A stretch of 64,000 bases of DNA. Origin: Microbacterium sp. 4R-513 (GTDB lineage: Bacteria; Actinomycetota; Actinomycetes; Actinomycetales; Microbacteriaceae). Both the position numbers and the translations under genes were made by a program. This document shows, piece by piece, positions 1 to 64,000 of the stretch. A model generated the notes under the pieces. It was not told the DNA's origin. It saw nothing but the letters and a program-made list of their open reading frames with translations, and searched no databases. The stretch spans positions 248,001 through 312,000 of the forward strand of contig NZ_CP049256.1 of assembly GCF_011046485.1 (NCBI RefSeq), given 5' to 3'. The stretch's first letter is position 1; every line of letters begins with the position of its first letter.

Positions 1-966
1 AGGGTCGGTCGCGCGCGGCACGTCGGGGATCGGCCCGTCTGCCGGCACGTCGGTGAGGCCGATGTAGGTCCGACCATGCTGCGCGGGGAGCGTGAAGACG
101 AAGCGGCTCCGCGAGCCGGCCACCGGCACCGTGAGCGACACGTCGGAGCCCCCGAGGCGCGCGGACTCGACGACGAGGTGGGTGCCGCGGCTCGGTCGCA
201 GCCGCACGTCGGGGTCGAGCTCGCCCGCCCACACCCCCGTCGCGTTCACGACAGCGCGTGCCTCCAGGTCGAACTGCTCCCCAGTGAGCTCATCGCGCAG
301 GCGCACGCGATCGCCCGATGCCGCGACGGCAGCGACGCGCGTGAGGACGGATGCCCCGTGCCCCGCCGCCGTCCGGGCGACGCCGATGACCAGCCGCGAG
401 TCGTCGATCAGCTGGCCGTCCCAGCCGCGCATCGCACCGCGCAGCCCGTCGCGCCGCACGGCGGGCACGAGGCCGAGCGTCGCAGCGACGCCGATCGGCC
501 CCGGCGAGCGCAGGACCGCGTCGGGCGTGCCGACGAAGCGCCGGAGGCCGTCGCCGAGTCCGTACCCCATGCCGATGAACGCGCCCTGCGACAGGTGGCC
601 GGGCGCGTACAGCGGCAGCACCTGAGCGAGGGGCCTCGTGAGGTGCGGGGCGATGCGGGTGAGGAGCAGATGGCGCTCCGCCGCGCTCTCGTGCGCGATG
701 CCGAGCTGACCCGAGGCGAGGTAGCGCAGGCCGCCGTGGACGAGCTTGGAGCTCCAGCGGCTCGTGCCGTGCGCGAGGTCGTGGCGCTCGACGAGCACCG
801 TCCGCAGGCCTCGGGTCGCGGCATCCAGCGCGAGCCCCGCCCCGGTGATGCCGCCGCCGATCACGACGACGTCGACGCGGGGACCGTCGGCCAGCCGGCG
901 CAGCTCGGCCGAGCGCCGGGCGGCGTTCAGCGTGGACGCGAAGGGCGTGCGGCCGACGACCCTCAT
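1..966 (-). CDS. glpD: FAD-dependent glycerol-3-phosphate dehydrogenase (partial, C-terminus outside window)
   Basis: Oxidises sn-glycerol-3-phosphate to dihydroxyacetone phosphate at the membrane and passes electrons to quinone (family knowledge). Only the first 322 codons are present; the gene runs off the left edge. A Rossmann FAD-binding site (VVVIGGGITGAG, about residues 33-44) is followed by the GlpD segment SSKLVHGGLRYL (about 72-83). The ATG at 966 overlaps the stop of the upstream tetR gene by four bases (ATGA), which indicates a tetR-glpD operon. The divergent unit on the other strand encodes an alkyl-DHAP-synthase-like enzyme and a lipid kinase, so the DHAP made here may feed lipid synthesis as well as glycolysis; that link is inference. 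Confidence 0.9.
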   Translation of the reverse strand, partial: MRVVGRTPFASTLNAARRSAELRRLADGPRVDVVVIGGGITGAGLALDAATRGLRTVLVERHDLAHGTSRWSSKLVHGGLRYLASGQLGIAHESAAERHLLLTRIAPHLTRPLAQVLPLYAPGHLSQGAFIGMGYGLGDGLRRFVGTPDAVLRSPGPIGVAATLGLVPAVRRDGLRGAMRGWDGQLIDDSRLVIGVARTAAGHGASVLTRVAAVAASGDRVRLRDELTGEQFDLEARAVVNATGVWAGELDPDVRLRPSRGTHLVVESARLGGSDVSLTVPVAGSRSRFVFTLPAQHGRTYIGLTDVPADGPIPDVPRATDP

Positions 967-1556
967 CGCAGGTATCCCTCGAGGGCCCGCGTCAGCTCGA
1001 CGGACCAGGCGTCGGGCGGCAGCCATTCCTCGACGAGGGGCGCGGAGAGCACTGCCGACTGGGCGATGAGCAGGACGGTCGCGGAAAGCGCGTCGGGGTC
1101 GCCCGTGCGCACGAAGCCGTCCGCCTGACCGGCGCGCAGGCGTCGGGCGAGGTCGGTGTGGATCGCCCGCTGGCTCGTCCCGAGGCGCGTGAGGACATAA
1201 CGGCCGAGAAGTTCGGGGTCGGTGTCGCGCAGGCGGCGGAGCAGAGGCATCCGTCGCACCCTTCCGGCGGTGGAGACGAGCAGGGCCACGAGCTCCTCGA
1301 GGTCGCCCGGACCGTCGTCGGCGGGAAGAGCTGCGATGAGCTCGCGCGTCACGAGTGCGGCGAAGACCGACTGCGCGTCGGGCCAGTACCGGTACAGGGT
1401 CTGGCGCGAGACCCCGGCCCGGCGGGCGATGTCGGATGCCGTCGTCCGGCGGATCCCGTGGGCGATCACCTCCGCGAGCGCGGCGTCGAGCAGAGCCGTC
1501 TCGGTCTCGGCGGTCGCTCCCCGCGGGGCGGCGGAGCGGGTCGGCATCGATGCCAT
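963..1556 (-). CDS. TetR/AcrR family transcriptional regulator
   Basis: A 197-residue TetR-type repressor. An N-terminal helix-turn-helix is visible at about residues 38-60 (TTASDIARRAGVSRQTLYRYW), followed by an alpha-helical ligand and dimer domain. The ATG at 1556 is preceded by TATGGT six bases upstream, so the transcript is probably leaderless. It is first in an operon with glpD, which overlaps it by four bases, and is divergent from the alkyl-DHAP-synthase-like gene with only 35 bp between start codons. An imperfect TGACA-N13-TGTCA inverted repeat covers both putative -10 elements. The simplest reading is a local regulator of both lipid units. The ligand is unknown. Confidence 0.9.
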   Translation of the reverse strand: MASMPTRSAAPRGATAETETALLDAALAEVIAHGIRRTTASDIARRAGVSRQTLYRYWPDAQSVFAALVTRELIAALPADDGPGDLEELVALLVSTAGRVRRMPLLRRLRDTDPELLGRYVLTRLGTSQRAIHTDLARRLRAGQADGFVRTGDPDALSATVLLIAQSAVLSAPLVEEWLPPDAWSVELTRALEGYLR

Positions 1557-1591
1557 GTGACAACCATACAGAATGTGTCATACTGTCGCCC
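1557..1591. promoter_or_regulatory. Divergent tetR / alkyl-DHAP-synthase promoter with candidate TetR operator
   Basis: Both promoters fit into 35 bp. On the minus strand TATGGT (1563-1568) lies six bases before the tetR ATG. On the plus strand CATACT (1579-1584) lies seven bases before the ATG at 1592. The inverted half-sites TGACA (1558-1562) and TGTCA (1576-1580) are separated by 13 bases and span both -10 boxes, so one bound dimer could silence both directions. The binding role is inferred. Confidence 0.5.
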
Positions 1592-3217
1592 ATGTCATCG
1601 TCGACGTCGCCGCTCGCGATCCCTCGCGCGGCGCCGCGCTCGGACTGGGATGTCTGGGGCGACGAGCCGGCGAAGCTTCCAGCGGGCGCGCGCGCGATCA
1701 TCGCGACCGTCCTGCCCGGCAAGGCGCATCCGGTCCCGCGGCGGAGCACGCCGATCCTCACCGCCTCCCGGATGGGCAACGACGACCTCGACGCTCTCGC
1801 TGCCATCGTGGGCGCCGGCCATGCGACCCGGGACGACGCCGCGCGGATGCTCCACCTCGGTGGGAAGAGCACCCCCGACCTCCTCGCGCGCCGCCTCGGA
1901 GACCCGCAGCCGGCTCCCGATGCCGTGGTCTCCCCCGCGTCCCACGCCGAGGTGCTGGGCGTCCTCCGGGTGTGCGTCGAACGCCGCATCGCCGTCGTGC
2001 CATTCGGCGGCGGCACGAGCGTCGTCGGGGGTGTCGACCCGGAGCCCGGCGCGCACGATCTGGTCATCGCCCTCGATCTCGCCCGCACTGCCGCCCTCCT
2101 GAGCATCGACGAGACGTCGCTGCTGGCCACGTTCGGCGCCGGCACGACGGGCCCGCAGGCCGAGGAGCTCCTCGCCGCACGCGGCTACACGATCGGCCAC
2201 TTCCCGCAGAGCTTCCGCTACGCCTCGATCGGCGGATTCGCGGCCACGCGCTCGAGCGGGCAGGCCTCGCGCGGGTACGGACGCTTCGACGACCTCGTGC
2301 ATTCCCTCCGCGTCGCGAGCCCCGCGGGTGAGCTCACCCTCGGCCGCGCCCCGGCGAGCGCGGCCGGACCCGACCTCCGCGAGCTGTTCCTCGGGTCGGA
2401 GGGCGCGTTCGGGGTCCTCACCGAGGTCGCGGTGCGCATCCGGCCCGTGCCGGCGGCGACGGCGTACGGCGCGTGGACATTCCCCGACTTCGAGTCGGGC
2501 GCGGCCGCCTTCCGCGAAGCGACGCAGCGCGGCATCCGTCCCACCGTCCTCCGCCTGAGCGACGCGTCGGAGACTCGCGTCAACGCGACGCTCGGCGGCC
2601 ACCTCACGCGCATGCGCGGGTGTCTCGCGGTCGCGACCTTCGAAGGGGCGACGGATGCCGAGGCCCGCGGCGCTCGCGATGCCGTGGACGCCGTCTTCAC
2701 GACGCATGGCGGCAAGTCCCGTGGTGAGGACCCGGCTCGCTCGTGGGAGCGGGGACGCTTCGCCTCACCGGCCCTGCGCGACACGCTCCTGGACATCGGT
2801 GTCCTCGCCGAGACCCTCGAGACGGCGACGACGTGGGCGCAGCTTCCCGACCTCAAGGCGGCGGTGACCCGCGCCCTGGCCGACGCCCTGGGCGCGGAGG
2901 GCACGAAGCCCGTCGTGATGTGCCACATCTCGCACGTGTACCCGGCAGGCGCGTCGCTCTACTTCACCGTCATCGCGGCGCTCACGACCGATCCCGCCGG
3001 TCAGTGGCGGCGGGCGAAGGATGCCGCGTCCCTCGCGATCGGCTCGGCCGGCGGCACGATCACCCACCACCACGCCGTCGGACGCGACCACCGACCGTAC
3101 CTCGAGACCGAGATCGGCCTGCTCGGCGTCGCGGCGCTGCGTGCCGTCAAGGATGTCTTCGACCCCACCGGGATCATGAACCCGGGAGTCCTCGTCCCGC
3201 CGCGGCCGGGCGCATGA
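1592..3217 (+). CDS. FAD-binding oxidase, alkyldihydroxyacetonephosphate synthase-like
   Basis: A 541-residue FAD-linked oxidase-fold protein. It carries segments typical of alkyl-DHAP synthase, the enzyme that exchanges the acyl group of acyl-DHAP for a fatty alcohol to form an ether bond: PFGGGTSVVGG (FAD-binding), GHFPQSF and ATRSSGQ in the middle, and ITHHHAVGRDH near the C-terminus, the His-rich active-site loop. The ATG at 1592 is chosen because CATACT lies seven bases upstream and it sits opposite the tetR start; longer in-frame openings would read through that promoter. The stop overlaps the next gene (ATGA). Mycobacterial relatives are called AgpS. An alternative is another D-lactate/glycolate oxidase-like FAD enzyme. 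True ether-lipid synthesis here is inferred. Confidence 0.82.
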   Translation: MSSSTSPLAIPRAAPRSDWDVWGDEPAKLPAGARAIIATVLPGKAHPVPRRSTPILTASRMGNDDLDALAAIVGAGHATRDDAARMLHLGGKSTPDLLARRLGDPQPAPDAVVSPASHAEVLGVLRVCVERRIAVVPFGGGTSVVGGVDPEPGAHDLVIALDLARTAALLSIDETSLLATFGAGTTGPQAEELLAARGYTIGHFPQSFRYASIGGFAATRSSGQASRGYGRFDDLVHSLRVASPAGELTLGRAPASAAGPDLRELFLGSEGAFGVLTEVAVRIRPVPAATAYGAWTFPDFESGAAAFREATQRGIRPTVLRLSDASETRVNATLGGHLTRMRGCLAVATFEGATDAEARGARDAVDAVFTTHGGKSRGEDPARSWERGRFASPALRDTLLDIGVLAETLETATTWAQLPDLKAAVTRALADALGAEGTKPVVMCHISHVYPAGASLYFTVIAALTTDPAGQWRRAKDAASLAIGSAGGTITHHHAVGRDHRPYLETEIGLLGVAALRAVKDVFDPTGIMNPGVLVPPRPGA

Positions 3218-4119
3218 ACGTCACGCTGCTCGTCAACCCTGCGGCCCGATCGGGCGCCTCGACGGGCGCCGCCACGGACGCCGCCGAACGCCTGCGCGCG
3301 CACGGCGTGCAGACGACGGTCGTCAGCGGCGGAAGTGCGTCCGAGTCCCGTGCGCTGCTGCACACGGCGATCCAGCTCGGCACGGACGCCGTCGTCGTCG
3401 CGGGAGGCGACGGAACGGTGGGCCTCGCCGTGCAGGAGCTCGCCGGCACCGGCGTTCCGCTCGGCATCGTGCCGTCCGGCACCGGCAACGATTTCGCGGG
3501 CGCCCTCGGGCTGCGCGAGCTGGAGGTCGAGGGTGCGGCGGCCCTCATCGCCGCCGGGACGACGCGAACGCTCGACGTCGCGCGCATCACACGGGGGGAC
3601 GGCAGCACGCAGCACTTCGCCTCCGTGCTCGCGAGCGGCTTCGACTCGAAGGTCAACGACCGCGCGAACGCCATGTCGTGGCCGCGGGGCGAGTCGCGCT
3701 ACACGATGGCGATCGCCCTCGAGTTCCTGCGGCTGCGCGGCATCCCGTTCCTCGTCGAGCTCCGACTCGCCGACGGATCGACGGAGCGCATCGACGGAGA
3801 CCTCGTGATGGCCACGGTCGGCAACACCAGCATGTACGGCGGCGGCATCCCGATCTGCCCCGATGCGGATCCGGGCGACGGCCTGCTCGACGTGACGCTC
3901 GTGCGCCCCTCGGGTCGGCTGCGCCTCGCGCGGCTGATCCCCCGCTTCTACCGGGGCACGCACACGACGGCGGCCGAGGTGCTCGTGCGGCGAGTCACCT
4001 CGATCTCGCTCGCCTCACCCGGCGTCACGGCGTATGCCGACGGCGATCCCGTCGGTCCGCTGCCGCTCACGATCGACGTCGTGCCGGGCGCGCTCAGGGT
4101 CTTCGCTCCCGCACCGTGA
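3214..4119 (+). CDS. Diacylglycerol kinase / lipid kinase (DAGK catalytic domain)
   Basis: A 301-residue cytosolic lipid kinase of the DgkB/YegS type, which phosphorylates diacylglycerol or a related lipid with ATP. The N-terminal NPAARSG motif (residues 8-14) and the nucleotide-binding GGDGTVG motif are clear, followed by PSGTGNDFA. The length matches the family. The ATG at 3214 overlaps the previous stop by four bases, so the gene is translationally coupled to the alkyl-DHAP-synthase-like gene. With glpD and that enzyme it makes a glycerolipid module. The exact substrate cannot be read from sequence; some family members act on other lipids. Confidence 0.88.
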   Translation: MNVTLLVNPAARSGASTGAATDAAERLRAHGVQTTVVSGGSASESRALLHTAIQLGTDAVVVAGGDGTVGLAVQELAGTGVPLGIVPSGTGNDFAGALGLRELEVEGAAALIAAGTTRTLDVARITRGDGSTQHFASVLASGFDSKVNDRANAMSWPRGESRYTMAIALEFLRLRGIPFLVELRLADGSTERIDGDLVMATVGNTSMYGGGIPICPDADPGDGLLDVTLVRPSGRLRLARLIPRFYRGTHTTAAEVLVRRVTSISLASPGVTAYADGDPVGPLPLTIDVVPGALRVFAPAP

Positions 4120-4125
4120 CGGCGA

Positions 4126-4143
4126 CGGATGCCGCGGCATCCG
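4126..4143. terminator. Palindrome CGGATGCC-GC-GGCATCCG, candidate bidirectional terminator
   Basis: A perfect 18-base palindrome lies between the convergent lipid-kinase gene (ends 4119) and rsrA (ends 4154). It is built from an inverted pair of the GGATGCC motif that is common in this window. There is no clear U-tract, so terminator function is inferred from position. Confidence 0.5.
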
Positions 4144-4153
4144 CCCCCCGGAG

Positions 4154-4396
4154 TCAGTGAGTGGCCTGCACCTCGAGCAGACGCGCGATCACCTGGTCGC
4201 GCAGCTCTTCGGGCGCCGTCTCCTTGCACGCGCGGGCGACGACCTCGGTGAGGGTGCGCGCCACGAGAGCCTCGTCGCGGCACTCCACGCAGTTCTCGAG
4301 GTGCTCGGCGATGTCGGAGTGCTGGGTCTTGCAGACCTCGTGGCGCAGGTACTCCTCGAGATCGCGCCGCGCCTTCTCACAGCCGCAGTCGGTCAT
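4154..4396 (-). CDS. rsrA: Zinc-binding anti-sigma factor, RsrA/RshA type
   Basis: An 80-residue ZAS-family anti-sigma factor. It should hold the SigR-type sigma factor inactive under reducing conditions and release it when its cysteines oxidise. The HxxxCxxC zinc motif is visible as HLENCVEC (about residues 32-39), with further cysteines near the N-terminus (Cys4, Cys6, Cys22) and one at about 57. The start ATG overlaps the sigma-factor stop (ATGA), the classical sigR-rsrA arrangement. The length is typical of mycothiol-system anti-sigma factors. Confidence 0.92.
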
Positions 4397-5097
4397 TTCG
4401 TGCTCCTCGAAGCGGCAGTCTTCCTGCCGCGCTCTGTCGCGGGCGCGGTGTCGATGCCGCGCTCGCTCGCGTAGTCGGCCAGCAGTTCACGAAGCATCCG
4501 CCTGCCACGATGCAGACGGCTCATGACCGTGCCGATGGGGGTTTTCATGATGTCGGCGATCTCCTGGTACGCGAAGCCCTCGACGTCTGCGAGGTACACC
4601 GCGAGCCGGAAGTCCTCCGGGATGGACTGCAGCGCGTCTTTCACGACGGATGCCGGCATCCGGTCGATCGCCTCCGCCTCGGCCGACCGCGTGCTCGTCG
4701 CCGTGGTCGATTCGGCGCCGCCGAGCTGCCAGTCCTCGAGATCGTCGATCGTGCCCTGATACGGCTCGCGCTGCTTCTTGCGGTACGTATTGATGTAGGC
4801 GTTGGTGAGGATCCGGTAGAGCCACGCCTTGAGGTTGGTGCCCTGCGTGAAGGTCCTCCACGAGGCGAAGGCCTTGACGAAGGTCTCCTGCACGAGATCA
4901 GCGGCGTCCGCGGGGTTGCGCGTCATGCGCATCGCGGCCGCGTAGAGCTGGTCCATGTAGGGCAGCGCCTGCTCTTCGAACTGCGCGCGGACATCGGGCT
5001 CGGCCTGGGCCTGATCGTTCATCACGCGCCAGTCTACGTCGGGCGCTTCCCAGTCCTCCCGGGCGCCGACGAGCGTGCGATCGAGCGTGGCGATCAT
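4393..5097 (-). CDS. sigR: ECF RNA polymerase sigma factor, SigR/SigH type
   Basis: An ECF sigma factor of 234 residues from this start. Region 2 contains the [14 protein letters not shown] segment and region 4 carries the helix-turn-helix in [22 protein letters not shown]. Family members direct thiol-oxidative-stress genes (thioredoxin, mycothiol). The ATG at 5097 has GAGGAG three bases upstream, which is close, and lies about 35 bases downstream of a GGAAT-N18-GTT promoter. A second ATG at 5022 (MNDQAQ) matches the usual short SigR form. Streptomyces SigR is known to have a longer stress-induced isoform, so both starts could be used. A still longer opening to 5172 is rejected because it begins upstream of the promoter. 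The gene overlaps rsrA by four bases. Confidence 0.9.
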
Positions 5098-5130
5098 GAG
5101 CTCCTCAGGGGTTTCGATCAACGGGTTCAG

Positions 5131-5144
5131 TAGTGTAGAAACCG
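5131..5144 (+). promoter_or_regulatory. Putative leaderless -10 of aroA (TAGTGT)
   Basis: TAGTGT at 5131-5136 lies eight bases before the aroA ATG, so the transcript would start at or within a base or two of the start codon. It interleaves with the sigR promoter on the other strand. Confidence 0.4.
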
Positions 5145-5165
5145 ATGACAGCCGACGGGTATTCC
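5140..5165 (-). promoter_or_regulatory. SigR/SigH-type autoregulatory promoter GGAAT-N18-GTT
   Basis: On the minus strand GGAAT (5161-5165) is followed after exactly 18 bases by GTT (5140-5142), which matches the actinobacterial SigR/SigH consensus. It drives sigR-rsrA. The -35 element lies inside the first codons of the divergent aroA gene. Positive autoregulation is known for this family; its use here is inferred from the match. Confidence 0.8.
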
Positions 5166-6522
5166 CCCCCATCCCCGCGCACCCCGCGAGGCGCCTGGCG
5201 TGCGCCGGTCGCGGGCGGCCCGCTTGCCGCGACAGTCACCGTCCCGGGCTCGAAGTCGCTCACGAACCGCGAGCTGATCCTCGCCGCGCTCGCCGATGCT
5301 CCGAGCCGCCTCTCGGCGCCTCTGCACTCAGAAGACTCGCAGCGCATGATCGAGGCGCTGCAGTCCCTCGGCGTCTCCATCGTCGCCGAGCCGGCGGCGG
5401 GCCCGTTCGGCCCGGACCTGATCGTCACACCCCGGTGGCCGCTGCTGGCCGGCGGTGTCATCGACGCCGGCCAGGCGGGCACGGTCATGCGCTTCGTGGC
5501 CGCACTGGCCGGCTTCGCCCAGGGGGAGGTGACGCTGACGGCGCATGAGACGGCGCTGCACCGTCCGATGGGCGCCATGATCAAGGCCCTCCGCGACGTC
5601 GGAGTCGACATCGACGACGGCGGCCACTGGACTCTCCCCTTCACGGTCCGCGGTCACGGCCACGTCCGCGGCGGCGAGATCGTCATGGATGCGAGCGCGT
5701 CGAGCCAGTTCGTGTCGGGTCTGCTCCTGGCCGCGCCGCGCTTCGACGTCGGCCTGCACCTCATCCACCAGGGCGACCGCCTCCCGAGCATGCCCCACAT
5801 CGACATGACGATCGAGTCGCTCGCGCACCGCGGGGTGCATGTCGAGCGGCCGGCTGTCGGGGAATGGGTCGTGCCGGCGGGGCCCCTCCGCGGCAAGGAC
5901 ATCGCGATCGAGCCCGATCTCTCCAACGCCGCGCCGTTCCTCGCGGCCGCGATGGTGGCCGGCGGCTCGGTGTCGGTCACAGGGTGGCCGGCGCACTCGA
6001 CTCAGCCGGGCGCGATGCTGTCCGACATCCTCGCCCTCATGGGGGCGAAGGTCGTGCGCCGCGGCGGTTCGCTCACCGTGACAGGCGGTGCGCACGGCAT
6101 CCAGGGCGTCGACCTGGACCTCTCTGCAGCAGGCGAGCTCACTCCGACGATCGTGGGGCTCGCGGCCTTCGCCGACTCCCCCCACGACGCTGTACGGCAT
6201 CGGCCACATCCGCGGCCACGAGACCGATCGCATCGCCGCCCTCGTCGGCGAGCTGCGCGCCCTCGGCGGCGAGGCCGAGGAGCTGGCGGACGGCATCCGC
6301 ATCGTGCCGCGCAAGCTTCACGGCGGACGCTGGCGGGCCCACCACGACCACCGCCTCGCGACGACCGGCGCGCTCGTCGGGCTCGCCGTCCCCGACGTCG
6401 AGATCGACGACATCGGCACCACCGCCAAGACCATGCCCGAGTTCCCCGAGCTGTGGCAGCGCATGCTCGAGGGCGGATCGGATGACGCGACCCCGCGTCC
6501 GGAGGCGCTGCAGGCATCGTGA
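5145..6522 (+). pseudogene. aroA: 3-phosphoshikimate 1-carboxyvinyltransferase (EPSP synthase), interrupted by a +1 frameshift
   Basis: EPSP synthase joins phosphoenolpyruvate to shikimate-3-phosphate in the shikimate pathway. The first 345 or so codons are intact (GSKSLTNRELILAAL, AGQAGTVMRF, DASASSQFVSGL). The frame then shifts at the C6 run 6178-6183. Downstream the family motif GHIRGHETDRIAAL continues in the next frame to the TGA at 6520-6522. With five C's the protein reads through as 458 residues (junction ADSP-TTLYGIGH). Loss of this enzyme would be expected to cause aromatic auxotrophy, so a consensus error or slippage is more likely than a true pseudogene. The stop overlaps the rsgA GTG by three bases. 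Confidence 0.9.
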
Positions 6523-7577
6523 GCTGGCTGGACGACACCGACGACGAAGACGACGACGAGTTCGACGAAGCCGACGTCCGGGTCCGGCCCAATCCCAAGG
6601 CGAACCGGCCGCGCACCAAGCGCCGGCCGGCGCACAGCGATGCTCAGATCGCCCGCGTGCTCGGCGTCGACCGAGGGCGCTACGCCGTACTCGTCGGGGA
6701 GGACACCGAGGACGAGCACGAATCCGTGGCGATGCGCGCGCGCGAGCTGCGCAAGCGGCCGATCGTCACGGGCGACCTCGCCCGGGTCGTCGGCGACACG
6801 ACGGGCGATCAGGGCACCCTCGGCCGCATCGTCGGGATCGAGGACCGCACGTCGCTCCTCCGGCGAAGCGCCGACGACACCGATCAGGTCGAGCGCATCG
6901 TCGTCGCGAACGCCGACCAGATGCTCGTCGTCGTCGCGGCGGCCGACCCCGAGCCTCGGCCGCGGCTCGTGGACAGATACCTCGTCGCGGCGCTGGATGC
7001 CGGCATCCGTCCCCTCCTCGTCGTGACGAAGACCGATCTCGCCGACCCGACCGCGTTCCTGGCGCACTTCGAGGGCCTCGACCTCGAGGTGTTCACGAGC
7101 GCGCGAGAAGAGATGCCCGTCGACCGGATCGGAGCGGCGCTCATCGGCCACTCGACCGTCTTCGTGGGGCACTCCGGCGTCGGCAAGTCGACGCTCGTGA
7201 ACGCCCTCGTGCCGAGCGCGCAGCGCGCCACCGGGCACGTCAACGTCGTGACGGGCCGCGGGCGGCACACGTCGAGCTCCACCGTCTCGCTCCGCTACCG
7301 CGGCGAGGGCGGCAACGGCTGGGTCATCGACACCCCCGGCGTCCGTTCCTTCGGTCTGGGGCACGTCGACCCCGCGAACATCCTGCGCGCGTTCACGGAT
7401 CTCGCCGAGATCGCCGAGGAGTGCCCGCGGGGCTGCACCCATCTTCCGGATGCCCCGGACTGCGCGATCGTCGAGGCCGTGCAGGAGGGCCGCCTCGGTC
7501 CGCGCGGCGCGGCGCGGCTGGACTCGCTCCAGCGTCTGCTCGAGACCTTCGCCGAGCGCGGCCGGACGCAGACCTAG
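6519..7577 (+). CDS. rsgA: Ribosome small-subunit-dependent GTPase A
   Basis: A 352-residue circularly permuted GTPase that helps mature the 30S subunit. The G motifs appear in the permuted order: TKTDLADP (G4), then GHSGVGKSTLVN (G1, P-loop), then DTPGVRSFGL (G3). A C-terminal Zn-binding Cys/His cluster (CPRGCTH...DC) follows. The N-terminus is unusually acidic (DDTDDEDDDEFDEAD) before the OB fold. The GTG start at 6519 overlaps the aroA stop, so the two are translationally coupled. The same aroA-rsgA order occurs in mycobacteria. Confidence 0.93.
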   Translation: MSWLDDTDDEDDDEFDEADVRVRPNPKANRPRTKRRPAHSDAQIARVLGVDRGRYAVLVGEDTEDEHESVAMRARELRKRPIVTGDLARVVGDTTGDQGTLGRIVGIEDRTSLLRRSADDTDQVERIVVANADQMLVVVAAADPEPRPRLVDRYLVAALDAGIRPLLVVTKTDLADPTAFLAHFEGLDLEVFTSAREEMPVDRIGAALIGHSTVFVGHSGVGKSTLVNALVPSAQRATGHVNVVTGRGRHTSSSTVSLRYRGEGGNGWVIDTPGVRSFGLGHVDPANILRAFTDLAEIAEECPRGCTHLPDAPDCAIVEAVQEGRLGPRGAARLDSLQRLLETFAERGRTQT

Positions 7578-7690
7578 CCCCGACGTCGGCGGCCGTCCGC
7601 ACGACCGAACCGCGACACGCCGTCGGATCCGCCGCCGGGCACGGCATGTCCTCGTGGGACCGTGCGGACGGAACGAGTCGCCGGCGCGCC

Positions 7691-7702
7691 TACGCTGGAA
7701 CG
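7691..7702 (+). promoter_or_regulatory. Putative leaderless -10 of bcp (TACGCT-N6-ATG)
   Basis: TACGCT (7691-7696) lies six bases before the bcp ATG at 7703, and no Shine-Dalgarno sequence is present. The upstream gap 7578-7690 shows no gene. Confidence 0.5.
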
Positions 7703-8173
7703 ATGACCGATCGCCTCGAACCCGGCCACCTCGCTCCCGCGTTCACGCTGCTCGACCAGGACGAGACGCCCGTCACGCTCAAGGATCTTCGGGGGCGGCG
7801 CGTCATCCTCTTCTTCTATCCGGAGGCGATGACCCCGGGCTGCACCAAGGAGGCGTGCGACTTCCGCGACAGCCTCGCTCCGCTGCAGGCGGCCGGATAC
7901 ACGATCCTCGGCGTCTCGCGGGACGAGCCCGAGAAGCTCCGCCGCTTCCGGGAGCGCGACGGGCTCACGTACGACCTCCTGAGCGACCCCGACCACAAGG
8001 TGCACGAGAAGTACGCCGTGTGGGGTGACAAGCTCAACTACGGCAAGGTCGTGCAGGGCGTGATCCGCTCGACCTTCGTCATCGATGAGAAGGGCCGCAT
8101 CGCCCACGCGCTGTACAACGTGCGCGCAACCGGGCACGTGGCTCGGCTGCGCGCACTGTTGCAGCTCGGCTGA
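7703..8173 (+). CDS. bcp: Thioredoxin-dependent thiol peroxidase (Bcp/PrxQ peroxiredoxin)
   Basis: A 156-residue peroxiredoxin that reduces peroxides using a reactive cysteine recycled by thioredoxin. The peroxidatic Cys47 lies in MTPGCTKEACDF, with Cys52 as probable resolving residue five positions on, the PrxQ/BCP signature. The thioredoxin fold is complete. The ATG at 7703 is supported by TACGCT six bases upstream. Its position near the SigR/RsrA redox pair is suggestive, but no GGAAT-N18-GTT promoter was seen directly in front of it. Confidence 0.92.
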   Translation: MTDRLEPGHLAPAFTLLDQDETPVTLKDLRGRRVILFFYPEAMTPGCTKEACDFRDSLAPLQAAGYTILGVSRDEPEKLRRFRERDGLTYDLLSDPDHKVHEKYAVWGDKLNYGKVVQGVIRSTFVIDEKGRIAHALYNVRATGHVARLRALLQLG

Positions 8174-8175
8174 CC

Positions 8176-8200
8176 CCGGCCGGCCACGCGAGCCGGCCGG
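8176..8200. terminator. GC-rich hairpin, candidate bidirectional terminator
   Basis: CCGGCCGGC (8176-8184) and GCCGGCCGG (8192-8200) form a perfect 9-bp stem with a 7-base loop between the convergent bcp and Ig-like repeat protein genes. There is no U-tract. Confidence 0.5.
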
Positions 8201-8205
8201 AGCCG

Positions 8206-11200
8206 TCAGCGAAGGCCGATGTTGACGTAGTAGGTCTGGCCGTCGTCCAGCCGCACTCCGATCCGCCAGTAGTTGCCACCCGCGCTGCCCGTCTTCCAGT
8301 TGAAGACGTACTGCTTGTCAGTGGTGTCGTAGCGGAAGGCGGAGCCGCTGTCGCCCGCCGCCGAGTAGATCGTCTCGTCCACGGGAAGCGCGGTGGCGCT
8401 GCCCTTGACGGGGGTCATCCACACCGGCGCCGTCGCGGCCTGGACGAGCGCTCCGGCGGCATTCCTCAGCTGGAACTTCACCGGCACGGTGCTGCCCGCC
8501 TTGAAGATGCTCGTCGACGCACCGACCTGGTGCGCCGTGTCGTTGATCGGCTGCAGGAATCCGTCGAAGCGATAGACGACACGGAAGGTGCCGAGGATCG
8601 TCGTGGTGTTGCCGGCGCGGTCCGTGGCGACCGCCCTGTAGTCGAAGGCCCCGACGCCGTTGGCGTTGCCGCCGGTGACGGTCACGATGCACGAGGCCAC
8701 GCCTGAGAAGCTGTCCGTTGCGGTGCACGTGGCGGCCGGCACGGAACCAAGCGTGAAGGTCCCGCCCTCGACGTTCACATCCTTCGTCGTCAGCGTCGGG
8801 TTCTCGCTGTCGATCCGGATGCCGCTCACCGTCGCCGTGGCGGTGTTGCCCGCTTTGTCGGTCACGGTCCCGGTCACAGGGTTCGCGGCGCCGTTGGCCG
8901 TCAGGGTCACAGGATCCGAGCACGTCCCGACGCCGGACAACGCGTCGGCGCAGGTGAACGTGACGATGACGGGCCCGTCGTACCAGCCGCTGGCCGTCTG
9001 GCGGCCGGACGTCACGGCTCCGCTGATCGTCGGCGCCGTCTTGTCGAGCTTGACGGTGAGGGAGTCTGTGCCGACGTTCCCCGCCGTATCCGTGGCGGTG
9101 CCGACGACGACCTGGCCGGCCGTCTCGCTGCTCACGGTGACGGGGGCTGTGACGCTGGCGACACCGGAACCCTTGTCGTCGTCCTTCGCCGAGAAGGTGA
9201 CCGTGACGTCGCTCTTGTTCCATTCGGCCGCGTTGGCAGCGGGTGACAGCTTGTGCTCGACCGTCGGGGCAATGTTGTCCCACTTCAGTGCGACGCTGTT
9301 CGGGCTCTCCGCGTTCCCGGCGTTGTCGACGGCGTAGTAGGTGACGGCACCGCTTCCGCTGCCGGCCAGAGGGACGCTGACCGTCACCGACGACCCGGTC
9401 GCCGTCTGCTCGGCGCCGCCGTCGACGCGGTACCGGATCTCTTTCACGCCGGAGAGTCCAGCCTGATCGACCGACGTGAGGACGACGTCCGCGTGGTCAC
9501 CCTTGCACCACTCGTTGACCGCCGTGCACGTGTTGTTGCTCTTCGTCGTCGGCGCCGTGCCGTCGATGTTGATGCCCGTGACCGTCTTGCCGGCGCTCAC
9601 GTTCCCGGCGACGTCGGTTGCCGGTCCGCTCGTGACGGTCTGGCCCGCTCCATCGTCCGAGAGCTTCGTGCTCGTCGGGCAGGACGCCACACCCGACAGC
9701 GCGTCGGTGCAGGAGAAGTCCACGGTGACGGCGGTGTTGTACCAGCCGGCCGCGTTCGCCGCCGTCGTGGGCCCGCCCGCAATGACGGGCGCCGTGCGGT
9801 CGATCTTGACCCCCGAGACGGATGCCCCGAGGCTCGTGTTGCCCGCCTTGTCGCGAATCGTCACGGGGCCTGCCCCGAGGTCCGAGCCTTCGCCGGTGAT
9901 GATGCTGTTGTCCGGCTGCGACGCCGGGTCGATGCCCGAGAGGCCGTCGTCGCCGACCCACTTCACCACGACATCGGTCCGGTACCATCCGGCAGCGTTG
10001 GCATCGGCGGGGACGCCGACGAGGGTGGGCTTCGTGGTGTCGATCTTGATTGGCCCGACGGTGGCGGCGCTCTTGTTGCCGGCCACGTCGACCGCCTGTC
10101 CCATCACGGTCTGGTCCGCGCCCTCGTTGCTCAGCACGGTGTCGCCGGCGCATCCCGCCACCCCGGTCTGGAGACCGGAGCCGACGTCTGCGCACGTGAA
10201 CGTCACGGCGACATCGCTGTTGTTCCATCCGAACTCGTTGGCCGCCGGCGTCGCCGTGCCGGAGATCGACGGGGCGTCGGTGTCGACCTGCACGGAGATG
10301 GTGTTCGTCTCCGCCTGCTCCTCGACGTTCCCGGTGAGATCCACGCTCCAGTAGGTGATCGTATGCGTGCCGGTCGACAGGTCGGCCGTGAAGGGCTCGC
10401 CGTAGGTGTGCACCTCTCCGCCGTCGATCGTGTAATAGGTGGCAGCGACACCCGAGTGCGCATCCGCTGCCTCGAAGGCGACAGGGATGCCGCTCGTGAC
10501 GAACCATCCGCTGGCCGGAGAAATGGGGTTGATCACCGTCGTCGTGGGTGCCGTCAGATCTACCTTCAGCACGATCGGCGCTCCCGCAGTCTCGACGTTG
10601 CCCGCGGCATCCCGGCTCCAGAACCTGATGGTGTGGACGCCGTCGGTGTTCACCTCGAACGGCCCCGTGTATATCTGCTCCGCCCCGCCGTTCACCGTGT
10701 AGGTGGTGGCGACCACGCCCGACAGGTTGTCAGCGCCCGTGAGGGTGACCTTCACCGGCTGGCCGTACCAGCCGCTCGCCAGCGGATCGGCTGCCGAGGC
10801 CGCCGTGGTGGGCGCCGACCGGTCGATCCGGATGCCGGCGACGGTCTTCGTCACCGTGTTGCCCGCGACGTCCGTGCAGCTCGCGGTGGCGGAGAGGTTG
10901 TCGCCCTCCCCCGCGACGGTGGAGTTCACCGGCGCGGAGGCCACCCCGGAGAGCGCGTCCGTGCAGCTCCAGTCGACCGGGACGTCGTTCGTGCTCCAAT
11001 CGGTCGAGTAGTCCGCCTTGAGCTCGGGAGCGGTCAGGTCGACATTGATCCCCGTGACACCCGTGCTCCCGGTGTTCCCCGCGGCGTCGGTCGCGCTGGC
11101 CGATGCGCTCTGGTTTGCACCCTCGGCGAGCACCGCGTCCTCGGGAGGGATCGCCACGCCCGACAGCGGGTCCTCCGCGGTGTAGGTCACTCGCACGGGC

Positions 11201-12855
11201 TCCTTGTACCAACCGGCCGCATTCTTCGTGCCGCCCACGACCGCGGTGACGACGGGCGCCGTCTTGTCGATCCGCACGTCGGCGGTGTCGCTCGCGGTGT
11301 TGCCTGCTCCGTCGGTCCCGGTGCCCGACACGGTGAACGATCCTTCCGCCGTCCGCTTCACCGGCGCGGTGCAGCTGGCAACGCCCGAGCCGCCCTGGTC
11401 GGCGCACGCGAAGGTGACGGTCACGTCGGCGTTGCTCCACGCCCCGTCCGTGTACGAGAGCGGGGTGAACGAGTGGCTGATGGTCGGGGCGGTCTGGTCG
11501 ATCTTCACGGTCGCCGTGCGCTGCGCCTCGACGTTCCCTGCCTTGTCGCTGCTGCGGTAGGTGATCGTGTGCTCGCCGTCGGTGGACAGGGTGAGGCTCG
11601 AGCCTGACACGACGGGGCCGCCGTCGATCGTGTACTCCGTGCGTGCGACTCCCGACAGGTTGTCGGATGCTGCCAGCCCGACCGTCACGGAGCCGTTCAC
11701 CCAGTTATTGGAGGTGCCGCTGATGGCCGTCGTGGGCGCGGTGCGGTCGATGTTGACCGCGGGCTGACTGATCGATGTCGTCGACAGCCCGGCACCGTTA
11801 GCCACGTTCGTCGTGCTCGTGAGGCCGGCGCCCTCTCCCGCGATCACCGTGTCCGCGGGCGAGGTCGGGATCCCGGACTCCGGGTCGGCGGCGGTCCAAT
11901 GGACGGTCACGCTGTCGGAGTACCAGCCGGCGCCGTTGGGCGACGTCGTGGGGGCTCCGGTCAAGGTCGGCGGCGTGACGTCGCCGGCCGGCGCGGTGGC
12001 GGACGCCGTCGCGGTGTTGCCTGCGACATCCGTCGCAGTGCCGCCGACCGTCACACCGGGCCCGACGGTCTTCGAGTTCGTGGCCGACCCGTCGGCGACG
12101 CAGGTCGCGATGCCCGAGGCCTGAGTCCCTCCGGGATCGGCGCACACGAAGGTGACGGTCGTCGTGCCGTCGGGGTTCTTCACCTGCGAGGCGGTGATGG
12201 TGGGAGTCGTCTTGTCGACGCGCACGGTGACCGATCCCTGGCCGGAATTGCCCAGCCTGTCCGTCGCTGTGGAGGACAGAGTGGTGATGCCGTTGGCCGA
12301 GACGGTGTTGCTCGAGGGGTTGGGACCGTTCAGGATGCCGGCGCCGGCATCCGTCGCCGACCAGGTGACCGACGTGTTGGTCTTGTTCCAGCCGGCCGCG
12401 TTGGGGGCGGGTGTGAGGGTGGCCGTGACCGCCGGACCCGTGTTGTCGACGACGTACGAGGCCTGCAGCGATGCGGACGGGCCCGTGCAATCCGTCTTGT
12501 TGTTGTTCGTGACGGACTTCTCGGACGCGACTACCGACACTGCCTTCACACCGTCTCCCGACGGCGCGGTGGTGGCGAACGTCCAGGAGCTGCCCACGGT
12601 CGCGGAAGCCTGGACGCCGGTCATGGCACCCGCGACCTCAACGCACTTGACGCCGTCGGCCGTCTTCACGGTGAGCGTCACGTTCGCACCTGTCTTCGCG
12701 AACAGAGTGTCGGCGACGGTGACCGTGCCCGAACCGCCCGAGAATGCGGCAGAGCTCACGCTTGCCGCGTTGGCAGCGACGGCTCCGCCGCCCCCGATGA
12801 TGACAACCGCCGCGGTCAGCCCTGCGAGCAGGCGCGACGAACGCACTTTCCCCAT
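8206..12855 (-). CDS. Giant secreted Ig-like/OmpL47-type repeat protein with PxKF-like C-terminus
   Basis: A 1549-residue exported protein. A Sec signal peptide (basic MGKVRSSR, hydrophobic stretch, AANA cleavage region near residue 30) is followed by about 14 modules of 85-105 residues. These share the pattern GW(Y/N)...VTV.F.C.D..SGV and end in a linker such as IDRTAPT. A final module precedes a domain with GSTVPVKFQL and a C-terminal ...GQTYYVNIGLR segment. There is no LPXTG motif or C-terminal membrane anchor, so it is probably secreted or held non-covalently. A role in adhesion or surface structure is inferred from the modular beta-sandwich design. The ATG at 12855 is preceded by GGGGAA. 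It separates bcp from whiB1 in an otherwise conserved block. Confidence 0.85.
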   Translation of the reverse strand: MGKVRSSRLLAGLTAAVVIIGGGGAVAANAASVSSAAFSGGSGTVTVADTLFAKTGANVTLTVKTADGVKCVEVAGAMTGVQASATVGSSWTFATTAPSGDGVKAVSVVASEKSVTNNNKTDCTGPSASLQASYVVDNTGPAVTATLTPAPNAAGWNKTNTSVTWSATDAGAGILNGPNPSSNTVSANGITTLSSTATDRLGNSGQGSVTVRVDKTTPTITASQVKNPDGTTTVTFVCADPGGTQASGIATCVADGSATNSKTVGPGVTVGGTATDVAGNTATASATAPAGDVTPPTLTGAPTTSPNGAGWYSDSVTVHWTAADPESGIPTSPADTVIAGEGAGLTSTTNVANGAGLSTTSISQPAVNIDRTAPTTAISGTSNNWVNGSVTVGLAASDNLSGVARTEYTIDGGPVVSGSSLTLSTDGEHTITYRSSDKAGNVEAQRTATVKIDQTAPTISHSFTPLSYTDGAWSNADVTVTFACADQGGSGVASCTAPVKRTAEGSFTVSGTGTDGAGNTASDTADVRIDKTAPVVTAVVGGTKNAAGWYKEPVRVTYTAEDPLSGVAIPPEDAVLAEGANQSASASATDAAGNTGSTGVTGINVDLTAPELKADYSTDWSTNDVPVDWSCTDALSGVASAPVNSTVAGEGDNLSATASCTDVAGNTVTKTVAGIRIDRSAPTTAASAADPLASGWYGQPVKVTLTGADNLSGVVATTYTVNGGAEQIYTGPFEVNTDGVHTIRFWSRDAAGNVETAGAPIVLKVDLTAPTTTVINPISPASGWFVTSGIPVAFEAADAHSGVAATYYTIDGGEVHTYGEPFTADLSTGTHTITYWSVDLTGNVEEQAETNTISVQVDTDAPSISGTATPAANEFGWNNSDVAVTFTCADVGSGLQTGVAGCAGDTVLSNEGADQTVMGQAVDVAGNKSAATVGPIKIDTTKPTLVGVPADANAAGWYRTDVVVKWVGDDGLSGIDPASQPDNSIITGEGSDLGAGPVTIRDKAGNTSLGASVSGVKIDRTAPVIAGGPTTAANAAGWYNTAVTVDFSCTDALSGVASCPTSTKLSDDGAGQTVTSGPATDVAGNVSAGKTVTGINIDGTAPTTKSNNTCTAVNEWCKGDHADVVLTSVDQAGLSGVKEIRYRVDGGAEQTATGSSVTVSVPLAGSGSGAVTYYAVDNAGNAESPNSVALKWDNIAPTVEHKLSPAANAAEWNKSDVTVTFSAKDDDKGSGVASVTAPVTVSSETAGQVVVGTATDTAGNVGTDSLTVKLDKTAPTISGAVTSGRQTASGWYDGPVIVTFTCADALSGVGTCSDPVTLTANGAANPVTGTVTDKAGNTATATVSGIRIDSENPTLTTKDVNVEGGTFTLGSVPAATCTATDSFSGVASCIVTVTGGNANGVGAFDYRAVATDRAGNTTTILGTFRVVYRFDGFLQPINDTAHQVGASTSIFKAGSTVPVKFQLRNAAGALVQAATAPVWMTPVKGSATALPVDETIYSAAGDSGSAFRYDTTDKQYVFNWKTGSAGGNYWRIGVRLDDGQTYYVNIGLR

Positions 12856-12973
12856 TGAAGTTCCCCAAGTGAAATCGCCGGGCGGACTCCCCAGTCCACC
12901 GACACCGGCTCCAGGTCACCTTATGTCGAACAGCCGACTTCGAGAAGCGAAATGCGTGAAATGGACGGAAGCG

Positions 12974-13372
12974 TCAGGAAGACGAGGAGTTCTCTTCGTT
13001 AACGGGACGTCCGCGTCGCGCAGCGAGTACCAGGAACACGAGCGTCACGACCGCCGGCACGGCGAGAGCCAGCCCAGTGAGCGGGTGCGCGTAGGCGCCC
13101 ATGGCAGCGCCGAGCGCGACGGCGAGGATGAGCACCTGTGCGACGATGCCGCCCGAGCGGCCCCAGGACTGCCCCCGCCACACCGCGATGGCGAATGCGG
13201 CGAGGAGCACCGCCCCTGCTGCCGTCAGCACGATGAGAGCGATCGCACTGGTGGCCGAATCCGTGTCACCGCCCGCGAGCGCCGCGATCTGCCACGCGAC
13301 GACGGCGAAGAGACCCAGGGCCTCGAGTCCCACCAGGACTGCCGCTACGCGTGCGGCGGGGTTTGTTCGCAT
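12974..13372 (-). CDS. Small integral membrane protein (four predicted TM helices)
   Basis: A 132-residue protein I do not recognise. Four hydrophobic stretches are visible, at about residues 8-30, 40-62, 70-90 and 95-115. A short basic and acidic tail (RRGRPVNEENSSSS) is probably cytoplasmic. The ATG at 13372 is preferred over an earlier in-frame start because the protein then opens directly with MRTNPAARVAAVLVG. It lies 118 bp upstream of the repeat-protein gene on the same strand and is divergent from whiB1. No function is assigned. Confidence 0.7.
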   Translation of the reverse strand: MRTNPAARVAAVLVGLEALGLFAVVAWQIAALAGGDTDSATSAIALIVLTAAGAVLLAAFAIAVWRGQSWGRSGGIVAQVLILAVALGAAMGAYAHPLTGLALAVPAVVTLVFLVLAARRGRPVNEENSSSS

Positions 13373-13412
13373 TCCTTGAGCTTCCCTCGATCCGGCGCAC
13401 ACGGTTTGTGAC

Positions 13413-13435
13413 TTCCCTCCATGCCGTTGAGGGAA
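13413..13435. promoter_or_regulatory. Inverted repeat TTCCCTC-N9-GAGGGAA in the whiB1 upstream region
   Basis: The arms at 13413-13419 and 13429-13435 are perfect. A further direct copy of TTCCCTC lies at 13382-13388. The repeat sits between the divergent membrane-protein gene and whiB1 and could be a regulator site or an RNA hairpin. Which of these it is cannot be told from sequence. Confidence 0.35.
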
Positions 13436-13500
13436 TGCTCAGGCTGTTCGACCAAATGTCGTTCGGGAACCCTTGATCCCGCGCGGTCCGTCATGGGATC

Positions 13501-13625
13501 ATAGATAAAGCCGTGTGCTCCCACAGCGACGTGGGGCGAGCAATCGCTCGCATCTCCCACAGGGTATCGGACCCGAATCCGGGCTCTGGAACACCCGACC
13601 TCTTCCGTCATCAAGGAGCACCACC
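13501..13625 (+). promoter_or_regulatory. whiB1 leader with structured RNA and Shine-Dalgarno
   Basis: A possible -10 (ATAGAT, 13501-13506) would give a leader of about 110 bases. In it GCGAGC-AATC-GCTCGC (13536-13551) is a perfect 6-bp hairpin, and CCCAC...GTGGG pairs just upstream. AAGGAG (13613-13618) lies seven bases before the ATG. This leadered design contrasts with the many leaderless genes nearby. Confidence 0.4.
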
Positions 13626-13874
13626 ATGGATTGGCGCGACAAAGCCGCCTGCCTGACAGTCGACCCCGAACTGTTCTTCCCCGTCGGCAACACCGGCCCC
13701 GCGGTCGACCAGATCGAGAAGGCGAAGGCCGTCTGCGCCCGCTGCACGGTCACCGAGATCTGCCTGCAGTACGCCCTCGAGACCGGCCAGGACTCGGGCG
13801 TGTGGGGCGGCCTCTCCGAAGACGAGCGTCGCGCCCTCAAGCGCCGCGCCGCCCGTGCCCGCCGCGCATCCTGA
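13626..13874 (+). CDS. whiB1: WhiB1-type iron-sulfur transcriptional regulator
   Basis: An 82-residue Wbl protein that binds a [4Fe-4S] cluster and, in mycobacteria, the primary sigma factor. The four cluster cysteines are Cys9, Cys37, Cys40 and Cys46 (CARC spacing), followed by the GVWGG beta-turn and a basic RRALKRRAARARR tail. It opens with MDWRDKAAC, close to mycobacterial WhiB1. The ATG at 13626 has a good AAGGAG. An upstream in-frame ATG would add a non-Wbl extension and is rejected. pdtaS lies convergently just downstream, as in mycobacteria. Confidence 0.95.
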   Translation: MDWRDKAACLTVDPELFFPVGNTGPAVDQIEKAKAVCARCTVTEICLQYALETGQDSGVWGGLSEDERRALKRRAARARRAS

Positions 13875-13882
13875 CGCAGTGA

Positions 13883-13910
13883 GGTGACGGATGCCTCGGC
13901 ATCCGTCACC
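13883..13910. terminator. Perfect hairpin between whiB1 and pdtaS (bidirectional)
   Basis: GGTGACGGATGCC (13883-13895) pairs perfectly with GGCATCCGTCACC (13898-13910) around a TC, giving a long stable stem between convergent genes. It contains an inverted pair of the GACGGATGCC motif. There is no strong U-tract. Confidence 0.65.
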
Positions 13911-13913
13911 TGA

Positions 13914-15404
13914 TCACTTCGCGCTGCGGTCGATGTAGCGCAGCGGGATGTCGATCGTCACCTCGGTGCCGCTGCCCATGATCGTGTGCCAGTCGATCGT
14001 GCCGCCGAGCTCACCCTGGATGAGAGTGCGCACGATCTGCGTGCCGAGCCCGCGGCCGACCTGACCCTCGGGCAGGCCGGAGCCCGTGTCGCGGACACTC
14101 ACCTCGAGGCTCTCGTCGGTCCGTTCCGCGGCGATTTCGACATCGCCCTCTTGACCCGCCAGCCCGTGCTCGACGGCGTTCGTCACGAGTTCGGTCAGCG
14201 CGAGCGCGAGCGGTGTCGCATACTCGCTGGGCAGCGTCCCGAACCGGCCCGTGGTGCGCGTTCGCGCGCGCGTGTTCGGTGCCGCGGCGACCTCGGCGAC
14301 GAGCTTCATGACGCGCGCGAACACGTCGTCGAAGTCGACGTTCTGCGCGAGCCCCTCCGAGAGCGTGTCGTGCACCACCGCGATCGCCGAGACCCTCCGC
14401 ATCGCCTGCGTGAGGGCCTCGCGCGCCTCGTCGGTGTGCGACCGGCGCGCCTGGATGCGCAGGAGCGACGCCACCGTCTGCAGGTTGTTCTTCACCCGGT
14501 GGTGGATCTCGCGGATCGTCGCGTCCTTGGTGATGAGCTCCTGCTCCTGGTGGCGGATCTCGGTGACATCGCGGCACAGCACGATCGCGCCGATGCGCGT
14601 CCCACGGTCGCGGAGAGGAATCGTGCGGAGGCTCACGGTGACGCCGCGAGACTCGATGTCGGCCCGCCACGGCGCGCGGCCCGTCACGACGACGGGAAGC
14701 GACTCGTCGAACTGCCGCTTGGTCGGAAGGATGCTCGTCACGACCTCGACGAGGGACTCGCCCTCCAGCTCGTCGTCGAAGCCCAGCCGGTTGAACGCGG
14801 AGAGCGCATTGGGGCTCGCGAAGGTCGTGATGCCGTCGACATCGAGACGGATAAGTCCGTCCGACGCACGCGGCGCGCCGCGGCGCGGGGACGTCGGCGC
14901 TGTCAGGTCGGGGAAGTCGCCGGAGGCGATCATGCCGAAGAGCTCGTCGGCGCAGTCGTTGAAAGTGATCTGCTGACGTGACGGCGTGCGCGTCTCTCCG
15001 AGGTTCGTGTGCCGCGTCAGCACGCCGATGGCCTGCGGCTCGTCGCCCGGCCGCGCCACGCGAACGATCGGCACGGCACGCACGCGCGTCGGCGTCTCTT
15101 CGAACCAGTCGGGCGACGCCGAGTCGATGATGCGCTTCGTCTGGAAGGCATCCCGCACCTGAGTCCGCCACTGGGGGCGCACCCGGTCCGAGACGATGTC
15201 GCGGTAGAAGAGCGTCGCGGCGCCGCTCGGACGCGTGTGTGCCACGGCGATGAACGAGTCGTCGGAGGTCGGCACCCAGATGACGATGTCGGCGAAGGCG
15301 AGGTCGGCGAGCAGCTGGCCGTCGCCGGCCAGGCGGTGCAGCCATTCGACGTCGGCCTCGCTCGACCGGCCTTGCGCGTACACGAGATCGCTGAGGGTCG
15401 ACAC
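13914..15404 (-). CDS. pdtaS: Sensor histidine kinase, PdtaS-type (GAF-PAS-HisKA_2-HATPase)
   Basis: A 496-residue cytosolic two-component sensor. A GAF-like domain (about residues 10-160) and a PAS domain (about 185-290) precede the HisKA_2 box EIHHRVKNNLQT with candidate phospho-His at 301/302. The ATPase N and G boxes are ELVTNAVEHG and DTGSGLPEGQVGRGLG. Mycobacterial PdtaS works with the ANTAR-domain antiterminator PdtaR; no PdtaR gene lies in this window. The GTG at 15404 is chosen because TAGGCT lies seven bases upstream; the longer opening to 15551 has Arg-rich sequence unlike the family. Adjacency to whiB1 matches mycobacterial gene order. Confidence 0.9.
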   Translation of the reverse strand: MSTLSDLVYAQGRSSEADVEWLHRLAGDGQLLADLAFADIVIWVPTSDDSFIAVAHTRPSGAATLFYRDIVSDRVRPQWRTQVRDAFQTKRIIDSASPDWFEETPTRVRAVPIVRVARPGDEPQAIGVLTRHTNLGETRTPSRQQITFNDCADELFGMIASGDFPDLTAPTSPRRGAPRASDGLIRLDVDGITTFASPNALSAFNRLGFDDELEGESLVEVVTSILPTKRQFDESLPVVVTGRAPWRADIESRGVTVSLRTIPLRDRGTRIGAIVLCRDVTEIRHQEQELITKDATIREIHHRVKNNLQTVASLLRIQARRSHTDEAREALTQAMRRVSAIAVVHDTLSEGLAQNVDFDDVFARVMKLVAEVAAAPNTRARTRTTGRFGTLPSEYATPLALALTELVTNAVEHGLAGQEGDVEIAAERTDESLEVSVRDTGSGLPEGQVGRGLGTQIVRTLIQGELGGTIDWHTIMGSGTEVTIDIPLRYIDRSAK

Positions 15405-15417
15405 GCCTCTCAGCCTA
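15405..15417 (-). promoter_or_regulatory. Putative leaderless -10 of pdtaS (TAGGCT-N7-GTG)
   Basis: TAGGCT on the minus strand (15412-15417) lies seven bases before the GTG at 15404, with no ribosome-binding site. This fixes the start choice. Confidence 0.55.
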
Positions 15418-15468
15418 AATGTTCGCGCTCCACGGGTCGGACGGTCCGACCGGCCGGACTCCGCCGCC

Positions 15469-16734
15469 TCACGCGGCACGCGACGAAGGACGACGGATGC
15501 CGCGCCTCGGCGTCGCCGCGACGGGCGCCGCGACCGGAGCCACAGCCTCACCGACGAACCGCCGGACGGCCAGGGTCAACGGCGACTTCGGGGCGACCTC
15601 GGCCACCGGCCGGGAGGCGAGGATCGCGGCATCCGTCGACCGGGGATCGGTCGGCACGAACCAGACGTCGTGGATGCCGGCGAATCGATCGAGGGTGCGG
15701 CGCACCTGTCCCCGCGCATCGATGCCCAAGGTGCCGGGTCGGAGCCGGTTGGCCACGACGGCGACGGGGGTCGCGCCGATCGTCGCCCGGAGCTCCGCGT
15801 GCGCGCGCACGAACCGTGAGATGCCCACGGGGTCGGCGGCCGTGACGGCGACGACGAGGTCGGCCGAGCGCAGCGCGGCGAGCGTCGCGGCGTTGCGGCG
15901 CGGCCCGTCGAGATCGCTCACGATCTCCTCATCTCGCTCGAGCGGCGCCGCGACGTCGACGACCGTGTAGTCGGCCCACCCGCGGCACGCGTCGAGCGCC
16001 GCCGTGACGCGGGCATCGCTCAGCTCAGGCCACCGGGATGGCCGGTTGATGCCGGTGAGGACGTCGACGTCCGCCCGCCCCAGCGGCATCGCGATGCGCG
16101 TGAGCTCTCGCGCGTCGAGTCCGCCGAGCTCGGCCTGGCGGCAGGCGGCGGCGAAGCCGGGCCCTTCGTCCGCGAGCCCCAGCTGCAGCGCCATCGACGG
16201 AGCATGCGTGTCGGCGTCGATGAGACCGACGTGGCGCCCGCCGCGGGCCAGCTCGACGGCGAGCTCGATCGCGAGGGTGGTGCGCCCGGGGGCCCCCGCG
16301 GGTCCCCAGACGGCCACGACGCGAGGGTGGCGGGAATCCGGAGCGGGAGCCTGGGGAGGAGCCGCGGCGCCGGCCATCGCGTCGACGAGACGCCACGGCT
16401 CGATGTCGATCGGCCACGGGCCCGCGAGCCCGAAAGTCTCGACGACCCGGGCGTCGCTGGGATCGCCCGCGAGCGGGACGATGCGCACGCCACGACGGTC
16501 GCATAACGAGACGGCGCCCGCGGTGAGGGTTGCGCGGTCCGCCTGGAGGACGATGGTCTCGGCGCCCGCCAGCGCCTGGCTGACGCGCTTGGCCTCGTGG
16601 CCATGCAGGTCGTCGGCGGCGGCGTCCGCCAGAGCCCGAGCCGGGACGACTGCCACGACCACGAGGCCTTCACGCTCGAGCGCTGCAGCCAGCGCGGTTC
16701 CGCGCGGATCGTCGACGGCGACGAGGACCGTCAC
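15469..16734 (-). CDS. CpaE/MinD-like P-loop ATPase
   Basis: A 421-residue protein with an N-terminal receiver-like region (residues 1-110, no clear phospho-Asp pocket) followed by a ParA/MinD-type ATPase domain. The P-loop reads GPAGAPGRTT at about residue 145, so the lysine normally found after the last Gly is Arg. The switch region LIDADTHAPS is present. The Ala/Pro-rich C-terminal tail ends in RRGIRRPSSRAA. The GTG start overlaps the stop of the upstream SAF-domain gene (GTGA), so the two are coupled. CpaE and CpaB work together in Flp-pilus systems, but no secretin, pilin or TadA gene is nearby, so the pilus role is only a family hint. Confidence 0.75.
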   Translation of the reverse strand: MTVLVAVDDPRGTALAAALEREGLVVVAVVPARALADAAADDLHGHEAKRVSQALAGAETIVLQADRATLTAGAVSLCDRRGVRIVPLAGDPSDARVVETFGLAGPWPIDIEPWRLVDAMAGAAAPPQAPAPDSRHPRVVAVWGPAGAPGRTTLAIELAVELARGGRHVGLIDADTHAPSMALQLGLADEGPGFAAACRQAELGGLDARELTRIAMPLGRADVDVLTGINRPSRWPELSDARVTAALDACRGWADYTVVDVAAPLERDEEIVSDLDGPRRNAATLAALRSADLVVAVTAADPVGISRFVRAHAELRATIGATPVAVVANRLRPGTLGIDARGQVRRTLDRFAGIHDVWFVPTDPRSTDAAILASRPVAEVAPKSPLTLAVRRFVGEAVAPVAAPVAATPRRGIRRPSSRAA

Positions 16735-17360
16735 CGGGCCGCTCCCGCGGTCGGCACGATGGAGAGGGCCGATTCGTCCGACATCGCAGCGAGGACCGCA
16801 GCGACGTCGGCCCGCGGGATGACGACCTCGAGCGAGGCCGCACCACCGCCCATGACGGAGTCGTCGCGCGTGACCGAGACGACCGTCGCATCGGGGACGA
16901 GGATGCGCGGAGCGTCGTAACTGCCGCGCTCGATCAGCGGGGCTTCCCAGACCTCGACCACCGAGCCGGCCTCGACCGACGCGGGCACCTCGACGGCGCT
17001 CTGCAGCACGACGGTCGTCGTCGCGACCGTCGTCGTCGCCCCCACGGCGCTCTGGGGGACCAGCTCCCCCTCCTCGACCGTGCGGGTGGCGACGAGGCCC
17101 TCGTCGATCCTGTCGGGCGAGAGGTAGGCGCCTTCCAGCTGACCCAGCGCCACGTCCACGACCCGGAGGTCGCCGGCCGAGACGGTGTCGCCGGGGACGA
17201 GCGTGCGTGTCGCGGCGAACACCGGAACCGTCTGTCGCGCGGCCGAGACGACGAACCAGACGCCTGCGACGGAGGCGACGATGAGCAGGATGCCGAGGAA
17301 GAACCGTGCATCGCCCCAGAAGGCGCGAGGGCGAGGGCGCGCGGACTCGATTGCGGTCAT
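16731..17360 (-). CDS. SAF-domain protein, CpaB-like
   Basis: A 209-residue membrane protein with one N-terminal TM helix (about residues 20-42, FFLGILLIVASVAGVWFVVSAA) and a periplasm-facing SAF domain (about 50-125, containing TRTLVPGDTVSAGDL). This layout resembles CpaB/RcpC of Flp pili. The ATG at 17360 is chosen; an ATG at 17369 and a GTG at 17375 are alternatives and none has a clear ribosome-binding site. It is the first gene of a pair with the CpaE-like ATPase. With no other pilus gene here, the partner is unknown. Confidence 0.75.
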   Translation of the reverse strand: MTAIESARPRPRAFWGDARFFLGILLIVASVAGVWFVVSAARQTVPVFAATRTLVPGDTVSAGDLRVVDVALGQLEGAYLSPDRIDEGLVATRTVEEGELVPQSAVGATTTVATTTVVLQSAVEVPASVEAGSVVEVWEAPLIERGSYDAPRILVPDATVVSVTRDDSVMGGGAASLEVVIPRADVAAVLAAMSDESALSIVPTAGAAR

Positions 17361-17400
17361 ACCGACCATCGTCACCCAGACCCGTCAGAGGGCGCCGCCG

Positions 17401-17409
17401 TTATCCACA
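17401..17409 (+). promoter_or_regulatory. Perfect DnaA box TTATCCACA
   Basis: An exact match to the bacterial DnaA box, about 40 bases upstream of the CATAAT promoter of the BldC-like gene. A second exact copy lies at 18399-18407. Confidence 0.5.
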
Positions 17410-17447
17410 AGGCGAAAAGGCCCGATCCCGACCCCTGGGGGCGCGGC

Positions 17448-17459
17448 CATAATGGGGGC
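17448..17459 (+). promoter_or_regulatory. Putative leaderless -10 of the BldC-like gene (CATAAT-N6-ATG)
   Basis: CATAAT (17448-17453) lies six bases before the ATG at 17460, the position expected for a leaderless transcript. Confidence 0.55.
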
Positions 17460-17741
17460 ATGCCCGAGAACCCGACCTCGCGCACCCGGATGCTGGCCGC
17501 CGCCGAAGCGGCGGAGCTGCTCGGCGTGTCCGTCGACGAGGTGATGGAGCTCGTGCAGTCGGCGCAGCTCCGCGGCGTTCGCGTCGGCTCCCCCGCGCGC
17601 TGGCGGATCGAGGCCGAGAGCATCGAGCATTACCTCGACGATCGCGTCGAGGAGGCGCGGCGCATGGCCCTGTGGCGGCAGTCGAACGAGGCGAGCTTCC
17701 CCGAGCTGTGGGGCTCCGGCGTCATCCGCAACTCTGACTGA
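17460..17741 (+). CDS. Helix-turn-helix DNA-binding protein, excisionase/BldC-like
   Basis: A 93-residue protein with a MerR/excisionase-type winged helix. Its core is MLAAAEAAELLGVSVDEVMELVQSG-like (about residues 11-36), followed by a wing RVGSPARWRI and an acidic helical tail. BldC-type proteins bind direct repeats in actinobacteria as developmental or housekeeping regulators. The target here is unknown. The start is set by CATAAT six bases upstream. A perfect DnaA box lies just ahead of the promoter. Confidence 0.82.
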   Translation: MPENPTSRTRMLAAAEAAELLGVSVDEVMELVQSAQLRGVRVGSPARWRIEAESIEHYLDDRVEEARRMALWRQSNEASFPELWGSGVIRNSD

Positions 17742-17753
17742 CGATCAGGCGCC

Positions 17754-18359
17754 TCAGCGGGTCGTCGCTCCCGCTTCCAGCCGCACCCACGCGATCGCGT
17801 CGAACGGCACTATCCGGTGGCCGCTGACCTCGTCCGTGCGTCGCGGCGTCCCGGGCTCGTGCAGCGCCAGATCGAGGTGGTCGACTCCGGCTCGGTCGAT
17901 CGTCCCCGTGAGCGTGCGTCCGTGGACGAGATGGATGGACACCGCGACGCGGCGCCGGACGAGGTCGCGGAGCGCGAACCCGAGGGTCATCCGCTCGCTG
18001 AGCGACGAGCGCGAGCCGATCGGACGAGCGCTGCGCAGAAGGTCGGGATGCGGCATCCCGATCGACATGATCGCCGTGAGGGGTGCGATGACGGCGCCCG
18101 ACCGCGCTTGCGCGGGATCGAGCGCCACCCAGTCGGCGCCCAACCCGCTCACCTCGGCCACGAGGACCGTGCCGTCGCGCATCTCGAACGACGGAGGGGT
18201 CGACGTTCCCTCGCGCTCGATGAGGCCGGCGAGCCGATCGCGCAGCGGGACGCGCGAGAGTCTCAGCCGCTCCGCCTCGCTGTCGAGGGCCGCGCGCTCC
18301 GCCTCCCACTCGGAGGCGAGCTGATCCTCGAGGTCGTCGAAGAAGCGATCCCAGCGCAC
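17754..18359 (-). CDS. Conserved hypothetical protein
   Basis: 201 residues, not recognised. The N-terminus (about residues 1-50) is strongly charged and helical (FDDLEDQLASEWEAERAALDSEAERL). The remainder alternates beta-like stretches (TVLVAEVSGLGADWVAL, RVAVSIHLVHGRTLTGTI) with no catalytic motif I can name. The GTG at 18359 is supported by TAGTGT six bases upstream. It is convergent with the BldC-like gene and divergent from the Rv3235-like gene. It looks cytosolic, with no signal or TM segment. Confidence 0.7.
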   Translation of the reverse strand: MRWDRFFDDLEDQLASEWEAERAALDSEAERLRLSRVPLRDRLAGLIEREGTSTPPSFEMRDGTVLVAEVSGLGADWVALDPAQARSGAVIAPLTAIMSIGMPHPDLLRSARPIGSRSSLSERMTLGFALRDLVRRRVAVSIHLVHGRTLTGTIDRAGVDHLDLALHEPGTPRRTDEVSGHRIVPFDAIAWVRLEAGATTR

Positions 18360-18371
18360 CCCGCGACACTA
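18360..18371 (-). promoter_or_regulatory. Putative leaderless -10 (TAGTGT-N6-GTG)
   Basis: TAGTGT on the minus strand (18366-18371) lies six bases before the GTG at 18359. Confidence 0.55.
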
Positions 18372-18398
18372 GGGCACCCCTCGGGGAGGGTGAGGAAG

Positions 18399-18407
18399 TT
18401 ATCCACA
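18399..18407 (+). promoter_or_regulatory. Second perfect DnaA box TTATCCACA
   Basis: The same orientation as the copy at 17401-17409 and about 1 kb away. It lies upstream of the promoter region of the Rv3235-like gene, which also holds the perfect palindrome ACAGCGCTGT (18430-18439) and a possible -10 TGTAAT (18446-18451). Confidence 0.5.
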
Positions 18408-18510
18408 TCCCGTTCCTGGGATTTTCCTGACAGCGCTGTATGTGTTGTAATTTCCGCCAGACCGTCCCCCCCGACGAGATTTCGTTTCCCCCCAACGAGA
18501 TAGGCCACTG

Positions 18511-18945
18511 ATGGCGATGATGCCTGCAGTCCGTCCGCGTCGCTCTGCCGACGTGGCGTACGAACTGTCCGACTTCTTCGCTCCGCAGCGCACACCCGCC
18601 GCGGAGCTTCCCGACCCCGAGCCCTTCCTGCAGAACCTCACGCGGGGCGTCCTCGAGGTGTTCTCCGGCGCCCGCGAGGTCGAGCAGCTCGCCCGGTGGG
18701 TGACCGAAGACGCGTTCCGCAAGCTGGTGGTGCGGTCCAACCTCTCGGCGCGCGCCCGCAGCGCGCGGGGGGTCCCCGCGAAGCGCCCGGTGCACTCGAT
18801 CCTCTCGGTGCGCCACACCGCTCCCGCGGACGGCGTCGTCGAGGCCGTCGTCATCGTCGCGGGGCCGGCACGCACGCGTGCCGTCGCCGTGCGCCTCGAG
18901 GGCATGGACGGGCGGTGGCGGGCCACGTCGCTGGCCCTTCTCTGA
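18511..18945 (+). CDS. Rv3235 family protein
   Basis: A 144-residue protein resembling the actinobacterial Rv3235 family, which is found upstream of secA1 in mycobacteria. After a short basic start it has a helical segment (about residues 40-75, FLQNLTRGVLEVFSGAREVEQLARWV) and a beta-rich C-terminal half (HSILSVRHT...AVVIVAGPARTRAVAVRLEG). No function is established for the family. The leader is about 60 bases with only weak ribosome-binding sequence; starts at Met3 or Met4 are possible. Identification rests on resemblance and gene order. Confidence 0.75.
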   Translation: MAMMPAVRPRRSADVAYELSDFFAPQRTPAAELPDPEPFLQNLTRGVLEVFSGAREVEQLARWVTEDAFRKLVVRSNLSARARSARGVPAKRPVHSILSVRHTAPADGVVEAVVIVAGPARTRAVAVRLEGMDGRWRATSLALL

Positions 18946-19012
18946 CCTCAGACCGGCGGCGGGTCGGCCCCAGCGTCGTGGCCGCCCGCTCGTCCTGCGA
19001 GCGCGGGATCGG

Positions 19013-19369
19013 CTAGTCGCCGGCATCCCCGTCGATAAGCTCCAGGAGCTTCTTGAGCGCATCGCGGATCTCGGCGTGGTCGTACTGACCCGCTCGGCTC
19101 TCGCCGGCGATCACCCCTCCGCGGTGCACCTTCCGGAAGTCGCCGAACGGGAACGAGTAGGCCCCCTTCGTCTCGAGGTTCTCGCTCCGGTCGATGCCGA
19201 GGTGCCAGTGCGAGTACTCGGTCCAGCCCTCCCGCTCGATGAAGGCGTTCTCCTCATCGGCCGTCGGGGCCGCCTCCGACCAGTCGTCCCGCTCGTCGCG
19301 CTCGACTTTGCCGTCGCGCACCAGAGCGCGCGCGTTCTTCAACGCCGGTTGGTTCAACTCGATGGACAT
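19013..19369 (-). CDS. Conserved hypothetical protein, 118 residues
   Basis: Not recognised. A soluble, charged protein with no signal or TM segment. Its middle is aromatic-rich (EGWTEYSHWHLGID ... GAYSFPFGDFRKVHRGG), suggesting a compact fold, and it ends in an acidic helix (ALKKLLELIDGDAGD). The ATG at 19369 is supported by TAGCGT six bases upstream. It lies between the convergent Rv3235-like gene and the aminotransferase. Confidence 0.72.
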   Translation of the reverse strand: MSIELNQPALKNARALVRDGKVERDERDDWSEAAPTADEENAFIEREGWTEYSHWHLGIDRSENLETKGAYSFPFGDFRKVHRGGVIAGESRAGQYDHAEIRDALKKLLELIDGDAGD

Positions 19370-19381
19370 GCCGTCACGCTA
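19370..19381 (-). promoter_or_regulatory. Putative leaderless -10 (TAGCGT-N6-ATG)
   Basis: TAGCGT on the minus strand (19376-19381) lies six bases before the ATG at 19369. Confidence 0.55.
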
Positions 19382-19441
19382 GGCCGGGCATAGGCGGGTC
19401 GCGAGGGGTTGACGGATGCCGCTTCCGCCGTCAGCGGGGCG

Positions 19442-20677
19442 TCACTGCTTGTATGACGAGAGGAAGTTGCCCAGCCGCTCGACGGCCTCGGTCAGCACGC
19501 GGGCCTCCGGCAGCGTCACGATCCGGAGGTGGTCGGGGGTCGCCCAGTTGAACCCCGTCCCCGGCACGAGGAGGACGTGCTCGGCCATGAGGAAATCGAG
19601 AACGAGCTTCTGATCGTCGCGGATCTCGTAGAACTCCGGGTCGAGCCGTGGGAAGGCGTAGAGGGCGCCCTGCGGCTTGACGCAAGTCACGCCGGGGATC
19701 TCCTCGAGCCCCTCCCATGCGGCGTCGCGCTGCTCGTGGAGGCGCCCAGTGGGCGCGATGAGCGCGTCGATCGACTGAACGCCCGAGAGGGCGGCCTGCA
19801 CGGCGTGCTGCGCCGGGACGTTCGGGCACAGGCGCGTCGATGCGAGGAGCGTGATGCCCTCGAGGAATCCAGCAGCGTGGCGCTGGGGGCCTGTGATCAC
19901 GAGCCAGCCCGAGCGGTAGCCCGCGACGCGATACGTCTTGGACAGGCCGTTGAAGGTGAGGCAGAGCAGGTCCGGCGCGATCGTGGCCATCGGGATGTGC
20001 TTCGCATCGTCGAAGAGGATCCGGTCGTAGATCTCGTCGGCGAGGAGGAGGAGCGAGTGCTCGCGGGCGATGTCGGCGATCCCGTCGAGCACCTCCCGCG
20101 TGTAGACGGCGCCGGTCGGGTTGTTCGGATTGATGACAACGATGGCCTTGGTGCGCTCGGTGACCTTCGAGCGGATGTCTTCGAGGTCGGGCTGCCAGCC
20201 GTTGCCCTCGTCGCAGACGTAGTGCACGGGCGTGCCGCCGCCGAGGCTCGTCATCGCCGTCCACAGGGGATAGTCGGGAGCCGGGATCAGCACCTCGTCG
20301 CCCTCGTCGAGGAGGGCCTGCATCGTCATCGTGATGAGCTCGGACACGCCGTTGCCGAGGTACACGTGGTCGGGGTCGACCCGAGGGAAGCCCGGCTCCT
20401 GCTCGTAGCGGTACACGACGGCGCGGCGTGCGGAGGCGATGCCGCGGCTGTCGCTGTAGCCGTGGGCGTTCGGAATCGCCTCGATCATGTCGCGCACGAT
20501 CTGGAACGGCGCCTCGAACCCGAACGCCGCGGGATTGCCGGTGTTGAGCTTGAGGATGCGGTGTCCCTCTGCCTCGAGCCGATCTGCCTCGACGAGTGCC
20601 TGTCCGCGGATCTCGTACAGGACGTTCTTCAGCTTGCTCGACTGATCGAGCGTTCGCAGGGGCACGGTCTTGCTCAT
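19442..20677 (-). CDS. alaA: Pyridoxal phosphate-dependent aminotransferase (alanine/aspartate type)
   Basis: A 411-residue fold-type I aminotransferase, probably forming alanine from pyruvate with glutamate. PLP-binding features are NPNNPTGAVY (about residues 184-193), DEIYDRI (about 214-220) and the Schiff-base Lys247 in GLSKTYR, with YRSGW just after. The length fits AlaA. The ATG at 20677 is chosen because TATCCT lies six bases upstream; the 22-residue upstream extension is Arg/Gly/Pro-rich and not family-like. Substrate preference is inferred from similarity to AlaA; an aspartate aminotransferase is the alternative. Confidence 0.88.
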   Translation of the reverse strand: MSKTVPLRTLDQSSKLKNVLYEIRGQALVEADRLEAEGHRILKLNTGNPAAFGFEAPFQIVRDMIEAIPNAHGYSDSRGIASARRAVVYRYEQEPGFPRVDPDHVYLGNGVSELITMTMQALLDEGDEVLIPAPDYPLWTAMTSLGGGTPVHYVCDEGNGWQPDLEDIRSKVTERTKAIVVINPNNPTGAVYTREVLDGIADIAREHSLLLLADEIYDRILFDDAKHIPMATIAPDLLCLTFNGLSKTYRVAGYRSGWLVITGPQRHAAGFLEGITLLASTRLCPNVPAQHAVQAALSGVQSIDALIAPTGRLHEQRDAAWEGLEEIPGVTCVKPQGALYAFPRLDPEFYEIRDDQKLVLDFLMAEHVLLVPGTGFNWATPDHLRIVTLPEARVLTEAVERLGNFLSSYKQ

Positions 20678-20689
20678 CGGATCAGGATA
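20678..20689 (-). promoter_or_regulatory. Putative leaderless -10 of alaA (TATCCT-N6-ATG)
   Basis: TATCCT on the minus strand (20684-20689) lies six bases before the ATG at 20677. Confidence 0.55.
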
Positions 20690-20771
20690 TCCGGGCGCTC
20701 CTCGGGCCAAAGGACCACGAGTGGCCCTCCCCCGCCGACTCAAGGCGGGTCGTCGAGCGGGCGATGGAAGA

Positions 20772-20811
20772 CGGAACGCCCCGGACCTCCGACGAGGTCC
20801 GGGGCGTTCCG
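20772..20811 (-). terminator. 18-bp perfect hairpin downstream of secA
   Basis: Arms 20772-20789 and 20794-20811 pair perfectly around a 4-base loop, directly after the secA stop at 20822. The 3' side on the minus strand is only weakly U-rich (CGTCTTCC). This is the strongest intrinsic-terminator stem in the window. Confidence 0.75.
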
Positions 20812-20821
20812 ATGCAGCTGC

Positions 20822-23653
<2,832 letters not shown>

Positions 23654-23851
23654 GGAGTGTCTCCATCTGTCGGGTCCGGTGCCGCTCGGCACCGGTGCCG
23701 CCCGGCGCCCCAGCGCCTAGGCATACTGTCCCATGTTATCCGTCTGTGACCTTGAAAGGTGCTGTGGATGCCGAGCCTCGACGGGCTCGCGGAGGTCGGC
23801 GGGTCCGCCGCTTCGCGGCGAGGCATCCGTCGCCCTCCCGGCGGGAGTCCC

Positions 23852-23882
23852 TAGGCTCAGCAACTGCATACCGGGTATGCAG
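23852..23882 (+). promoter_or_regulatory. padR promoter with perfect operator palindrome
   Basis: TAGGCT (23852-23857) is a likely -10. Starting at the expected transcription start is the inverted repeat CTGCATACC-G-GGTATGCAG (23864-23882), with perfect 9-bp arms. AGGAG follows before the ATG at 23894. Placement suggests autorepression by PadR. Confidence 0.6.
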
Positions 23883-23893
23883 AAGGAGTTGCC

Positions 23894-24502
23894 ATGTCGG
23901 TGCGTCAGAGTCTGCTCGCGATCCTCGACCAGGGGCCGTGCTACGGCTATCAGCTGAGGTCCGAGTTCGACCGGCGCACGGGCTCGACCTGGTCGCTCAA
24001 CGTCGGGCAGATCTACAACACGCTCGATCGCCTCGAGCGGGACGGGCTCGCCGAGAAGGCGGGCGCCGACGAGCACGGGCACGTGTACTGGCGCATCACC
24101 GACGCGGGACGCGACGAGGTGCGACGGTGGCTCGACTCCCCCGTCGAACGCTCGGCGGCCACGCGGGACGAGCTCGCGATCAAGCTCGCCGTCGCCGCGA
24201 CGCTTCCCGGGGTCGACGTCTCGCAGGTCATCCGGGCGCAGCGGCGCGCATCGGTCGCGCAGCTCCGCCGGCTCGCCGATTCGCAGGGCTCGCCGCAGGG
24301 GACGGATGCCGAGGCCCTCGCCCGCACTCTCGTGGTGGACTCGATGGTGTTCGCCGCCGAAGCCGAGCTCCGCTGGCTCGACCGGGCCGAGGAGCGCCTT
24401 GCGAAGCATCCGGCGCGCGCGATGGCGCTCGCGCTGTCGACCGAGCGGCCCAAGCGCGGCCGCCCCGCGCGGGCCGAGGCATCCGTCGCCGCCGCGGGCT
24501 GA
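23894..24502 (+). CDS. PadR family transcriptional regulator
   Basis: A 202-residue PadR-type winged-helix regulator. The DNA-binding domain (residues 1-80) contains LLAILDQGPCYGYQL and VGQIYNTLDRLERDGL, the recognition helix region. The C-terminal helical domain (about 90-170) mediates dimerisation in the family. The ATG at 23894 has AAGGAG. A perfect palindrome overlaps its start site. No divergent exporter is present; the nearest neighbour is the convergent SulP gene, six bases away. Its targets beyond itself are unknown. Confidence 0.9.
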   Translation: MSVRQSLLAILDQGPCYGYQLRSEFDRRTGSTWSLNVGQIYNTLDRLERDGLAEKAGADEHGHVYWRITDAGRDEVRRWLDSPVERSAATRDELAIKLAVAATLPGVDVSQVIRAQRRASVAQLRRLADSQGSPQGTDAEALARTLVVDSMVFAAEAELRWLDRAEERLAKHPARAMALALSTERPKRGRPARAEASVAAAG

Positions 24503-24508
24503 GGCGGA

Positions 24509-26218
24509 TCAGGCGGGCGGCGCGGGCGGGCGCTCGCCCGCGGACTCGGGGAAGGCGGCGACGGCCTTGTCCAGGTCGTCGAAGACGTGGTCGGGGCTGA
24601 TGCGGTCCATCAGCTCATAGCGCCGCAGCGTATCGAGAAGGTCTGCCTCGGGGCGCGCCAGGACGAGATGGATGCCGCGCTTGTGCAGGTAGTCCGTCAC
24701 GTCGGCGAGGCTCTGACCAGCCGAGTAGTCGACGTCGGTCACCCCCGTGCAGTCGAGGATGAACCATCGCACGGGGTCGGGAGCCGCCGAGACGACGGCC
24801 TCGACGCGGTCGGTGAACCCGCTCGCGTTCGCGAAGAAGAGGTCCGCATCGAACCGGAAGACGATGAGCCCGGGGGCGCTCTGCACGCCCGGCGCGGCCT
24901 TCGCGTAGTCGTAGCCGCCGTCCGCCTTGGGTGCGAGCACGAGGGCCCGCGCCTTGTACTGGCGCTCGATGACGTCGAGCAGCGACAGCACGAGCGCCAG
25001 GACGATGCCCGCCCCGACGCCCACGATGACCACCGTGAGAGCCGTGATGATCGCGATGACCAGTTCGCGCGGACGGCGCCGAGATACGCGCGCGAGCCCC
25101 TTGATGTCGATGAGCTCGATGCCGATCACGAAGACGACGCCGGCGAGCACCGCCTTCGGGAGGTCGGTGAGAAGGCCCGTGAGGAAGAGCAGCACGAGGA
25201 GCGTCACGACCACGACGACGAGGTTCGCGACCTGGGTGCGGCCCTTCACGCCGTCGAGGATCTGCGTCTTGGTCGGGGATCCGTTGACCACGAACGTCCC
25301 GCTGAGCCCCGCCGCGAGGTTCGCGGCGGAGAGGCCGACGATGTCGCGATTGACGTCGGCGCGGTCGCCGTGCTTGAGCGCGAAGCTTCGGGAAGTGGCG
25401 GCGCTCTGCGCGATGACGATGAAGAAGCACGCGAACGCCGTGGGGACGACCGCGGCGACGTCGCTCCACTGGATGCCCTGCGGGAGCCCGATGGGCGGGA
25501 GGCCGCCCTGGATGGCGCCGATGACGGCGACGCCGTAGGAGGAGGCATCCGTCAGCGTCGCCACTGCGAGCAGGCCGACGACCGCGACGATCGCGCCGGG
25601 GATCTTCGGCAGGAGCAGCTTGAACAGGAAGATGATCGCGATGGTCCCCGCCCCGTAGGCGAGGGTCGGCCAGGACAGCTGTCCGGCCCCGGTGATCCAC
25701 GCCCACTGCTGCTGGAACCAGTTGCCGGTGCCCTTGGGAACGCCGAGGATGTCGGGGATCTGGCCGCTCGCGACCTGGATGCCGACGCCGGTCAGGAAGC
25801 CGATCAGGACGGATGCCGAGAGGAAGTCGCCGAGGAATCCCAGCCGCAGAAGCCTCGCGATGAGGAGGATGACACCGGTGATGAGGGCGGTCAGCCCGCA
25901 CAGCGCGACCCACTGCGGCGACTGGGGCTGCAGCCCCGCGATGCCCGCGCCGGCGAGCCCCGCGGCGAGGATCGCCGCCGTCGCCGAATCGCCGCCCACC
26001 ACGAGGAGCTTCGAGGAGCCCAGCAGGGCGAAGGCGAGGAGCGGCAGGAGGATCGTGTACAGACCCGTCACGACCGGCGTCTGCGCGATGGACGTGTACC
26101 CCATGACCTCGGGGATGGCGACGGCGGCCAGCGTGACGCCCGCGAGCAGGTCGCGGCCCAGCCAGGCGGGCCGGTATCCGCGCATCGAGACGGGGACGAG
26201 TGCTTTCGGCAAGGGCAT
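24509..26218 (-). CDS. SulP family anion transporter with STAS domain
   Basis: A 569-residue SulP/SLC26 permease for sulfate, bicarbonate or another anion. The family opening is LGRDLLAGVTLAAVAIPEVMGYTSIAQ, followed by a membrane domain with about 12 hydrophobic segments and a cytoplasmic STAS domain from about residue 440 (FFANASGFTDRVEAVV, then DVDYSAGQSLADV). The ATG at 26218 is preceded by a strong AGGAGG. Substrate cannot be read from sequence. No sulfate-assimilation gene is adjacent and no carbonic anhydrase is fused. Confidence 0.88.
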   Translation of the reverse strand: MPLPKALVPVSMRGYRPAWLGRDLLAGVTLAAVAIPEVMGYTSIAQTPVVTGLYTILLPLLAFALLGSSKLLVVGGDSATAAILAAGLAGAGIAGLQPQSPQWVALCGLTALITGVILLIARLLRLGFLGDFLSASVLIGFLTGVGIQVASGQIPDILGVPKGTGNWFQQQWAWITGAGQLSWPTLAYGAGTIAIIFLFKLLLPKIPGAIVAVVGLLAVATLTDASSYGVAVIGAIQGGLPPIGLPQGIQWSDVAAVVPTAFACFFIVIAQSAATSRSFALKHGDRADVNRDIVGLSAANLAAGLSGTFVVNGSPTKTQILDGVKGRTQVANLVVVVVTLLVLLFLTGLLTDLPKAVLAGVVFVIGIELIDIKGLARVSRRRPRELVIAIITALTVVIVGVGAGIVLALVLSLLDVIERQYKARALVLAPKADGGYDYAKAAPGVQSAPGLIVFRFDADLFFANASGFTDRVEAVVSAAPDPVRWFILDCTGVTDVDYSAGQSLADVTDYLHKRGIHLVLARPEADLLDTLRRYELMDRISPDHVFDDLDKAVAAFPESAGERPPAPPA

Positions 26219-26449
26219 GGCTGCCTCCTGATCGGCGAGGGCGAGGCCGGGAACGGGTCCCGAGGCTCCCCTGTGCGGGGGAGTCCCGCCGGGCCTGCGA
26301 TGCGGCGACCACGGCGGACCTGACGGTCATTGTGCGCCCAGACGGCCAGCCAGGACAGTCCGGAAACGGCGGCCTCACCCGCCGCGGATGTCCTTCCGAC
26401 TCGCGGCGGACGCCCAGCCCGGCGCGGTGGGCGCTCCACCGCGCGATCG

Positions 26450-26461
26450 TAGGATCGATCC
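26450..26461 (+). promoter_or_regulatory. Putative leaderless -10 (TAGGAT-N6-ATG)
   Basis: TAGGAT (26450-26455) lies six bases before the ATG at 26462, in the 243-bp divergent gap after the SulP gene. Nothing else was seen in that gap. Confidence 0.55.
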
Positions 26462-27832
26462 ATGGCCGGATTCTGGGGAAAGCGCAAGCGCGACAACGAG
26501 GAGCTTCTCGCTCAGGATGCGGATCTCGCCCGGCGCGCACAGACCGCGATCGTCGAGGCCGACGAGCGCATCCGGCTCACGACCGATGAGCTCGTCTTCG
26601 CGGAAGCCGAGCTCGGGCCCGAGGCGACGAAGGATCTCAGCGACGCCCTCGAGGCGGTGCGTCAGCACCTCGGCGAGGCGTTCCACCTGAACCAGCTGAA
26701 CCACGACGACATCCCCGACACGGCGGAAGAGCTCCGCACCCGCAACGCCCGCATCGTGCAGCTCTGCGATTGGGCCGAAGAGCTCCTCGACGATCGCACC
26801 GAGGTCCTCGCAGAGCGCATCGCGCGGGCCCGGCGCGCGCCCGAGATCCTCGCCGGAGTGCGGAGGGATGCGGTGCGCCTCCGCGAGCTCCTCCCCCAGG
26901 CCCGCGAGACGCTGACGCGCCTGAGCGCGCGCTACTCCGCCGAGGCGCTGCGCCAGATCGAGGCGAACCCGGCCGAGGCCGAGCAGCTCCTCGGTTTCGC
27001 CGAGCACAGCGCCGGAGTCTCGGAGCGCCGGCGCGAGGCGGGTCAGCGGGAGCAGGCGAACCTCGCGCTCGAGGCATCCACCGAAGCGGTGCGCCGCGCG
27101 GGGACTCTGATCGAGGCCGTCGAGACGTTCGAGGTCGAGGCGCTGCGCGCCGAGTCGATCCTCGCCGCCGTCATCGAGGACTCGCGGGGCGACCTCGTCG
27201 CGGCCCGTCAGGCACCGCAGGTCCCGGCTGTCCTCGACGCCGTCCGGGAGCTCGAGGCCGCCCTCGCGGGCCTTCCCGCCGCCGGGGTGAACACCGACCC
27301 CTTCACGCAGCTCACGCGCATGCGCGAGGCCAACGCGGGCCTCGATGCCGCGATCGCCGCCGCCCGCGAGCGTGAGGCGCACCCCGTCCCCGACTACACG
27401 CACGTCCGCAACGCCATCGACGACGCCGACCGCCAGCTCGCCGTCGCCCGCGACGTCATCGCCGGCCACCGGGGCTGGATCGGGGCCGACGCGCGCACGC
27501 GGCTCGCGGAGGCGGAGCGGCTGCGCCTCGACCTCGACCGCTACCTCGGCGCCTCCGCCGCGACCGTCACGAGCATCCCGGAAGAGCAGCGCGAGCAGGC
27601 GCTGGCCGTCGCCCGCCGTTCAGCGTTCCTGGCGAGCGAGGGATTGCAGCTCGCCCAGCGCGACATCGAGGCGTACCGTCCGCAGGGCTGGGGCGAGCCC
27701 GGCTACGGAGCCTGGGGCGGTCAGCCGCAGGGCTGGGGCGGCGGCCGCCGCGGCGGCGGCGCCGGAGACGTCATGGGCGGCATCATGGGCGGTCTCGTGA
27801 TCGGAAGCCTGCTCGACGGCTTCTTCGACTGA
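26462..27832 (+). CDS. Long coiled-coil protein with Gly-rich tail (TPM-protein C-terminal-like)
   Basis: 456 residues, almost entirely charged alpha-helix from about residue 10 to 395, followed by a Trp/Gly/Arg-rich stretch (GWGGGRRGGGAGD) and a short hydrophobic end (IMGGLVIGSLLDGFFD). The helical part resembles the C-terminal half of actinobacterial TPM-domain proteins. Neither a TPM domain nor a signal peptide is present, so this may be a stand-alone version of that half. The short hydrophobic glycine-containing tail could touch a membrane. Function unknown. The start is set by TAGGAT six bases upstream. Confidence 0.72.
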   Translation: MAGFWGKRKRDNEELLAQDADLARRAQTAIVEADERIRLTTDELVFAEAELGPEATKDLSDALEAVRQHLGEAFHLNQLNHDDIPDTAEELRTRNARIVQLCDWAEELLDDRTEVLAERIARARRAPEILAGVRRDAVRLRELLPQARETLTRLSARYSAEALRQIEANPAEAEQLLGFAEHSAGVSERRREAGQREQANLALEASTEAVRRAGTLIEAVETFEVEALRAESILAAVIEDSRGDLVAARQAPQVPAVLDAVRELEAALAGLPAAGVNTDPFTQLTRMREANAGLDAAIAAAREREAHPVPDYTHVRNAIDDADRQLAVARDVIAGHRGWIGADARTRLAEAERLRLDLDRYLGASAATVTSIPEEQREQALAVARRSAFLASEGLQLAQRDIEAYRPQGWGEPGYGAWGGQPQGWGGGRRGGGAGDVMGGIMGGLVIGSLLDGFFD

Positions 27833-27855
27833 CGTTCCGCCGCGTCCGCAACGAC

Positions 27856-27893
27856 AAGAGAGGGGATGCCGCGGCTGCGGCATCCCCTCTCTT
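27856..27893. terminator. 17-bp perfect hairpin, bidirectional terminator
   Basis: Arms 27856-27872 and 27877-27893 pair perfectly around GGCT, between the convergent coiled-coil gene and hpf. The stem begins with AA and ends with TT, giving a short U-run either way, and includes an inverted GGATGCC/GGCATCC pair. Confidence 0.75.
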
Positions 27894-27905
27894 CATCGGT
27901 CTGTA

Positions 27906-28565
27906 TCAGGAGGCGAGCTCCGTGGGGCCGGCCTGTGCGCTCAGCGAGATGACGCCGTAGTCCCAGCCCTTGCGGCGGTACACGACGCTCGGGTGATCAG
28001 TGCGGGCGTCGATGAACAGGAAGAAGTCGTGCCCGACCAGTTCCATGCGGTCGACGGCCTCTTCGACCGTCATCCACTCGGCGTCGAAGCTCTTCGTGCG
28101 GATCACGACGGGCGTGTAGCCCTCTTCTTCCTCGTTGCCCGTGACGATGGGGATCTCGCCGGTCGCGACGGCTCGGATGACATCGACGGATGCCGGCTGC
28201 AGATCGATCCCCTGGATGGCGCCGCTCTCCTTCTCGAACTTGGCGCCGCGAGGGTGGTTGCGGGAGTCGACCCGCTTGTCCTTGGCCCGCCGCAGCTGCT
28301 CGCACAGCTTGTCGACGGCCAGGTCGAGTGCGGCGAACTTGTCGCCGTCGACCGCTTCGGCCCGGACCACCGGGCCCTTCCCCGTGAGGGTCATCTCAAC
28401 GGTCGAGTCCTCCATCCGACCGTTGTGGTACGCGCGATGCGTGACCTTGACTTCGACGCGCTGAGCGCGAGGAGCGAGGTGCTCGATCCGGGTCGCCTTC
28501 TCTTCGACGACCGAGCGGAAGCGATCCGTGATCCCCACTCCCACGCCGACGATGCTGGTTTCCAT
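27906..28565 (-). CDS. hpf: Long ribosome hibernation-promoting factor
   Basis: A 219-residue long-form HPF that dimerises 70S ribosomes into inactive 100S particles. The N-terminal beta-alpha domain (about residues 1-100, METSIVGVGVGITDRFRSVVEEKA) binds the 30S. The C-terminal dimerisation domain starts at about 160 (VVIRTKSFDAEWMTVEEAVDRMELVGHDF). The ATG at 28565 has AAGGAGG six bases upstream, which decides against a much longer upstream opening. The secA-hpf-comFC order is conserved in mycobacteria, although here padR, SulP and a coiled-coil gene separate hpf from secA. Confidence 0.95.
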   Translation of the reverse strand: METSIVGVGVGITDRFRSVVEEKATRIEHLAPRAQRVEVKVTHRAYHNGRMEDSTVEMTLTGKGPVVRAEAVDGDKFAALDLAVDKLCEQLRRAKDKRVDSRNHPRGAKFEKESGAIQGIDLQPASVDVIRAVATGEIPIVTGNEEEEGYTPVVIRTKSFDAEWMTVEEAVDRMELVGHDFFLFIDARTDHPSVVYRRKGWDYGVISLSAQAGPTELAS

Positions 28566-28675
28566 CCTTGACCTCCTTGTTCCGGTCCACCCGGCCAAGG
28601 GCGGACCTTCAGTCGCCTTGTCACCCCCACGGTAGCCGCGCACCCTCGACCTGTCACCTGGCAGTTTGCGATGTG

Positions 28676-29326
28676 TCACCCGCGCAAGACGAGGCGCGGG
28701 GTCGAGGCGACCGTGGCGGCGCCGACGACCTCTGCGCCTGCCGCCCGCAGGGTGCGGACGGCCTCGGCGAGGGTCGCGCCGGTCGTCACGACGTCGTCCA
28801 CGACGACGACTCGGAGGCCCGACACGGAGCGTCGCGCGACGAAGGACCCGGCGACGTTCCGCCGGCGCTCCCCGCGTCCGAGGCCCCTCTGGTCGGCGGT
28901 GCGCCGCCCTGATGCGAGGAGCCGCTCGACCCGGAGCCCGGCTCGTCGTGCGACGAGGTCGGGGACGCGGTAGCCGCGTCGGCGGTACGCCGCCCGCGAC
29001 GTCGGGATCGGCACGACGACGACGGGAACCCCGCCTGAAGCGGCGCGGACCGCTGCGGCGAGCGCGGGCGCGAGCGCTGCAGCGAGCCCCGTGCGGCCGT
29101 CCTGCTTGAGCGAGCGGATGACGCGGGCCGCGGTGCCCTCGAACTCGAGCCCGCTCCACACCGGGATGCCCTCGACTGTGCGCCTCCGCGCTCGCGGAGC
29201 CAGCGCGGCGCGGCAGTCCTCGCACAGCGGCGTGTCCGGGGCGTCGCAGCCGGCGCAGTCGACGGGCAGCACGAGCGTGAGGGCGTCGGACAGCGCCCCT
29301 CTGACGACGGGCGGAAGGCGAAGCAC
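28676..29326 (-). CDS. comFC: ComF family phosphoribosyltransferase-like protein
   Basis: 216 residues. An N-terminal zinc finger (CAGCDAPDTPLCEDC, about residues 24-38) precedes a PRTase fold with the PRPP motif VVVVDDVVTTGATL (about 173-186). ComFC assists DNA uptake in competent bacteria; in actinobacteria its role is less clear. The GTG at 29326 is the likely start, with GAGG about nine bases upstream. It lies between lpqB and hpf as in mycobacteria. No other competence gene is in the window. Confidence 0.9.
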   Translation of the reverse strand: MLRLPPVVRGALSDALTLVLPVDCAGCDAPDTPLCEDCRAALAPRARRRTVEGIPVWSGLEFEGTAARVIRSLKQDGRTGLAAALAPALAAAVRAASGGVPVVVVPIPTSRAAYRRRGYRVPDLVARRAGLRVERLLASGRRTADQRGLGRGERRRNVAGSFVARRSVSGLRVVVVDDVVTTGATLAEAVRTLRAAGAEVVGAATVASTPRLVLRG

Positions 29327-29444
29327 CCCGAGAGCCTCGCGGGAACTCGACGCCTCCCGCGAGCCGTCGGCCGCGGGCGTGGACGACCGCCGGCTTCGAG
29401 CGCCCGGGGAGGAGAGGACGAGGCATCCGCCGCTTCGAGGATCG

Positions 29445-31118
29445 CTACTGGGGAGTGCCCTGCTGCGTCGCCAGCACGAGGATGCCGGCGCCCGTCTGCG
29501 GCCAGGTGGACCCGCGCTTGGAGTAGAGGGCGCCCTGCGCGCCGCGAACGCGCATCGTCCCCTGATTGCCGCCCGCGAGCTGCGCCGCCCCCGCGGGGGC
29601 CGGCGTCACGGCCGAGGGACCGCCGACGGTCAGCTCGACGACCTCCGGCTCGATCCCGATCCCCGACAGGACGCCCACGGTGATGTCGTCGAGCCACGCG
29701 ACGGAGGCGTTCTCGGTCGCGAGCGAGTCGAGCAGGAGAGGCTCGCCGAGCGCCGACGGCGTGCCGTCCTGCTTGCGGACGACGCCCGACACCCAGACCG
29801 CCGAGCGCCCGTTCGACGTCACGACGGCCGCGAGCCGCGTGCCGTCGCGCGACATCGCGATCGAGCTCACTCGGGTCGCCTCCGGCCACGCATTGTCGAT
29901 AGGCGTCTGCTCGCTGCCTGCGGCGAAGGCGATGAGGGTGCTCGGGGCATCCCGCGGGACGCTCCAGGTGTAGCCCGAGGGGTCCACCGTCGGATCGACG
30001 AGGCCGGGCCGGCTGTCGAACTCGAACACGTCGCCGTCGGCCTGCACCCGGACGTTGGAGCCGCTCGTGACATGGACCGCGGCGAAGTCGCGGTCGGGGG
30101 CCACCTGGATCGCGAGGGGGTCGACCTGCCGCATCGCGGGGGTCAGACCGTCGATCGGGTCGACCTCGTCGCCGTTGAGGAAGCCGAAGCCCTGCTCGGT
30201 CTGAACGGCCGCCAGCGAGCTCACTCGCGTCGAGCGGGTGGCGGCGGGCTCGACGTCGAGGGGGGTGGTCCCGGCCGTCATCTCCACCGTGGACACGCGG
30301 GCGTCGGCGAGGCTCGCCTCGAGCTGCGCCTGCATCCGCGACTGGGTGTCGGGGCTCAGCTCGGCGGCCGAGGCATCCAGCTCCACCTGTGCGACGCCGT
30401 CGCTGTCCACGGGAACGGAGGGGCGCACCGAGACCGAATCGGGGAAGGCCGAGGCGACGGATGCCGCGAGCCAGGGCGCCGGCGGCCCGTCGATGAGGGC
30501 ATCGGTGACGTAGGTCGCGGCATTCACCCGCGGGAACCAGCGCACATCGGGCACGAGGAACCGCCACGTGGGGTCGAAGTACATGAGGGCGTAGCGCTGG
30601 AAGACGCTCGAGAACTGGGACATGTCGAGCACGAGGCCGTCGGGGACCTCGGTGATTCGCCACTCCCCGTCGGGCTGGACGGCGAGGCGGAAGTCGAGCT
30701 TCAACGGCTCGCCTGCGCTCGGCTCGTACGCGCCGATGTCGTCGACATCGGCGACGTGGCTGACCGTGAGCGACACCTGGTCCTCGGCCGAGGACGAGTA
30801 CACGCGGTCGCCGGGCTCGTCGATCGTGACCCGCGCGGTGGGGTTCCACCTCGTGCCCTGCGCGAGGTACTCCTTCGCGACCGACCACTGTCCGTCCTTG
30901 CCGGGTCCCGTGCCCGCTCGGATGAAGCCGTCGACGATCTCCTGCGGTGTCGCGCCGGGCTGGGGGCTGTCAGGGCGGAAGGCGAAGTCTGGCTCGCCCG
31001 CCTCGGCCCCTGCCTCCAGGCCGGGGGTGACGGGCCCGGTCGTCGGCAGCCCCGCGCAGCCGGCGAGGGCCAACGCGAGGGCGGCGAGCGCCGCCACGAC
31101 TGCGCGGCGGCGGTTCAC
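29445..31118 (-). CDS. lpqB: Lipoprotein LpqB (MtrAB accessory lipoprotein)
   Basis: A 557-residue lipoprotein that modulates the MtrB sensor at the outer face of the membrane. The lipobox is LAGC with Cys21 after a short hydrophobic signal. A GerMN-type domain (about residues 180-290) and a C-terminal beta-propeller-like region follow. The ATG at 31118 overlaps the mtrB stop (ATGA), so mtrA-mtrB-lpqB form one operon. Confidence 0.95.
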   Translation of the reverse strand: MNRRRAVVAALAALALALAGCAGLPTTGPVTPGLEAGAEAGEPDFAFRPDSPQPGATPQEIVDGFIRAGTGPGKDGQWSVAKEYLAQGTRWNPTARVTIDEPGDRVYSSSAEDQVSLTVSHVADVDDIGAYEPSAGEPLKLDFRLAVQPDGEWRITEVPDGLVLDMSQFSSVFQRYALMYFDPTWRFLVPDVRWFPRVNAATYVTDALIDGPPAPWLAASVASAFPDSVSVRPSVPVDSDGVAQVELDASAAELSPDTQSRMQAQLEASLADARVSTVEMTAGTTPLDVEPAATRSTRVSSLAAVQTEQGFGFLNGDEVDPIDGLTPAMRQVDPLAIQVAPDRDFAAVHVTSGSNVRVQADGDVFEFDSRPGLVDPTVDPSGYTWSVPRDAPSTLIAFAAGSEQTPIDNAWPEATRVSSIAMSRDGTRLAAVVTSNGRSAVWVSGVVRKQDGTPSALGEPLLLDSLATENASVAWLDDITVGVLSGIGIEPEVVELTVGGPSAVTPAPAGAAQLAGGNQGTMRVRGAQGALYSKRGSTWPQTGAGILVLATQQGTPQ

Positions 31119-32872
31119 GACGCGCCTCCTCGGGCCGCGGTCGGACCCACCCGGCCGGAAGCCTGCTCCCCCGCGTCAGCACCGGACGGAGCGGGCGCGG
31201 GAACAGTCGGCAGATCGATCGGCTCGGTGCGGCCGAACTCCTCCGGCACCTCGTCGACCGGCTCGAGGCGGATCGGCGACGTGCCGCTCAGGGGTGCAGG
31301 CGTACGGGGCAGCGTCAGCACGAAGTTCGAGCCGCGCCCGAGCTCGGACCACACCGCGAGCTCCCCGCCGTGCAGCCGCGCGTCGCCGAGGGCGATCGAG
31401 AGCCCGAGCCCGGTTCCGCCGATCGTGCGCGTGCGCGACGGATCGGCGCGCCAGAAGCGGTCGAAGACGTGCTCGACCTCCTCGGGGCGCATGCCCATGC
31501 CGAAGTCGCGCACGCCGAGGGCGATGGCCTGCTGGTTGCTGTCGACCGTGACGACGATGGGCCTGCCTTCACCGTGCTCGATCGCGTTGCCGAGGAGGTT
31601 CCGGACGATCCGGCGGACGCGGCGCGGATCCATGTCCACGGGGGAATATCCGCCCGGGGCGACCAGACGCACATCGGTCCCGTGCTGCTCGGCGAGCTGG
31701 TGCATCGACGCGATCACGTCTTCCGCGAGGTGGGCGAGGCTCGTCGCCTCGAGCTCGAGCTGCACCGAGCCGGCGTCGTAGCGGCTGATCTCGAGGAGAT
31801 CGGTGAGGAGCGTCTCGAAGCGCTGCACCTGGGCGTTGAGGAGCTCGGCCGCCCGCGCCGTCGCCGGGTCGAACTCCTCGCGCTGGTCGTTGATCATGTC
31901 GGCCGCGAGCCGGATCGTGGTGAGCGGCGTGCGCAGCTCGTGCGACACGTCCGACACGAAGCGCTGCTGCACGAGCGAGAGGTCGGCGAGCTCCTTGATC
32001 TGCGACTCGATGCTGTCGGCCATCGCATTGAAGGACCGCCCCAGAGTGGCGAGCTCGTCCTCACCGTGGACGGGCAGGCGAACGGTGAGCTCGCCGGCAG
32101 CGAGGCGCGCGCTGGTGTCGGCGGCCTCCCCGATCGGGGTTGTCACCGACCGCAGCACGAACCACGCGATCCCGCCGATGATGAGGATGAGCGCGACCCC
32201 GACGACCCACAGCACGCCCTGCACGAACCCGAGGGTCTGGTCGGCGCTGCCCAGGTCGTAGGCGAAATAGAGCTCGTAGGCGCCGACCTCGGGCACGAGG
32301 AGCTGCTGCCCGACGACGATCCCCGGCATCGTGCCGCCCCCATCGGCCGGGAGCGCCACGGACTGCCACCACTGGGGTGCGGCGTTCTTGCGGACCGCGT
32401 CGCTCATGCCCTCCGACACGAGCGACTCGTCGAAGCCGCCGACGGTGAAGTCCTGCGGCGCCTGGGGCGCCGTCCGGTCGATGCGCGAGGCCGAGATCAT
32501 GTCGGTCGACGACTGCTGGATGAGGATGTTGCGCACGCTCGTCATGAGGCTCTGCAGCTGCGCGGTGTCGCCGCTCTCGATGTTCGCGGTGTCGAGCGTC
32601 TGCTGCGCCGCCGTCGTCGCGCGGCGCGCGTCGCTCAGCGCCTGATCGCGGCGCGTGACGAACAGGTCGTTCTGGATGAACAGCGCCATGAGCACACACG
32701 CGATCAGCACGGCGATCGCGGTCAGGCCGAGGGTCACGAGGACGATGCGGAAGCGCAGCGAGCGGCGCCAGAGCGCTGCGACGTTGTCGGGCCAGCTGCG
32801 CCAGTCGCGCCATCCCCCCGATGCGCGGAGCGGCGTCGAGACCGTTCCGGTCTGCGCCGACGTCACGGTCAC
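31115..32872 (-). CDS. mtrB: Sensor histidine kinase MtrB
   Basis: A 585-residue membrane sensor of the MtrAB system, which couples cell-wall and osmotic state to gene expression. TM1 is at about residues 43-66, followed by an extracytoplasmic region to about 215, TM2 at about 218-240 and a HAMP domain. The H-box SDVSHELRTPLTT has phospho-His at about 311, and an HATPase domain with GTGLGLS follows. The GTG at 32872 starts one base after the mtrA stop; GTG at 32866 is the alternative. It overlaps lpqB by four bases. The C-terminal tail after about 500 is Pro/Ala-rich. Confidence 0.95.
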   Translation of the reverse strand: MTVTSAQTGTVSTPLRASGGWRDWRSWPDNVAALWRRSLRFRIVLVTLGLTAIAVLIACVLMALFIQNDLFVTRRDQALSDARRATTAAQQTLDTANIESGDTAQLQSLMTSVRNILIQQSSTDMISASRIDRTAPQAPQDFTVGGFDESLVSEGMSDAVRKNAAPQWWQSVALPADGGGTMPGIVVGQQLLVPEVGAYELYFAYDLGSADQTLGFVQGVLWVVGVALILIIGGIAWFVLRSVTTPIGEAADTSARLAAGELTVRLPVHGEDELATLGRSFNAMADSIESQIKELADLSLVQQRFVSDVSHELRTPLTTIRLAADMINDQREEFDPATARAAELLNAQVQRFETLLTDLLEISRYDAGSVQLELEATSLAHLAEDVIASMHQLAEQHGTDVRLVAPGGYSPVDMDPRRVRRIVRNLLGNAIEHGEGRPIVVTVDSNQQAIALGVRDFGMGMRPEEVEHVFDRFWRADPSRTRTIGGTGLGLSIALGDARLHGGELAVWSELGRGSNFVLTLPRTPAPLSGTSPIRLEPVDEVPEEFGRTEPIDLPTVPAPAPSGADAGEQASGRVGPTAARGGAS

Positions 32873-32873
32873 C

Positions 32874-33554
32874 TCACACGACCGCCCCGGCCCGGTAGCC
32901 CACGCCGCGGACCGTCGTGACGATCTTCGGGTTGTCGGGGTCGAGCTCGACCTTCGCGCGAAGACGCTGCACGTGGACGTTGACCAGCCGCGTATCGGCC
33001 TTGTAGTGGTAGCCCCATACCTGCTCGAGCAGCATCTCGCGCGAGAACACCTGCTGGGGCTTGGACGCGAGCGCCACCAGCAGCTCGAACTCGAGCGGGG
33101 TGAGCGCGATCGAGCTCTCGCCGCGCCGCACCTCGTGCGCGGCGACGTCCACCGTGAGATCGCCGATGCGCAGCGTGTCGCTCGAGGGCTGCGAGGCGGG
33201 GCGCAGGCGCGTGCGGATGCGCGCGACGAGCTCCTTGGGGTTGAACGGCTTGACGATGTAGTCGTCGGCACCCGACTCGAGCCCCTTGACGACGTCGGCG
33301 GTGTCGGTGCGCGCGGTGAGCATGATGATCGGGATGCCGCTCTCCTGCCGGATGCGCGTGCACACCTCGATGCCGTCGATGCCCGGGAGCATGAGGTCGA
33401 GCAGCACGAGATCGGGCCGCTCCGACCGCCACGCCTCGACCGCCTTCGCGCCGTCGGCGCAGAACACGGTGTCGAAGCCCTCCGTGCGGAGCACGATGCC
33501 GATCATCTCGGCGAGGGCGGTGTCATCGTCGACCACCAGGATGCGTGAAGTCAT
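32874..33554 (-). CDS. mtrA: Response regulator MtrA
   Basis: A 226-residue OmpR-type regulator. The acidic pocket ILVVDDD (residues 5-11), phospho-acceptor Asp53 in LVLLDLMLPGIDG and Lys in YIVKPF are all present. The winged-helix DNA-binding domain ends in IVTTVRGVGYRAG. The ATG at 33554 is the family start; an upstream in-frame extension is low-complexity and rejected. It is first in the mtrA-mtrB-lpqB operon. A possible -10 (TACTCT, 33633-33638 minus strand) lies in the 231-bp divergent gap. Confidence 0.96.
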   Translation of the reverse strand: MTSRILVVDDDTALAEMIGIVLRTEGFDTVFCADGAKAVEAWRSERPDLVLLDLMLPGIDGIEVCTRIRQESGIPIIMLTARTDTADVVKGLESGADDYIVKPFNPKELVARIRTRLRPASQPSSDTLRIGDLTVDVAAHEVRRGESSIALTPLEFELLVALASKPQQVFSREMLLEQVWGYHYKADTRLVNVHVQRLRAKVELDPDNPKIVTTVRGVGYRAGAVV

Positions 33555-33785
33555 CGCGCGCGTTTCGTCCTTCTCGTCCGGCCCCGAGGCATTGCGGTCG
33601 CCCGCTCCCTCCCCATGGCGCACTGGACACAGAGTAGTCGACCCTGCCTGAGCGGGCGTCGACACCCGCCGAGCGCCCGCCGAGCGGCCTGGGGACGGCC
33701 CTCGGGCGCGAGCCGGGCGATGTGACACGATAGGGATCTGCCCGGCGACCCCGCGGCCCCCGCGGCGAGGGCACGAGGAGGAGCT

Positions 33786-35189
33786 GTGACCGCCTACCCG
33801 GCATGGACGCCCGCGTCGCGCCCCGGGATCATCCCGCTGCATCCGCTGACGTTCGGCACGATCCTCGGCCGGTCGTTCGCGGCGCTGCGGCAGAACCCCC
33901 GCGTGCTGCTGGGCTTCGCACTCTGCGTGCAGGCCGTCGCCTACATCCTCGTGATCCTCGCGATCGGCGGTGTCGCCATCGCCTCGTTCTCGCGCCTCGA
34001 CACCATGCGACCGGGCTCCGACGACTACCAGGCCGTGCTCGCCGGCTCCGTCGCCATCACGGTCGTCGTCGGCGCCGTCCTCGGTCTTGCCGCCGGGGCG
34101 CTCAGCGTCATCGTGCAGGGCGTCGTCGTGAGCGAGGTGGCGCACGCGGTCCTCGCCGAGAAGCTCACACTCGGAGCGCTGTGGCGCAAGGTCAAGCCCG
34201 TCGCCTGGCGCCTGATCGGCTACTCGTTCCTCGTGCTGCTAGCCATCACCGCCGTCGTGGCGCTCGCCGGAGTGTCGCTCTTCGGCATCGCCGCCCTGGC
34301 GCCGGGCGCTGCGGTCGTCGTGGGGGTCCTCCTGGGCCTTGCCGCGCTCCCGGTCGTGTGGTGGCTCATGGTCAAGCTCGCGCTCGTGCCGTCGGCCATC
34401 ATCATCGAGCGTGCGACCATCGGCGACGCCCTCGGCCGGTCCTGGCGCCTGACCCGCGGGCGGTTCTGGCCGATCCTCGGCATCATCGTCCTGCTGAACC
34501 TCATCTTCTGGGGCATCTCGCAGGTCGTCAGCATCCCGTTCTCGTTCGCATCGGTCGCAATGTCGACGATCATCACGCCGACGGGCGATCCGCAGGTCGG
34601 CGAGATCATCGCGCTCATCGCGGGCGGACTGCTGTCGCAGGCGGTGATCCTCCTCATCCAGGCCGTTGCGACCGTCGTCCAGGCGACGGCGACCGCTCTC
34701 ATCTACATCGACTGCCGCATGCGCCACGAGGGGCTCGACCTCGATCTGCTCACATACGTGGAGCGGAGGGATGCCGGCGCACAGGGTCTGCCGGATCCCT
34801 ATCTCGAGCACATCGGCCGGGTCATCGCCCCCCGCTTCCCCGCACCGGCGTACGCCCCGGGGTATCCCCCGCCGTACCAGGGGTACCCGGCCCCGCAGTC
34901 GTACCAGGGGTACGCGGCTGCCCCGCCGTACCAGGGGTACGCCCCGCCGCCCTATCCGGCAGGCCCATACGGCCAGGCGACGGATGCCGCGCACCCGCCG
35001 CAGCCGGGCGCCTACGGCACTTACGCGCTCGCCTACTCGGCCCCGCAGCCGGCCTATCCGGCTTCTCCCCCGCCGCCGCAGACACAGCAGTCTGCGGCCG
35101 GGACGACCGCGCCCGCAGACCCGGCCCACGGGACCGGCGCGGCCGTCGAGCCCCAGGACGGCACCGACCGCGAGTCGCCGTGGGCTTGA
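33786..35189 (+). CDS. Multi-pass membrane protein with Pro/Tyr-rich YQGY-repeat tail
   Basis: 467 residues. Six or so hydrophobic segments between residues 25 and 300 resemble the glycerophosphodiester phosphodiesterase membrane domain found in many actinobacterial operons of this type; no phosphodiesterase catalytic domain is fused. After about residue 345 a cytoplasmic low-complexity tail carries three PYQGY-type repeats and then Pro/Gln/Ala-rich sequence. The GTG at 33786 has AGGAGG close upstream. It is first in an operon with DUF4129, DUF4350, MoxR and DUF58 genes; its stop overlaps the next gene. Confidence 0.8.
   Translation: MTAYPAWTPASRPGIIPLHPLTFGTILGRSFAALRQNPRVLLGFALCVQAVAYILVILAIGGVAIASFSRLDTMRPGSDDYQAVLAGSVAITVVVGAVLGLAAGALSVIVQGVVVSEVAHAVLAEKLTLGALWRKVKPVAWRLIGYSFLVLLAITAVVALAGVSLFGIAALAPGAAVVVGVLLGLAALPVVWWLMVKLALVPSAIIIERATIGDALGRSWRLTRGRFWPILGIIVLLNLIFWGISQVVSIPFSFASVAMSTIITPTGDPQVGEIIALIAGGLLSQAVILLIQAVATVVQATATALIYIDCRMRHEGLDLDLLTYVERRDAGAQGLPDPYLEHIGRVIAPRFPAPAYAPGYPPPYQGYPAPQSYQGYAAAPPYQGYAPPPYPAGPYGQATDAAHPPQPGAYGTYALAYSAPQPAYPASPPPPQTQQSAAGTTAPADPAHGTGAAVEPQDGTDRESPWA
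34874..34940 (+). repeat. Three 27-base-spaced repeats encoding YQGY units
   Basis: GTACCAGGGGTAC occurs at 34874-34886, 34901-34913 and 34928-34940, exactly nine codons apart. It encodes the YQGY tail of the membrane protein. Confidence 0.85.
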
Positions 35190-35866
35190 CCCCGATCATC
35201 GCGCGCCTGGCCGACTCCGTCCCGCCCCTGACTCCCGACGGCGAAGAGGCCCGGCGGTGGGCGGAGCAGGAGCTGAGCAAGCCCGTCTACGCCGAAGCGG
35301 AGCCGACGCTCTTCGACCGCATCGCCCGGGCGATCGCCGAGTTCTTCGAACGGCTCTTCTCGACCCAGCTCGACGGTCCGTGGGGTTCGACCGCCGCGAT
35401 CGTCGCGGCGATCATCGTGGTCCTCCTCATCGTCGGCGCCTTCCTGGTGTGGGGCCGACCGCGAGCGACGCACCGCTCGAGGGTCGCGGTGGCCGAGCTC
35501 TTCGGCGAGACCGAGACCCGCTCGGCGGGGCAGCTCCGGGCAGACGCCGAGAGTGCCGCCGCGCGACGGGACTGGGATGCCGCGATCGTCCTCCGCTTCC
35601 GCGCACTGGCGCGCGGAGCCGTCGAGAGGGGGGCCGTCGAGACGCCTCCGGGCGCGACCGTCCACGGCTTCGCACGCCGCGCCGGCCGGGTGTTCCCGGC
35701 CTCGGCGGACGCCCTCGAAGCGGCAGCCGTCGCGTTCGACGACGTGCGGTACCTCCGCCGTCCCGGAACGGAGGACCTCTACCGACGGATCGTCGCCGTC
35801 GATGAGACCGTCTCACGCAGCCGCCCGGTCGATCTCGAGCCCCTTCCCGCAGGACCCGTGCGATGA
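35180..35866 (+). CDS. DUF4129 domain-containing membrane protein
   Basis: 228 residues with one TM helix (about residues 74-94, STAAIVAAIIVVLLIVGAFLVW) and a C-terminal DUF4129 domain (about 110-215, with ADAESAAARRDWDAAIVLRFRALARGAVE). DUF4129 occurs in actinobacterial MoxR/DUF58 operons and in transglutaminase-like proteins; its function is unknown. Translation probably starts at the GTG at 35180, overlapping the upstream gene by ten bases; a TTG at 35186 (TTGA overlap) is the alternative. The stop overlaps the next gene (ATGA). Confidence 0.82.
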   Translation: MGLTPIIARLADSVPPLTPDGEEARRWAEQELSKPVYAEAEPTLFDRIARAIAEFFERLFSTQLDGPWGSTAAIVAAIIVVLLIVGAFLVWGRPRATHRSRVAVAELFGETETRSAGQLRADAESAAARRDWDAAIVLRFRALARGAVERGAVETPPGATVHGFARRAGRVFPASADALEAAAVAFDDVRYLRRPGTEDLYRRIVAVDETVSRSRPVDLEPLPAGPVR

Positions 35867-37058
35867 CCCTCGCCCCAGCGGCCACGTCGACGCCGAGCTG
35901 GCCCGCGACCCCCGCCCGCAGCCGGCGTCGCGGCGTCGCGGGGTGGATCGTCATCGCAATCGTCGTGCTGCTCGTCGGCGGAGTGGGTGCCGCGCTGGCC
36001 GCGCTGTCGCAGTGGGCGCAGCGCGACGCGCTCGACCCGGAGTCGGCCGGGCCGAACGGCACGCGCGCGCTCGTGGAGGTCCTGCGGGAGCACGGCGTCG
36101 AGGTCGAGGTCACCCGGGACCGCGACTCCGCCCAGCAGGCCCTCCTGTCCGGCGACGCCACCCTCGTCCTGCCCGATACGCCCGCGCTCTCGGACGGGGC
36201 CGTCGAGAACCTCGCCGCCGGCGCGGAGGACGTCGTGCTGATCGACCCGCGGTCCCGGACTCTGCGTCTGCTGCTGCCCGGAGCGCGCGCCGCCGGATAC
36301 GGATCGGGCGAGCTCGCCGAACCCGGCTGCGACCTCGCCGATGCGCAGCGCGCCGGCGCCGTCCTGCCGGGTGCCGTCTTCACGACGACCGGCGACGCGG
36401 TCGCCTGCTACCCCTCCGGCGACGGATCCGGACTCCTCGTCGCCGACGACGGTGCGCGCCGCGTGAGCGCCGTCGACGGCCGGACGCTCTTCGTCAACGA
36501 GTCCCTCGCCGAGAACGGCAACGCGGCCCTCGCGATCAACCTGCTCGGGCGGCATCCGCACCTCGTCTGGTACATGCCAGGTCCCGGCGACACCGACCTC
36601 ACGAGCAACGACCCCTCGCTCGGCGAGCTGACTCCTCCGTGGGTCAGCCCCGTCATCGTGCTCCTGCTCTTCGCGGCCGTCGCGGCCGGCGTCTGGCGAG
36701 GACGGCGGTTCGGACCGCTCGTGCCCGAGCGTCTCCCCGTGACGGTGCGGGTCTCCGAGACCACGGAGGGGCGGGCTCGGCTCTACGCCCGCTCGCGCGA
36801 CGCCGTGCACGCGGCCGACCAGCTGCGACTGTCTGCGCTCGTACGGCTCGCACGCCTTCTCGGGCTCGGCCCGGCGGCGAGTGCGACGGAGATCGCGGAT
36901 GCCGCGGCCGATCGTCTCGGCTGGGACCGCCGTGCGGTACGGGGCATCCTGATCGAAGAACTTCCCGCGAACGACGCACAGCTGGTGGCTCTCCGCGACC
37001 GGCTCAGCCATCTCGAGGAGGCGGTCCGGCAGGCCGTCCGCCCGGAAAGGAACGCTCG

Positions 37059-37062
<4 letters not shown>
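35863..37062 (+). CDS. DUF4350 domain-containing membrane protein
   Basis: 399 residues. An N-terminal TM helix (about 26-48), an extracytoplasmic DUF4350 domain (about 60-250, resembling a GATase-like fold, with GTRALVEVLREHGVEVEV) and a second TM helix at about 267-285 precede a cytoplasmic helical part. Start and stop both overlap neighbours by four bases, so it is a tightly coupled member of the DUF4129-DUF4350-MoxR-DUF58 operon. The function of the set is unproven; chaperone-like assembly of a surface or envelope complex is the usual suggestion. Confidence 0.85.
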
Positions 37063-38051
<989 letters not shown>

Positions 38052-38059
38052 CCCGGCCC

Positions 38060-39361
38060 ATGTACGTCACCGGCCGTCTCCCGCTCCTCGTCGCCCTGGG
38101 CGCCGTGCCCGTCGTGCTGCTGTCGCTCGCGGGCGTCGACGCGTGGGCGACGGCGGCCGGCTGGCTGCTCCTCTGCCTCGTGGCGGCGGTGACGGATGCC
38201 GCGGCCGCCGCCTCCGCGCGGGGGCTGAGGGTCGAGCGGCGCATCCCCCGGCGCACGCTCCTCGGCCAGCGAGTCGAGACGGAGCTCTGGCTCACCAACC
38301 CGGGCGTGCGCCGCATCCGGGGCCGCGTGCGCGACGCGTGGCAGCCGACGGCGGGAGCACCGCCCGAACGCCTGCCACTCGACCTCCCGGGCGGCGAGCG
38401 CCGTCGACTCGTCGTGCCGCTCCTGCCGCGCCGTCGCGGCGAGCTGCACAGCGACTTCGTCGTGGTGCGCTCTCTCGGGCCGCTCGGCCTGGCGGGGCGG
38501 CAGGTTCGGATCGACGACCGGGGCGCCCTTCGCGTGCTGCCGCCCTTCACGGCCCGCCGGCACCTGCCGTCGCGCCTCGCGCGGCTGCGTGAGCTGGACG
38601 GCTCGACGAGCGTCCAGATGCGCGGCCAGGGCACCGAGTTCGACAGCCTCCGCGAATACGTGCGCGGCGATGACGTGCGTTCGATCGACTGGCGCGCGAC
38701 CGCCCGGTCCAGCACGACGATGCTCCGCACGTGGCGCCCCGAGCGGGATCGGCACGTGGTCATCCTCATCGACACCGGCCGAACCGCGGCGGCGCGCGTC
38801 GGCGACGGCGTACGCCTGGACGCGGCGATGGAGGCCGCACTCCTGCTGGCAGCGCTCGCGACCCGCGCCGGCGACCACACCCACCTCCTGATGTTCGATC
38901 GGGTGACGCGCGCCCGCGTCACCCGCGTCGACGGCCCCGCTCTCCTTCCGGCGCTCGTGGATGCGATGGCGCCGGTCGAGCCGCAGCTCATCGACACCGA
39001 CTGGGACGCCGCCTTCGCGCAGATCCGCGCCCTCACCTCGCGCCCCTCCCTCGTCGTCCTCCTCACGGCGCAGGACGCCCCCGAGGCCGCGCGGGGCTTC
39101 CTCGGCTCCCTGCCTGCGCTCGCTCACCGTGCCCACGTCCTCGTCGGGACGGTCACCGACGAGGCGGCGGCGCCCGAGCCGCGGCCGGACGCGGCGGACG
39201 TCTACCGCGAGGCGGCGGCGGCCCGGACCGCGCGGGACGCGGCATCCGTCGCCTCTGCCATCGCCCGAGCGGGCGCCGAGGCCATCGCGGACACCCCGGA
39301 CGCGCTGCCTCCCCGGATCGCCGACCGGTATCTCGCCCTCAAGGCGGCGGGACGGCTCTGA
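38060..39361 (+). CDS. DUF58 domain-containing protein
   Basis: 433 residues. Two N-terminal TM helices (about 7-50) precede a beta-rich domain and the DUF58 core with GTEFDSLREYVRGDDVRSIDWRATAR-type sequence (about residues 192-217), then a VWA-like segment (HVVILIDTG). This is the usual partner of MoxR. The ATG at 38060 lies eight bases after the MoxR stop. It is last in the operon; the gap to the aquaporin gene is 129 bases and holds a promoter-like region. Confidence 0.92.
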   Translation: MYVTGRLPLLVALGAVPVVLLSLAGVDAWATAAGWLLLCLVAAVTDAAAAASARGLRVERRIPRRTLLGQRVETELWLTNPGVRRIRGRVRDAWQPTAGAPPERLPLDLPGGERRRLVVPLLPRRRGELHSDFVVVRSLGPLGLAGRQVRIDDRGALRVLPPFTARRHLPSRLARLRELDGSTSVQMRGQGTEFDSLREYVRGDDVRSIDWRATARSSTTMLRTWRPERDRHVVILIDTGRTAAARVGDGVRLDAAMEAALLLAALATRAGDHTHLLMFDRVTRARVTRVDGPALLPALVDAMAPVEPQLIDTDWDAAFAQIRALTSRPSLVVLLTAQDAPEAARGFLGSLPALAHRAHVLVGTVTDEAAAPEPRPDAADVYREAAAARTARDAASVASAIARAGAEAIADTPDALPPRIADRYLALKAAGRL

Positions 39362-39490
39362 CGGGCGGCCGATGACGGACCGTTTCGCAATCTGACGGCT
39401 GGCCGCGCCGCTTACCTGGGAGTCCGCTGGACGTGCCCTATGCTCCCGAGCGGCGGCCGTTCCGCCGTTCCCCACGCTGAAGGAGCCCTC

Positions 39491-40351
39491 ATGAGCGATC
39501 CGCTCCCCGAGGAGCCGGTTGTCCCGACTCCCCTCGATCACACGCCCGCCGCGGCCGACCCAAAGCCTGACGTGCCGGTCCCGGCCACGCCGCTCGAGCA
39601 CACGCCCGTCGCCCCGTCCACCGCGGCGACGCTGACGGCCGAGGCGTTCGGCACCTTCCTCCTCGTGCTCGGGGTCATCAGCACGGCGCTCTTCGCTGCA
39701 GGTTTCGGGGAGGGCACGGAGGCGGCGAACAAGGGCGTCGGCTTCCTCGGCGTCTCTCTCGCCGTCGGCCTGACCGTCGTCGCCGGCGCGTACGCCTTCG
39801 GGCCGATCTCGGGCGGCCACTTCAACCCGGCGGTGACGCTCGGCCTCGCCGCAGCGGGTCGCTTCCCGTGGCGGGGCGTGCTCGGCTACATCATCGCGCA
39901 GGTCATCGGCGGTCTCGTCGCGACGACCCTCATCGTCCTCATCGGCCTCTCGGGCCCCGACAACTGGCTGAGCAGGGCTCAGGACGGCGGCTTCGCGAGC
40001 AACGGCTGGGACGACCTGTCGCCCGGCGGCTTCGGCATCCTCGGCGCGATCGTCGTCGAGGTGCTGTTCACGGCCCTCTTCGTCATCGTGATCCTCGGCG
40101 TCACGCATTCGACCCGCGGCAATTCGGCATTCGCGGGCCTCGTCATCGGCCTCACGCTGACGCTCATCCACCTCGCGACGATCCCGATCGACAACACCTC
40201 GGTGAACCCGGCGCGTTCGATCGCGACCGCCGTCTACGGCGGCGGGCTGCCGCTCGCGCAGCTGTGGGTGTTCATCGTGTTCCCGATCATCGGTGCGCTC
40301 ATCGCGGGCTTCGCCTACCGGGCCCTGTTCGACGGCTCCAAGCGGGCCTGA
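39491..40351 (+). CDS. aqpZ: MIP family aquaporin (AqpZ-like)
   Basis: 286 residues. Six TM helices and the two half-helix pore motifs HFNPAVT and SVNPARS. The second NPA is followed by Arg, the selectivity-filter residue. The AqpZ resemblance suggests water rather than glycerol transport. A Pro/Thr-rich N-terminal extension of about 50 residues contains PLDHTP and PLEHTP, an internal duplication not typical of AqpZ. The ATG at 39491 has AAGGAG. It lies between DUF58 and the SpoIIM/RDD pair, in what is often a contiguous cluster in actinobacteria. Confidence 0.92.
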   Translation: MSDPLPEEPVVPTPLDHTPAAADPKPDVPVPATPLEHTPVAPSTAATLTAEAFGTFLLVLGVISTALFAAGFGEGTEAANKGVGFLGVSLAVGLTVVAGAYAFGPISGGHFNPAVTLGLAAAGRFPWRGVLGYIIAQVIGGLVATTLIVLIGLSGPDNWLSRAQDGGFASNGWDDLSPGGFGILGAIVVEVLFTALFVIVILGVTHSTRGNSAFAGLVIGLTLTLIHLATIPIDNTSVNPARSIATAVYGGGLPLAQLWVFIVFPIIGALIAGFAYRALFDGSKRA

Positions 40352-40366
40352 CCCTCGATCCGCTGA

Positions 40367-40400
40367 GAACGGCTCGGATGCCTCGGCATCCGGGCCGTTC
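40367..40400 (+). terminator. Hairpin downstream of the aquaporin gene
   Basis: GAACGGC-TC-GGATGCC pairs with GGCATCC-GG-GCCGTTC around TC, with a small internal bulge, followed by TTCGTT. It includes an inverted GGATGCC/GGCATCC pair. Good position and stem, modest U-run. Confidence 0.7.
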
Positions 40401-40406
40401 TTCGTT

Positions 40407-40509
40407 CCCGGGTGCTCAGCCGGCTTACCCGGGTGCTCGGCCGGCGTTCCCGCGCTCAGCCGGCGTAACCGGGCGCTCCGCCGGCGTACCCGGGCGCTCA
40501 GCCGGCGAC
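40407..40509. repeat. Five tandem copies of a 21-base repeat
   Basis: Units at 40407-40427, 40428-40448, 40449-40467 (19 bases), 40468-40488 and 40489-40509, each close to CCCGGGYGCTCAGCCGGCGTA. The last unit contains the stop codon of the SpoIIM-like gene. On the minus strand the repeats continue that reading frame as APGYAGG-type codons. Confidence 0.85.
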
Positions 40510-41493
40510 GAGGGTCGGCGTGCCGGTCTCGAATTCCGTCAGGTCGCCCGTCTCACCGCGGCGGTACGCACGCCCGCCGACGAACACCATGTAGAAGAGG
40601 AAGGCGGCCAGCGCGGCCGCTCCGATGCCGATCTTGACGGGCCACGGCCAGGGCTGCGCCGTCACGAAGCCCTCGATCAGCCCCGAGATCGCGAGGGCGA
40701 TGACCAGGCCGATCGCGATGGTCGCGAGGGAGCGCCCGGCCGCGGCGAGCGCCTCCGCGCGCGAGCGGCGTCCGGGGGCGACCCAGGCCCAGAAGATGTG
40801 CAGGCCCGCGGCCGCCGCGACGAAGATGCTCGTCAGCTCGAGCATGCCGTGCGGAAGGATGAAGAGCAGGAAGACGTCGCCTCGGCCGTAGGCGATCATG
40901 ACGGCCGCCGCGGTCCCCACGCCGATGGCGTTCTGCACGAGCATGTAGACCGGCCAGATCCCTGTGATGCCGAACAGCACGCACTGCGCCGCGATCCAGG
41001 CGTTGTTGGTCCACACCGTGCCCGCGAAGACCGCCGCGGGATTCTCGCTGTAGTACTCGGTGAAGGAGTGCTCGGCGTAGTACGAGAGCTGCGCATCGCT
41101 GCCGAGCGTCGCCACGAGCGCCGGATCGCCCGAGATCCAGAAGGCCACGATCGCTACGACGATCACGAAAGCCACCGCGATGACGAGGGTCGTCCATCGC
41201 ACCCGGTAGAGGGCGGCCGGAAGCTGCAGGGCGAAGAAGCGCGGGATCTGCCGCAGCACGTTCTCGGGGCCGCCCGTGAGCCGCAGCCGTGCGCGCGCCA
41301 GCATCGTCGAGACGTGGTCGCCGTGCATCGTGCGGCCGGCCGAGGTCTTGATGTCGGCGAGGTCCGCCGACGCCGCGCGATACCGGGTGACGAGCTCGTC
41401 GACCTCCGCACCCGAGAGCGACCGAGAACGGCTCAGCTCGTCGAGCCGCGCCCACTCCGCCCGCCGGGCGGTCGTGAGCGCGTCGAGGTCCAT
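40498..41493 (-). CDS. SpoIIM-like (stage II sporulation protein M) membrane protein
   Basis: 331 residues. An N-terminal charged helical region (residues 1-90) is followed by five or six TM segments, with FAGTVWTNNAWIAAQCVLFGITG and LPHGMLELTSIFVAAAAGL, which are typical of the SpoIIM/UPF family. In actinobacteria it pairs with RDD proteins and MoxR/DUF58 sets and is not tied to sporulation. The ATG at 41493 is set by TAAAGT seven bases upstream. The TGA stop lies in a 21-base repeat array and the frame beyond it still reads APGYAGGAPGYAG, so the C-terminus may have been shortened recently. Confidence 0.85.
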   Translation of the reverse strand: MDLDALTTARRAEWARLDELSRSRSLSGAEVDELVTRYRAASADLADIKTSAGRTMHGDHVSTMLARARLRLTGGPENVLRQIPRFFALQLPAALYRVRWTTLVIAVAFVIVVAIVAFWISGDPALVATLGSDAQLSYYAEHSFTEYYSENPAAVFAGTVWTNNAWIAAQCVLFGITGIWPVYMLVQNAIGVGTAAAVMIAYGRGDVFLLFILPHGMLELTSIFVAAAAGLHIFWAWVAPGRRSRAEALAAAGRSLATIAIGLVIALAISGLIEGFVTAQPWPWPVKIGIGAAALAAFLFYMVFVGGRAYRRGETGDLTEFETGTPTLVAG

Positions 41494-41509
41494 TAGGCAT
41501 ACTTTACGC
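41494..41509. promoter_or_regulatory. Sixteen-base divergent region with overlapping leaderless -10 elements
   Basis: Plus strand CATACT (41498-41503) lies six bases before the RDD ATG at 41510. Minus strand TAAAGT (41501-41506) lies seven bases before the SpoIIM-like ATG at 41493. The hexamers share three bases, so the two promoters should exclude each other. Confidence 0.6.
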
Positions 41510-42358
41510 ATGAGCGCCGCCCCGCCCCCGACCGTGGTCGACATCCGCCAGGACGAGATCCTCACGGGCGAAGCGGTCGCGCTCGACGTGCAGCCGATCG
41601 GCTACTTCCTGCGTGCGCTCGGCCTTCTCATCGACGTCGTGCTCGCCGTCGGCGTGCTGATCCTCTTCTCGCTCGTCGCCTCGTGGCTGCTCGGTCAGAG
41701 CATCCTCGACGTGAGCGTCTCGCCCATCCTCACGATCCTCGCGATCGTCCTCGTGACGGTCGTGCTGCCGACGGTCGTCGAGACCGCGACGCGCGGTCGC
41801 AGCCTCGGCAAGCTCGCCGTGGGCGGACGGATCGTGCGCGCCGACGGGGGCGCCTCGGGCTTCCGTCAGGCTTTCATCCGCGCACTCGTCGGCGTCTTCG
41901 AGATCTGGCTCACGGCCGGCGCCGTGGCCGCCATCGTCGGGGCCTTCACCCCCCGCTCGCAGCGGCTCGGCGACCTTCTGGCCGGCACCTACTCCGAGCG
42001 CACCCGGACGCCCGCGCTGCCGGCATCGGCCCCCGGCATCCCGTACCCGCTCATCGGCTGGGCGCAGGTGGCCGATGTCGCGCGCCTGCCGGATCGGCTC
42101 GCGCGGCGGACGGCGCAGTTCGTCTCGCACGCCGATGCGATGGAGCCCGCCGCGCGGGCGCGGGTCGCGGCATCCCTCGCCGCCGAAGCGGCACAGCACG
42201 TCTCGCCCGTGCCGCCGGTGGATCCCGAGACGTTCCTCCGCGGGGTCGTCGCGGTCCGGCGCGATCGTGAGCTGCGGGCGCTGGACCTCGAGGCCCAGCG
42301 GGTCGCCGCGCTCACCGCCGGGGCGACGGGGGCGGTGCGAGGCTTCCCGCAGCGGTGA
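41510..42358 (+). CDS. RDD family membrane protein
   Basis: 282 residues. The RDD domain (about residues 25-165) holds the conserved R-A in YFLRALGLLIDVV and the Asp-containing RLGDLLAGT, with three TM helices. A cytoplasmic helical tail rich in Ala/Arg follows. RDD proteins are of uncertain function; some act as ion exchangers. The start is set by CATACT six bases upstream. It is divergent from the SpoIIM-like gene by 16 bases. Confidence 0.88.
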   Translation: MSAAPPPTVVDIRQDEILTGEAVALDVQPIGYFLRALGLLIDVVLAVGVLILFSLVASWLLGQSILDVSVSPILTILAIVLVTVVLPTVVETATRGRSLGKLAVGGRIVRADGGASGFRQAFIRALVGVFEIWLTAGAVAAIVGAFTPRSQRLGDLLAGTYSERTRTPALPASAPGIPYPLIGWAQVADVARLPDRLARRTAQFVSHADAMEPAARARVAASLAAEAAQHVSPVPPVDPETFLRGVVAVRRDRELRALDLEAQRVAALTAGATGAVRGFPQR

Positions 42359-42397
42359 CGGGGCCGCCCGCGCGCGGAGCCGCGGACGCCCTCAGCT

Positions 42398-43888
<1,491 letters not shown>

Positions 43889-43930
43889 CCGTCCATTGTT
43901 CCACGGCCACCGCCGCGGAGCCTGTGCGCC

Positions 43931-44137
43931 CTAGACGCGCAGCGTCTCGTGCCGCACGACGACCCAGCCCTTCGGCACCGACAGGCGGTCGGTGTGGATC
44001 GCGCAGAGATCGTGCGCGTGCGGGTCGCCGTCCTGCCCGAGAGGGCCGACGGCGGCCATCTGGTCGCCGTAGTCGTACGTGAGGGTCGACACCGCTTCGC
44101 GGGCGCATCCCACCTTGGAGCAGAGTCTCTCGCGCAT
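43931..44137 (-). CDS. DUF3499 family protein
   Basis: 68 residues. A small protein with Cys6, Cys11 and a second CxxH cluster (HDLCAIH), probably binding zinc. Function unknown. It is found next to the metallopeptidase-family gene and whiB2 in mycobacteria (Rv3258c-Rv3260c), as here. The ATG at 44137 is set by TAGGGT seven bases upstream. Confidence 0.9.
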   Translation of the reverse strand: MRERLCSKVGCAREAVSTLTYDYGDQMAAVGPLGQDGDPHAHDLCAIHTDRLSVPKGWVVVRHETLRV

Positions 44138-44150
44138 CGATCCGACCCTA
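44138..44150 (-). promoter_or_regulatory. Putative leaderless -10 of the DUF3499 gene (TAGGGT-N7-ATG)
   Basis: TAGGGT on the minus strand (44145-44150) lies seven bases before the ATG at 44137. Confidence 0.55.
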
Positions 44151-44229
44151 TCCAGGAGGGCCGGCAGACGACGGATGCCGCGCCGCAGCGCGCCCCGAGG
44201 TTCCCGGGTGTCCTCGGCACGCGCACGCC

Positions 44230-44241
44230 TAGGATGAGTGC
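44230..44241 (+). promoter_or_regulatory. Putative leaderless -10 of the metallopeptidase-family gene (TAGGAT-N6-ATG)
   Basis: TAGGAT (44230-44235) lies six bases before the ATG at 44242, divergent from the DUF3499 promoter. Confidence 0.55.
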
Positions 44242-44682
44242 ATGGCGTGGCGGAGGACGAGAGACGCTGCCCGGCGCGGCCGTCGTCCCGCGCGCCACGG
44301 CCGGCACGGTCGCGAGGGCCGGAGCCCGGTCGTCCGGCCGCCGCTCCCGCCGCTGGACACCCGCGTCGAGCGCTTCGACCTCGCCGTGGGCACGGCTGCC
44401 GAGTTCCTCCGGTCTGCGTGGGAGGAGCTCCGGGAGGTCAGCTTCGAGATCGCCGACATGCCGGCGGCGACCGACGACGACGGCATCCCCCGGTGGCAGG
44501 TGCTGACCGATGCGAAGCGCATCATCCTGTACCGCCTCCCCATCGAGCGGCTCAGCCATCTGCACCGCAACGACGAGCTGCACCGCCGCATGATGATCGA
44601 GAGCTGCGTCTTCCGCGCCGCCGCCGAGTACCTCGACCGGGATCCGTGGGACCTCGGCCCGGAGCGGTTCCGCTTCTTCTGA
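44242..44682 (+). CDS. Metallopeptidase family protein lacking the HExxH zinc motif
   Basis: 146 residues. After a basic, probably disordered N-terminus (residues 1-35), the fold resembles small zincin-like metallopeptidase-family proteins: FDLAVGTAAEFLRSAWEELREVSFEIADMP, then IILYRLPIERL. Where active members carry HExxH, this protein has MIESCVFRAAAEYL, so it is unlikely to hydrolyse peptides by the usual mechanism. Gene order (DUF3499, this gene, whiB2) matches Rv3258c-Rv3260c. The start is set by TAGGAT six bases upstream. Confidence 0.82.
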   Translation: MAWRRTRDAARRGRRPARHGRHGREGRSPVVRPPLPPLDTRVERFDLAVGTAAEFLRSAWEELREVSFEIADMPAATDDDGIPRWQVLTDAKRIILYRLPIERLSHLHRNDELHRRMMIESCVFRAAAEYLDRDPWDLGPERFRFF

Positions 44683-44691
44683 GCTCGCGCC

Positions 44692-46095
44692 CTAGGGGTA
44701 GACGACGATCGGCTCGGCCGCCGTGTCGCCGGACCACACGGGATACCCGGCGAGGGCGTCGTCGCCCGTGAGCGAGACGCCGGCGCGGACGCCGATCCCG
44801 CCGGCGTCGATCGAATACACGGTCCGGGCGCGGAGGCTGAACCGCGCCGACTGCCCCGGCTGCACCACCACCGTCGTGGAGCTCGAGCCGTCGACGGCGT
44901 CGACCGTCACCTGGGCCTCGTCTGCAGTGGGGTTGGCGACCGTGAGCGCCGGCGACGGACCCGTGGGCGTCGCGAAGAGGCTCGGCACGGCGAGCGCGGG
45001 CGCCGGCGTGTACCAGGCGAAGTCCGCCCCCTCGCCGAAGCCCGTCGTCTGCCAGACGGCCCCCACGACGGGAGCCTCCGCCTGCACCCGGACGGTGTAC
45101 TCGCGGGGGTCGAGGCCCCCGAGATCGAGGTCGAGCGGCAGTCCCGCCGTGAGCGGCACCTCGATCGGCTCCGACACGGGCTGTGCGACGCCCGTCGGCA
45201 CGACGGTCACCTGCGCGGTCGTGTCGGCGGACGGCGACAGCACGCGCAGGACGGTCGCGGCATCCGTCGCGGGCCCGTCGCCGGCGGCGACCGCGACGCC
45301 CGGGATCACGATGTCGGGGTCGGGCGACTCGATGGCACCGACCTGGTCGACACCGCCCGGGAGGAGCGTGCGGGTGAGGCTCGTCTGGAGCACAGCCGTC
45401 ACGGGGGCCCCGGTCGCCGAGACGCGGATCACGGGGCTGTCCTGCCCGAGGGCGAGCCCGGCGAGGGAGAGAGCCTGCTGCGATCCGGCCGCGACCACGA
45501 GGTCGCCGCCCGGGGGGACGACGGGCCCGCTCGTGCCGAAGACGGTGAGCTCGACGGTCGCAGCCACCTCGCCGGGGTTGGAGATGACGACGATGTCCGC
45601 GGCGCCCGTCGTCGTGGCCCCGCCGACGAGCCACGACTCGGTGAGCGGCGGCCGGCACGGCGAGGCCGCGAAGCCCGAGAGGTCCTCGTCCGAGACGGTC
45701 GACGAGCCGGTGGCCGCGACATCCGTCCGCGTGCGGTTCTCGGGCTCGGCGGTGAAGACCGATGCGATCGAGCCCGCCACCGAAGTGTCGAGCTGCGTCT
45801 CCACGGGCGGCGCGGATCCTTCCCCCACCCCTGCGGTGAGGTTCTGGTCGGCGGCCACCGAGATCGCACCGGCGTCGACGGGGTCGCGCCCGAGCGCGAG
45901 GACTGATCCCGCGCACGACAGGACGCTGGCCTCGGGGGCGGGCACGGCGGTGATCTCGACCGGCTCGCGGGTGAGGGTCGGCCACGGGACCGCGACCGCC
46001 GTCGCGACGGCGACGACGAAGCCTGCCGCGACGAGGGTGCCGGCGAGGGCGCGCGCCCCCGTCGTCGCCCAGCGGAAGACCCGGCGATCGCTCAT
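44692..46095 (-). CDS. DUF5719 family secreted or membrane-anchored protein
   Basis: 467 residues. One N-terminal TM/signal segment (about residues 15-40) precedes a long Ser/Thr/Val-rich extracytoplasmic beta domain with repeated beta-sandwich-like stretches. Function unknown. The ATG at 46095 overlaps the upstream glycosyltransferase stop (ATGA), so it is made with that enzyme. The pairing suggests a role in envelope glycan assembly; this is inference. Confidence 0.78.
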   Translation of the reverse strand: MSDRRVFRWATTGARALAGTLVAAGFVVAVATAVAVPWPTLTREPVEITAVPAPEASVLSCAGSVLALGRDPVDAGAISVAADQNLTAGVGEGSAPPVETQLDTSVAGSIASVFTAEPENRTRTDVAATGSSTVSDEDLSGFAASPCRPPLTESWLVGGATTTGAADIVVISNPGEVAATVELTVFGTSGPVVPPGGDLVVAAGSQQALSLAGLALGQDSPVIRVSATGAPVTAVLQTSLTRTLLPGGVDQVGAIESPDPDIVIPGVAVAAGDGPATDAATVLRVLSPSADTTAQVTVVPTGVAQPVSEPIEVPLTAGLPLDLDLGGLDPREYTVRVQAEAPVVGAVWQTTGFGEGADFAWYTPAPALAVPSLFATPTGPSPALTVANPTADEAQVTVDAVDGSSSTTVVVQPGQSARFSLRARTVYSIDAGGIGVRAGVSLTGDDALAGYPVWSGDTAAEPIVVYP

Positions 46096-48935
46096 CGCCC
46101 CTCCTGCCAGTAGTGCCCGACGACGCGGGGAGTGCGCTGCGCCGCGCGACGCGCGCCGGAGGTCGGGATCGCCAGCAGCAGTGCGACGCCGAAGGCCGCG
46201 AGCTGTCCGAACGCGATCCACCCGGCCAATCCGCCGACGGATGCCTCGGCCCGGCCGGCCACGGCGATCGTCACGCGCCAGAGCGAGCCCTTGGGCGTGT
46301 CGCCGACCGCGTCGAGACCGTCGCGCTGGTCGAGCGCGGTCTGCGACGAGAGGCGGAGGGAGCGAGCCGCGTCCGACTCCGGCTCGGCGGCGGGCGCGAG
46401 CAGGACGAACCTGATGCCCTCCGCCGCCGCCTGGGCGACGGCATCCCCTGCCGAGGCCGTCACGAGATCGGCGGAGAGGTTCGCGAGCGTCCGGTCGGCC
46501 TTCGTCGGGGAGGTGCGGGTCGCGACGATGGTGGCCTGGCCGCCCAGCGTCTCGCTTCCACCCCAGACGAGGTCGGCGGCGAGCCCGCCGGCGTTCTGAG
46601 GGGTGAGCACGAGCGTCCCGACATCGGGGTCGTCACGCCCCTCGGCGGCGACGTAGGCGGGCAGGGTGCTCTCGGGGCCGTTCGTCAGGAACGTCACCCC
46701 CCGCACGGAAGCCGTGAGCGCGGGCACCGCCAGCACGGCGATGGCCGCGATCACCCCGACCGCGACGAGGCTGCGGACGGTCGCGAGTCGAGGAGCGAGC
46801 CCTGAGTCGAGGGCGACGAGCGCTCCGCCGAGCGCTCCGAGCCACGCGAGGCTCACTCCGGCCCCCGGCCACACCGGCACCGCGAGCGACTCGTCGAATG
46901 CGACCGAGACGGCCGCGGCGGCGAACGCCGTGCCGATGCCGAGCACGGCTACGACGAGCAGCACGACCCCCGACAGCCAGCGCTGCGTCACGGGGGCGAC
47001 CAGGGCGAGCACCGCGATCGGGGCCGCGAGCAGCGGCACCCACCACGTCGGCCCGCCGTCGAGGAACGCGCCCCATCCGCCGGGGTCGGAGGTCGGGAAA
47101 CCGGCGGCGAGGAGCGCCCGGCCGGCCGGGTCGGCCGCGACCTGGGGTCCGGCCCAGGGAACGCCGGGATCGGCGAGGAGCCCCCACGCGTCGCCGGAGC
47201 GCAGCTGATACCAGACGAGCGGCGCGGCGAGCGCGGCCGTCGGGATCACTACCCAGACGAGCTGGGCGACGCCGCGCCCGGCGCGGCGGGCGATCGTGAG
47301 GCTGAGCGCGACGACCCACACCACGGCGAGCGCAGGCGCGAGCGACGGGGCGCACGCCACGACGCCGGCGAGGAGGACGGATGCCGCGCCCGCCGCCACC
47401 CAGGAGCGATGCGCCACCGAGGCGGCGTAGAAGAGCCAGGGCAGCAGCAGATGGGCGATGACGGCCGCGGGCCGGCCCTCGACGAGGGCGGCGAGGAAGG
47501 TCGGCGCCAGTGCCCAGACCGCTCCGCCCGTGATCCGGAGGATGGGCCGGTCGGTGACGCGGGTCGCAGCGAACCAGCCGCCGAGCGCCGCGAGCGGGAG
47601 CGAGAGGATCCACAGGATCACGACGGTCCGCGACGGCTCGAGCGGCCAGAGCGAGCCGAGCACCGCGATGACGGCGGCGAAGGGGTCGGCGGGCCCGACG
47701 GTGTCGAGGCCCAGCGCACGCGCGCCGTACGCGGCATCCGTCCACAGCTGCGCCACGACCGAGCGGAGGGGCTGCAGCGCACCGCCCCCGAGTACCGGCC
47801 ACGCCAGCAGCGCCGTGAACGAAGCGACCGAGACGACCAGAGCGGCGAGGACGAGCCATGCTCCGCCGCCCGCGAAGAACCGCAGCTCGCCGCGCTGGAC
47901 GTCGCCGAGCACCTCGGGACCGTCGTCGAGGCGCTCGCGGAGCTCGGAGCGGCCCACCCGCAGCGGGGCGAGCTGGGCCCACGTGGCCGAGCGCGCGTGC
48001 CGGATGCGCGACCGCGACCGTGCGATCGCCCCGAGACGCACGAGGACGATGGCCGATGCCGCCCACTCCGGGGCGATGAGCCCCGGCTGCTTGCCGACCA
48101 GGAGCACGATCGTGCGCCAGAGCGCCAGCGGAAGGATCGCCAGCCACAGGAACGGCAGCGCGACGGGGTGCGCGTAAGCGAGGCGCCGATGCAGCTGCGA
48201 CGTGCGCTCGGCGATCGCCGTGTGCATCCTCCGTGCGCGCGATGTCGGCGCGGCCGGACCGGCGACGCCGTCGCCCGAGACCGCGACGAGGGCGTTCGGG
48301 ACGAGCGTGACGCGAGACCCGGCGAGGCGCGCCCGGATGCCGAGATCGAGTCCCTCCTCGGCACCGCCGAGGGCGCGATCGAGTCCCTTGAGCTTGTGCC
48401 AGGCATCGCCGCGGACGAGGATGCCTCGGACGTCGGCGCCGAGCACATCCTCGCGGACGTCGTGCTGGCCCTGGTCGAGCTCTCCGTCTGCGAGCCCGAC
48501 GGCCCGACCGACCTGCGTGACACTCATCCCGAGCGACACGATGACCGATCGATCGTCCGCCCGGACGAGCTTCGGGGCGACGAACGCGACCGACGGGGCG
48601 AGCTCGAGCGCACCCGCAAGGCGGGCCAGCGCCTCCGGCTCCGGGGCTGTGTCCTGCGCCAGGAGCCAGACGGCGTCCCCTGCGGCGACGCGACGCGAGG
48701 CGATCGCGGTGGCTTCGGCGAAGCGTGTGCGAGCGGGCGTCGTGATCACAGACTCTGCGGGCGCGGATGCCGCGGCCTCGGCCGCAATGGGATCGTCGCC
48801 GCAGACGACGATCGTGAGGGCGTCGACCGGCCGGGATTGCGCCGAGAGCGCTGCGAGAGTCCGCCGAAGATGGAACGCCGCGGGGGTGCGCCCATCGGGG
48901 CGCACGACGAGGATCGCGTGTACTCGGCCGGGCAT
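46092..48935 (-). CDS. Large membrane glycosyltransferase, family 2
   Basis: 947 residues. The first 250 or so residues are a GT-A/family 2 domain (LRRTLAALSAQSRPVDALTIVV ... VWLLAQDTAPEPEALARL). About a dozen TM helices follow from residue 270, with an extracytoplasmic loop region after residue 720 and a last TM at about 905-925. Acceptor and donor cannot be read from sequence. It is the first gene of a two-gene unit with DUF5719. TAGGCT lies ten bases before the ATG, so the leader would be only a few bases. Confidence 0.82.
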   Translation of the reverse strand: MPGRVHAILVVRPDGRTPAAFHLRRTLAALSAQSRPVDALTIVVCGDDPIAAEAAASAPAESVITTPARTRFAEATAIASRRVAAGDAVWLLAQDTAPEPEALARLAGALELAPSVAFVAPKLVRADDRSVIVSLGMSVTQVGRAVGLADGELDQGQHDVREDVLGADVRGILVRGDAWHKLKGLDRALGGAEEGLDLGIRARLAGSRVTLVPNALVAVSGDGVAGPAAPTSRARRMHTAIAERTSQLHRRLAYAHPVALPFLWLAILPLALWRTIVLLVGKQPGLIAPEWAASAIVLVRLGAIARSRSRIRHARSATWAQLAPLRVGRSELRERLDDGPEVLGDVQRGELRFFAGGGAWLVLAALVVSVASFTALLAWPVLGGGALQPLRSVVAQLWTDAAYGARALGLDTVGPADPFAAVIAVLGSLWPLEPSRTVVILWILSLPLAALGGWFAATRVTDRPILRITGGAVWALAPTFLAALVEGRPAAVIAHLLLPWLFYAASVAHRSWVAAGAASVLLAGVVACAPSLAPALAVVWVVALSLTIARRAGRGVAQLVWVVIPTAALAAPLVWYQLRSGDAWGLLADPGVPWAGPQVAADPAGRALLAAGFPTSDPGGWGAFLDGGPTWWVPLLAAPIAVLALVAPVTQRWLSGVVLLVVAVLGIGTAFAAAAVSVAFDESLAVPVWPGAGVSLAWLGALGGALVALDSGLAPRLATVRSLVAVGVIAAIAVLAVPALTASVRGVTFLTNGPESTLPAYVAAEGRDDPDVGTLVLTPQNAGGLAADLVWGGSETLGGQATIVATRTSPTKADRTLANLSADLVTASAGDAVAQAAAEGIRFVLLAPAAEPESDAARSLRLSSQTALDQRDGLDAVGDTPKGSLWRVTIAVAGRAEASVGGLAGWIAFGQLAAFGVALLLAIPTSGARRAAQRTPRVVGHYWQEGR

Positions 48936-48951
48936 GACGCAGGTCAGCCTA
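48936..48951 (-). promoter_or_regulatory. Putative -10 of the large glycosyltransferase (TAGGCT-N10-ATG)
   Basis: TAGGCT on the minus strand (48946-48951) lies ten bases before the ATG at 48935; leader of a few bases. Confidence 0.45.
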
Positions 48952-49016
48952 GGCGGGCGGCATCCGCGTTCCGGGGTGCACGCTCGGCGCGCCCCCGATC
49001 GCGGACCCGCACCCGG

Positions 49017-49343
49017 TCAGCCGGCGCGACGCTTGAGCTTGCGCCGCTCGCGCTCGCTCAGGCCGCCCCAGATCCCGAAGCGCTCGTCGTTCTGGAGCGC
49101 GTACTCGAGGCATTCGCCCCGCACATCGCACGAGGTGCAGATGCGCTTGGCGTCACGCGTCGAGCCGCCCTTCTCCGGAAAGAAGGCTTCGGGGTCGGTC
49201 TGCGCACACAGCGCATCGGTCTGCCAACCGAGCGGATTCTCGTCTTCGCCCTCGACGGGCCGACGAACCCCTGGCACGCCCAGGTTGACCGGATCGACGA
49301 ACCAATTGTCGGGAACGCCGGAACGGTAATTCGAAACCGTCAT
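49017..49343 (-). CDS. whiB2: WhiB2-type iron-sulfur transcriptional regulator
   Basis: 108 residues. Cluster cysteines at 46, 69, 72 and 78 (CTSC spacing), then GIWGG and a basic RRKLKRRAG end. The N-terminal extension and surrounding genes match WhiB2/WhmD, linked to septation in mycobacteria and WhiB in Streptomyces. The ATG at 49343 has GGGAG upstream; an earlier in-frame ATG would add 17 unlike residues. A perfect 8-bp inverted repeat lies 50 bases upstream. Confidence 0.93.
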   Translation of the reverse strand: MTVSNYRSGVPDNWFVDPVNLGVPGVRRPVEGEDENPLGWQTDALCAQTDPEAFFPEKGGSTRDAKRICTSCDVRGECLEYALQNDERFGIWGGLSERERRKLKRRAG

Positions 49344-49392
49344 CTCGTTCTCCCACCTGCTGAACCCCCCACGCTGGTGTGCGTGTACGAGC

Positions 49393-49410
49393 AATTACAC
49401 CCGTGTAATT
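49393..49410. promoter_or_regulatory. Perfect palindrome AATTACAC-CC-GTGTAATT upstream of whiB2
   Basis: AT-rich 8-bp arms in a very GC-rich context, 50 bases upstream of the whiB2 start, in the 237-bp gap before manA. Half-sites TTACAC/GTGTAA resemble BldD half-sites, but the spacer is one base longer than the usual consensus. A regulator site is inferred. Confidence 0.5.
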
Positions 49411-49561
49411 CGCCCCGGTCAAGTCGCGAACCATAAAGCCTCAGCCCGCGGTTGAGGGTTCACGACGCGCCGACGGCGTGTCACACCCGGATAACGCCTG
49501 GCCCGCGCACGGCGGCCACCGAGTCCCGTCTCAGATCAGGGGTGGTCGCCGCCGGCCGGCT

Positions 49562-49576
49562 CGCTCCGCTGGAGCG
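49562..49576 (-). terminator. Short hairpin after manA
   Basis: CGCTCC-GCT-GGAGCG just downstream of the manA stop on the minus strand; no U-run. Weak candidate. Confidence 0.3.
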
Positions 49577-49580
49577 CCGG

Positions 49581-50741
49581 TCAGCGACCCGGGGTCGCGA
49601 CGAAGAGGTCGCCCGACCCCGTCACCCCGAGGGTCCCCTCGTCGGGCGTCACGAGGACGGCGCAGCCCGGGATGAGGGTCGCCTGGGCGCCGGTCGCGGA
49701 TGCCGTCACCTCGACCTCGCCCGAGGTCACGAGCGCGATCGCGACGCCCTCGAGGGGCACCCGGGTCGCGGCATCCGTCTGCACCTCGGCGTGGCTCAGG
49801 GCGAAGTCGGCGAGGCCCGGCACGCCGAACCGCTCGACGCCGTCGTGCACCTCGGGCTTCAGCACGGGCGGGGGGCCGGGATTCGGATCGAGCACGGCGA
49901 GCAGTTCGGGGACGTCGATGTGCTTCGGCGTGAGTCCCCCGCGCAGGACGTTGTCGCTCGCGGCCATGAGCTCGACGCCGAGCCCCTGCACGTAGGCGTG
50001 CAGCACGCCTGCAGCGACGAACAGCGCCTCGCCCCGCTGCAGCACGACGAGGTTCATGAGCAGTGCGACGACGACGCCCGGGTCGCCGGGGTAGGCGGCG
50101 TTCAGGTGGCGCGAGAGCGCGAGCTCCGCGGCGAACTCCGCGTCCTCGGCGCCGGCGGCGGCGGCGACGATCGCGTCGACGTCGGCCTGCGCCGTGCCCG
50201 AGAGGAGCCAGGCGATCGTGTCGCGGAGGGATGCCGCGGCATCCGTCCCCTCCAGACGCTGCGCGAGCGGGCGTCCGGCGTCCCCGAGCAGCGCGATGAG
50301 ACGGCGCGTCGCGTCCAGTTCGCGCAGCCCCGCCAGAGCGGTGAAGGTCTCGCTCACGGCGACGATGAGCTCCGGCTTGTGGTTGTCGTCGCGGTAGGTG
50401 CGCTCGGGGGCGTTGCGGGCGACCCCGGCAGCCTCCTCGCGCGCGAACCCGGCTTCGGCCTGCTGCTTCGACGGGTGCGCCTGGATAGAGAGGGGGGATG
50501 CCGCGGCCAGCACCTTCAGCAGGTACGGCAGCTTCTTCGGCGCACCCGCCGCGGCGCCCTCGTCCGCGAGCCACTCGCCGAGGCTCCGGCCGTCCGGCAC
50601 GATCGCGGGGTCCGCCGGGTGGTCGCCGTACCAGACCTCGGCCTCGGGCCTGCCGCTCGGCGCGCGCCCCTCCAGGTCTGCGATGAGGGTCGTGGACCCC
50701 CAGGCGTAGTCGCGCGGCTCGTTCACGAGGGAGACCAGCAT
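49581..50741 (-). CDS. manA: Mannose-6-phosphate isomerase, class I
   Basis: 386 residues. Interconverts fructose-6-phosphate and mannose-6-phosphate, the entry to GDP-mannose. Zinc-site motifs IQAHPSKQQAEAGF and DNHKPELIVAV are present, as is GVELMAASDNVLRGGLTPKHIDV with the conserved catalytic Arg. The start is set by TAGGCT six bases upstream. It lies next to whiB2 and divergent from the glycan locus, whose gmd/ColD-like genes need GDP-mannose; no mannose-1-phosphate guanylyltransferase is in the window. Confidence 0.95.
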   Translation of the reverse strand: MLVSLVNEPRDYAWGSTTLIADLEGRAPSGRPEAEVWYGDHPADPAIVPDGRSLGEWLADEGAAAGAPKKLPYLLKVLAAASPLSIQAHPSKQQAEAGFAREEAAGVARNAPERTYRDDNHKPELIVAVSETFTALAGLRELDATRRLIALLGDAGRPLAQRLEGTDAAASLRDTIAWLLSGTAQADVDAIVAAAAGAEDAEFAAELALSRHLNAAYPGDPGVVVALLMNLVVLQRGEALFVAAGVLHAYVQGLGVELMAASDNVLRGGLTPKHIDVPELLAVLDPNPGPPPVLKPEVHDGVERFGVPGLADFALSHAEVQTDAATRVPLEGVAIALVTSGEVEVTASATGAQATLIPGCAVLVTPDEGTLGVTGSGDLFVATPGR

Positions 50742-50753
50742 GTCCTCAGCCTA
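50742..50753 (-). promoter_or_regulatory. Putative leaderless -10 of manA (TAGGCT-N6-ATG)
   Basis: TAGGCT on the minus strand (50748-50753) lies six bases before the ATG at 50741. Confidence 0.6.
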
Positions 50754-50768
50754 ACCGCGGCGCCGGGG

Positions 50769-50783
50769 TACCCTTTGTGAACG
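50769..50783 (+). promoter_or_regulatory. Putative -10 of the first ligase gene (TACCCT-N9-ATG)
   Basis: TACCCT (50769-50774) lies nine bases before the ATG at 50784, back to back with the manA promoter in a 42-bp gap. Confidence 0.4.
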
Positions 50784-52187
50784 ATGGCGGTCCACACGAA
50801 GCACCCGGCGTCGGCGCCGCCGGAGGCCCCGGTCCGCGAGAAGACGGGGCACCTGATGCTGCGCGCCTGGTGCATCTTCGTGCTCTTCACCGCCCTCAGC
50901 GGCGTGGCGTGGGTGCTCGCCTTCGGCGAGGCGGTGGCTGCAGCCGTCGCCATCGGCGGAGGCGCGGTCTCGCTCCTCCTCTGGTTCCTGATCCGCCCGC
51001 CTGTGCAGTGGCGCAGACTGCCGCTCTTCTCCCTGGCATACGTCGTCTGGGCGGGCCTGTCGATCATCTGGTCGGCATGGCCGCAGACGAGCGCGCTCAC
51101 GTGGCTGCTGCTCATCATCACGACCGTGCAGGGCTTCTTCGTGGGGAGCGTCCTGACGTGGCGCGAAGTCGTGCGCGCGATCGCATCGGCGCTCAAGTGG
51201 GTCGTCGCGCTCTCGTTCCTGTTCGAGCTCTTCGTCTCGGTCTTCATCGGGCACGCCGTCATGCCGGGCTTCCAGCCGCCTCCGGAAGGTCACGTCGACC
51301 CGATCGTCTACTGGTCCCGCAACAACCTCATCGACGGCGGCCGCATCCAGGGCATCGTCGGCAACGCCAACCTCCTCGGACCCCTGTGCCTGCTCGCGAT
51401 CATCGTGTTCGGCATCCGTCTCGCCTCAGGCGCCCCCCGGCGCGTGCTGCTGTGGATCTGGATCGGTCTCGCGGCGTATCTCATGATCCGCGCCGGCTCG
51501 GCGACCGCCTATGTCGCCGCCGCTGGCGTCGCCGTGGTGCTCGCGACGGTCCTGCTCATGCGCCGCACGCGGCGACCCGGTGAGCGGACCCCGTACTACG
51601 TCGCCTATGCGGTCGTGGGAGTGGGCGGTCTCATCGCACTGTGGTTCTTCCGCGCGCAGCTCTTCTCGCTCGTCGGGCGCGAATCCGACCTCACCGGCCG
51701 CGAGGGGATCTGGGAGGTCGTGCTCGCGAAGGCGTGGGAGCGCCCCTGGACAGGGTGGGGCTTCGCGACGCCCTGGAACCCCGCAGACCCCGCGTTCGAC
51801 GGCTGGATCGTCGACCACGGCCAGACCGTCATGCAGGCGCACAACATGTGGGTCGACGTCTTCCTGCAGCTCGGCATCATCGGCGTCGCCATCCTCGCCC
51901 TCACGTATCTCGCCTTCGTCTGGCGCGCCTGGTTCTTCGCCGTCGACCGGCCGCGCTGGGATCTCCGCGACGATCGCCCCTATTCGGCGCTGTCCCTTCT
52001 GCCCACGCTCGTCGGCGCGATCCTCCTCGTGCAGGGCGTCTCGGAGTCGAGCCCGCTCCTCCTGTGGGGCTGGATGTTCGTCGTCATGTTCAGCTTCAAG
52101 ATCAAGCAGTCCCCGCACATCGGCGTCGGTCCGGCCGAGCAGACGCTCGCCATCGAGCGCGGCGAGCTGACGAAGCAGGCCCCGTGA
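50784..52187 (+). CDS. O-antigen ligase/polymerase (Wzy_C) family membrane protein, copy 1
   Basis: 467 residues with about 11 TM helices. The Wzy_C features are GIVGNANLLGPLCLLA in the first half and AHNMWVDVFLQLGIIGV before the last helices, with a large extracytoplasmic loop between. These proteins polymerise or ligate polysaccharide units on the outer face of the membrane. The stop overlaps the GTG of a second family member (GTGA), so the two are made together. The acceptor in this Gram-positive envelope is unknown. Confidence 0.85.
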   Translation: MAVHTKHPASAPPEAPVREKTGHLMLRAWCIFVLFTALSGVAWVLAFGEAVAAAVAIGGGAVSLLLWFLIRPPVQWRRLPLFSLAYVVWAGLSIIWSAWPQTSALTWLLLIITTVQGFFVGSVLTWREVVRAIASALKWVVALSFLFELFVSVFIGHAVMPGFQPPPEGHVDPIVYWSRNNLIDGGRIQGIVGNANLLGPLCLLAIIVFGIRLASGAPRRVLLWIWIGLAAYLMIRAGSATAYVAAAGVAVVLATVLLMRRTRRPGERTPYYVAYAVVGVGGLIALWFFRAQLFSLVGRESDLTGREGIWEVVLAKAWERPWTGWGFATPWNPADPAFDGWIVDHGQTVMQAHNMWVDVFLQLGIIGVAILALTYLAFVWRAWFFAVDRPRWDLRDDRPYSALSLLPTLVGAILLVQGVSESSPLLLWGWMFVVMFSFKIKQSPHIGVGPAEQTLAIERGELTKQAP

Positions 52188-53503
52188 GCGACCCGGGCGC
52201 GGGGCGCGGACTCGGCGGTCTGCTCGCCTCGGCGGCCCTCGCGCGCGCCTTCACGCTCACCGTGTTCGGCGCGGTGTTCGGTGCCGTCGCGATCGAGCGG
52301 ATCGCGGGCATCGTGACCTACGCCACGATCGTCGTCGGCCTGTGCGTCGTCGCTATCGCGATGCTCGCGGCCCGCCGCCGTGAGATCTCGTTCCTCCGGC
52401 TCGTCCCGACGACGCTCGTCCTGTTCGTCGGCTGGGCCTTCGCGAGCATCTTCTGGAGTTCGGACTCGACCCGCAGCTTCTGGGGCTGGGTCACGCTCGT
52501 CGGTGTGGCTCTGCTGGCCGTGACCATCGGACACGTCAGAGACACCCTCCAGACCGTTCGCGCGCTGGGCGATGTCATGCGCGTCGTGCTGAGCATCTCG
52601 CTGGGCCTCGAGATCCTGTCCGGCATCCTCCTCGACATGCCGCTGCGCTTCCTCGGCATCGAGGGCGACATCGCCTCGCTGGGTCCGATCCAGGGCGTCT
52701 TCGGCACGAGGAACCTTCTCGGCTTCGCCGCGGTCCTCGCCCTCATCACCTTCCTCGTGGAGTACCGCACCCAGTCCGTGCGGCCCGGCGTCTCGCTCTT
52801 CTCCGTCGTGCTCGGCGGCGTCGTCGCCGTGCTGTCGGACTCCCCCACCGTCGTCGTCCTGGCGGCCTCCGTCGGCGTCGCGGCGGGGGCGCTCGCGATC
52901 GTGCGCCATGCGACGCCTCAGAACCGCACGACCCTGCAGTGGATCTTCGGCAGCATCCTCGCGGTCGGTCTCGTCGCGGCGTACATCGCGAGGCATCCGA
53001 TCATCGCGTGGATCGGCGCGGGCAGCGACTTCTCGACCCGCGCGAACCTCTGGGCGAGCATCCTGGTCTACCAGCGCATGAAGCCCGTGCAGGGCTGGGG
53101 GTGGTTCGGCCCCTGGGCCGAGGGCGAGCTGCCGTTCTGGGCGGTCAACTTCTCGGCGGGCCAGACGCACGCCTCTGCCCTCAACGCCTACTTCGACGTG
53201 CTCCTGCAACTGGGCTGGGTCGGCCTCGTGCTCTTCCTCGTGTTCGGCGGGTTCGCGTTCATCCGCGCCTGGCTCGTGGCGAGCGAGCGCCGTTCGATCA
53301 TCTACGCGTGGACCCCTCTGATCCTCGTCGCTCTGCTCGTCGACTCGATGTTCGAGAGCTTCACGCTGTCGGGGTTCGGCTGGCTGCTGCTCGTCCTCTG
53401 CGCCGTCCGGGCCGGTCAGTCCCGGTCGTGGCGGGATCGATTCGACGGCGTCGAGGACGGCGAGCCGGAGCTTCCGCACGTGGATGGCACCTCGCACCGG
53501 TGA
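52184..53503 (+). CDS. O-antigen ligase/polymerase (Wzy_C) family membrane protein, copy 2
   Basis: 439 residues with about ten TM helices. It matches the preceding gene in outline: GVFGTRNLLGFAAVLALITF in the first half and THASALNAYFDVLLQLGWVG before the C-terminal helices. The GTG at 52184 overlaps the upstream stop by four bases. The two copies are clearly diverged (different loop sequence), so they may act on different repeat units or as polymerase and ligase. The tail is acidic and cytoplasmic. Confidence 0.85.
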   Translation: MSDPGAGRGLGGLLASAALARAFTLTVFGAVFGAVAIERIAGIVTYATIVVGLCVVAIAMLAARRREISFLRLVPTTLVLFVGWAFASIFWSSDSTRSFWGWVTLVGVALLAVTIGHVRDTLQTVRALGDVMRVVLSISLGLEILSGILLDMPLRFLGIEGDIASLGPIQGVFGTRNLLGFAAVLALITFLVEYRTQSVRPGVSLFSVVLGGVVAVLSDSPTVVVLAASVGVAAGALAIVRHATPQNRTTLQWIFGSILAVGLVAAYIARHPIIAWIGAGSDFSTRANLWASILVYQRMKPVQGWGWFGPWAEGELPFWAVNFSAGQTHASALNAYFDVLLQLGWVGLVLFLVFGGFAFIRAWLVASERRSIIYAWTPLILVALLVDSMFESFTLSGFGWLLLVLCAVRAGQSRSWRDRFDGVEDGEPELPHVDGTSHR

Positions 53504-53532
53504 GGGCGCAGGCTTCTCGGAGCCGTGCACGG

Positions 53533-53547
53533 TAGGCTTTGCGCGCC
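53533..53547 (+). promoter_or_regulatory. Putative -10 of the GlfT1-like gene (TAGGCT-N9-ATG)
   Basis: TAGGCT (53533-53538) lies nine bases before the ATG at 53548; leader of a few bases at most. Confidence 0.45.
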
Positions 53548-54564
53548 ATGCCTCTTGCCTCTGACACCCCCGCAGCCTCCATGACGACGACTCCGTTCGA
53601 CCCCACCACAGCGACGATCGCGATCGTGACGTACAACCGTTCGGGGCTCCTCACCCGCCTGCTCGAGTCGATCATCCGGATGGACCCGAAGCCCGGTCAC
53701 ATCGTCATCATCGACAACGCGTCGACCGACGGCACCACGGAGGTGGTCGAGTCCTTCCGTGAGCGCCTCGCCCCCAGCGAGCTCGTCTACCGCCGCCTCG
53801 AGACCAACACGGGCGGGTCCGGGGGCTTCAGCGAGGGCATGCGTACCGCGTACGAGCTGGGCTCGACGTGGATCTGGCTCATGGACGACGACGTCGAGGT
53901 CATCCCCGACGGGCTGGCCAAGATGGGCAAGTGGGCGCCGCGCTTCAAGAGCATCCAGGGCCGCCGGTACGACTACGACGGCAGCGAGTTCTACTGGCAG
54001 TACCGCGTGGCCGAGCCTCTCGGCATCCCGATCCCGTTCGCTCCCTCCGGCTTCGACGAGTCGGGGTTCAAGGAGATGAACTCGGGATGCTTCGAGGGCA
54101 TGTTCATCCACCGCGACATCGTGACCCAGATCGGCCTGCCCGACCCGCGCTTCTTCATCTACTGGGACGACCAGCTCTACGGCTGGCTCGCCTCGCGCAA
54201 GACCACCTCGGTCATCGTGGATGAGTTCGTGCTCCGCCGCACGCGCGAGATCAAGCAGTGGGACATGGGCATCCGCCACATGAACGCCTCGAGCGACGCG
54301 TACCGGTACTACATCATGCGCAACCGCGCGATCATCAAGCACTACTACCGCTCGCTGGGCGTCTACCGGCGCGTGCCTTTCGCTCTCGGCACGGCGCTCA
54401 CGTTCGCCAAGGAGCTCATCCGCCTCGTCTTCGTCGAGCGCAAGCTCCGCGGCACGAGCAATCTCTTCCGCGGTCTTCGCGACGGCGGCAAGATCTCGCG
54501 CGACCGGTCGTGGCGGCCCATGCCGCCCCTCGTCGCGGGAACGGCCGATCAGCCGACGGGATAG
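53548..54564 (+). CDS. Family 2 glycosyltransferase, GlfT1-like
   Basis: 338 residues. A GT-A fold: ATIAIVTYNRSGLLTRLLES at the start, the GGSGGFSEGM loop, and the metal-binding WIWLMDDDVEV (DDD at about residues 113-115). A second conserved stretch RFFIYWDDQLYGW carries the probable catalytic acid. The pattern resembles the galactofuranosyltransferase GlfT1 (Rv3782), which also lies beside an RfbD/RfbE-type ABC exporter, as here. Donor specificity is inferred. It ends convergently with wzt, overlapping by 16 bases. Confidence 0.85.
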   Translation: MPLASDTPAASMTTTPFDPTTATIAIVTYNRSGLLTRLLESIIRMDPKPGHIVIIDNASTDGTTEVVESFRERLAPSELVYRRLETNTGGSGGFSEGMRTAYELGSTWIWLMDDDVEVIPDGLAKMGKWAPRFKSIQGRRYDYDGSEFYWQYRVAEPLGIPIPFAPSGFDESGFKEMNSGCFEGMFIHRDIVTQIGLPDPRFFIYWDDQLYGWLASRKTTSVIVDEFVLRRTREIKQWDMGIRHMNASSDAYRYYIMRNRAIIKHYYRSLGVYRRVPFALGTALTFAKELIRLVFVERKLRGTSNLFRGLRDGGKISRDRSWRPMPPLVAGTADQPTG

Positions 54565-55325
54565 TCGGCGTTGTAGCGGTCCAGCACCTCGCCGAGCGAG
54601 GCATCCAGAGCAAGACGCCCCTTGTCGAGGTAGAGGCCGCGCGTGCAGAAGCGGCGCAGGTCGCGCTCGTTGTGGCTGACGAAGAACAGCGTGCGGCCGT
54701 CGGCGAGCAGCTCGTCGATGCGCGCGTAGCACTTCTCGCGGAAGGCCTTGTCGCCGACCGCGAGAACCTCGTCGACGAGCAGCACCGGCTCGTCGAGCTG
54801 GGACACGACCGAGAACGCCAGGCGGACCTTCATGCCGTTCGAGAGGTGCTTATAGGGCGTGTCGACGAAGTCGGCGATCTCGGCGAAGTCGATGATCCCG
54901 TCGAACCGGCGGTTGACCTCGGCCCGCGACATCCCGTGCAGCCCAGCCGTCAGCCGGACGTTCTCGCGAACCGTGAGGTCGCCGACGAACCCGCCGGTGA
55001 TCTCGATGAGCGGCGCCACTCCCCCGTTGACCCGGACCGTGCCCTCGTCGGAGAGCAGCACTCCGGCGACGAGCTTGAGCAGCGTCGACTTGCCCTGCCC
55101 GTTGCGCCCGACGACCCCGATCGACTCGCCGGGGGCTACCGTGAACGAGACGTCGCGGAGCGCCCAGAACTCGCCCGGGCGCGCGCGCCGCTCGGCGCCG
55201 GCGAACAGGTCCTTGAAGTTCCTGCGGCCGCGCCGATTCCGGCGGAAGCGGACACCGAGGTTCGTCACCTCGATCGCGTGCTCGGACGCGCGGGCAGTCG
55301 TGGAAGCGGTGGATGCCTCTGCCAT
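54549..55325 (-). CDS. wzt: ABC polysaccharide exporter, ATP-binding protein (Wzt/RfbE-like)
   Basis: 258 residues. Walker A GRNGQGKST, signature LSNGMKVRLAF and Walker B VLLVDEVLAVGD are intact. It is the short Wzt form without a C-terminal carbohydrate-binding domain, so export is probably not terminator-sugar dependent. The ATG at 55325 overlaps the permease stop (ATGA). With the permease and the GlfT1-like gene it resembles the mycobacterial galactan exporter set Rv3781-Rv3783. Confidence 0.93.
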   Translation of the reverse strand: MAEASTASTTARASEHAIEVTNLGVRFRRNRRGRRNFKDLFAGAERRARPGEFWALRDVSFTVAPGESIGVVGRNGQGKSTLLKLVAGVLLSDEGTVRVNGGVAPLIEITGGFVGDLTVRENVRLTAGLHGMSRAEVNRRFDGIIDFAEIADFVDTPYKHLSNGMKVRLAFSVVSQLDEPVLLVDEVLAVGDKAFREKCYARIDELLADGRTLFFVSHNERDLRRFCTRGLYLDKGRLALDASLGEVLDRYNADYPVG

Positions 55326-56117
55326 CAGAGCTCCTTGAGGACGGGTCGCTCGAGGCTGCGGAACACCCAGATGCCGAGGGCGAGGAAGAGGAAGCTGAGG
55401 ATGACGGCCGAGACGACGGCGAGGGTGTCCCACGTCTCCGGGAAGAACGCCACCCGGTAGAGCGTGAAGATCCCCGACAGCGGATTGAGTGCAGCGAGCT
55501 GCTCGAAGGCGCCCGGCAGGTCGGAGACGCCGTAGATGACCGGCGACGCGTAGAAGAGCGCCCGGAGGATGAGGCGAGTCGTTCGCTCCAGGTCGGTGTA
55601 GAGCACGCAGAGGGGGGCGACGAGGAGGCCCAGTCCCACGAGCAGGACGGTCTGGAGCAGGACGGCGAGGGGGGAACCAGAGGATGCCCCACCCGACGTG
55701 TGCGCCCGTCGCGATGGCGAAGAACGCGAGCACGGGGAGGGAGCAGAGGAACTCGATGCCCTTGCTGAGGACGATGCGGTTGATCCAGATCGTCCGCGGG
55801 ATCGCGGTCGAGCGGACCAGCCGGGCGTCTTTGCTGAAGGCCTTCGTGAAGTCCGACACGGCCGAGTTGAACCACACCCAGGGAAGGAGCGCCGAGATGA
55901 GGAACACGATGTACGGCTCGTGGCCGACGGTGCGCTGGAAGATCTGCGTGAAGACGAACCAATAGATGCCGCTCATGACGAGCGGGTCGAGGACCGACCA
56001 CAGATAGCCGAGCGCACTCGTGGCGTAGCGGACGCGAAGGTCGCGCGCCGACAGCAACCACAGCGAGTGGAGGTAGCGCCGGGGCGATCCAGGGGCGCCG
56101 ACGGCGGCTGTGGTCAC
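55325..56117 (-). pseudogene. wzm: ABC polysaccharide exporter permease (Wzm/RfbD-like), interrupted by a +1 frameshift
   Basis: The ABC-2-type permease of the polysaccharide exporter, six TM helices. From the GTG at 56117 it reads MTTAAVGAPGSPRRYLHSLW ... VGWGILWF, then loses frame at the G6 run 55669-55674 (C6 on the coding strand). The missing half (GLGLLVAPLCVLYTDLERTT ... SLERPVLKEL) continues in another frame to the stop at 55325. With five C's the protein is 263 residues, the normal length. The same one-base excess breaks aroA and the GDP-sugar reductase gene, so a consensus error or slippage is likely. Confidence 0.85.
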
Positions 56118-56180
56118 GGAGATGATCTTAGGCGGCTTACCTCTCCATCACCCGCACGCCGTGGTCAGCCAAACGTCTCC

Positions 56181-57110
56181 TCACTTACGCCGTGGCAGTC
56201 GGGCGCCGAGCGCCCGCAGCGGTGCGGTGAGACGCCAACTCGTGCTGCGCGTGAGCGCATCGATGTGCGTGCGCTGGGCTTCGATCTCGCCTGCCTGCAC
56301 CTCTTCGTGCGCCGCGCGGTCGTGCACCTCGGCACGGACCTGCTCGAGTTCACGCGGAAGCGTCAGCAGCCAGGCCTGCCGCGCCGCCGACTCGCCGAGA
56401 TGTTCGAAGTCGGAGCGGATCAGGGCGGCGGTGGCGGCATCCGCCTCGAACAGGCATCGCAGCGCGGGCGTAACGGGCTCACCTACGCTCAGGACGCCGA
56501 GTCCGTGGCCGTGCTCGAACGCGAACGATCTTCCAGGGACGGCGAGCTCCTCCCACAGCCGCCACACCCCGAACCCTCGCGAGCGCTCGGCGATGTCGTG
56601 GAAGAGGATGACGCCTCCGTCTCGGACGGTGCCGCGCCAGTCCGAGTAGTCGGCGAGGACGTCTTCGTATCCGTGGCGGCCGTCGATGTGGAGAAGGTCC
56701 ACCGAGGAGTCGTCGAATCGTGACCGGGATTCGTCGAACCGTCCGCGGACGAGCCTCACCGAGTCGGGATAGTCGGTCCGCGCCACCTCCTGGACGTAGG
56801 CGAACACGTCATCGTCGTAGAACCCTGCGTGGTCGTCGCCTTCCCAGGTGTCGAGCGCGCTGATGCGGGTCGAGATCCCGAGGCGCTTCGACGCCTCCGC
56901 GAACGCGAAGCACGAGAATCCGTAGTGCGTCCCCAGCTCCACGATCGCCTGCGGACGGAGCGCGTCGACGATCCATGCGGCGAACGCCGCGTGAGTCAGC
57001 CAGGCCGAGGTGGGGTAGTGCGCCGGCAGCCAGTAGGCCGGAGCGCTCAGCCAGAACGGAGCGTCGGCATCCATCCGATGCACGCTTTCGGGTTCGACGG
57101 ACAGCTCCAT
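56181..57110 (-). CDS. Class I SAM-dependent methyltransferase with C-terminal coiled coil
   Basis: 309 residues. A Methyltransf_24-type domain: the SAM site AIVELGTHYGFSCFAFAEA (about residues 55-73), DLLHIDGRHGYEDVLADY and GGVILFHDI. The C-terminal 80 residues are helical (LEQVRAEVHDRAAHEEVQAGEIEAQ) and end in STSWRLTAPLRALG, a motif common in glycan-locus enzymes. It is first in a unit with wzm and wzt (63-base gap). It probably methylates a sugar or caps the chain; substrate unknown. Confidence 0.85.
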   Translation of the reverse strand: MELSVEPESVHRMDADAPFWLSAPAYWLPAHYPTSAWLTHAAFAAWIVDALRPQAIVELGTHYGFSCFAFAEASKRLGISTRISALDTWEGDDHAGFYDDDVFAYVQEVARTDYPDSVRLVRGRFDESRSRFDDSSVDLLHIDGRHGYEDVLADYSDWRGTVRDGGVILFHDIAERSRGFGVWRLWEELAVPGRSFAFEHGHGLGVLSVGEPVTPALRCLFEADAATAALIRSDFEHLGESAARQAWLLTLPRELEQVRAEVHDRAAHEEVQAGEIEAQRTHIDALTRSTSWRLTAPLRALGARLPRRK

Positions 57111-57222
57111 GAATCGTGCTCCATTGCTCGGGTTCGGGCCAGCCTATGCGTTACCTCGGAGGTCGGCGATATAGGCGCCACGCGGCCATCCCCCGCGTTA
57201 CGGGTGAGGAGCGGGAGCCCGA

Positions 57223-57236
57223 TATCATAGTCCTCG
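57223..57236 (+). promoter_or_regulatory. Putative -10 of the acyltransferase gene (TATCAT-N8-GTG)
   Basis: TATCAT (57223-57228) or the overlapping CATAGT (57226-57231) lies just before the GTG at 57237 in the divergent gap. Confidence 0.35.
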
Positions 57237-58451
57237 GTGTCAGCGCCGTGGCACTTTTCGCCCGAGAGAGGTCCGCACATCCGGAATCGCGAACTCGACG
57301 CCCTCCGTGGGTTTGCAGCATTGTCGGTGCTGCTGTACCACGTCCTCGCTCTCAACTGGGCCTCGCTGCAGAACGGCGTCTACCTGGAGCCGGCTGCGAA
57401 CGTCTGGGCGAACGTGCTGATCTTCTCGCCGGCACACATCGTATGGCTCGGTGCTGAAGCCGTGTGGTTCTTCTTCGTGCTCTCGGGCTTCGTACTCACG
57501 AAGGCGGCCGCCCGCCCGGACTTCTACCTTCCGTCCTACTATCCGAGTCGGCTGGTTCGGCTGTACGGACCGGTGCTTCTCGCCATCGTCCTGGCGTGGC
57601 TGACCTATACGCTCGTGCCCCACGTTGTGGAGCCTGGCGACCCACCGGCGATAGCGGGACTGCCCGCCGGCTACCCGCTGGGGGACATACTGCGCGATGC
57701 GACGCTCCTCGGAGGGACGAGCACCTCGATCGGGGTGCTCTGGTCGCTGCAGTGGGAGGTGCTCTTCTCTCTGGCGCTGCCGGTGTATCTCCTGCTGGTC
57801 CGGAAGTACCCCAAGAGCGCGACGGCCGTAGCGGTCGTCTCGTGTCTCGTCGGGTGGGCGAACGCAGATCAGGTGCTTTCGTTCATGCCGATGTTCTTCT
57901 TCGGCGCGCTCCTCGCGCAGTATTGGGAGCGGGTCTGCCGGGCATTCTCGTTCCTGCGCAACGGGCGGCTGTCATCACATGCGTGGGGAGCCGTCCTGGT
58001 CGCTCTCGCCGCCTGCGGCCTCACCTCGTACTTCCTCCTGGGCAGATGGCTCGGTTCGGTAGGCGCACCCGCGCGAGTGGTCACTCTCCCACTTGTGATG
58101 GCAGCGATCATGCTCCTCATCATCGTCTCGGTGAACTGGCCGCCTCTCAGCAGACTGCTGTCGACGCGCGGTCTCGTGTTCCTCGGCACGATCTCCTTCA
58201 GTCTCTATCTCGTCCACCGACCCATCATGATCATGGTCGCCTTCCTCGCCGGGATCGGACCGATGCCCGCGATCCTCGCGATCGTCGCATCTGTCGGCGT
58301 TGCGATCGGGTTCTACTACGTGGCGGAGCGCCCCGTGCATCGGCTTTCCCGAAGGATCGAACGCTCCGTCCGGGCTTCCGCTGCAACTCCGCAGCCCCGG
58401 GGTGATTCGACCGCCGCCGAAGCTGCGCGCGCCGACACCCTGCCCGGCTGA
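57237..58451 (+). CDS. Membrane acyltransferase (OafA/YrhL, Acyl_transf_3 family)
   Basis: 404 residues with about ten TM helices. The family opening NRELDALRGFAALSVLLYHV has the catalytic His in LLYHV (about residue 36), followed by FFFVLSGFVLTK and VLWSLQWEVLFSL. It transfers acetyl or another acyl group to a surface sugar. The cytoplasmic tail is Ala/Arg-rich. The GTG start at 57237 is inferred from position. The donor and acceptor are unknown. Confidence 0.88.
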   Translation: MSAPWHFSPERGPHIRNRELDALRGFAALSVLLYHVLALNWASLQNGVYLEPAANVWANVLIFSPAHIVWLGAEAVWFFFVLSGFVLTKAAARPDFYLPSYYPSRLVRLYGPVLLAIVLAWLTYTLVPHVVEPGDPPAIAGLPAGYPLGDILRDATLLGGTSTSIGVLWSLQWEVLFSLALPVYLLLVRKYPKSATAVAVVSCLVGWANADQVLSFMPMFFFGALLAQYWERVCRAFSFLRNGRLSSHAWGAVLVALAACGLTSYFLLGRWLGSVGAPARVVTLPLVMAAIMLLIIVSVNWPPLSRLLSTRGLVFLGTISFSLYLVHRPIMIMVAFLAGIGPMPAILAIVASVGVAIGFYYVAERPVHRLSRRIERSVRASAATPQPRGDSTAAEAARADTLPG

Positions 58452-58713
58452 CCGCGCGGCTTCTGGAGCGTGCGGAACAGACGTCTGCGATGCTCCAAGG
58501 CTGTGTGACCGGTTCCCAACTCAGGGCACCCCCATTCCCAGCCGCCGCCAGCCTGCGCCAGGAGGCGCCGCCAGCATCGCCGGACGCCATGCACGGGTCA
58601 CCACGTACCGCGCTGCGTCGCTGATGTGCAGGCGCAGCGAGCGGCCGGTCTGCAGGGATGGGACCTTGTAAAGCGACGCCAGGGTTCAGGCGATGCGGGC
58701 CTTCTCCGGCCCG
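58452..58713. other. 262-bp intergenic region between acyltransferase and gmd
   Basis: No gene is supported. A stop-free stretch of about 50 codons on the minus strand (about 58520-58680) has no start codon or ribosome-binding site. At the gmd side CGGGCC-TTCTCC-GGCCCG (58696-58713) is a short hairpin immediately after the gmd stop, a possible terminator. Confidence 0.4.
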
Positions 58714-59745
58714 TCAAGCCTTCCAGTCGACCTTGTCGACGGCGTGCTCCCGGCCACCCGCCAGCGCCGCGACGTCGTGGTCGACCATGATCTCGGCGAG
58801 CCGGGGGGCGGTGACCGCCGGCCTCCATCCGAGCTCGCGCTCGGCAAGGCCATAATCGCCCACGAGGGCGTCGACCTCGGTGGGCCGCAGGTAGCGCTCG
58901 TCGAACTTGACGTACTTCTCCCACTCGAGTCCGACCCGCGCGAACGAGAACTCGAGGAAGTCGCGCACGGTGTAGGCCGTGTTCGTTGCGACGACGTAGT
59001 CCTGAGGCGTGTCGTGCTGCAGCATCCGCCACATGGCCTCGACGTATTCGGGGGCGTAACCCCAGTCGCGCACAGCGTCCAGGTTGCCCATGTAGAGCTC
59101 CTGCTGCTCGCCGGCCGCGATCCGTGCCACCGCTCGCGTGATCTTGCGGGTCACGAACGTCTCGCCTCGGCGAGGGGACTCGTGGTTGAAGAGGATGCCG
59201 TTGACGGCGAAGAGGTCGAAGGCTTCGCGGTAGTTCTTCGTGATCCAATACGAATAGACCTTCGCCGCACCATAGGGCGAACGGGGATAGAAGGGCGTGG
59301 ATTCGTTCTGCGGTGGCGGCGTCGCGCCGAACATCTCGGAGCTGCTGGCCTGGTAGTAGCGGCAATCGAGGCCGGCGAGCTTGACCGCCTCGAGGAGGCG
59401 AACGCTGCCCAGTCCGGTCGTGTCACCGGTGAACTCGGGCTCGTCGAAGCTGACCCGTACGTGCGACTGCGCTGCCAGGTTGTACACCTCGTCGGGGCGG
59501 ATCGTGCTCAGCAGCGTCACCAGTCGCGAGCCGTCCGTGAGGTCGCCGTAGTGGAGCGTGAGGCGCGAGTGAGGCTCGTGCGGATCGGTGAAGAGGTGAT
59601 CGATCCGATGGGTGTTGAAGGTGGACGCACGACGGATCAGGCCGTGGACCTCGTAACCCTTTGCGAGGAGCAGCTCGGCGAGATAGCTGCCGTCCTGTCC
59701 CGTGATGCCGGTGACGAACGCGCGCTTCGAGGTGGTCTGGGTCAT
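58714..59745 (-). CDS. gmd: GDP-mannose 4,6-dehydratase
   Basis: 343 residues. Converts GDP-D-mannose to GDP-4-keto-6-deoxy-D-mannose, the branch point to GDP-fucose, GDP-rhamnose, GDP-perosamine and GDP-colitose. The NAD(P) site [15 protein letters not shown], the SSSEMFG segment and the catalytic YGAAK are present. The ATG at 59745 has AGGAAG upstream. It is last in the colC-like / colD-like / gmd unit. Confidence 0.96.
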
Positions 59746-59793
59746 GTGGTTGTGCTTCCTGTTGTCTCGCGGGCGTGCTCGGCACGCCGGGTA

Positions 59794-60963
59794 TCAAAGT
59801 TCGTCGATCACCGAGGCGAGCAGGTCCAGCTCGGCGGGGATCGGATAGTGGTGGTTACCCACGAAGAGCCCGTCGACGTGCACCTTATCGGCGGCAGGGA
59901 GAGAGTCCGGGACCGCTGCATTCAGGTGCTTCATGACGGGGTTGCGCACGAAGTTGCCCGCGACGATCGGCCGTGAGTCGATGCCGGCAGCGGTGAGGGC
60001 TCTTGCCAGCTCGGCCCGCCTGCCTTCCAGCCGGCCTTCGAGGATGAAGGAGAATCCGAACCAGCTGCTTTCGCCGTTCTCACGCTGGATCCGCAGGTCA
60101 TCACGCCCGCCGAAGAGTTCGACGAAGCGGCGCCCGTTGTCGCGGCGGCCCGCGACGAGCGCAGGAAGCTTCTTCAGCTGCTCGATGCCCAGTGCACCTG
60201 ACATCTCGAGCGGGCGTACGTTGTACCCCGGCAGCACGAACCGGAACAGGTCATCGAACGGCTCACCCGACTTCGGGTGGATGAGGTTGTCGGCGGGGAG
60301 CTCTCGCGTCCAGCCATGTGCTCGAAGCGAGACGGCGGCTTGGTAGACGAACTCGTCGTCGGTTGTGACGAGTCCGCCCTCCATGGTCGAGATGTGGTGG
60401 GAGAAGAAGGCGCTGTACGTGCCGGCGATGCCGAAGGTGCCTGCACTTCGTCCCTCGAGGGTTGCACCCAGCGACTCGCAGTTGTCCTCGATGAGCACCA
60501 GCCCGTGCTCCTTGGCGAGGGCCGACAGCGTGGTCAGGTCCGCTGGGTTGCCGAGCAGGTTCACGGCCAGGATCGCCCGGGTCCGGGGCGTGATCGCCGC
60601 GGCCACCAGTGCAGGGTCCATGTTCAACGTGTCGAGGTCGATGTCGACGAAGCGCAGGCGGAGACCGAGCTGATGAACGGGGTAGAAGGTCGTCGCCCAT
60701 GAGACCGCCGGCACGATGACCTCGTCGCCGGGATTGAGATCGATGTCGGGGTCCACGACGGCCGCGGCCAGGGCGATCAGATTGGCGCTGCTGCCCGAGT
60801 TGACCATGACGGCATGGCGCGTGCCGAGCGCCTCGGCGAACTGCTCCTCGAAGGTGCGCACGAGTGGCCCCATCGTGAAACGGCCACTCTCGATGACGCG
60901 TTGCAGCGCCGCATACTCGGCCTCGTCCCACGTCGTGGTCGCGAGTGGATAGCGGGTCTCCAT
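59794..60963 (-). CDS. colD: DegT-family PLP enzyme with His in place of the Schiff-base Lys (ColD-like 3-dehydratase)
   Basis: 389 residues. The fold is DegT/DnrJ/AHBA type (VMVNSGSSANLIAL, VLIEDNCESLG). Where aminotransferases carry the PLP lysine, it reads GTYSAFFSHHISTMEGG, with His at 189-190. This substitution, with length near 390, matches ColD, the GDP-4-keto-6-deoxy-D-mannose-3-dehydratase of colitose synthesis. Only one cysteine is visible (about residue 162), so it lacks the iron-sulfur ligands of the related E1/DdhC 3-dehydratases. The ATG at 60963 has GGAGG about ten bases upstream and lies one base from the upstream gene's stop. gmd makes its substrate. A GDP-perosamine-type transaminase would need the Lys, so it is unlikely. 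Confidence 0.8.
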   Translation of the reverse strand: METRYPLATTTWDEAEYAALQRVIESGRFTMGPLVRTFEEQFAEALGTRHAVMVNSGSSANLIALAAAVVDPDIDLNPGDEVIVPAVSWATTFYPVHQLGLRLRFVDIDLDTLNMDPALVAAAITPRTRAILAVNLLGNPADLTTLSALAKEHGLVLIEDNCESLGATLEGRSAGTFGIAGTYSAFFSHHISTMEGGLVTTDDEFVYQAAVSLRAHGWTRELPADNLIHPKSGEPFDDLFRFVLPGYNVRPLEMSGALGIEQLKKLPALVAGRRDNGRRFVELFGGRDDLRIQRENGESSWFGFSFILEGRLEGRRAELARALTAAGIDSRPIVAGNFVRNPVMKHLNAAVPDSLPAADKVHVDGLFVGNHHYPIPAELDLLASVIDEL

Positions 60964-60964
60964 A

Positions 60965-61907
60965 TCAGCGAGCCTCCGTGGTCTGGGCGGCGGAAGCAAG
61001 GTACGCCTCATAGGAGCGCCGCATACCTTCCACGAGCGAGGTCGAGGGCTTCCACCCGAAGTCGGCGGCAAGCGACGAGTCCATCAGCTTCTGATGCATG
61101 CCTGCGGGCTTGGATGGATCCGTCACAAGCTCGCACTCGTAACCCACGGTCTCGAGCGCCGCGCGGTAGTAGTCGAGAACGCTGTGGTCATCACCCTGAC
61201 CGACGTTCATCAGCGTCGGCCAGTCCCCTATCGAGTCCAGGTGTTCGACCACCCAGTCGGCGAGATCGCCGACGTAGGTGAACTCGCGGCGCGCCGTTCC
61301 GTCGCCCCAGACGTCGATCGATGTGGCGCCCGATTCCTTCGCGCGGTGCGCCTTCGCGATCGTCGCCGCCACGAGGTGGGCGCGCTCGAGAGAGAAGTCG
61401 TCGTGGGGTCCATAGAGGTTCGAGGGGATCACGACGCGGTAGTCGTACCCGAGTTGAGCGGACACGTACTCGCAGTAGCGAGCGGACGTGATCTTGGCCA
61501 GAGCGTAGCCCTCGTTCGTCGGCTCGAGGGGGGCTGCCAGGACGTCCCCCCTCGACGAGCGGCTGGCGGTAGTCCTTCGGGTACATGCACGAACTGCCGA
61601 AGTACAGGAAGCGACGCACGCCGGCTTCGGTCGCGGCCGAGAGCAGGTTCGCATCCATCACGATGTTGTCCATCAGGAACCCCGACGGGTCGGCCACATT
61701 GGCGGCGATCCCGCCGACCCGGGCCGCCGTGTGGACCACGAGGTCGGGCTGCGTGCGACCGACGAGCGCGCGAACCGCCGCCTGATCGCGCAGGTCAGCG
61801 TCGGCCCGCGTCGCGACAATGAGCTCGTCGGTGCGGCCGGACCGGGTCCATGCGGCCCGGATCGCCCGTGCGAGCATGCCGTTGCCGCCGGTCAGTAGTA
61901 CACGCAT
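60965..61907 (-). pseudogene. GDP-L-colitose/GDP-L-fucose synthase-like NAD(P)-dependent epimerase/reductase, +1 frameshift
   Basis: Family SDR enzyme that epimerises and reduces a GDP-4-keto sugar. The ATG at 61907 starts MRVLLTGGNGMLARAI; HTAARVGGIAANVADP, FGSSCMYPKDYRQPL and, in the next frame, EPTNEGYALAK (catalytic YxxxK) and PSNLYGPHDDFSLERAH follow. The break is at the C6 run 61547-61552 (G6 on the coding strand). With five G's it reads QPLVEGDVLAAPLEPTNEGY and gives 313 residues. Next to a ColD-like gene it may be ColC rather than Fcl; sequence alone does not decide. Confidence 0.82.
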
Positions 61908-62141
61908 GTGGATTTCCCCGCTCGATTCATGGCGCGACAGAACTCTCGCCTCGAGGGTCGGAGTCGTTCCGAGTTTAGTCGACGCCCGCGCGCGCCCTCA
62001 CCTGCCCGAGGGCGCGCCCCGACCGCTTGGTAGGCTGAGAGTCGTCGGTCTGGAGGCTGGTCGGGCCGGAGGGCAGCCGCGCCGACGCGTGCGACCCTCG
62101 ATTGTGGCCGCCATGAGACGAGGGACCGGCGGAGCGCCAGG
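61908..62141. promoter_or_regulatory. Divergent 234-bp gap with a promoter for the flippase gene
   Basis: No gene is seen. A TAGGCT near 62031 could be a -10 for the flippase transcript, giving a leader of about 100 bases. On the minus strand GGGGA lies just before the reductase start. Confidence 0.3.
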
Positions 62142-63425
62142 ATGGCAGAACCAGACGAAAATCGGGATGCCCACTCGCAGACCGGGAACGGCCTCGGAGG
62201 GCACGTGCGCTCCCATGCGCGCGGTCTGTCCGCCGTTGCACTCGCCAGCGTGCTGGGCGTCGTCGCGTCATTCGTCTTCCAGGTGGCGAGCGCACGCTAC
62301 CTCGCTCCCGTCGATTTCGGCCTGCTCTCGGCCTTCCTCGTGGTGGTCAGCACCGCGGCGGTGGGCAGCTCGTCCCTCCAGAACATCGTGACTGTTCAGA
62401 CCGCCGCTGCCCTTGTCGCCCCTGCGCGGGTGCGCCCATCCCGACGCATGCCATGGGAGGCGATCGCTGTCGGCGTCGGCGGAGGCGCCGTCGTGGCGGT
62501 CGTCTCGCCATGGCTCGCAACCGCCCTCGACACCTCGCCCTCGGTGATCTTGGCGGCAGCGGTCTGCATCCCGCTAAGCTTCGTCTTCGCCGACGCGCTG
62601 GGCCTCCTGCAGGGGTCGGGCGACGTGTCCCGCGCCGTCTGGTGGTCGACGATCTCTCTCGTCGCCCGCATCGTGCTGCTGTTCGTCGCCGTCCTCATCG
62701 GCGCCGGCCTGGCGGGCGTCATTGGTTCTGTCGTGGCCGCGACGGCGGTTTCCGTCGTCGGGGCGTTGTGGTCGGCCCGCCGCATCGCGCGGCCCGTAGA
62801 AGGCGCCTTCACCGCGAACGGCATCACTATCCTGGTCCTGACCGTCGCATTCGCATGGCTCACGACTTCGGACGTCATTTTTCTTCGTGCGGGCGGCGCT
62901 GACGCTCTGGTGGGTACATACGCGTCTGTCACGGTCCTCGTGAAGGCGGGCTTCCTTGTCCCCTCCACCCTGTCGCTGTACCTTCTCCCTCGATTCGTCC
63001 GCAATCGCGGCAATCGCCGTCTGTCGCGGATCGGTGTCCTCGCGACCCTGGCTCTCTCGCTTGCGACAAGCCTCGCCATGACGGCGTTCTTCGCCCTTTT
63101 CGGCCCGTGGCTCATCCACGTGCTGTATGGCGAGTCGTTCGCTTCCGCAGCGGACCTGCTCGTGCCGGTTTCGCTCGCGTACCTCCCGTGGATGGCCGCT
63201 CAGGGGATGCTGATCAAGATGACGTCGACGGCGTCGCGAGGCGGCGCAGCGATCCTGATCGTCGCGGTCCTCGCGCAGTGGATCACCTTCACCGCCGTGG
63301 TGCCCGATGTGTACGCGATGCTTGCGTGGTTCGCGGGCATCGGCGTGGTCGTTCTGACGATCTTCCTGATCCTCGACAGCCTCCAAGCGCGGCATGCAGC
63401 GGCCGCAGTAGGGAATGACACATGA
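62142..63425 (+). CDS. Polysaccharide flippase (Wzx/MATE-like oligosaccharide translocase)
   Basis: 427 residues with about 12 TM helices. It has the RARYLAP-type polysaccharide-synthase opening (VFQVASARYLAPVDFGLLSAFLVV) and a long series of hydrophobic segments, with the pattern LYGESFASAADLLVPVSLAYLP near the C-terminus. It probably flips lipid-linked sugars across the membrane, so the locus has both a Wzx-type and an ABC-type export route. The start at 62142 has GGAG nearby. The stop overlaps the next gene (ATGA). Confidence 0.88.
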   Translation: MAEPDENRDAHSQTGNGLGGHVRSHARGLSAVALASVLGVVASFVFQVASARYLAPVDFGLLSAFLVVVSTAAVGSSSLQNIVTVQTAAALVAPARVRPSRRMPWEAIAVGVGGGAVVAVVSPWLATALDTSPSVILAAAVCIPLSFVFADALGLLQGSGDVSRAVWWSTISLVARIVLLFVAVLIGAGLAGVIGSVVAATAVSVVGALWSARRIARPVEGAFTANGITILVLTVAFAWLTTSDVIFLRAGGADALVGTYASVTVLVKAGFLVPSTLSLYLLPRFVRNRGNRRLSRIGVLATLALSLATSLAMTAFFALFGPWLIHVLYGESFASAADLLVPVSLAYLPWMAAQGMLIKMTSTASRGGAAILIVAVLAQWITFTAVVPDVYAMLAWFAGIGVVVLTIFLILDSLQARHAAAAVGNDT

Positions 63426-64000
63426 CAGTGAATCGCGACGGCATCACCGGCTATGTGATGGGCGGCCTGGGGAATCAGGTGTTCATCCTGGCCGCCGCGT
63501 GGGAGCAGTCCCGTCGGCTCGGAGTGCCGCTCTACCTCGACCGGTCGCACTACGCCGTCGGCGGCACGTTCGCTTACGGCCTCGACGCTTTTGAGCACCC
63601 CGGTCGCGTCCTCGCACGGGCCGAGTCCCCGTGGCGCTCCGTTCGGATCAACCGCGAGCGGGTGCTTCCGTTTCCGCGCCGACCCTGGGGCCACATCTAC
63701 CTCGAGGGTGATGGCGACACCTACAATCCCGCTGTTCACGACGTGAAGGTCGGCACAACACTCATCGGCTACTTCCAGTCGCCCCGCTACTTCCCGTCCG
63801 TCCGCGACGAACTGGGCGCCGCAATGCTTGCCGCGCCCGACACGCCTGCCGAGTCGGCACGCATCGCCGAGATGTTGGACTCGCCCGCGATCTCTCTTCA
63901 TCTGCGCCGCGGCGACTACCTCGCGGTATCAGTCGACCGGCAGTTCATCGCGTCCGTCGCATACGCGATCCGCGGCGTCCGGCTTCTTCGGGCGATGGGC
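63422..64000 (+). CDS. Family 11 glycosyltransferase, alpha-1,2-fucosyl/colitosyltransferase-like (partial)
   Basis: The first 193 codons only; the gene runs off the right edge. GT11 signatures are VMGGLGNQVFILAAA near the start, TLIGYFQSPRYF, and the donor-binding ISLHLRRGDYLAV. These enzymes use GDP-fucose, or GDP-colitose in WbgN of E. coli O55. With gmd, the ColD-like enzyme and the reductase upstream, either donor is possible. The ATG at 63422 overlaps the flippase stop by four bases. Confidence 0.85.
   Translation, partial: MTVNRDGITGYVMGGLGNQVFILAAAWEQSRRLGVPLYLDRSHYAVGGTFAYGLDAFEHPGRVLARAESPWRSVRINRERVLPFPRRPWGHIYLEGDGDTYNPAVHDVKVGTTLIGYFQSPRYFPSVRDELGAAMLAAPDTPAESARIAEMLDSPAISLHLRRGDYLAVSVDRQFIASVAYAIRGVRLLRAMG

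Follow-up and report, generated by a model that had tools for sequence, protein, structure and literature searches.

A probable GDP-colitose-type operon for an envelope polysaccharide in the Gram-positive bacterium Microbacterium sp. 4R-513

Colitose has been described as a sugar of Gram-negative O-antigens. A stretch of 64,000 nucleotides from Microbacterium sp. 4R-513 (here called the window) raises the question whether it can also be made by a Gram-positive bacterium. Here, the three-enzyme set used by Gram-negatives for this rare envelope sugar is present, with one of its genes broken in the sequence as it stands. A previous sequence-only reading proposed a colitose pathway in an actinobacterium. 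The enzyme set named there stands, the reductase frame is broken, and the sugar itself can be given as a likely product. Enzyme families with their catalytic residues, the order of the genes, trees and conserved positions were observed; from these we infer the sugar product, its transferase and the glycan that receives it, and a GDP-colitose-type operon for a Microbacterium envelope polysaccharide is considered the probable reading of the locus (Table 1).

Table 1. Features of the proposed colitose locus and of the surrounding glycan and precursor genes (positions within the window)
Feature	Position	Strand	Evidence
ManA, mannose-6-phosphate isomerase (precursor supply)	49581-50741	-	TIGR00218 196 bits, cut-off 116
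ABC-transporter ATPase of polysaccharide exporter, Wzt-like by eye	54549-55328, start approximate	-	PF00005 72 bits
ABC-2 membrane partner, Wzm-like by eye	55328-56117, frame-split	-	C part PF01061 24.6 bits, below cut-off 26.9
Gmd, GDP-mannose 4,6-dehydratase	58714-59745	-	TIGR01472 501.5 bits, equivalog cut-off 415
ColD (GDP-4-keto-6-deoxymannose 3-dehydratase)	59794-60963	-	identity, scores, conserved columns, trees, fold
Reductase, C-terminal part (catalytic Tyr, Lys, His)	60965-61546	-	NF047922 178 bits; other frame
Reductase, N-terminal part (NAD(P)-binding, GSSC motif)	61551-61907	-	NF047922 104 bits, residues 2-119
Flippase-like polysaccharide export protein	62142-63425	+	PF01943 29.9 bits, cut-off 28.2
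GT11 glycosyltransferase, candidate colitosyltransferase	63422-64000, past window end; full gene L080:1423-2310	+	PF01531 57 bits, cut-off 23.9 (full protein)

The ColD-like enzyme is a DegT-family protein of 389 amino acids. The PLP-lysine site of aminotransferases reads AFFSHHISTMEGG in this protein and contains the pair His189-His190, of which His189 aligns with His188 of ColD. Two mutant chains of ColD, 3b8x (H188N) and 2r0t (which has Lys here), fix the site, the altered letter in both being the first His of the pair. The His-His pair and the length near 390 residues, both put forward by the sequence-only reading, are borne out. The same holds for the lack of iron-sulfur cysteines. The only Cys of the protein, Cys162, is common to all 83 ColD rows of the alignment and to eight DdhC rows. 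A DdhC row has Cys in eight columns; apart from the column of Cys162, none of them holds a Cys in the window protein or in a ColD row.

ColD of E. coli O55 is 51% identical to the window enzyme (424 bits), the ColD structure 2gms matches it with E = 1e-128, and the top matches of a fold search are ColD entries. Of 106 columns that hardly vary among 51 ColD rows taken from other clades than its own, the enzyme matches 103; this is the fairer figure, since the count becomes 100/100 if the own clade helps to define the columns. A phylogeny against Lys-containing transaminases had been set beforehand as a check, and in both trees calculated the window ColD groups with the His-containing (SHH) ColD rows, inside the ColD clade and apart from the Lys clade, the DdhC clade and a second His-His clade. 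In the large tree of 114 rows, all 83 SHH rows lie on one side of a branch with an SH-aLRT of 79, which is below the 95 mark. In the small tree of 47 rows, for which 21 of the 83 SHH rows were chosen and five long-branch Lys rows were dropped, the 21 SHH rows stand together with a support of 95/98.

A PerA-type aminotransferase leading to perosamine, or a DdhC-type enzyme, would belong to the same DegT family, and the public records of close relatives mostly carry the name of a generic aminotransferase or of a CDP-6-deoxy-D-xylo-4-hexulose-3-dehydrase. Against these names stand the His in place of Lys, the absence of the DdhC-specific cysteines, the separate clades and the scores, which amount to 432.8 bits to ColD versus 175.6 to E1 and 138.9 to perosamine synthase. 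For the DdhC/RfbH model NF011936, the score of 253 bits is below the cut-off of 423. Both readings were rejected on residues, trees and scores and are scarcely credible. By sequence, fold and gene context the protein is firmly assigned as a true ColD, as proposed earlier, and it is predicted to use PLP and glutamate in removing the C3 oxygen from GDP-4-keto-6-deoxymannose.

The gmd gene claimed in the earlier reading is indeed present and is the only clear copy in the genome, in which the next match has 30% identity. The stop of the reductase adjoins the start of ColD and gmd follows 48 bases after ColD, so that one transcription unit, as previously proposed, is plausible from the gene spacing. 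The reductase is not a single open reading frame, which the earlier reading missed. Both gmd and the reductase are present with ColD in 48 of 61 SHH-type loci, and together with the E value of 1e-128 to ColD this allows chance to be discounted.

The two pieces of the reductase show 41-42% identity to ColC versus 37-38% to the fucose synthase Fcl (42% versus 37% for the C-terminal piece), and several members of its clade score equally with both. The C-terminal piece, which alone was used for placement in the tree, lies on the side of E. coli O55 ColC (support 90/88 with 68 rows, or 97/96 with 69 rows). The other side contains Fcl of E. coli K-12 and all 21 fucose synthases fetched from ColD-free Microbacteriaceae genomes. 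These 21 proteins share 53-68% of their residues with E. coli Fcl, and the C-terminal piece has an identity of 37-43% to the 26 Microbacteriaceae Fcl proteins found. As far as sequence placement goes, the window reductase thus belongs to the ColC part of the ColC/fucose-synthase tree and forms its own clade there. Because this clade is separate, colitose as the final product is something that we infer. The catalytic set of Ser, Cys, Tyr, Lys and His (residues 107, 109, 136, 140 and 179 of Fcl) is complete, with GSSC in the N-terminal and Tyr, Lys and His in the C-terminal piece; the epimerase Cys and His are kept. With the fucose-synthase model NF047922 (cut-off 500), the intact relatives in L001 (M. 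trichothecenolyticum DSM 8608) and L007 (M. aurantiacum Sa12, whose reductase is of the Ala type) reach 304 and 256 bits and remain below the cut-off, whereas the scores of the two window pieces come from fragments and are no fair test of it. A plain fucose pathway was rejected as main reading, because the only match to the window reductase in the genome is the ColD partner itself, which does not fall among the fucose synthases in the tree.

A six-base run at 61546-61551 marks the point where the reductase passes from one frame into another: the N-terminal part extends to 61551, the C-terminal part starts from 61546, and the gene lacks one intact reading frame. In all nine named actinobacterial loci compared, the reductase is a single frame that aligns here in two frames. 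The ABC-2 exporter gene is also frame-split at a six-base run (around 55669-55677) and is intact in the relatives L001, L002 and L007. Two frame breaks no more than 6 kb apart in a single polysaccharide cluster, with intact relatives, would fit a decaying remnant in 4R-513, with real frameshifts in reductase and exporter and without synthesis of the sugar. On the other hand, the frames of ColD and gmd are open, and each break coincides with a six-base G/C run in a single-contig assembly, within a stretch of 66-68% G+C; such runs in G+C-rich sequence are a usual place for consensus errors. The window holds 23 such runs, a minority of which was checked for breaks. A remnant is regarded as unlikely, but as a chance to be reckoned with, and colitose production by 4R-513 depends on whether the frame break of the reductase is real.

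Next to the operon, genes for a glycosyltransferase and for export are found. The GT11-like gene in the E. coli O55 cluster matches the GT11 protein of the locus with 27.6% identity (E 6e-22); the in-window part of the latter alone (63422-64000) gave no Pfam match. A known colitosyltransferase, WbgN of O55, belongs to the GT11 family (PMC11987014, PMC12723683, both in part). Copies of the flippase-like protein with 69-72% identity adjoin ColD in L001 and L002, and the N-terminal part of the Wzm-like gene has no family match. For the supply of GDP-mannose, the genome contains three PGM/PMM-family matches and possibly a guanylyltransferase-type gene at G000:C1:379461-380570, which scores below the cut-off of its model.

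The likely product of the operon, judged from its genes, is GDP-L-colitose. Gmd would convert GDP-mannose into GDP-4-keto-6-deoxymannose. ColD, using PMP, the catalytic His replacing Lys and glutamate as amino donor, would remove the C3 hydroxyl via dehydration, hydrolysis and release of ammonia without an iron-sulfur reductase, a mechanism taken from a review (PMC8987622, in part) and PDB titles. The ColC-like enzyme would then invert C5 and reduce C4, yielding GDP-L-colitose. The GT11 transferase would probably attach colitose to a glycan, which could be exported by the flippase-like protein and/or the ABC exporter.

The identity of the sugar is open to two further readings. ColD likeness alone does not fix it, because ColD-like enzymes of Campylobacter act on GDP-heptose, and the Campylobacter C3-dehydratases are 62-67% identical to ColD of E. 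coli and Yersinia (PMC10440746, in part). A GDP-4-keto-6-deoxyheptose substrate, and hence a 3,6-dideoxyheptose, might draw on the one SIS_2 gene in the genome, which is gmhA-like below the cut-off (164 of 209 bits). This gene sits, by eye, in an apparent mannosidase/ROK-kinase sugar-use locus and the window gmd is a Gmd equivalog, which weakens the reading; it is held to be very improbable. Alternatively, ColD could act as proposed and the reductase only reduce C4 with C5 kept, giving another GDP-3,6-dideoxyhexose, a D-sugar of the tyvelose type. This is suggested by a sister group of operons: of the 27 actinobacterial ColD-partner reductases that could be read, 18 lack the epimerase Cys (17 Ala, one Val). 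In the human GDP-fucose synthase, C116A was without detectable activity, and with C116S some 70% of the product has not undergone C5 inversion (PMC12362431, in part). The clade of the window reductase, however, keeps the Cys and the catalytic His, and a GT11 gene adjoins, two assayed GT11 enzymes taking GDP-beta-L-sugars (PMC11987014, in part). For the window, a D-sugar is thus improbable, and GDP-L-colitose is preferred.

In the sister group itself, the loss of the epimerase Cys makes a D-configured 3,6-dideoxyhexose possible. GT11 is found on the ColD contig in four of seven genomes of the Cys-type group of the window versus none of 18 in the sister group, a comparison picked after seeing the data, uncorrected for kinship and made without G624, in which a contig end truncates the reductase. 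No RmlC-like C5 epimerase was recognized by eye beside the Ala-type operons in the open frames of L006, L007 and L058. It is tentatively proposed, and on balance doubtful, that two actinobacterial GDP-3,6-dideoxyhexose routes exist, the Cys-type/GT11 group leading to GDP-L-colitose and the Ala/Val group (18 genomes) to a D-configured sugar such as GDP-linked tyvelose. If true, a tyvelose-type sugar would be reached in a way that has little in common with the known CDP pathway. The Cys split in the reductases offers a direct enzymatic test of an evolutionary change in dideoxy-sugar stereochemistry.

ColD-type genes are present in at least 22 of 299 Microbacteriaceae genomes sampled (about 7%), a lower bound since at most four and six first-look candidates were scored per genome. 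The Gram-positive version, previously called unusual, is therefore rare in a relative sense, and the conservation of the operon suggests that Gram-positive envelopes, too, probably contain 3,6-dideoxyhexoses. Searches for colitose with Microbacterium and for dideoxyhexose with Microbacteriaceae found nothing in the openly searchable literature, subscription work on actinobacterial wall glycans being outside their scope, and no Gram-positive colitose appeared among the matches listed in mixed-term searches. L-colitose was already among the sugar pathways surveyed in 12,939 genomes in 2020, a study that reports its absence from the TACK group (PMC7725333).

Among the known systems, DdhC/E1 (CDP-4-keto-6-deoxyglucose 3-dehydrase) and SpnQ share the His for Lys and the C3 deoxygenation, but bind a [2Fe-2S] cluster on four cysteines and need a reductase (PMC8987622, in part), in contrast to the single Cys of the window ColD; SpnQ is set apart by description. 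The C3-dehydratases of Campylobacter jejuni HS:5 and HS:11, which act in GDP-3,6-dideoxyheptose synthesis, are close relatives of ColD and depend on PLP and glutamate (PMC10440746, in part). Unlike in the window, which has a Gmd equivalog and a single ColC-like reductase, their substrate is a heptose, and C5 epimerization and C4 reduction fall to two different enzymes. The Fcl proteins of Microbacteriaceae share the reductase family and the catalytic residues, whereas the C-terminal piece of the window lies on the ColC side. Also close is the colitose operon of E. coli O55, with gmd, ColC and ColD, the same catalytic residues, a ColD of the identity given above and, in the same cluster, a GT11-like gene annotated as alpha-1,2-fucosyltransferase. 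The window differs from it in its Gram-positive host, the separate reductase clade, the other polymer and exporter genes and the broken frame of the reductase.

The PLP enzyme of the operon is almost certainly ColD, a GDP-4-keto-6-deoxymannose 3-dehydratase, as the sequence-only reading had proposed and as the sequence comparisons bear out. The arrangement of gmd, DegT-family gene and reductase side by side was likewise confirmed. Here, an SDR-family reductase is followed by the DegT-family PLP gene and gmd, all on the minus strand, with the reductase stop adjoining the start of colD and 48 bases between colD and gmd. Within the genome (3.91 Mb, single contig), a single clear gmd, a single ColD (the next match is partial, at 39%) and a single match to the reductase piece are present.

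Features of the cluster; window positions refer to G000:C1:248001-312000, L080 is the same genome past the window
Feature	Position	Strand
Reductase, ColD and Gmd operon	61907 -> 58714	-
Reductase, N part	61551-61907	-
Reductase, C part	60965-61546	-
Reductase frame junction	61546-61551	-
ColD	59794-60963	-
Wzm-like exporter gene	55328-56117	-
Wzm-like frame junction	~55672-55677	-
GT11 transferase	63422	
GFO/IDH, hexapeptide transferase, Lys-type DegT trio; second Wzm/Wzt pair	L080:9968-12740 and L080:15177-17299	

The Ser-His-His motif at the PLP-lysine site is found in 61 of 74 related loci of named genomes. Among these 61, gmd is present in 50, a same-strand reductase no more than 300 bases away in 50, and both occur in 48; the 13 loci without both partners (L042, L046-L056, L060) include short contigs. 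Operons of this type very probably encode a GDP-3,6-dideoxyhexose pathway. Using a match at E <= 1e-90 and counting the own genome each time, ColD is present in 5/119 genomes of the genus, at least 22/299 of the family Microbacteriaceae (12/78 genera) and at least 3/396 of the phylum. The best 120 of 8000 scored proteins contain close relatives also from Cellulomonas and Agromyces with Ser-His-His kept; database entries for such relatives read aminotransferase, CDP-6-deoxy-D-xylo-4-hexulose-3-dehydrase or a comparable name.

Further dehydratase groups were observed. Eleven rows (L061-L065, L067-L072; motif V[AG]HH[LM]STIEGG or near) make up another His-His clade, deeply separated and 31–36% identical to the own ColD; it is hosted by Bacteroidota, candidate phyla, Woesearchaeota and one Prochlorococcus record, with gmd in 6/11 loci and an Fcl-leaning reductase in 8/11. 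To our knowledge, this dehydratase group is unstudied. SHH-type ColD relatives with an Fcl-leaning reductase in the locus form another set (L046-L050, L053, L090), in which four of seven reductases carry Phe at the catalytic Tyr136 position; gmd was not found in loci L046-L050 and L053, and the set possibly catalyzes another reaction. Lastly, ColD-type and DdhC-type (PAHH) dehydratases share one locus in L019, L024, L027, L029, L034, L040, L047 and L066; such clusters may combine the GDP with the CDP route to dideoxyhexoses.

The reductase could be a ColC or an ordinary GDP-L-fucose synthase (Fcl). Identity to ColC versus Fcl is 42% versus 37% for its C part and 41% versus 38% for its N part; for other members of the actinobacterial clade, identity to ColC is 33–43%, and the ColC score of some does not exceed their Fcl score, therefore pairwise scores alone are indecisive. 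With the C part as query, 35/120 Microbacteriaceae genomes match: the own, eight others with ColD (50–58% identity) and 26 outside the ColD-positive set (37–43%). The 21 reductases fetched from those 26 are 53–68% identical to E. coli Fcl and thus by likeness ordinary fucose synthases. A tree of 107 rows unites the 28 reductases that accompany actinobacterial ColD in one clade (100/99), which shares a 68-row side with E. coli O55 ColC (90/88), or 69 rows including the long-branch L043 (97/96); on the opposite side are the 21 fucose synthases and K-12 Fcl. The intact homologues of M. trichothecenolyticum (L001) and M. aurantiacum (L007) score 304 and 256 bits with the NCBI fucose-synthase model (cut-off 500).

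For human GDP-fucose synthase, the accessible text of one study describes C116 (Cys109 in E. coli) as the base and H186 as the proposed acid; C116A had no measurable activity and C116S left ~70% of product un-inverted at C5 (PMC12362431). At this site, the 28 actinobacterial rows contain Cys (8), Ala (17) or Val (1), and two are cut before it. The own N piece reads GSSC, giving Cys in 9/27 readable actinobacterial reductases, as compared to 21/21 fucose synthases and 39/41 non-actinobacterial ColD partners. A recount with duplicates kept agreed, with the catalytic His in 40/40 loci aligned. This indicates that the operon retains the epimerase set, which a sister group has lost. Ala/Val replaces Cys109, with His kept, in the ColD-adjacent reductases of L006, L007, L058, L086-L088, L095, L096, L098-L109 and L114-L119.

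The epimerase/reductase assigned to the unit by the sequence-only reading stands as a ColC-side protein with its epimerase set, but its reading frame is split in two. Against the single-frame reductases of 9/9 named actinobacterial loci, the gene here is spread over two frames, and so is the exporter gene in the same cluster against its Wzm-like counterparts in L001, L002 and L007. Both breaks carry a six-base G/C run; with 23 runs of at least six bases in the window, such a run by itself cannot tell sequencing error from mutation. Since both genes are intact in relatives, a colitose-type pathway is established as a kind, and in this strain it may or may not be functional. The product of the operon is probably GDP-L-colitose.

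A GT11 transferase (PF01531, 57 bits with the full protein) lies near the operon and, together with a flippase-like gene, also adjoins the triad in M. trichothecenolyticum and M. paulum (69–83% identity); the remaining seven named actinobacterial loci gave no match with it as query. Presence of GT11 was tested in 52 genomes. It occurs in 4/7 Cys-type ColD genomes, at a distance of up to 4 kb in the own genome, G055 and G527 and of 19 kb in G668, and is absent from the three Cryobacterium-genus ones tested (G678, G719, G784). It was further detected in 1/18 Ala/Val-type genomes and in G624, whose reductase is cut by a contig end, on another contig than ColD in both, and in 3/26 ColD-free fucose-synthase genomes. 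The one-sided Fisher p for Cys-type is 0.012 genome-wide and 0.003 on the same contig, both post hoc and ignoring relatedness.

The whole cluster looks like an envelope polysaccharide region. Inside the window it contains ManA, a GT2 enzyme, an ABC exporter, an acyltransferase, a methyltransferase and two Wzy_C-type proteins, the second under its cut-off; past it follow UDP-GlcNAc 2-epimerase, GT2, DUF2142, UDP-galactopyranose mutase, RgpF and a GFO/hexapeptide/Lys-type DegT trio. This trio and the nearby UDP-GlcNAc 2-epimerase probably provide a second modified amino sugar, and a second Wzm/Wzt pair was seen by eye.

The freely accessible literature on colitose with Gram-positives, actinobacteria and biosynthesis yielded no Gram-positive colitose chemistry. 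The own GT11 shares 27.6% identity (E 6e-22) with an O55 gene annotated as alpha-1,2-fucosyltransferase, which we take to be WbgN. As far as the accessible text of two reports goes, O55 WbgN is a GT11 alpha-1,2-colitosyltransferase using GDP-beta-L-sugars (PMC11987014, PMC12723683). Genome-based prediction of colitose is already known as an idea, since the accessible part of a sugar-pathway survey of 12,939 genomes lists L-colitose among its pathways (PMC7725333).
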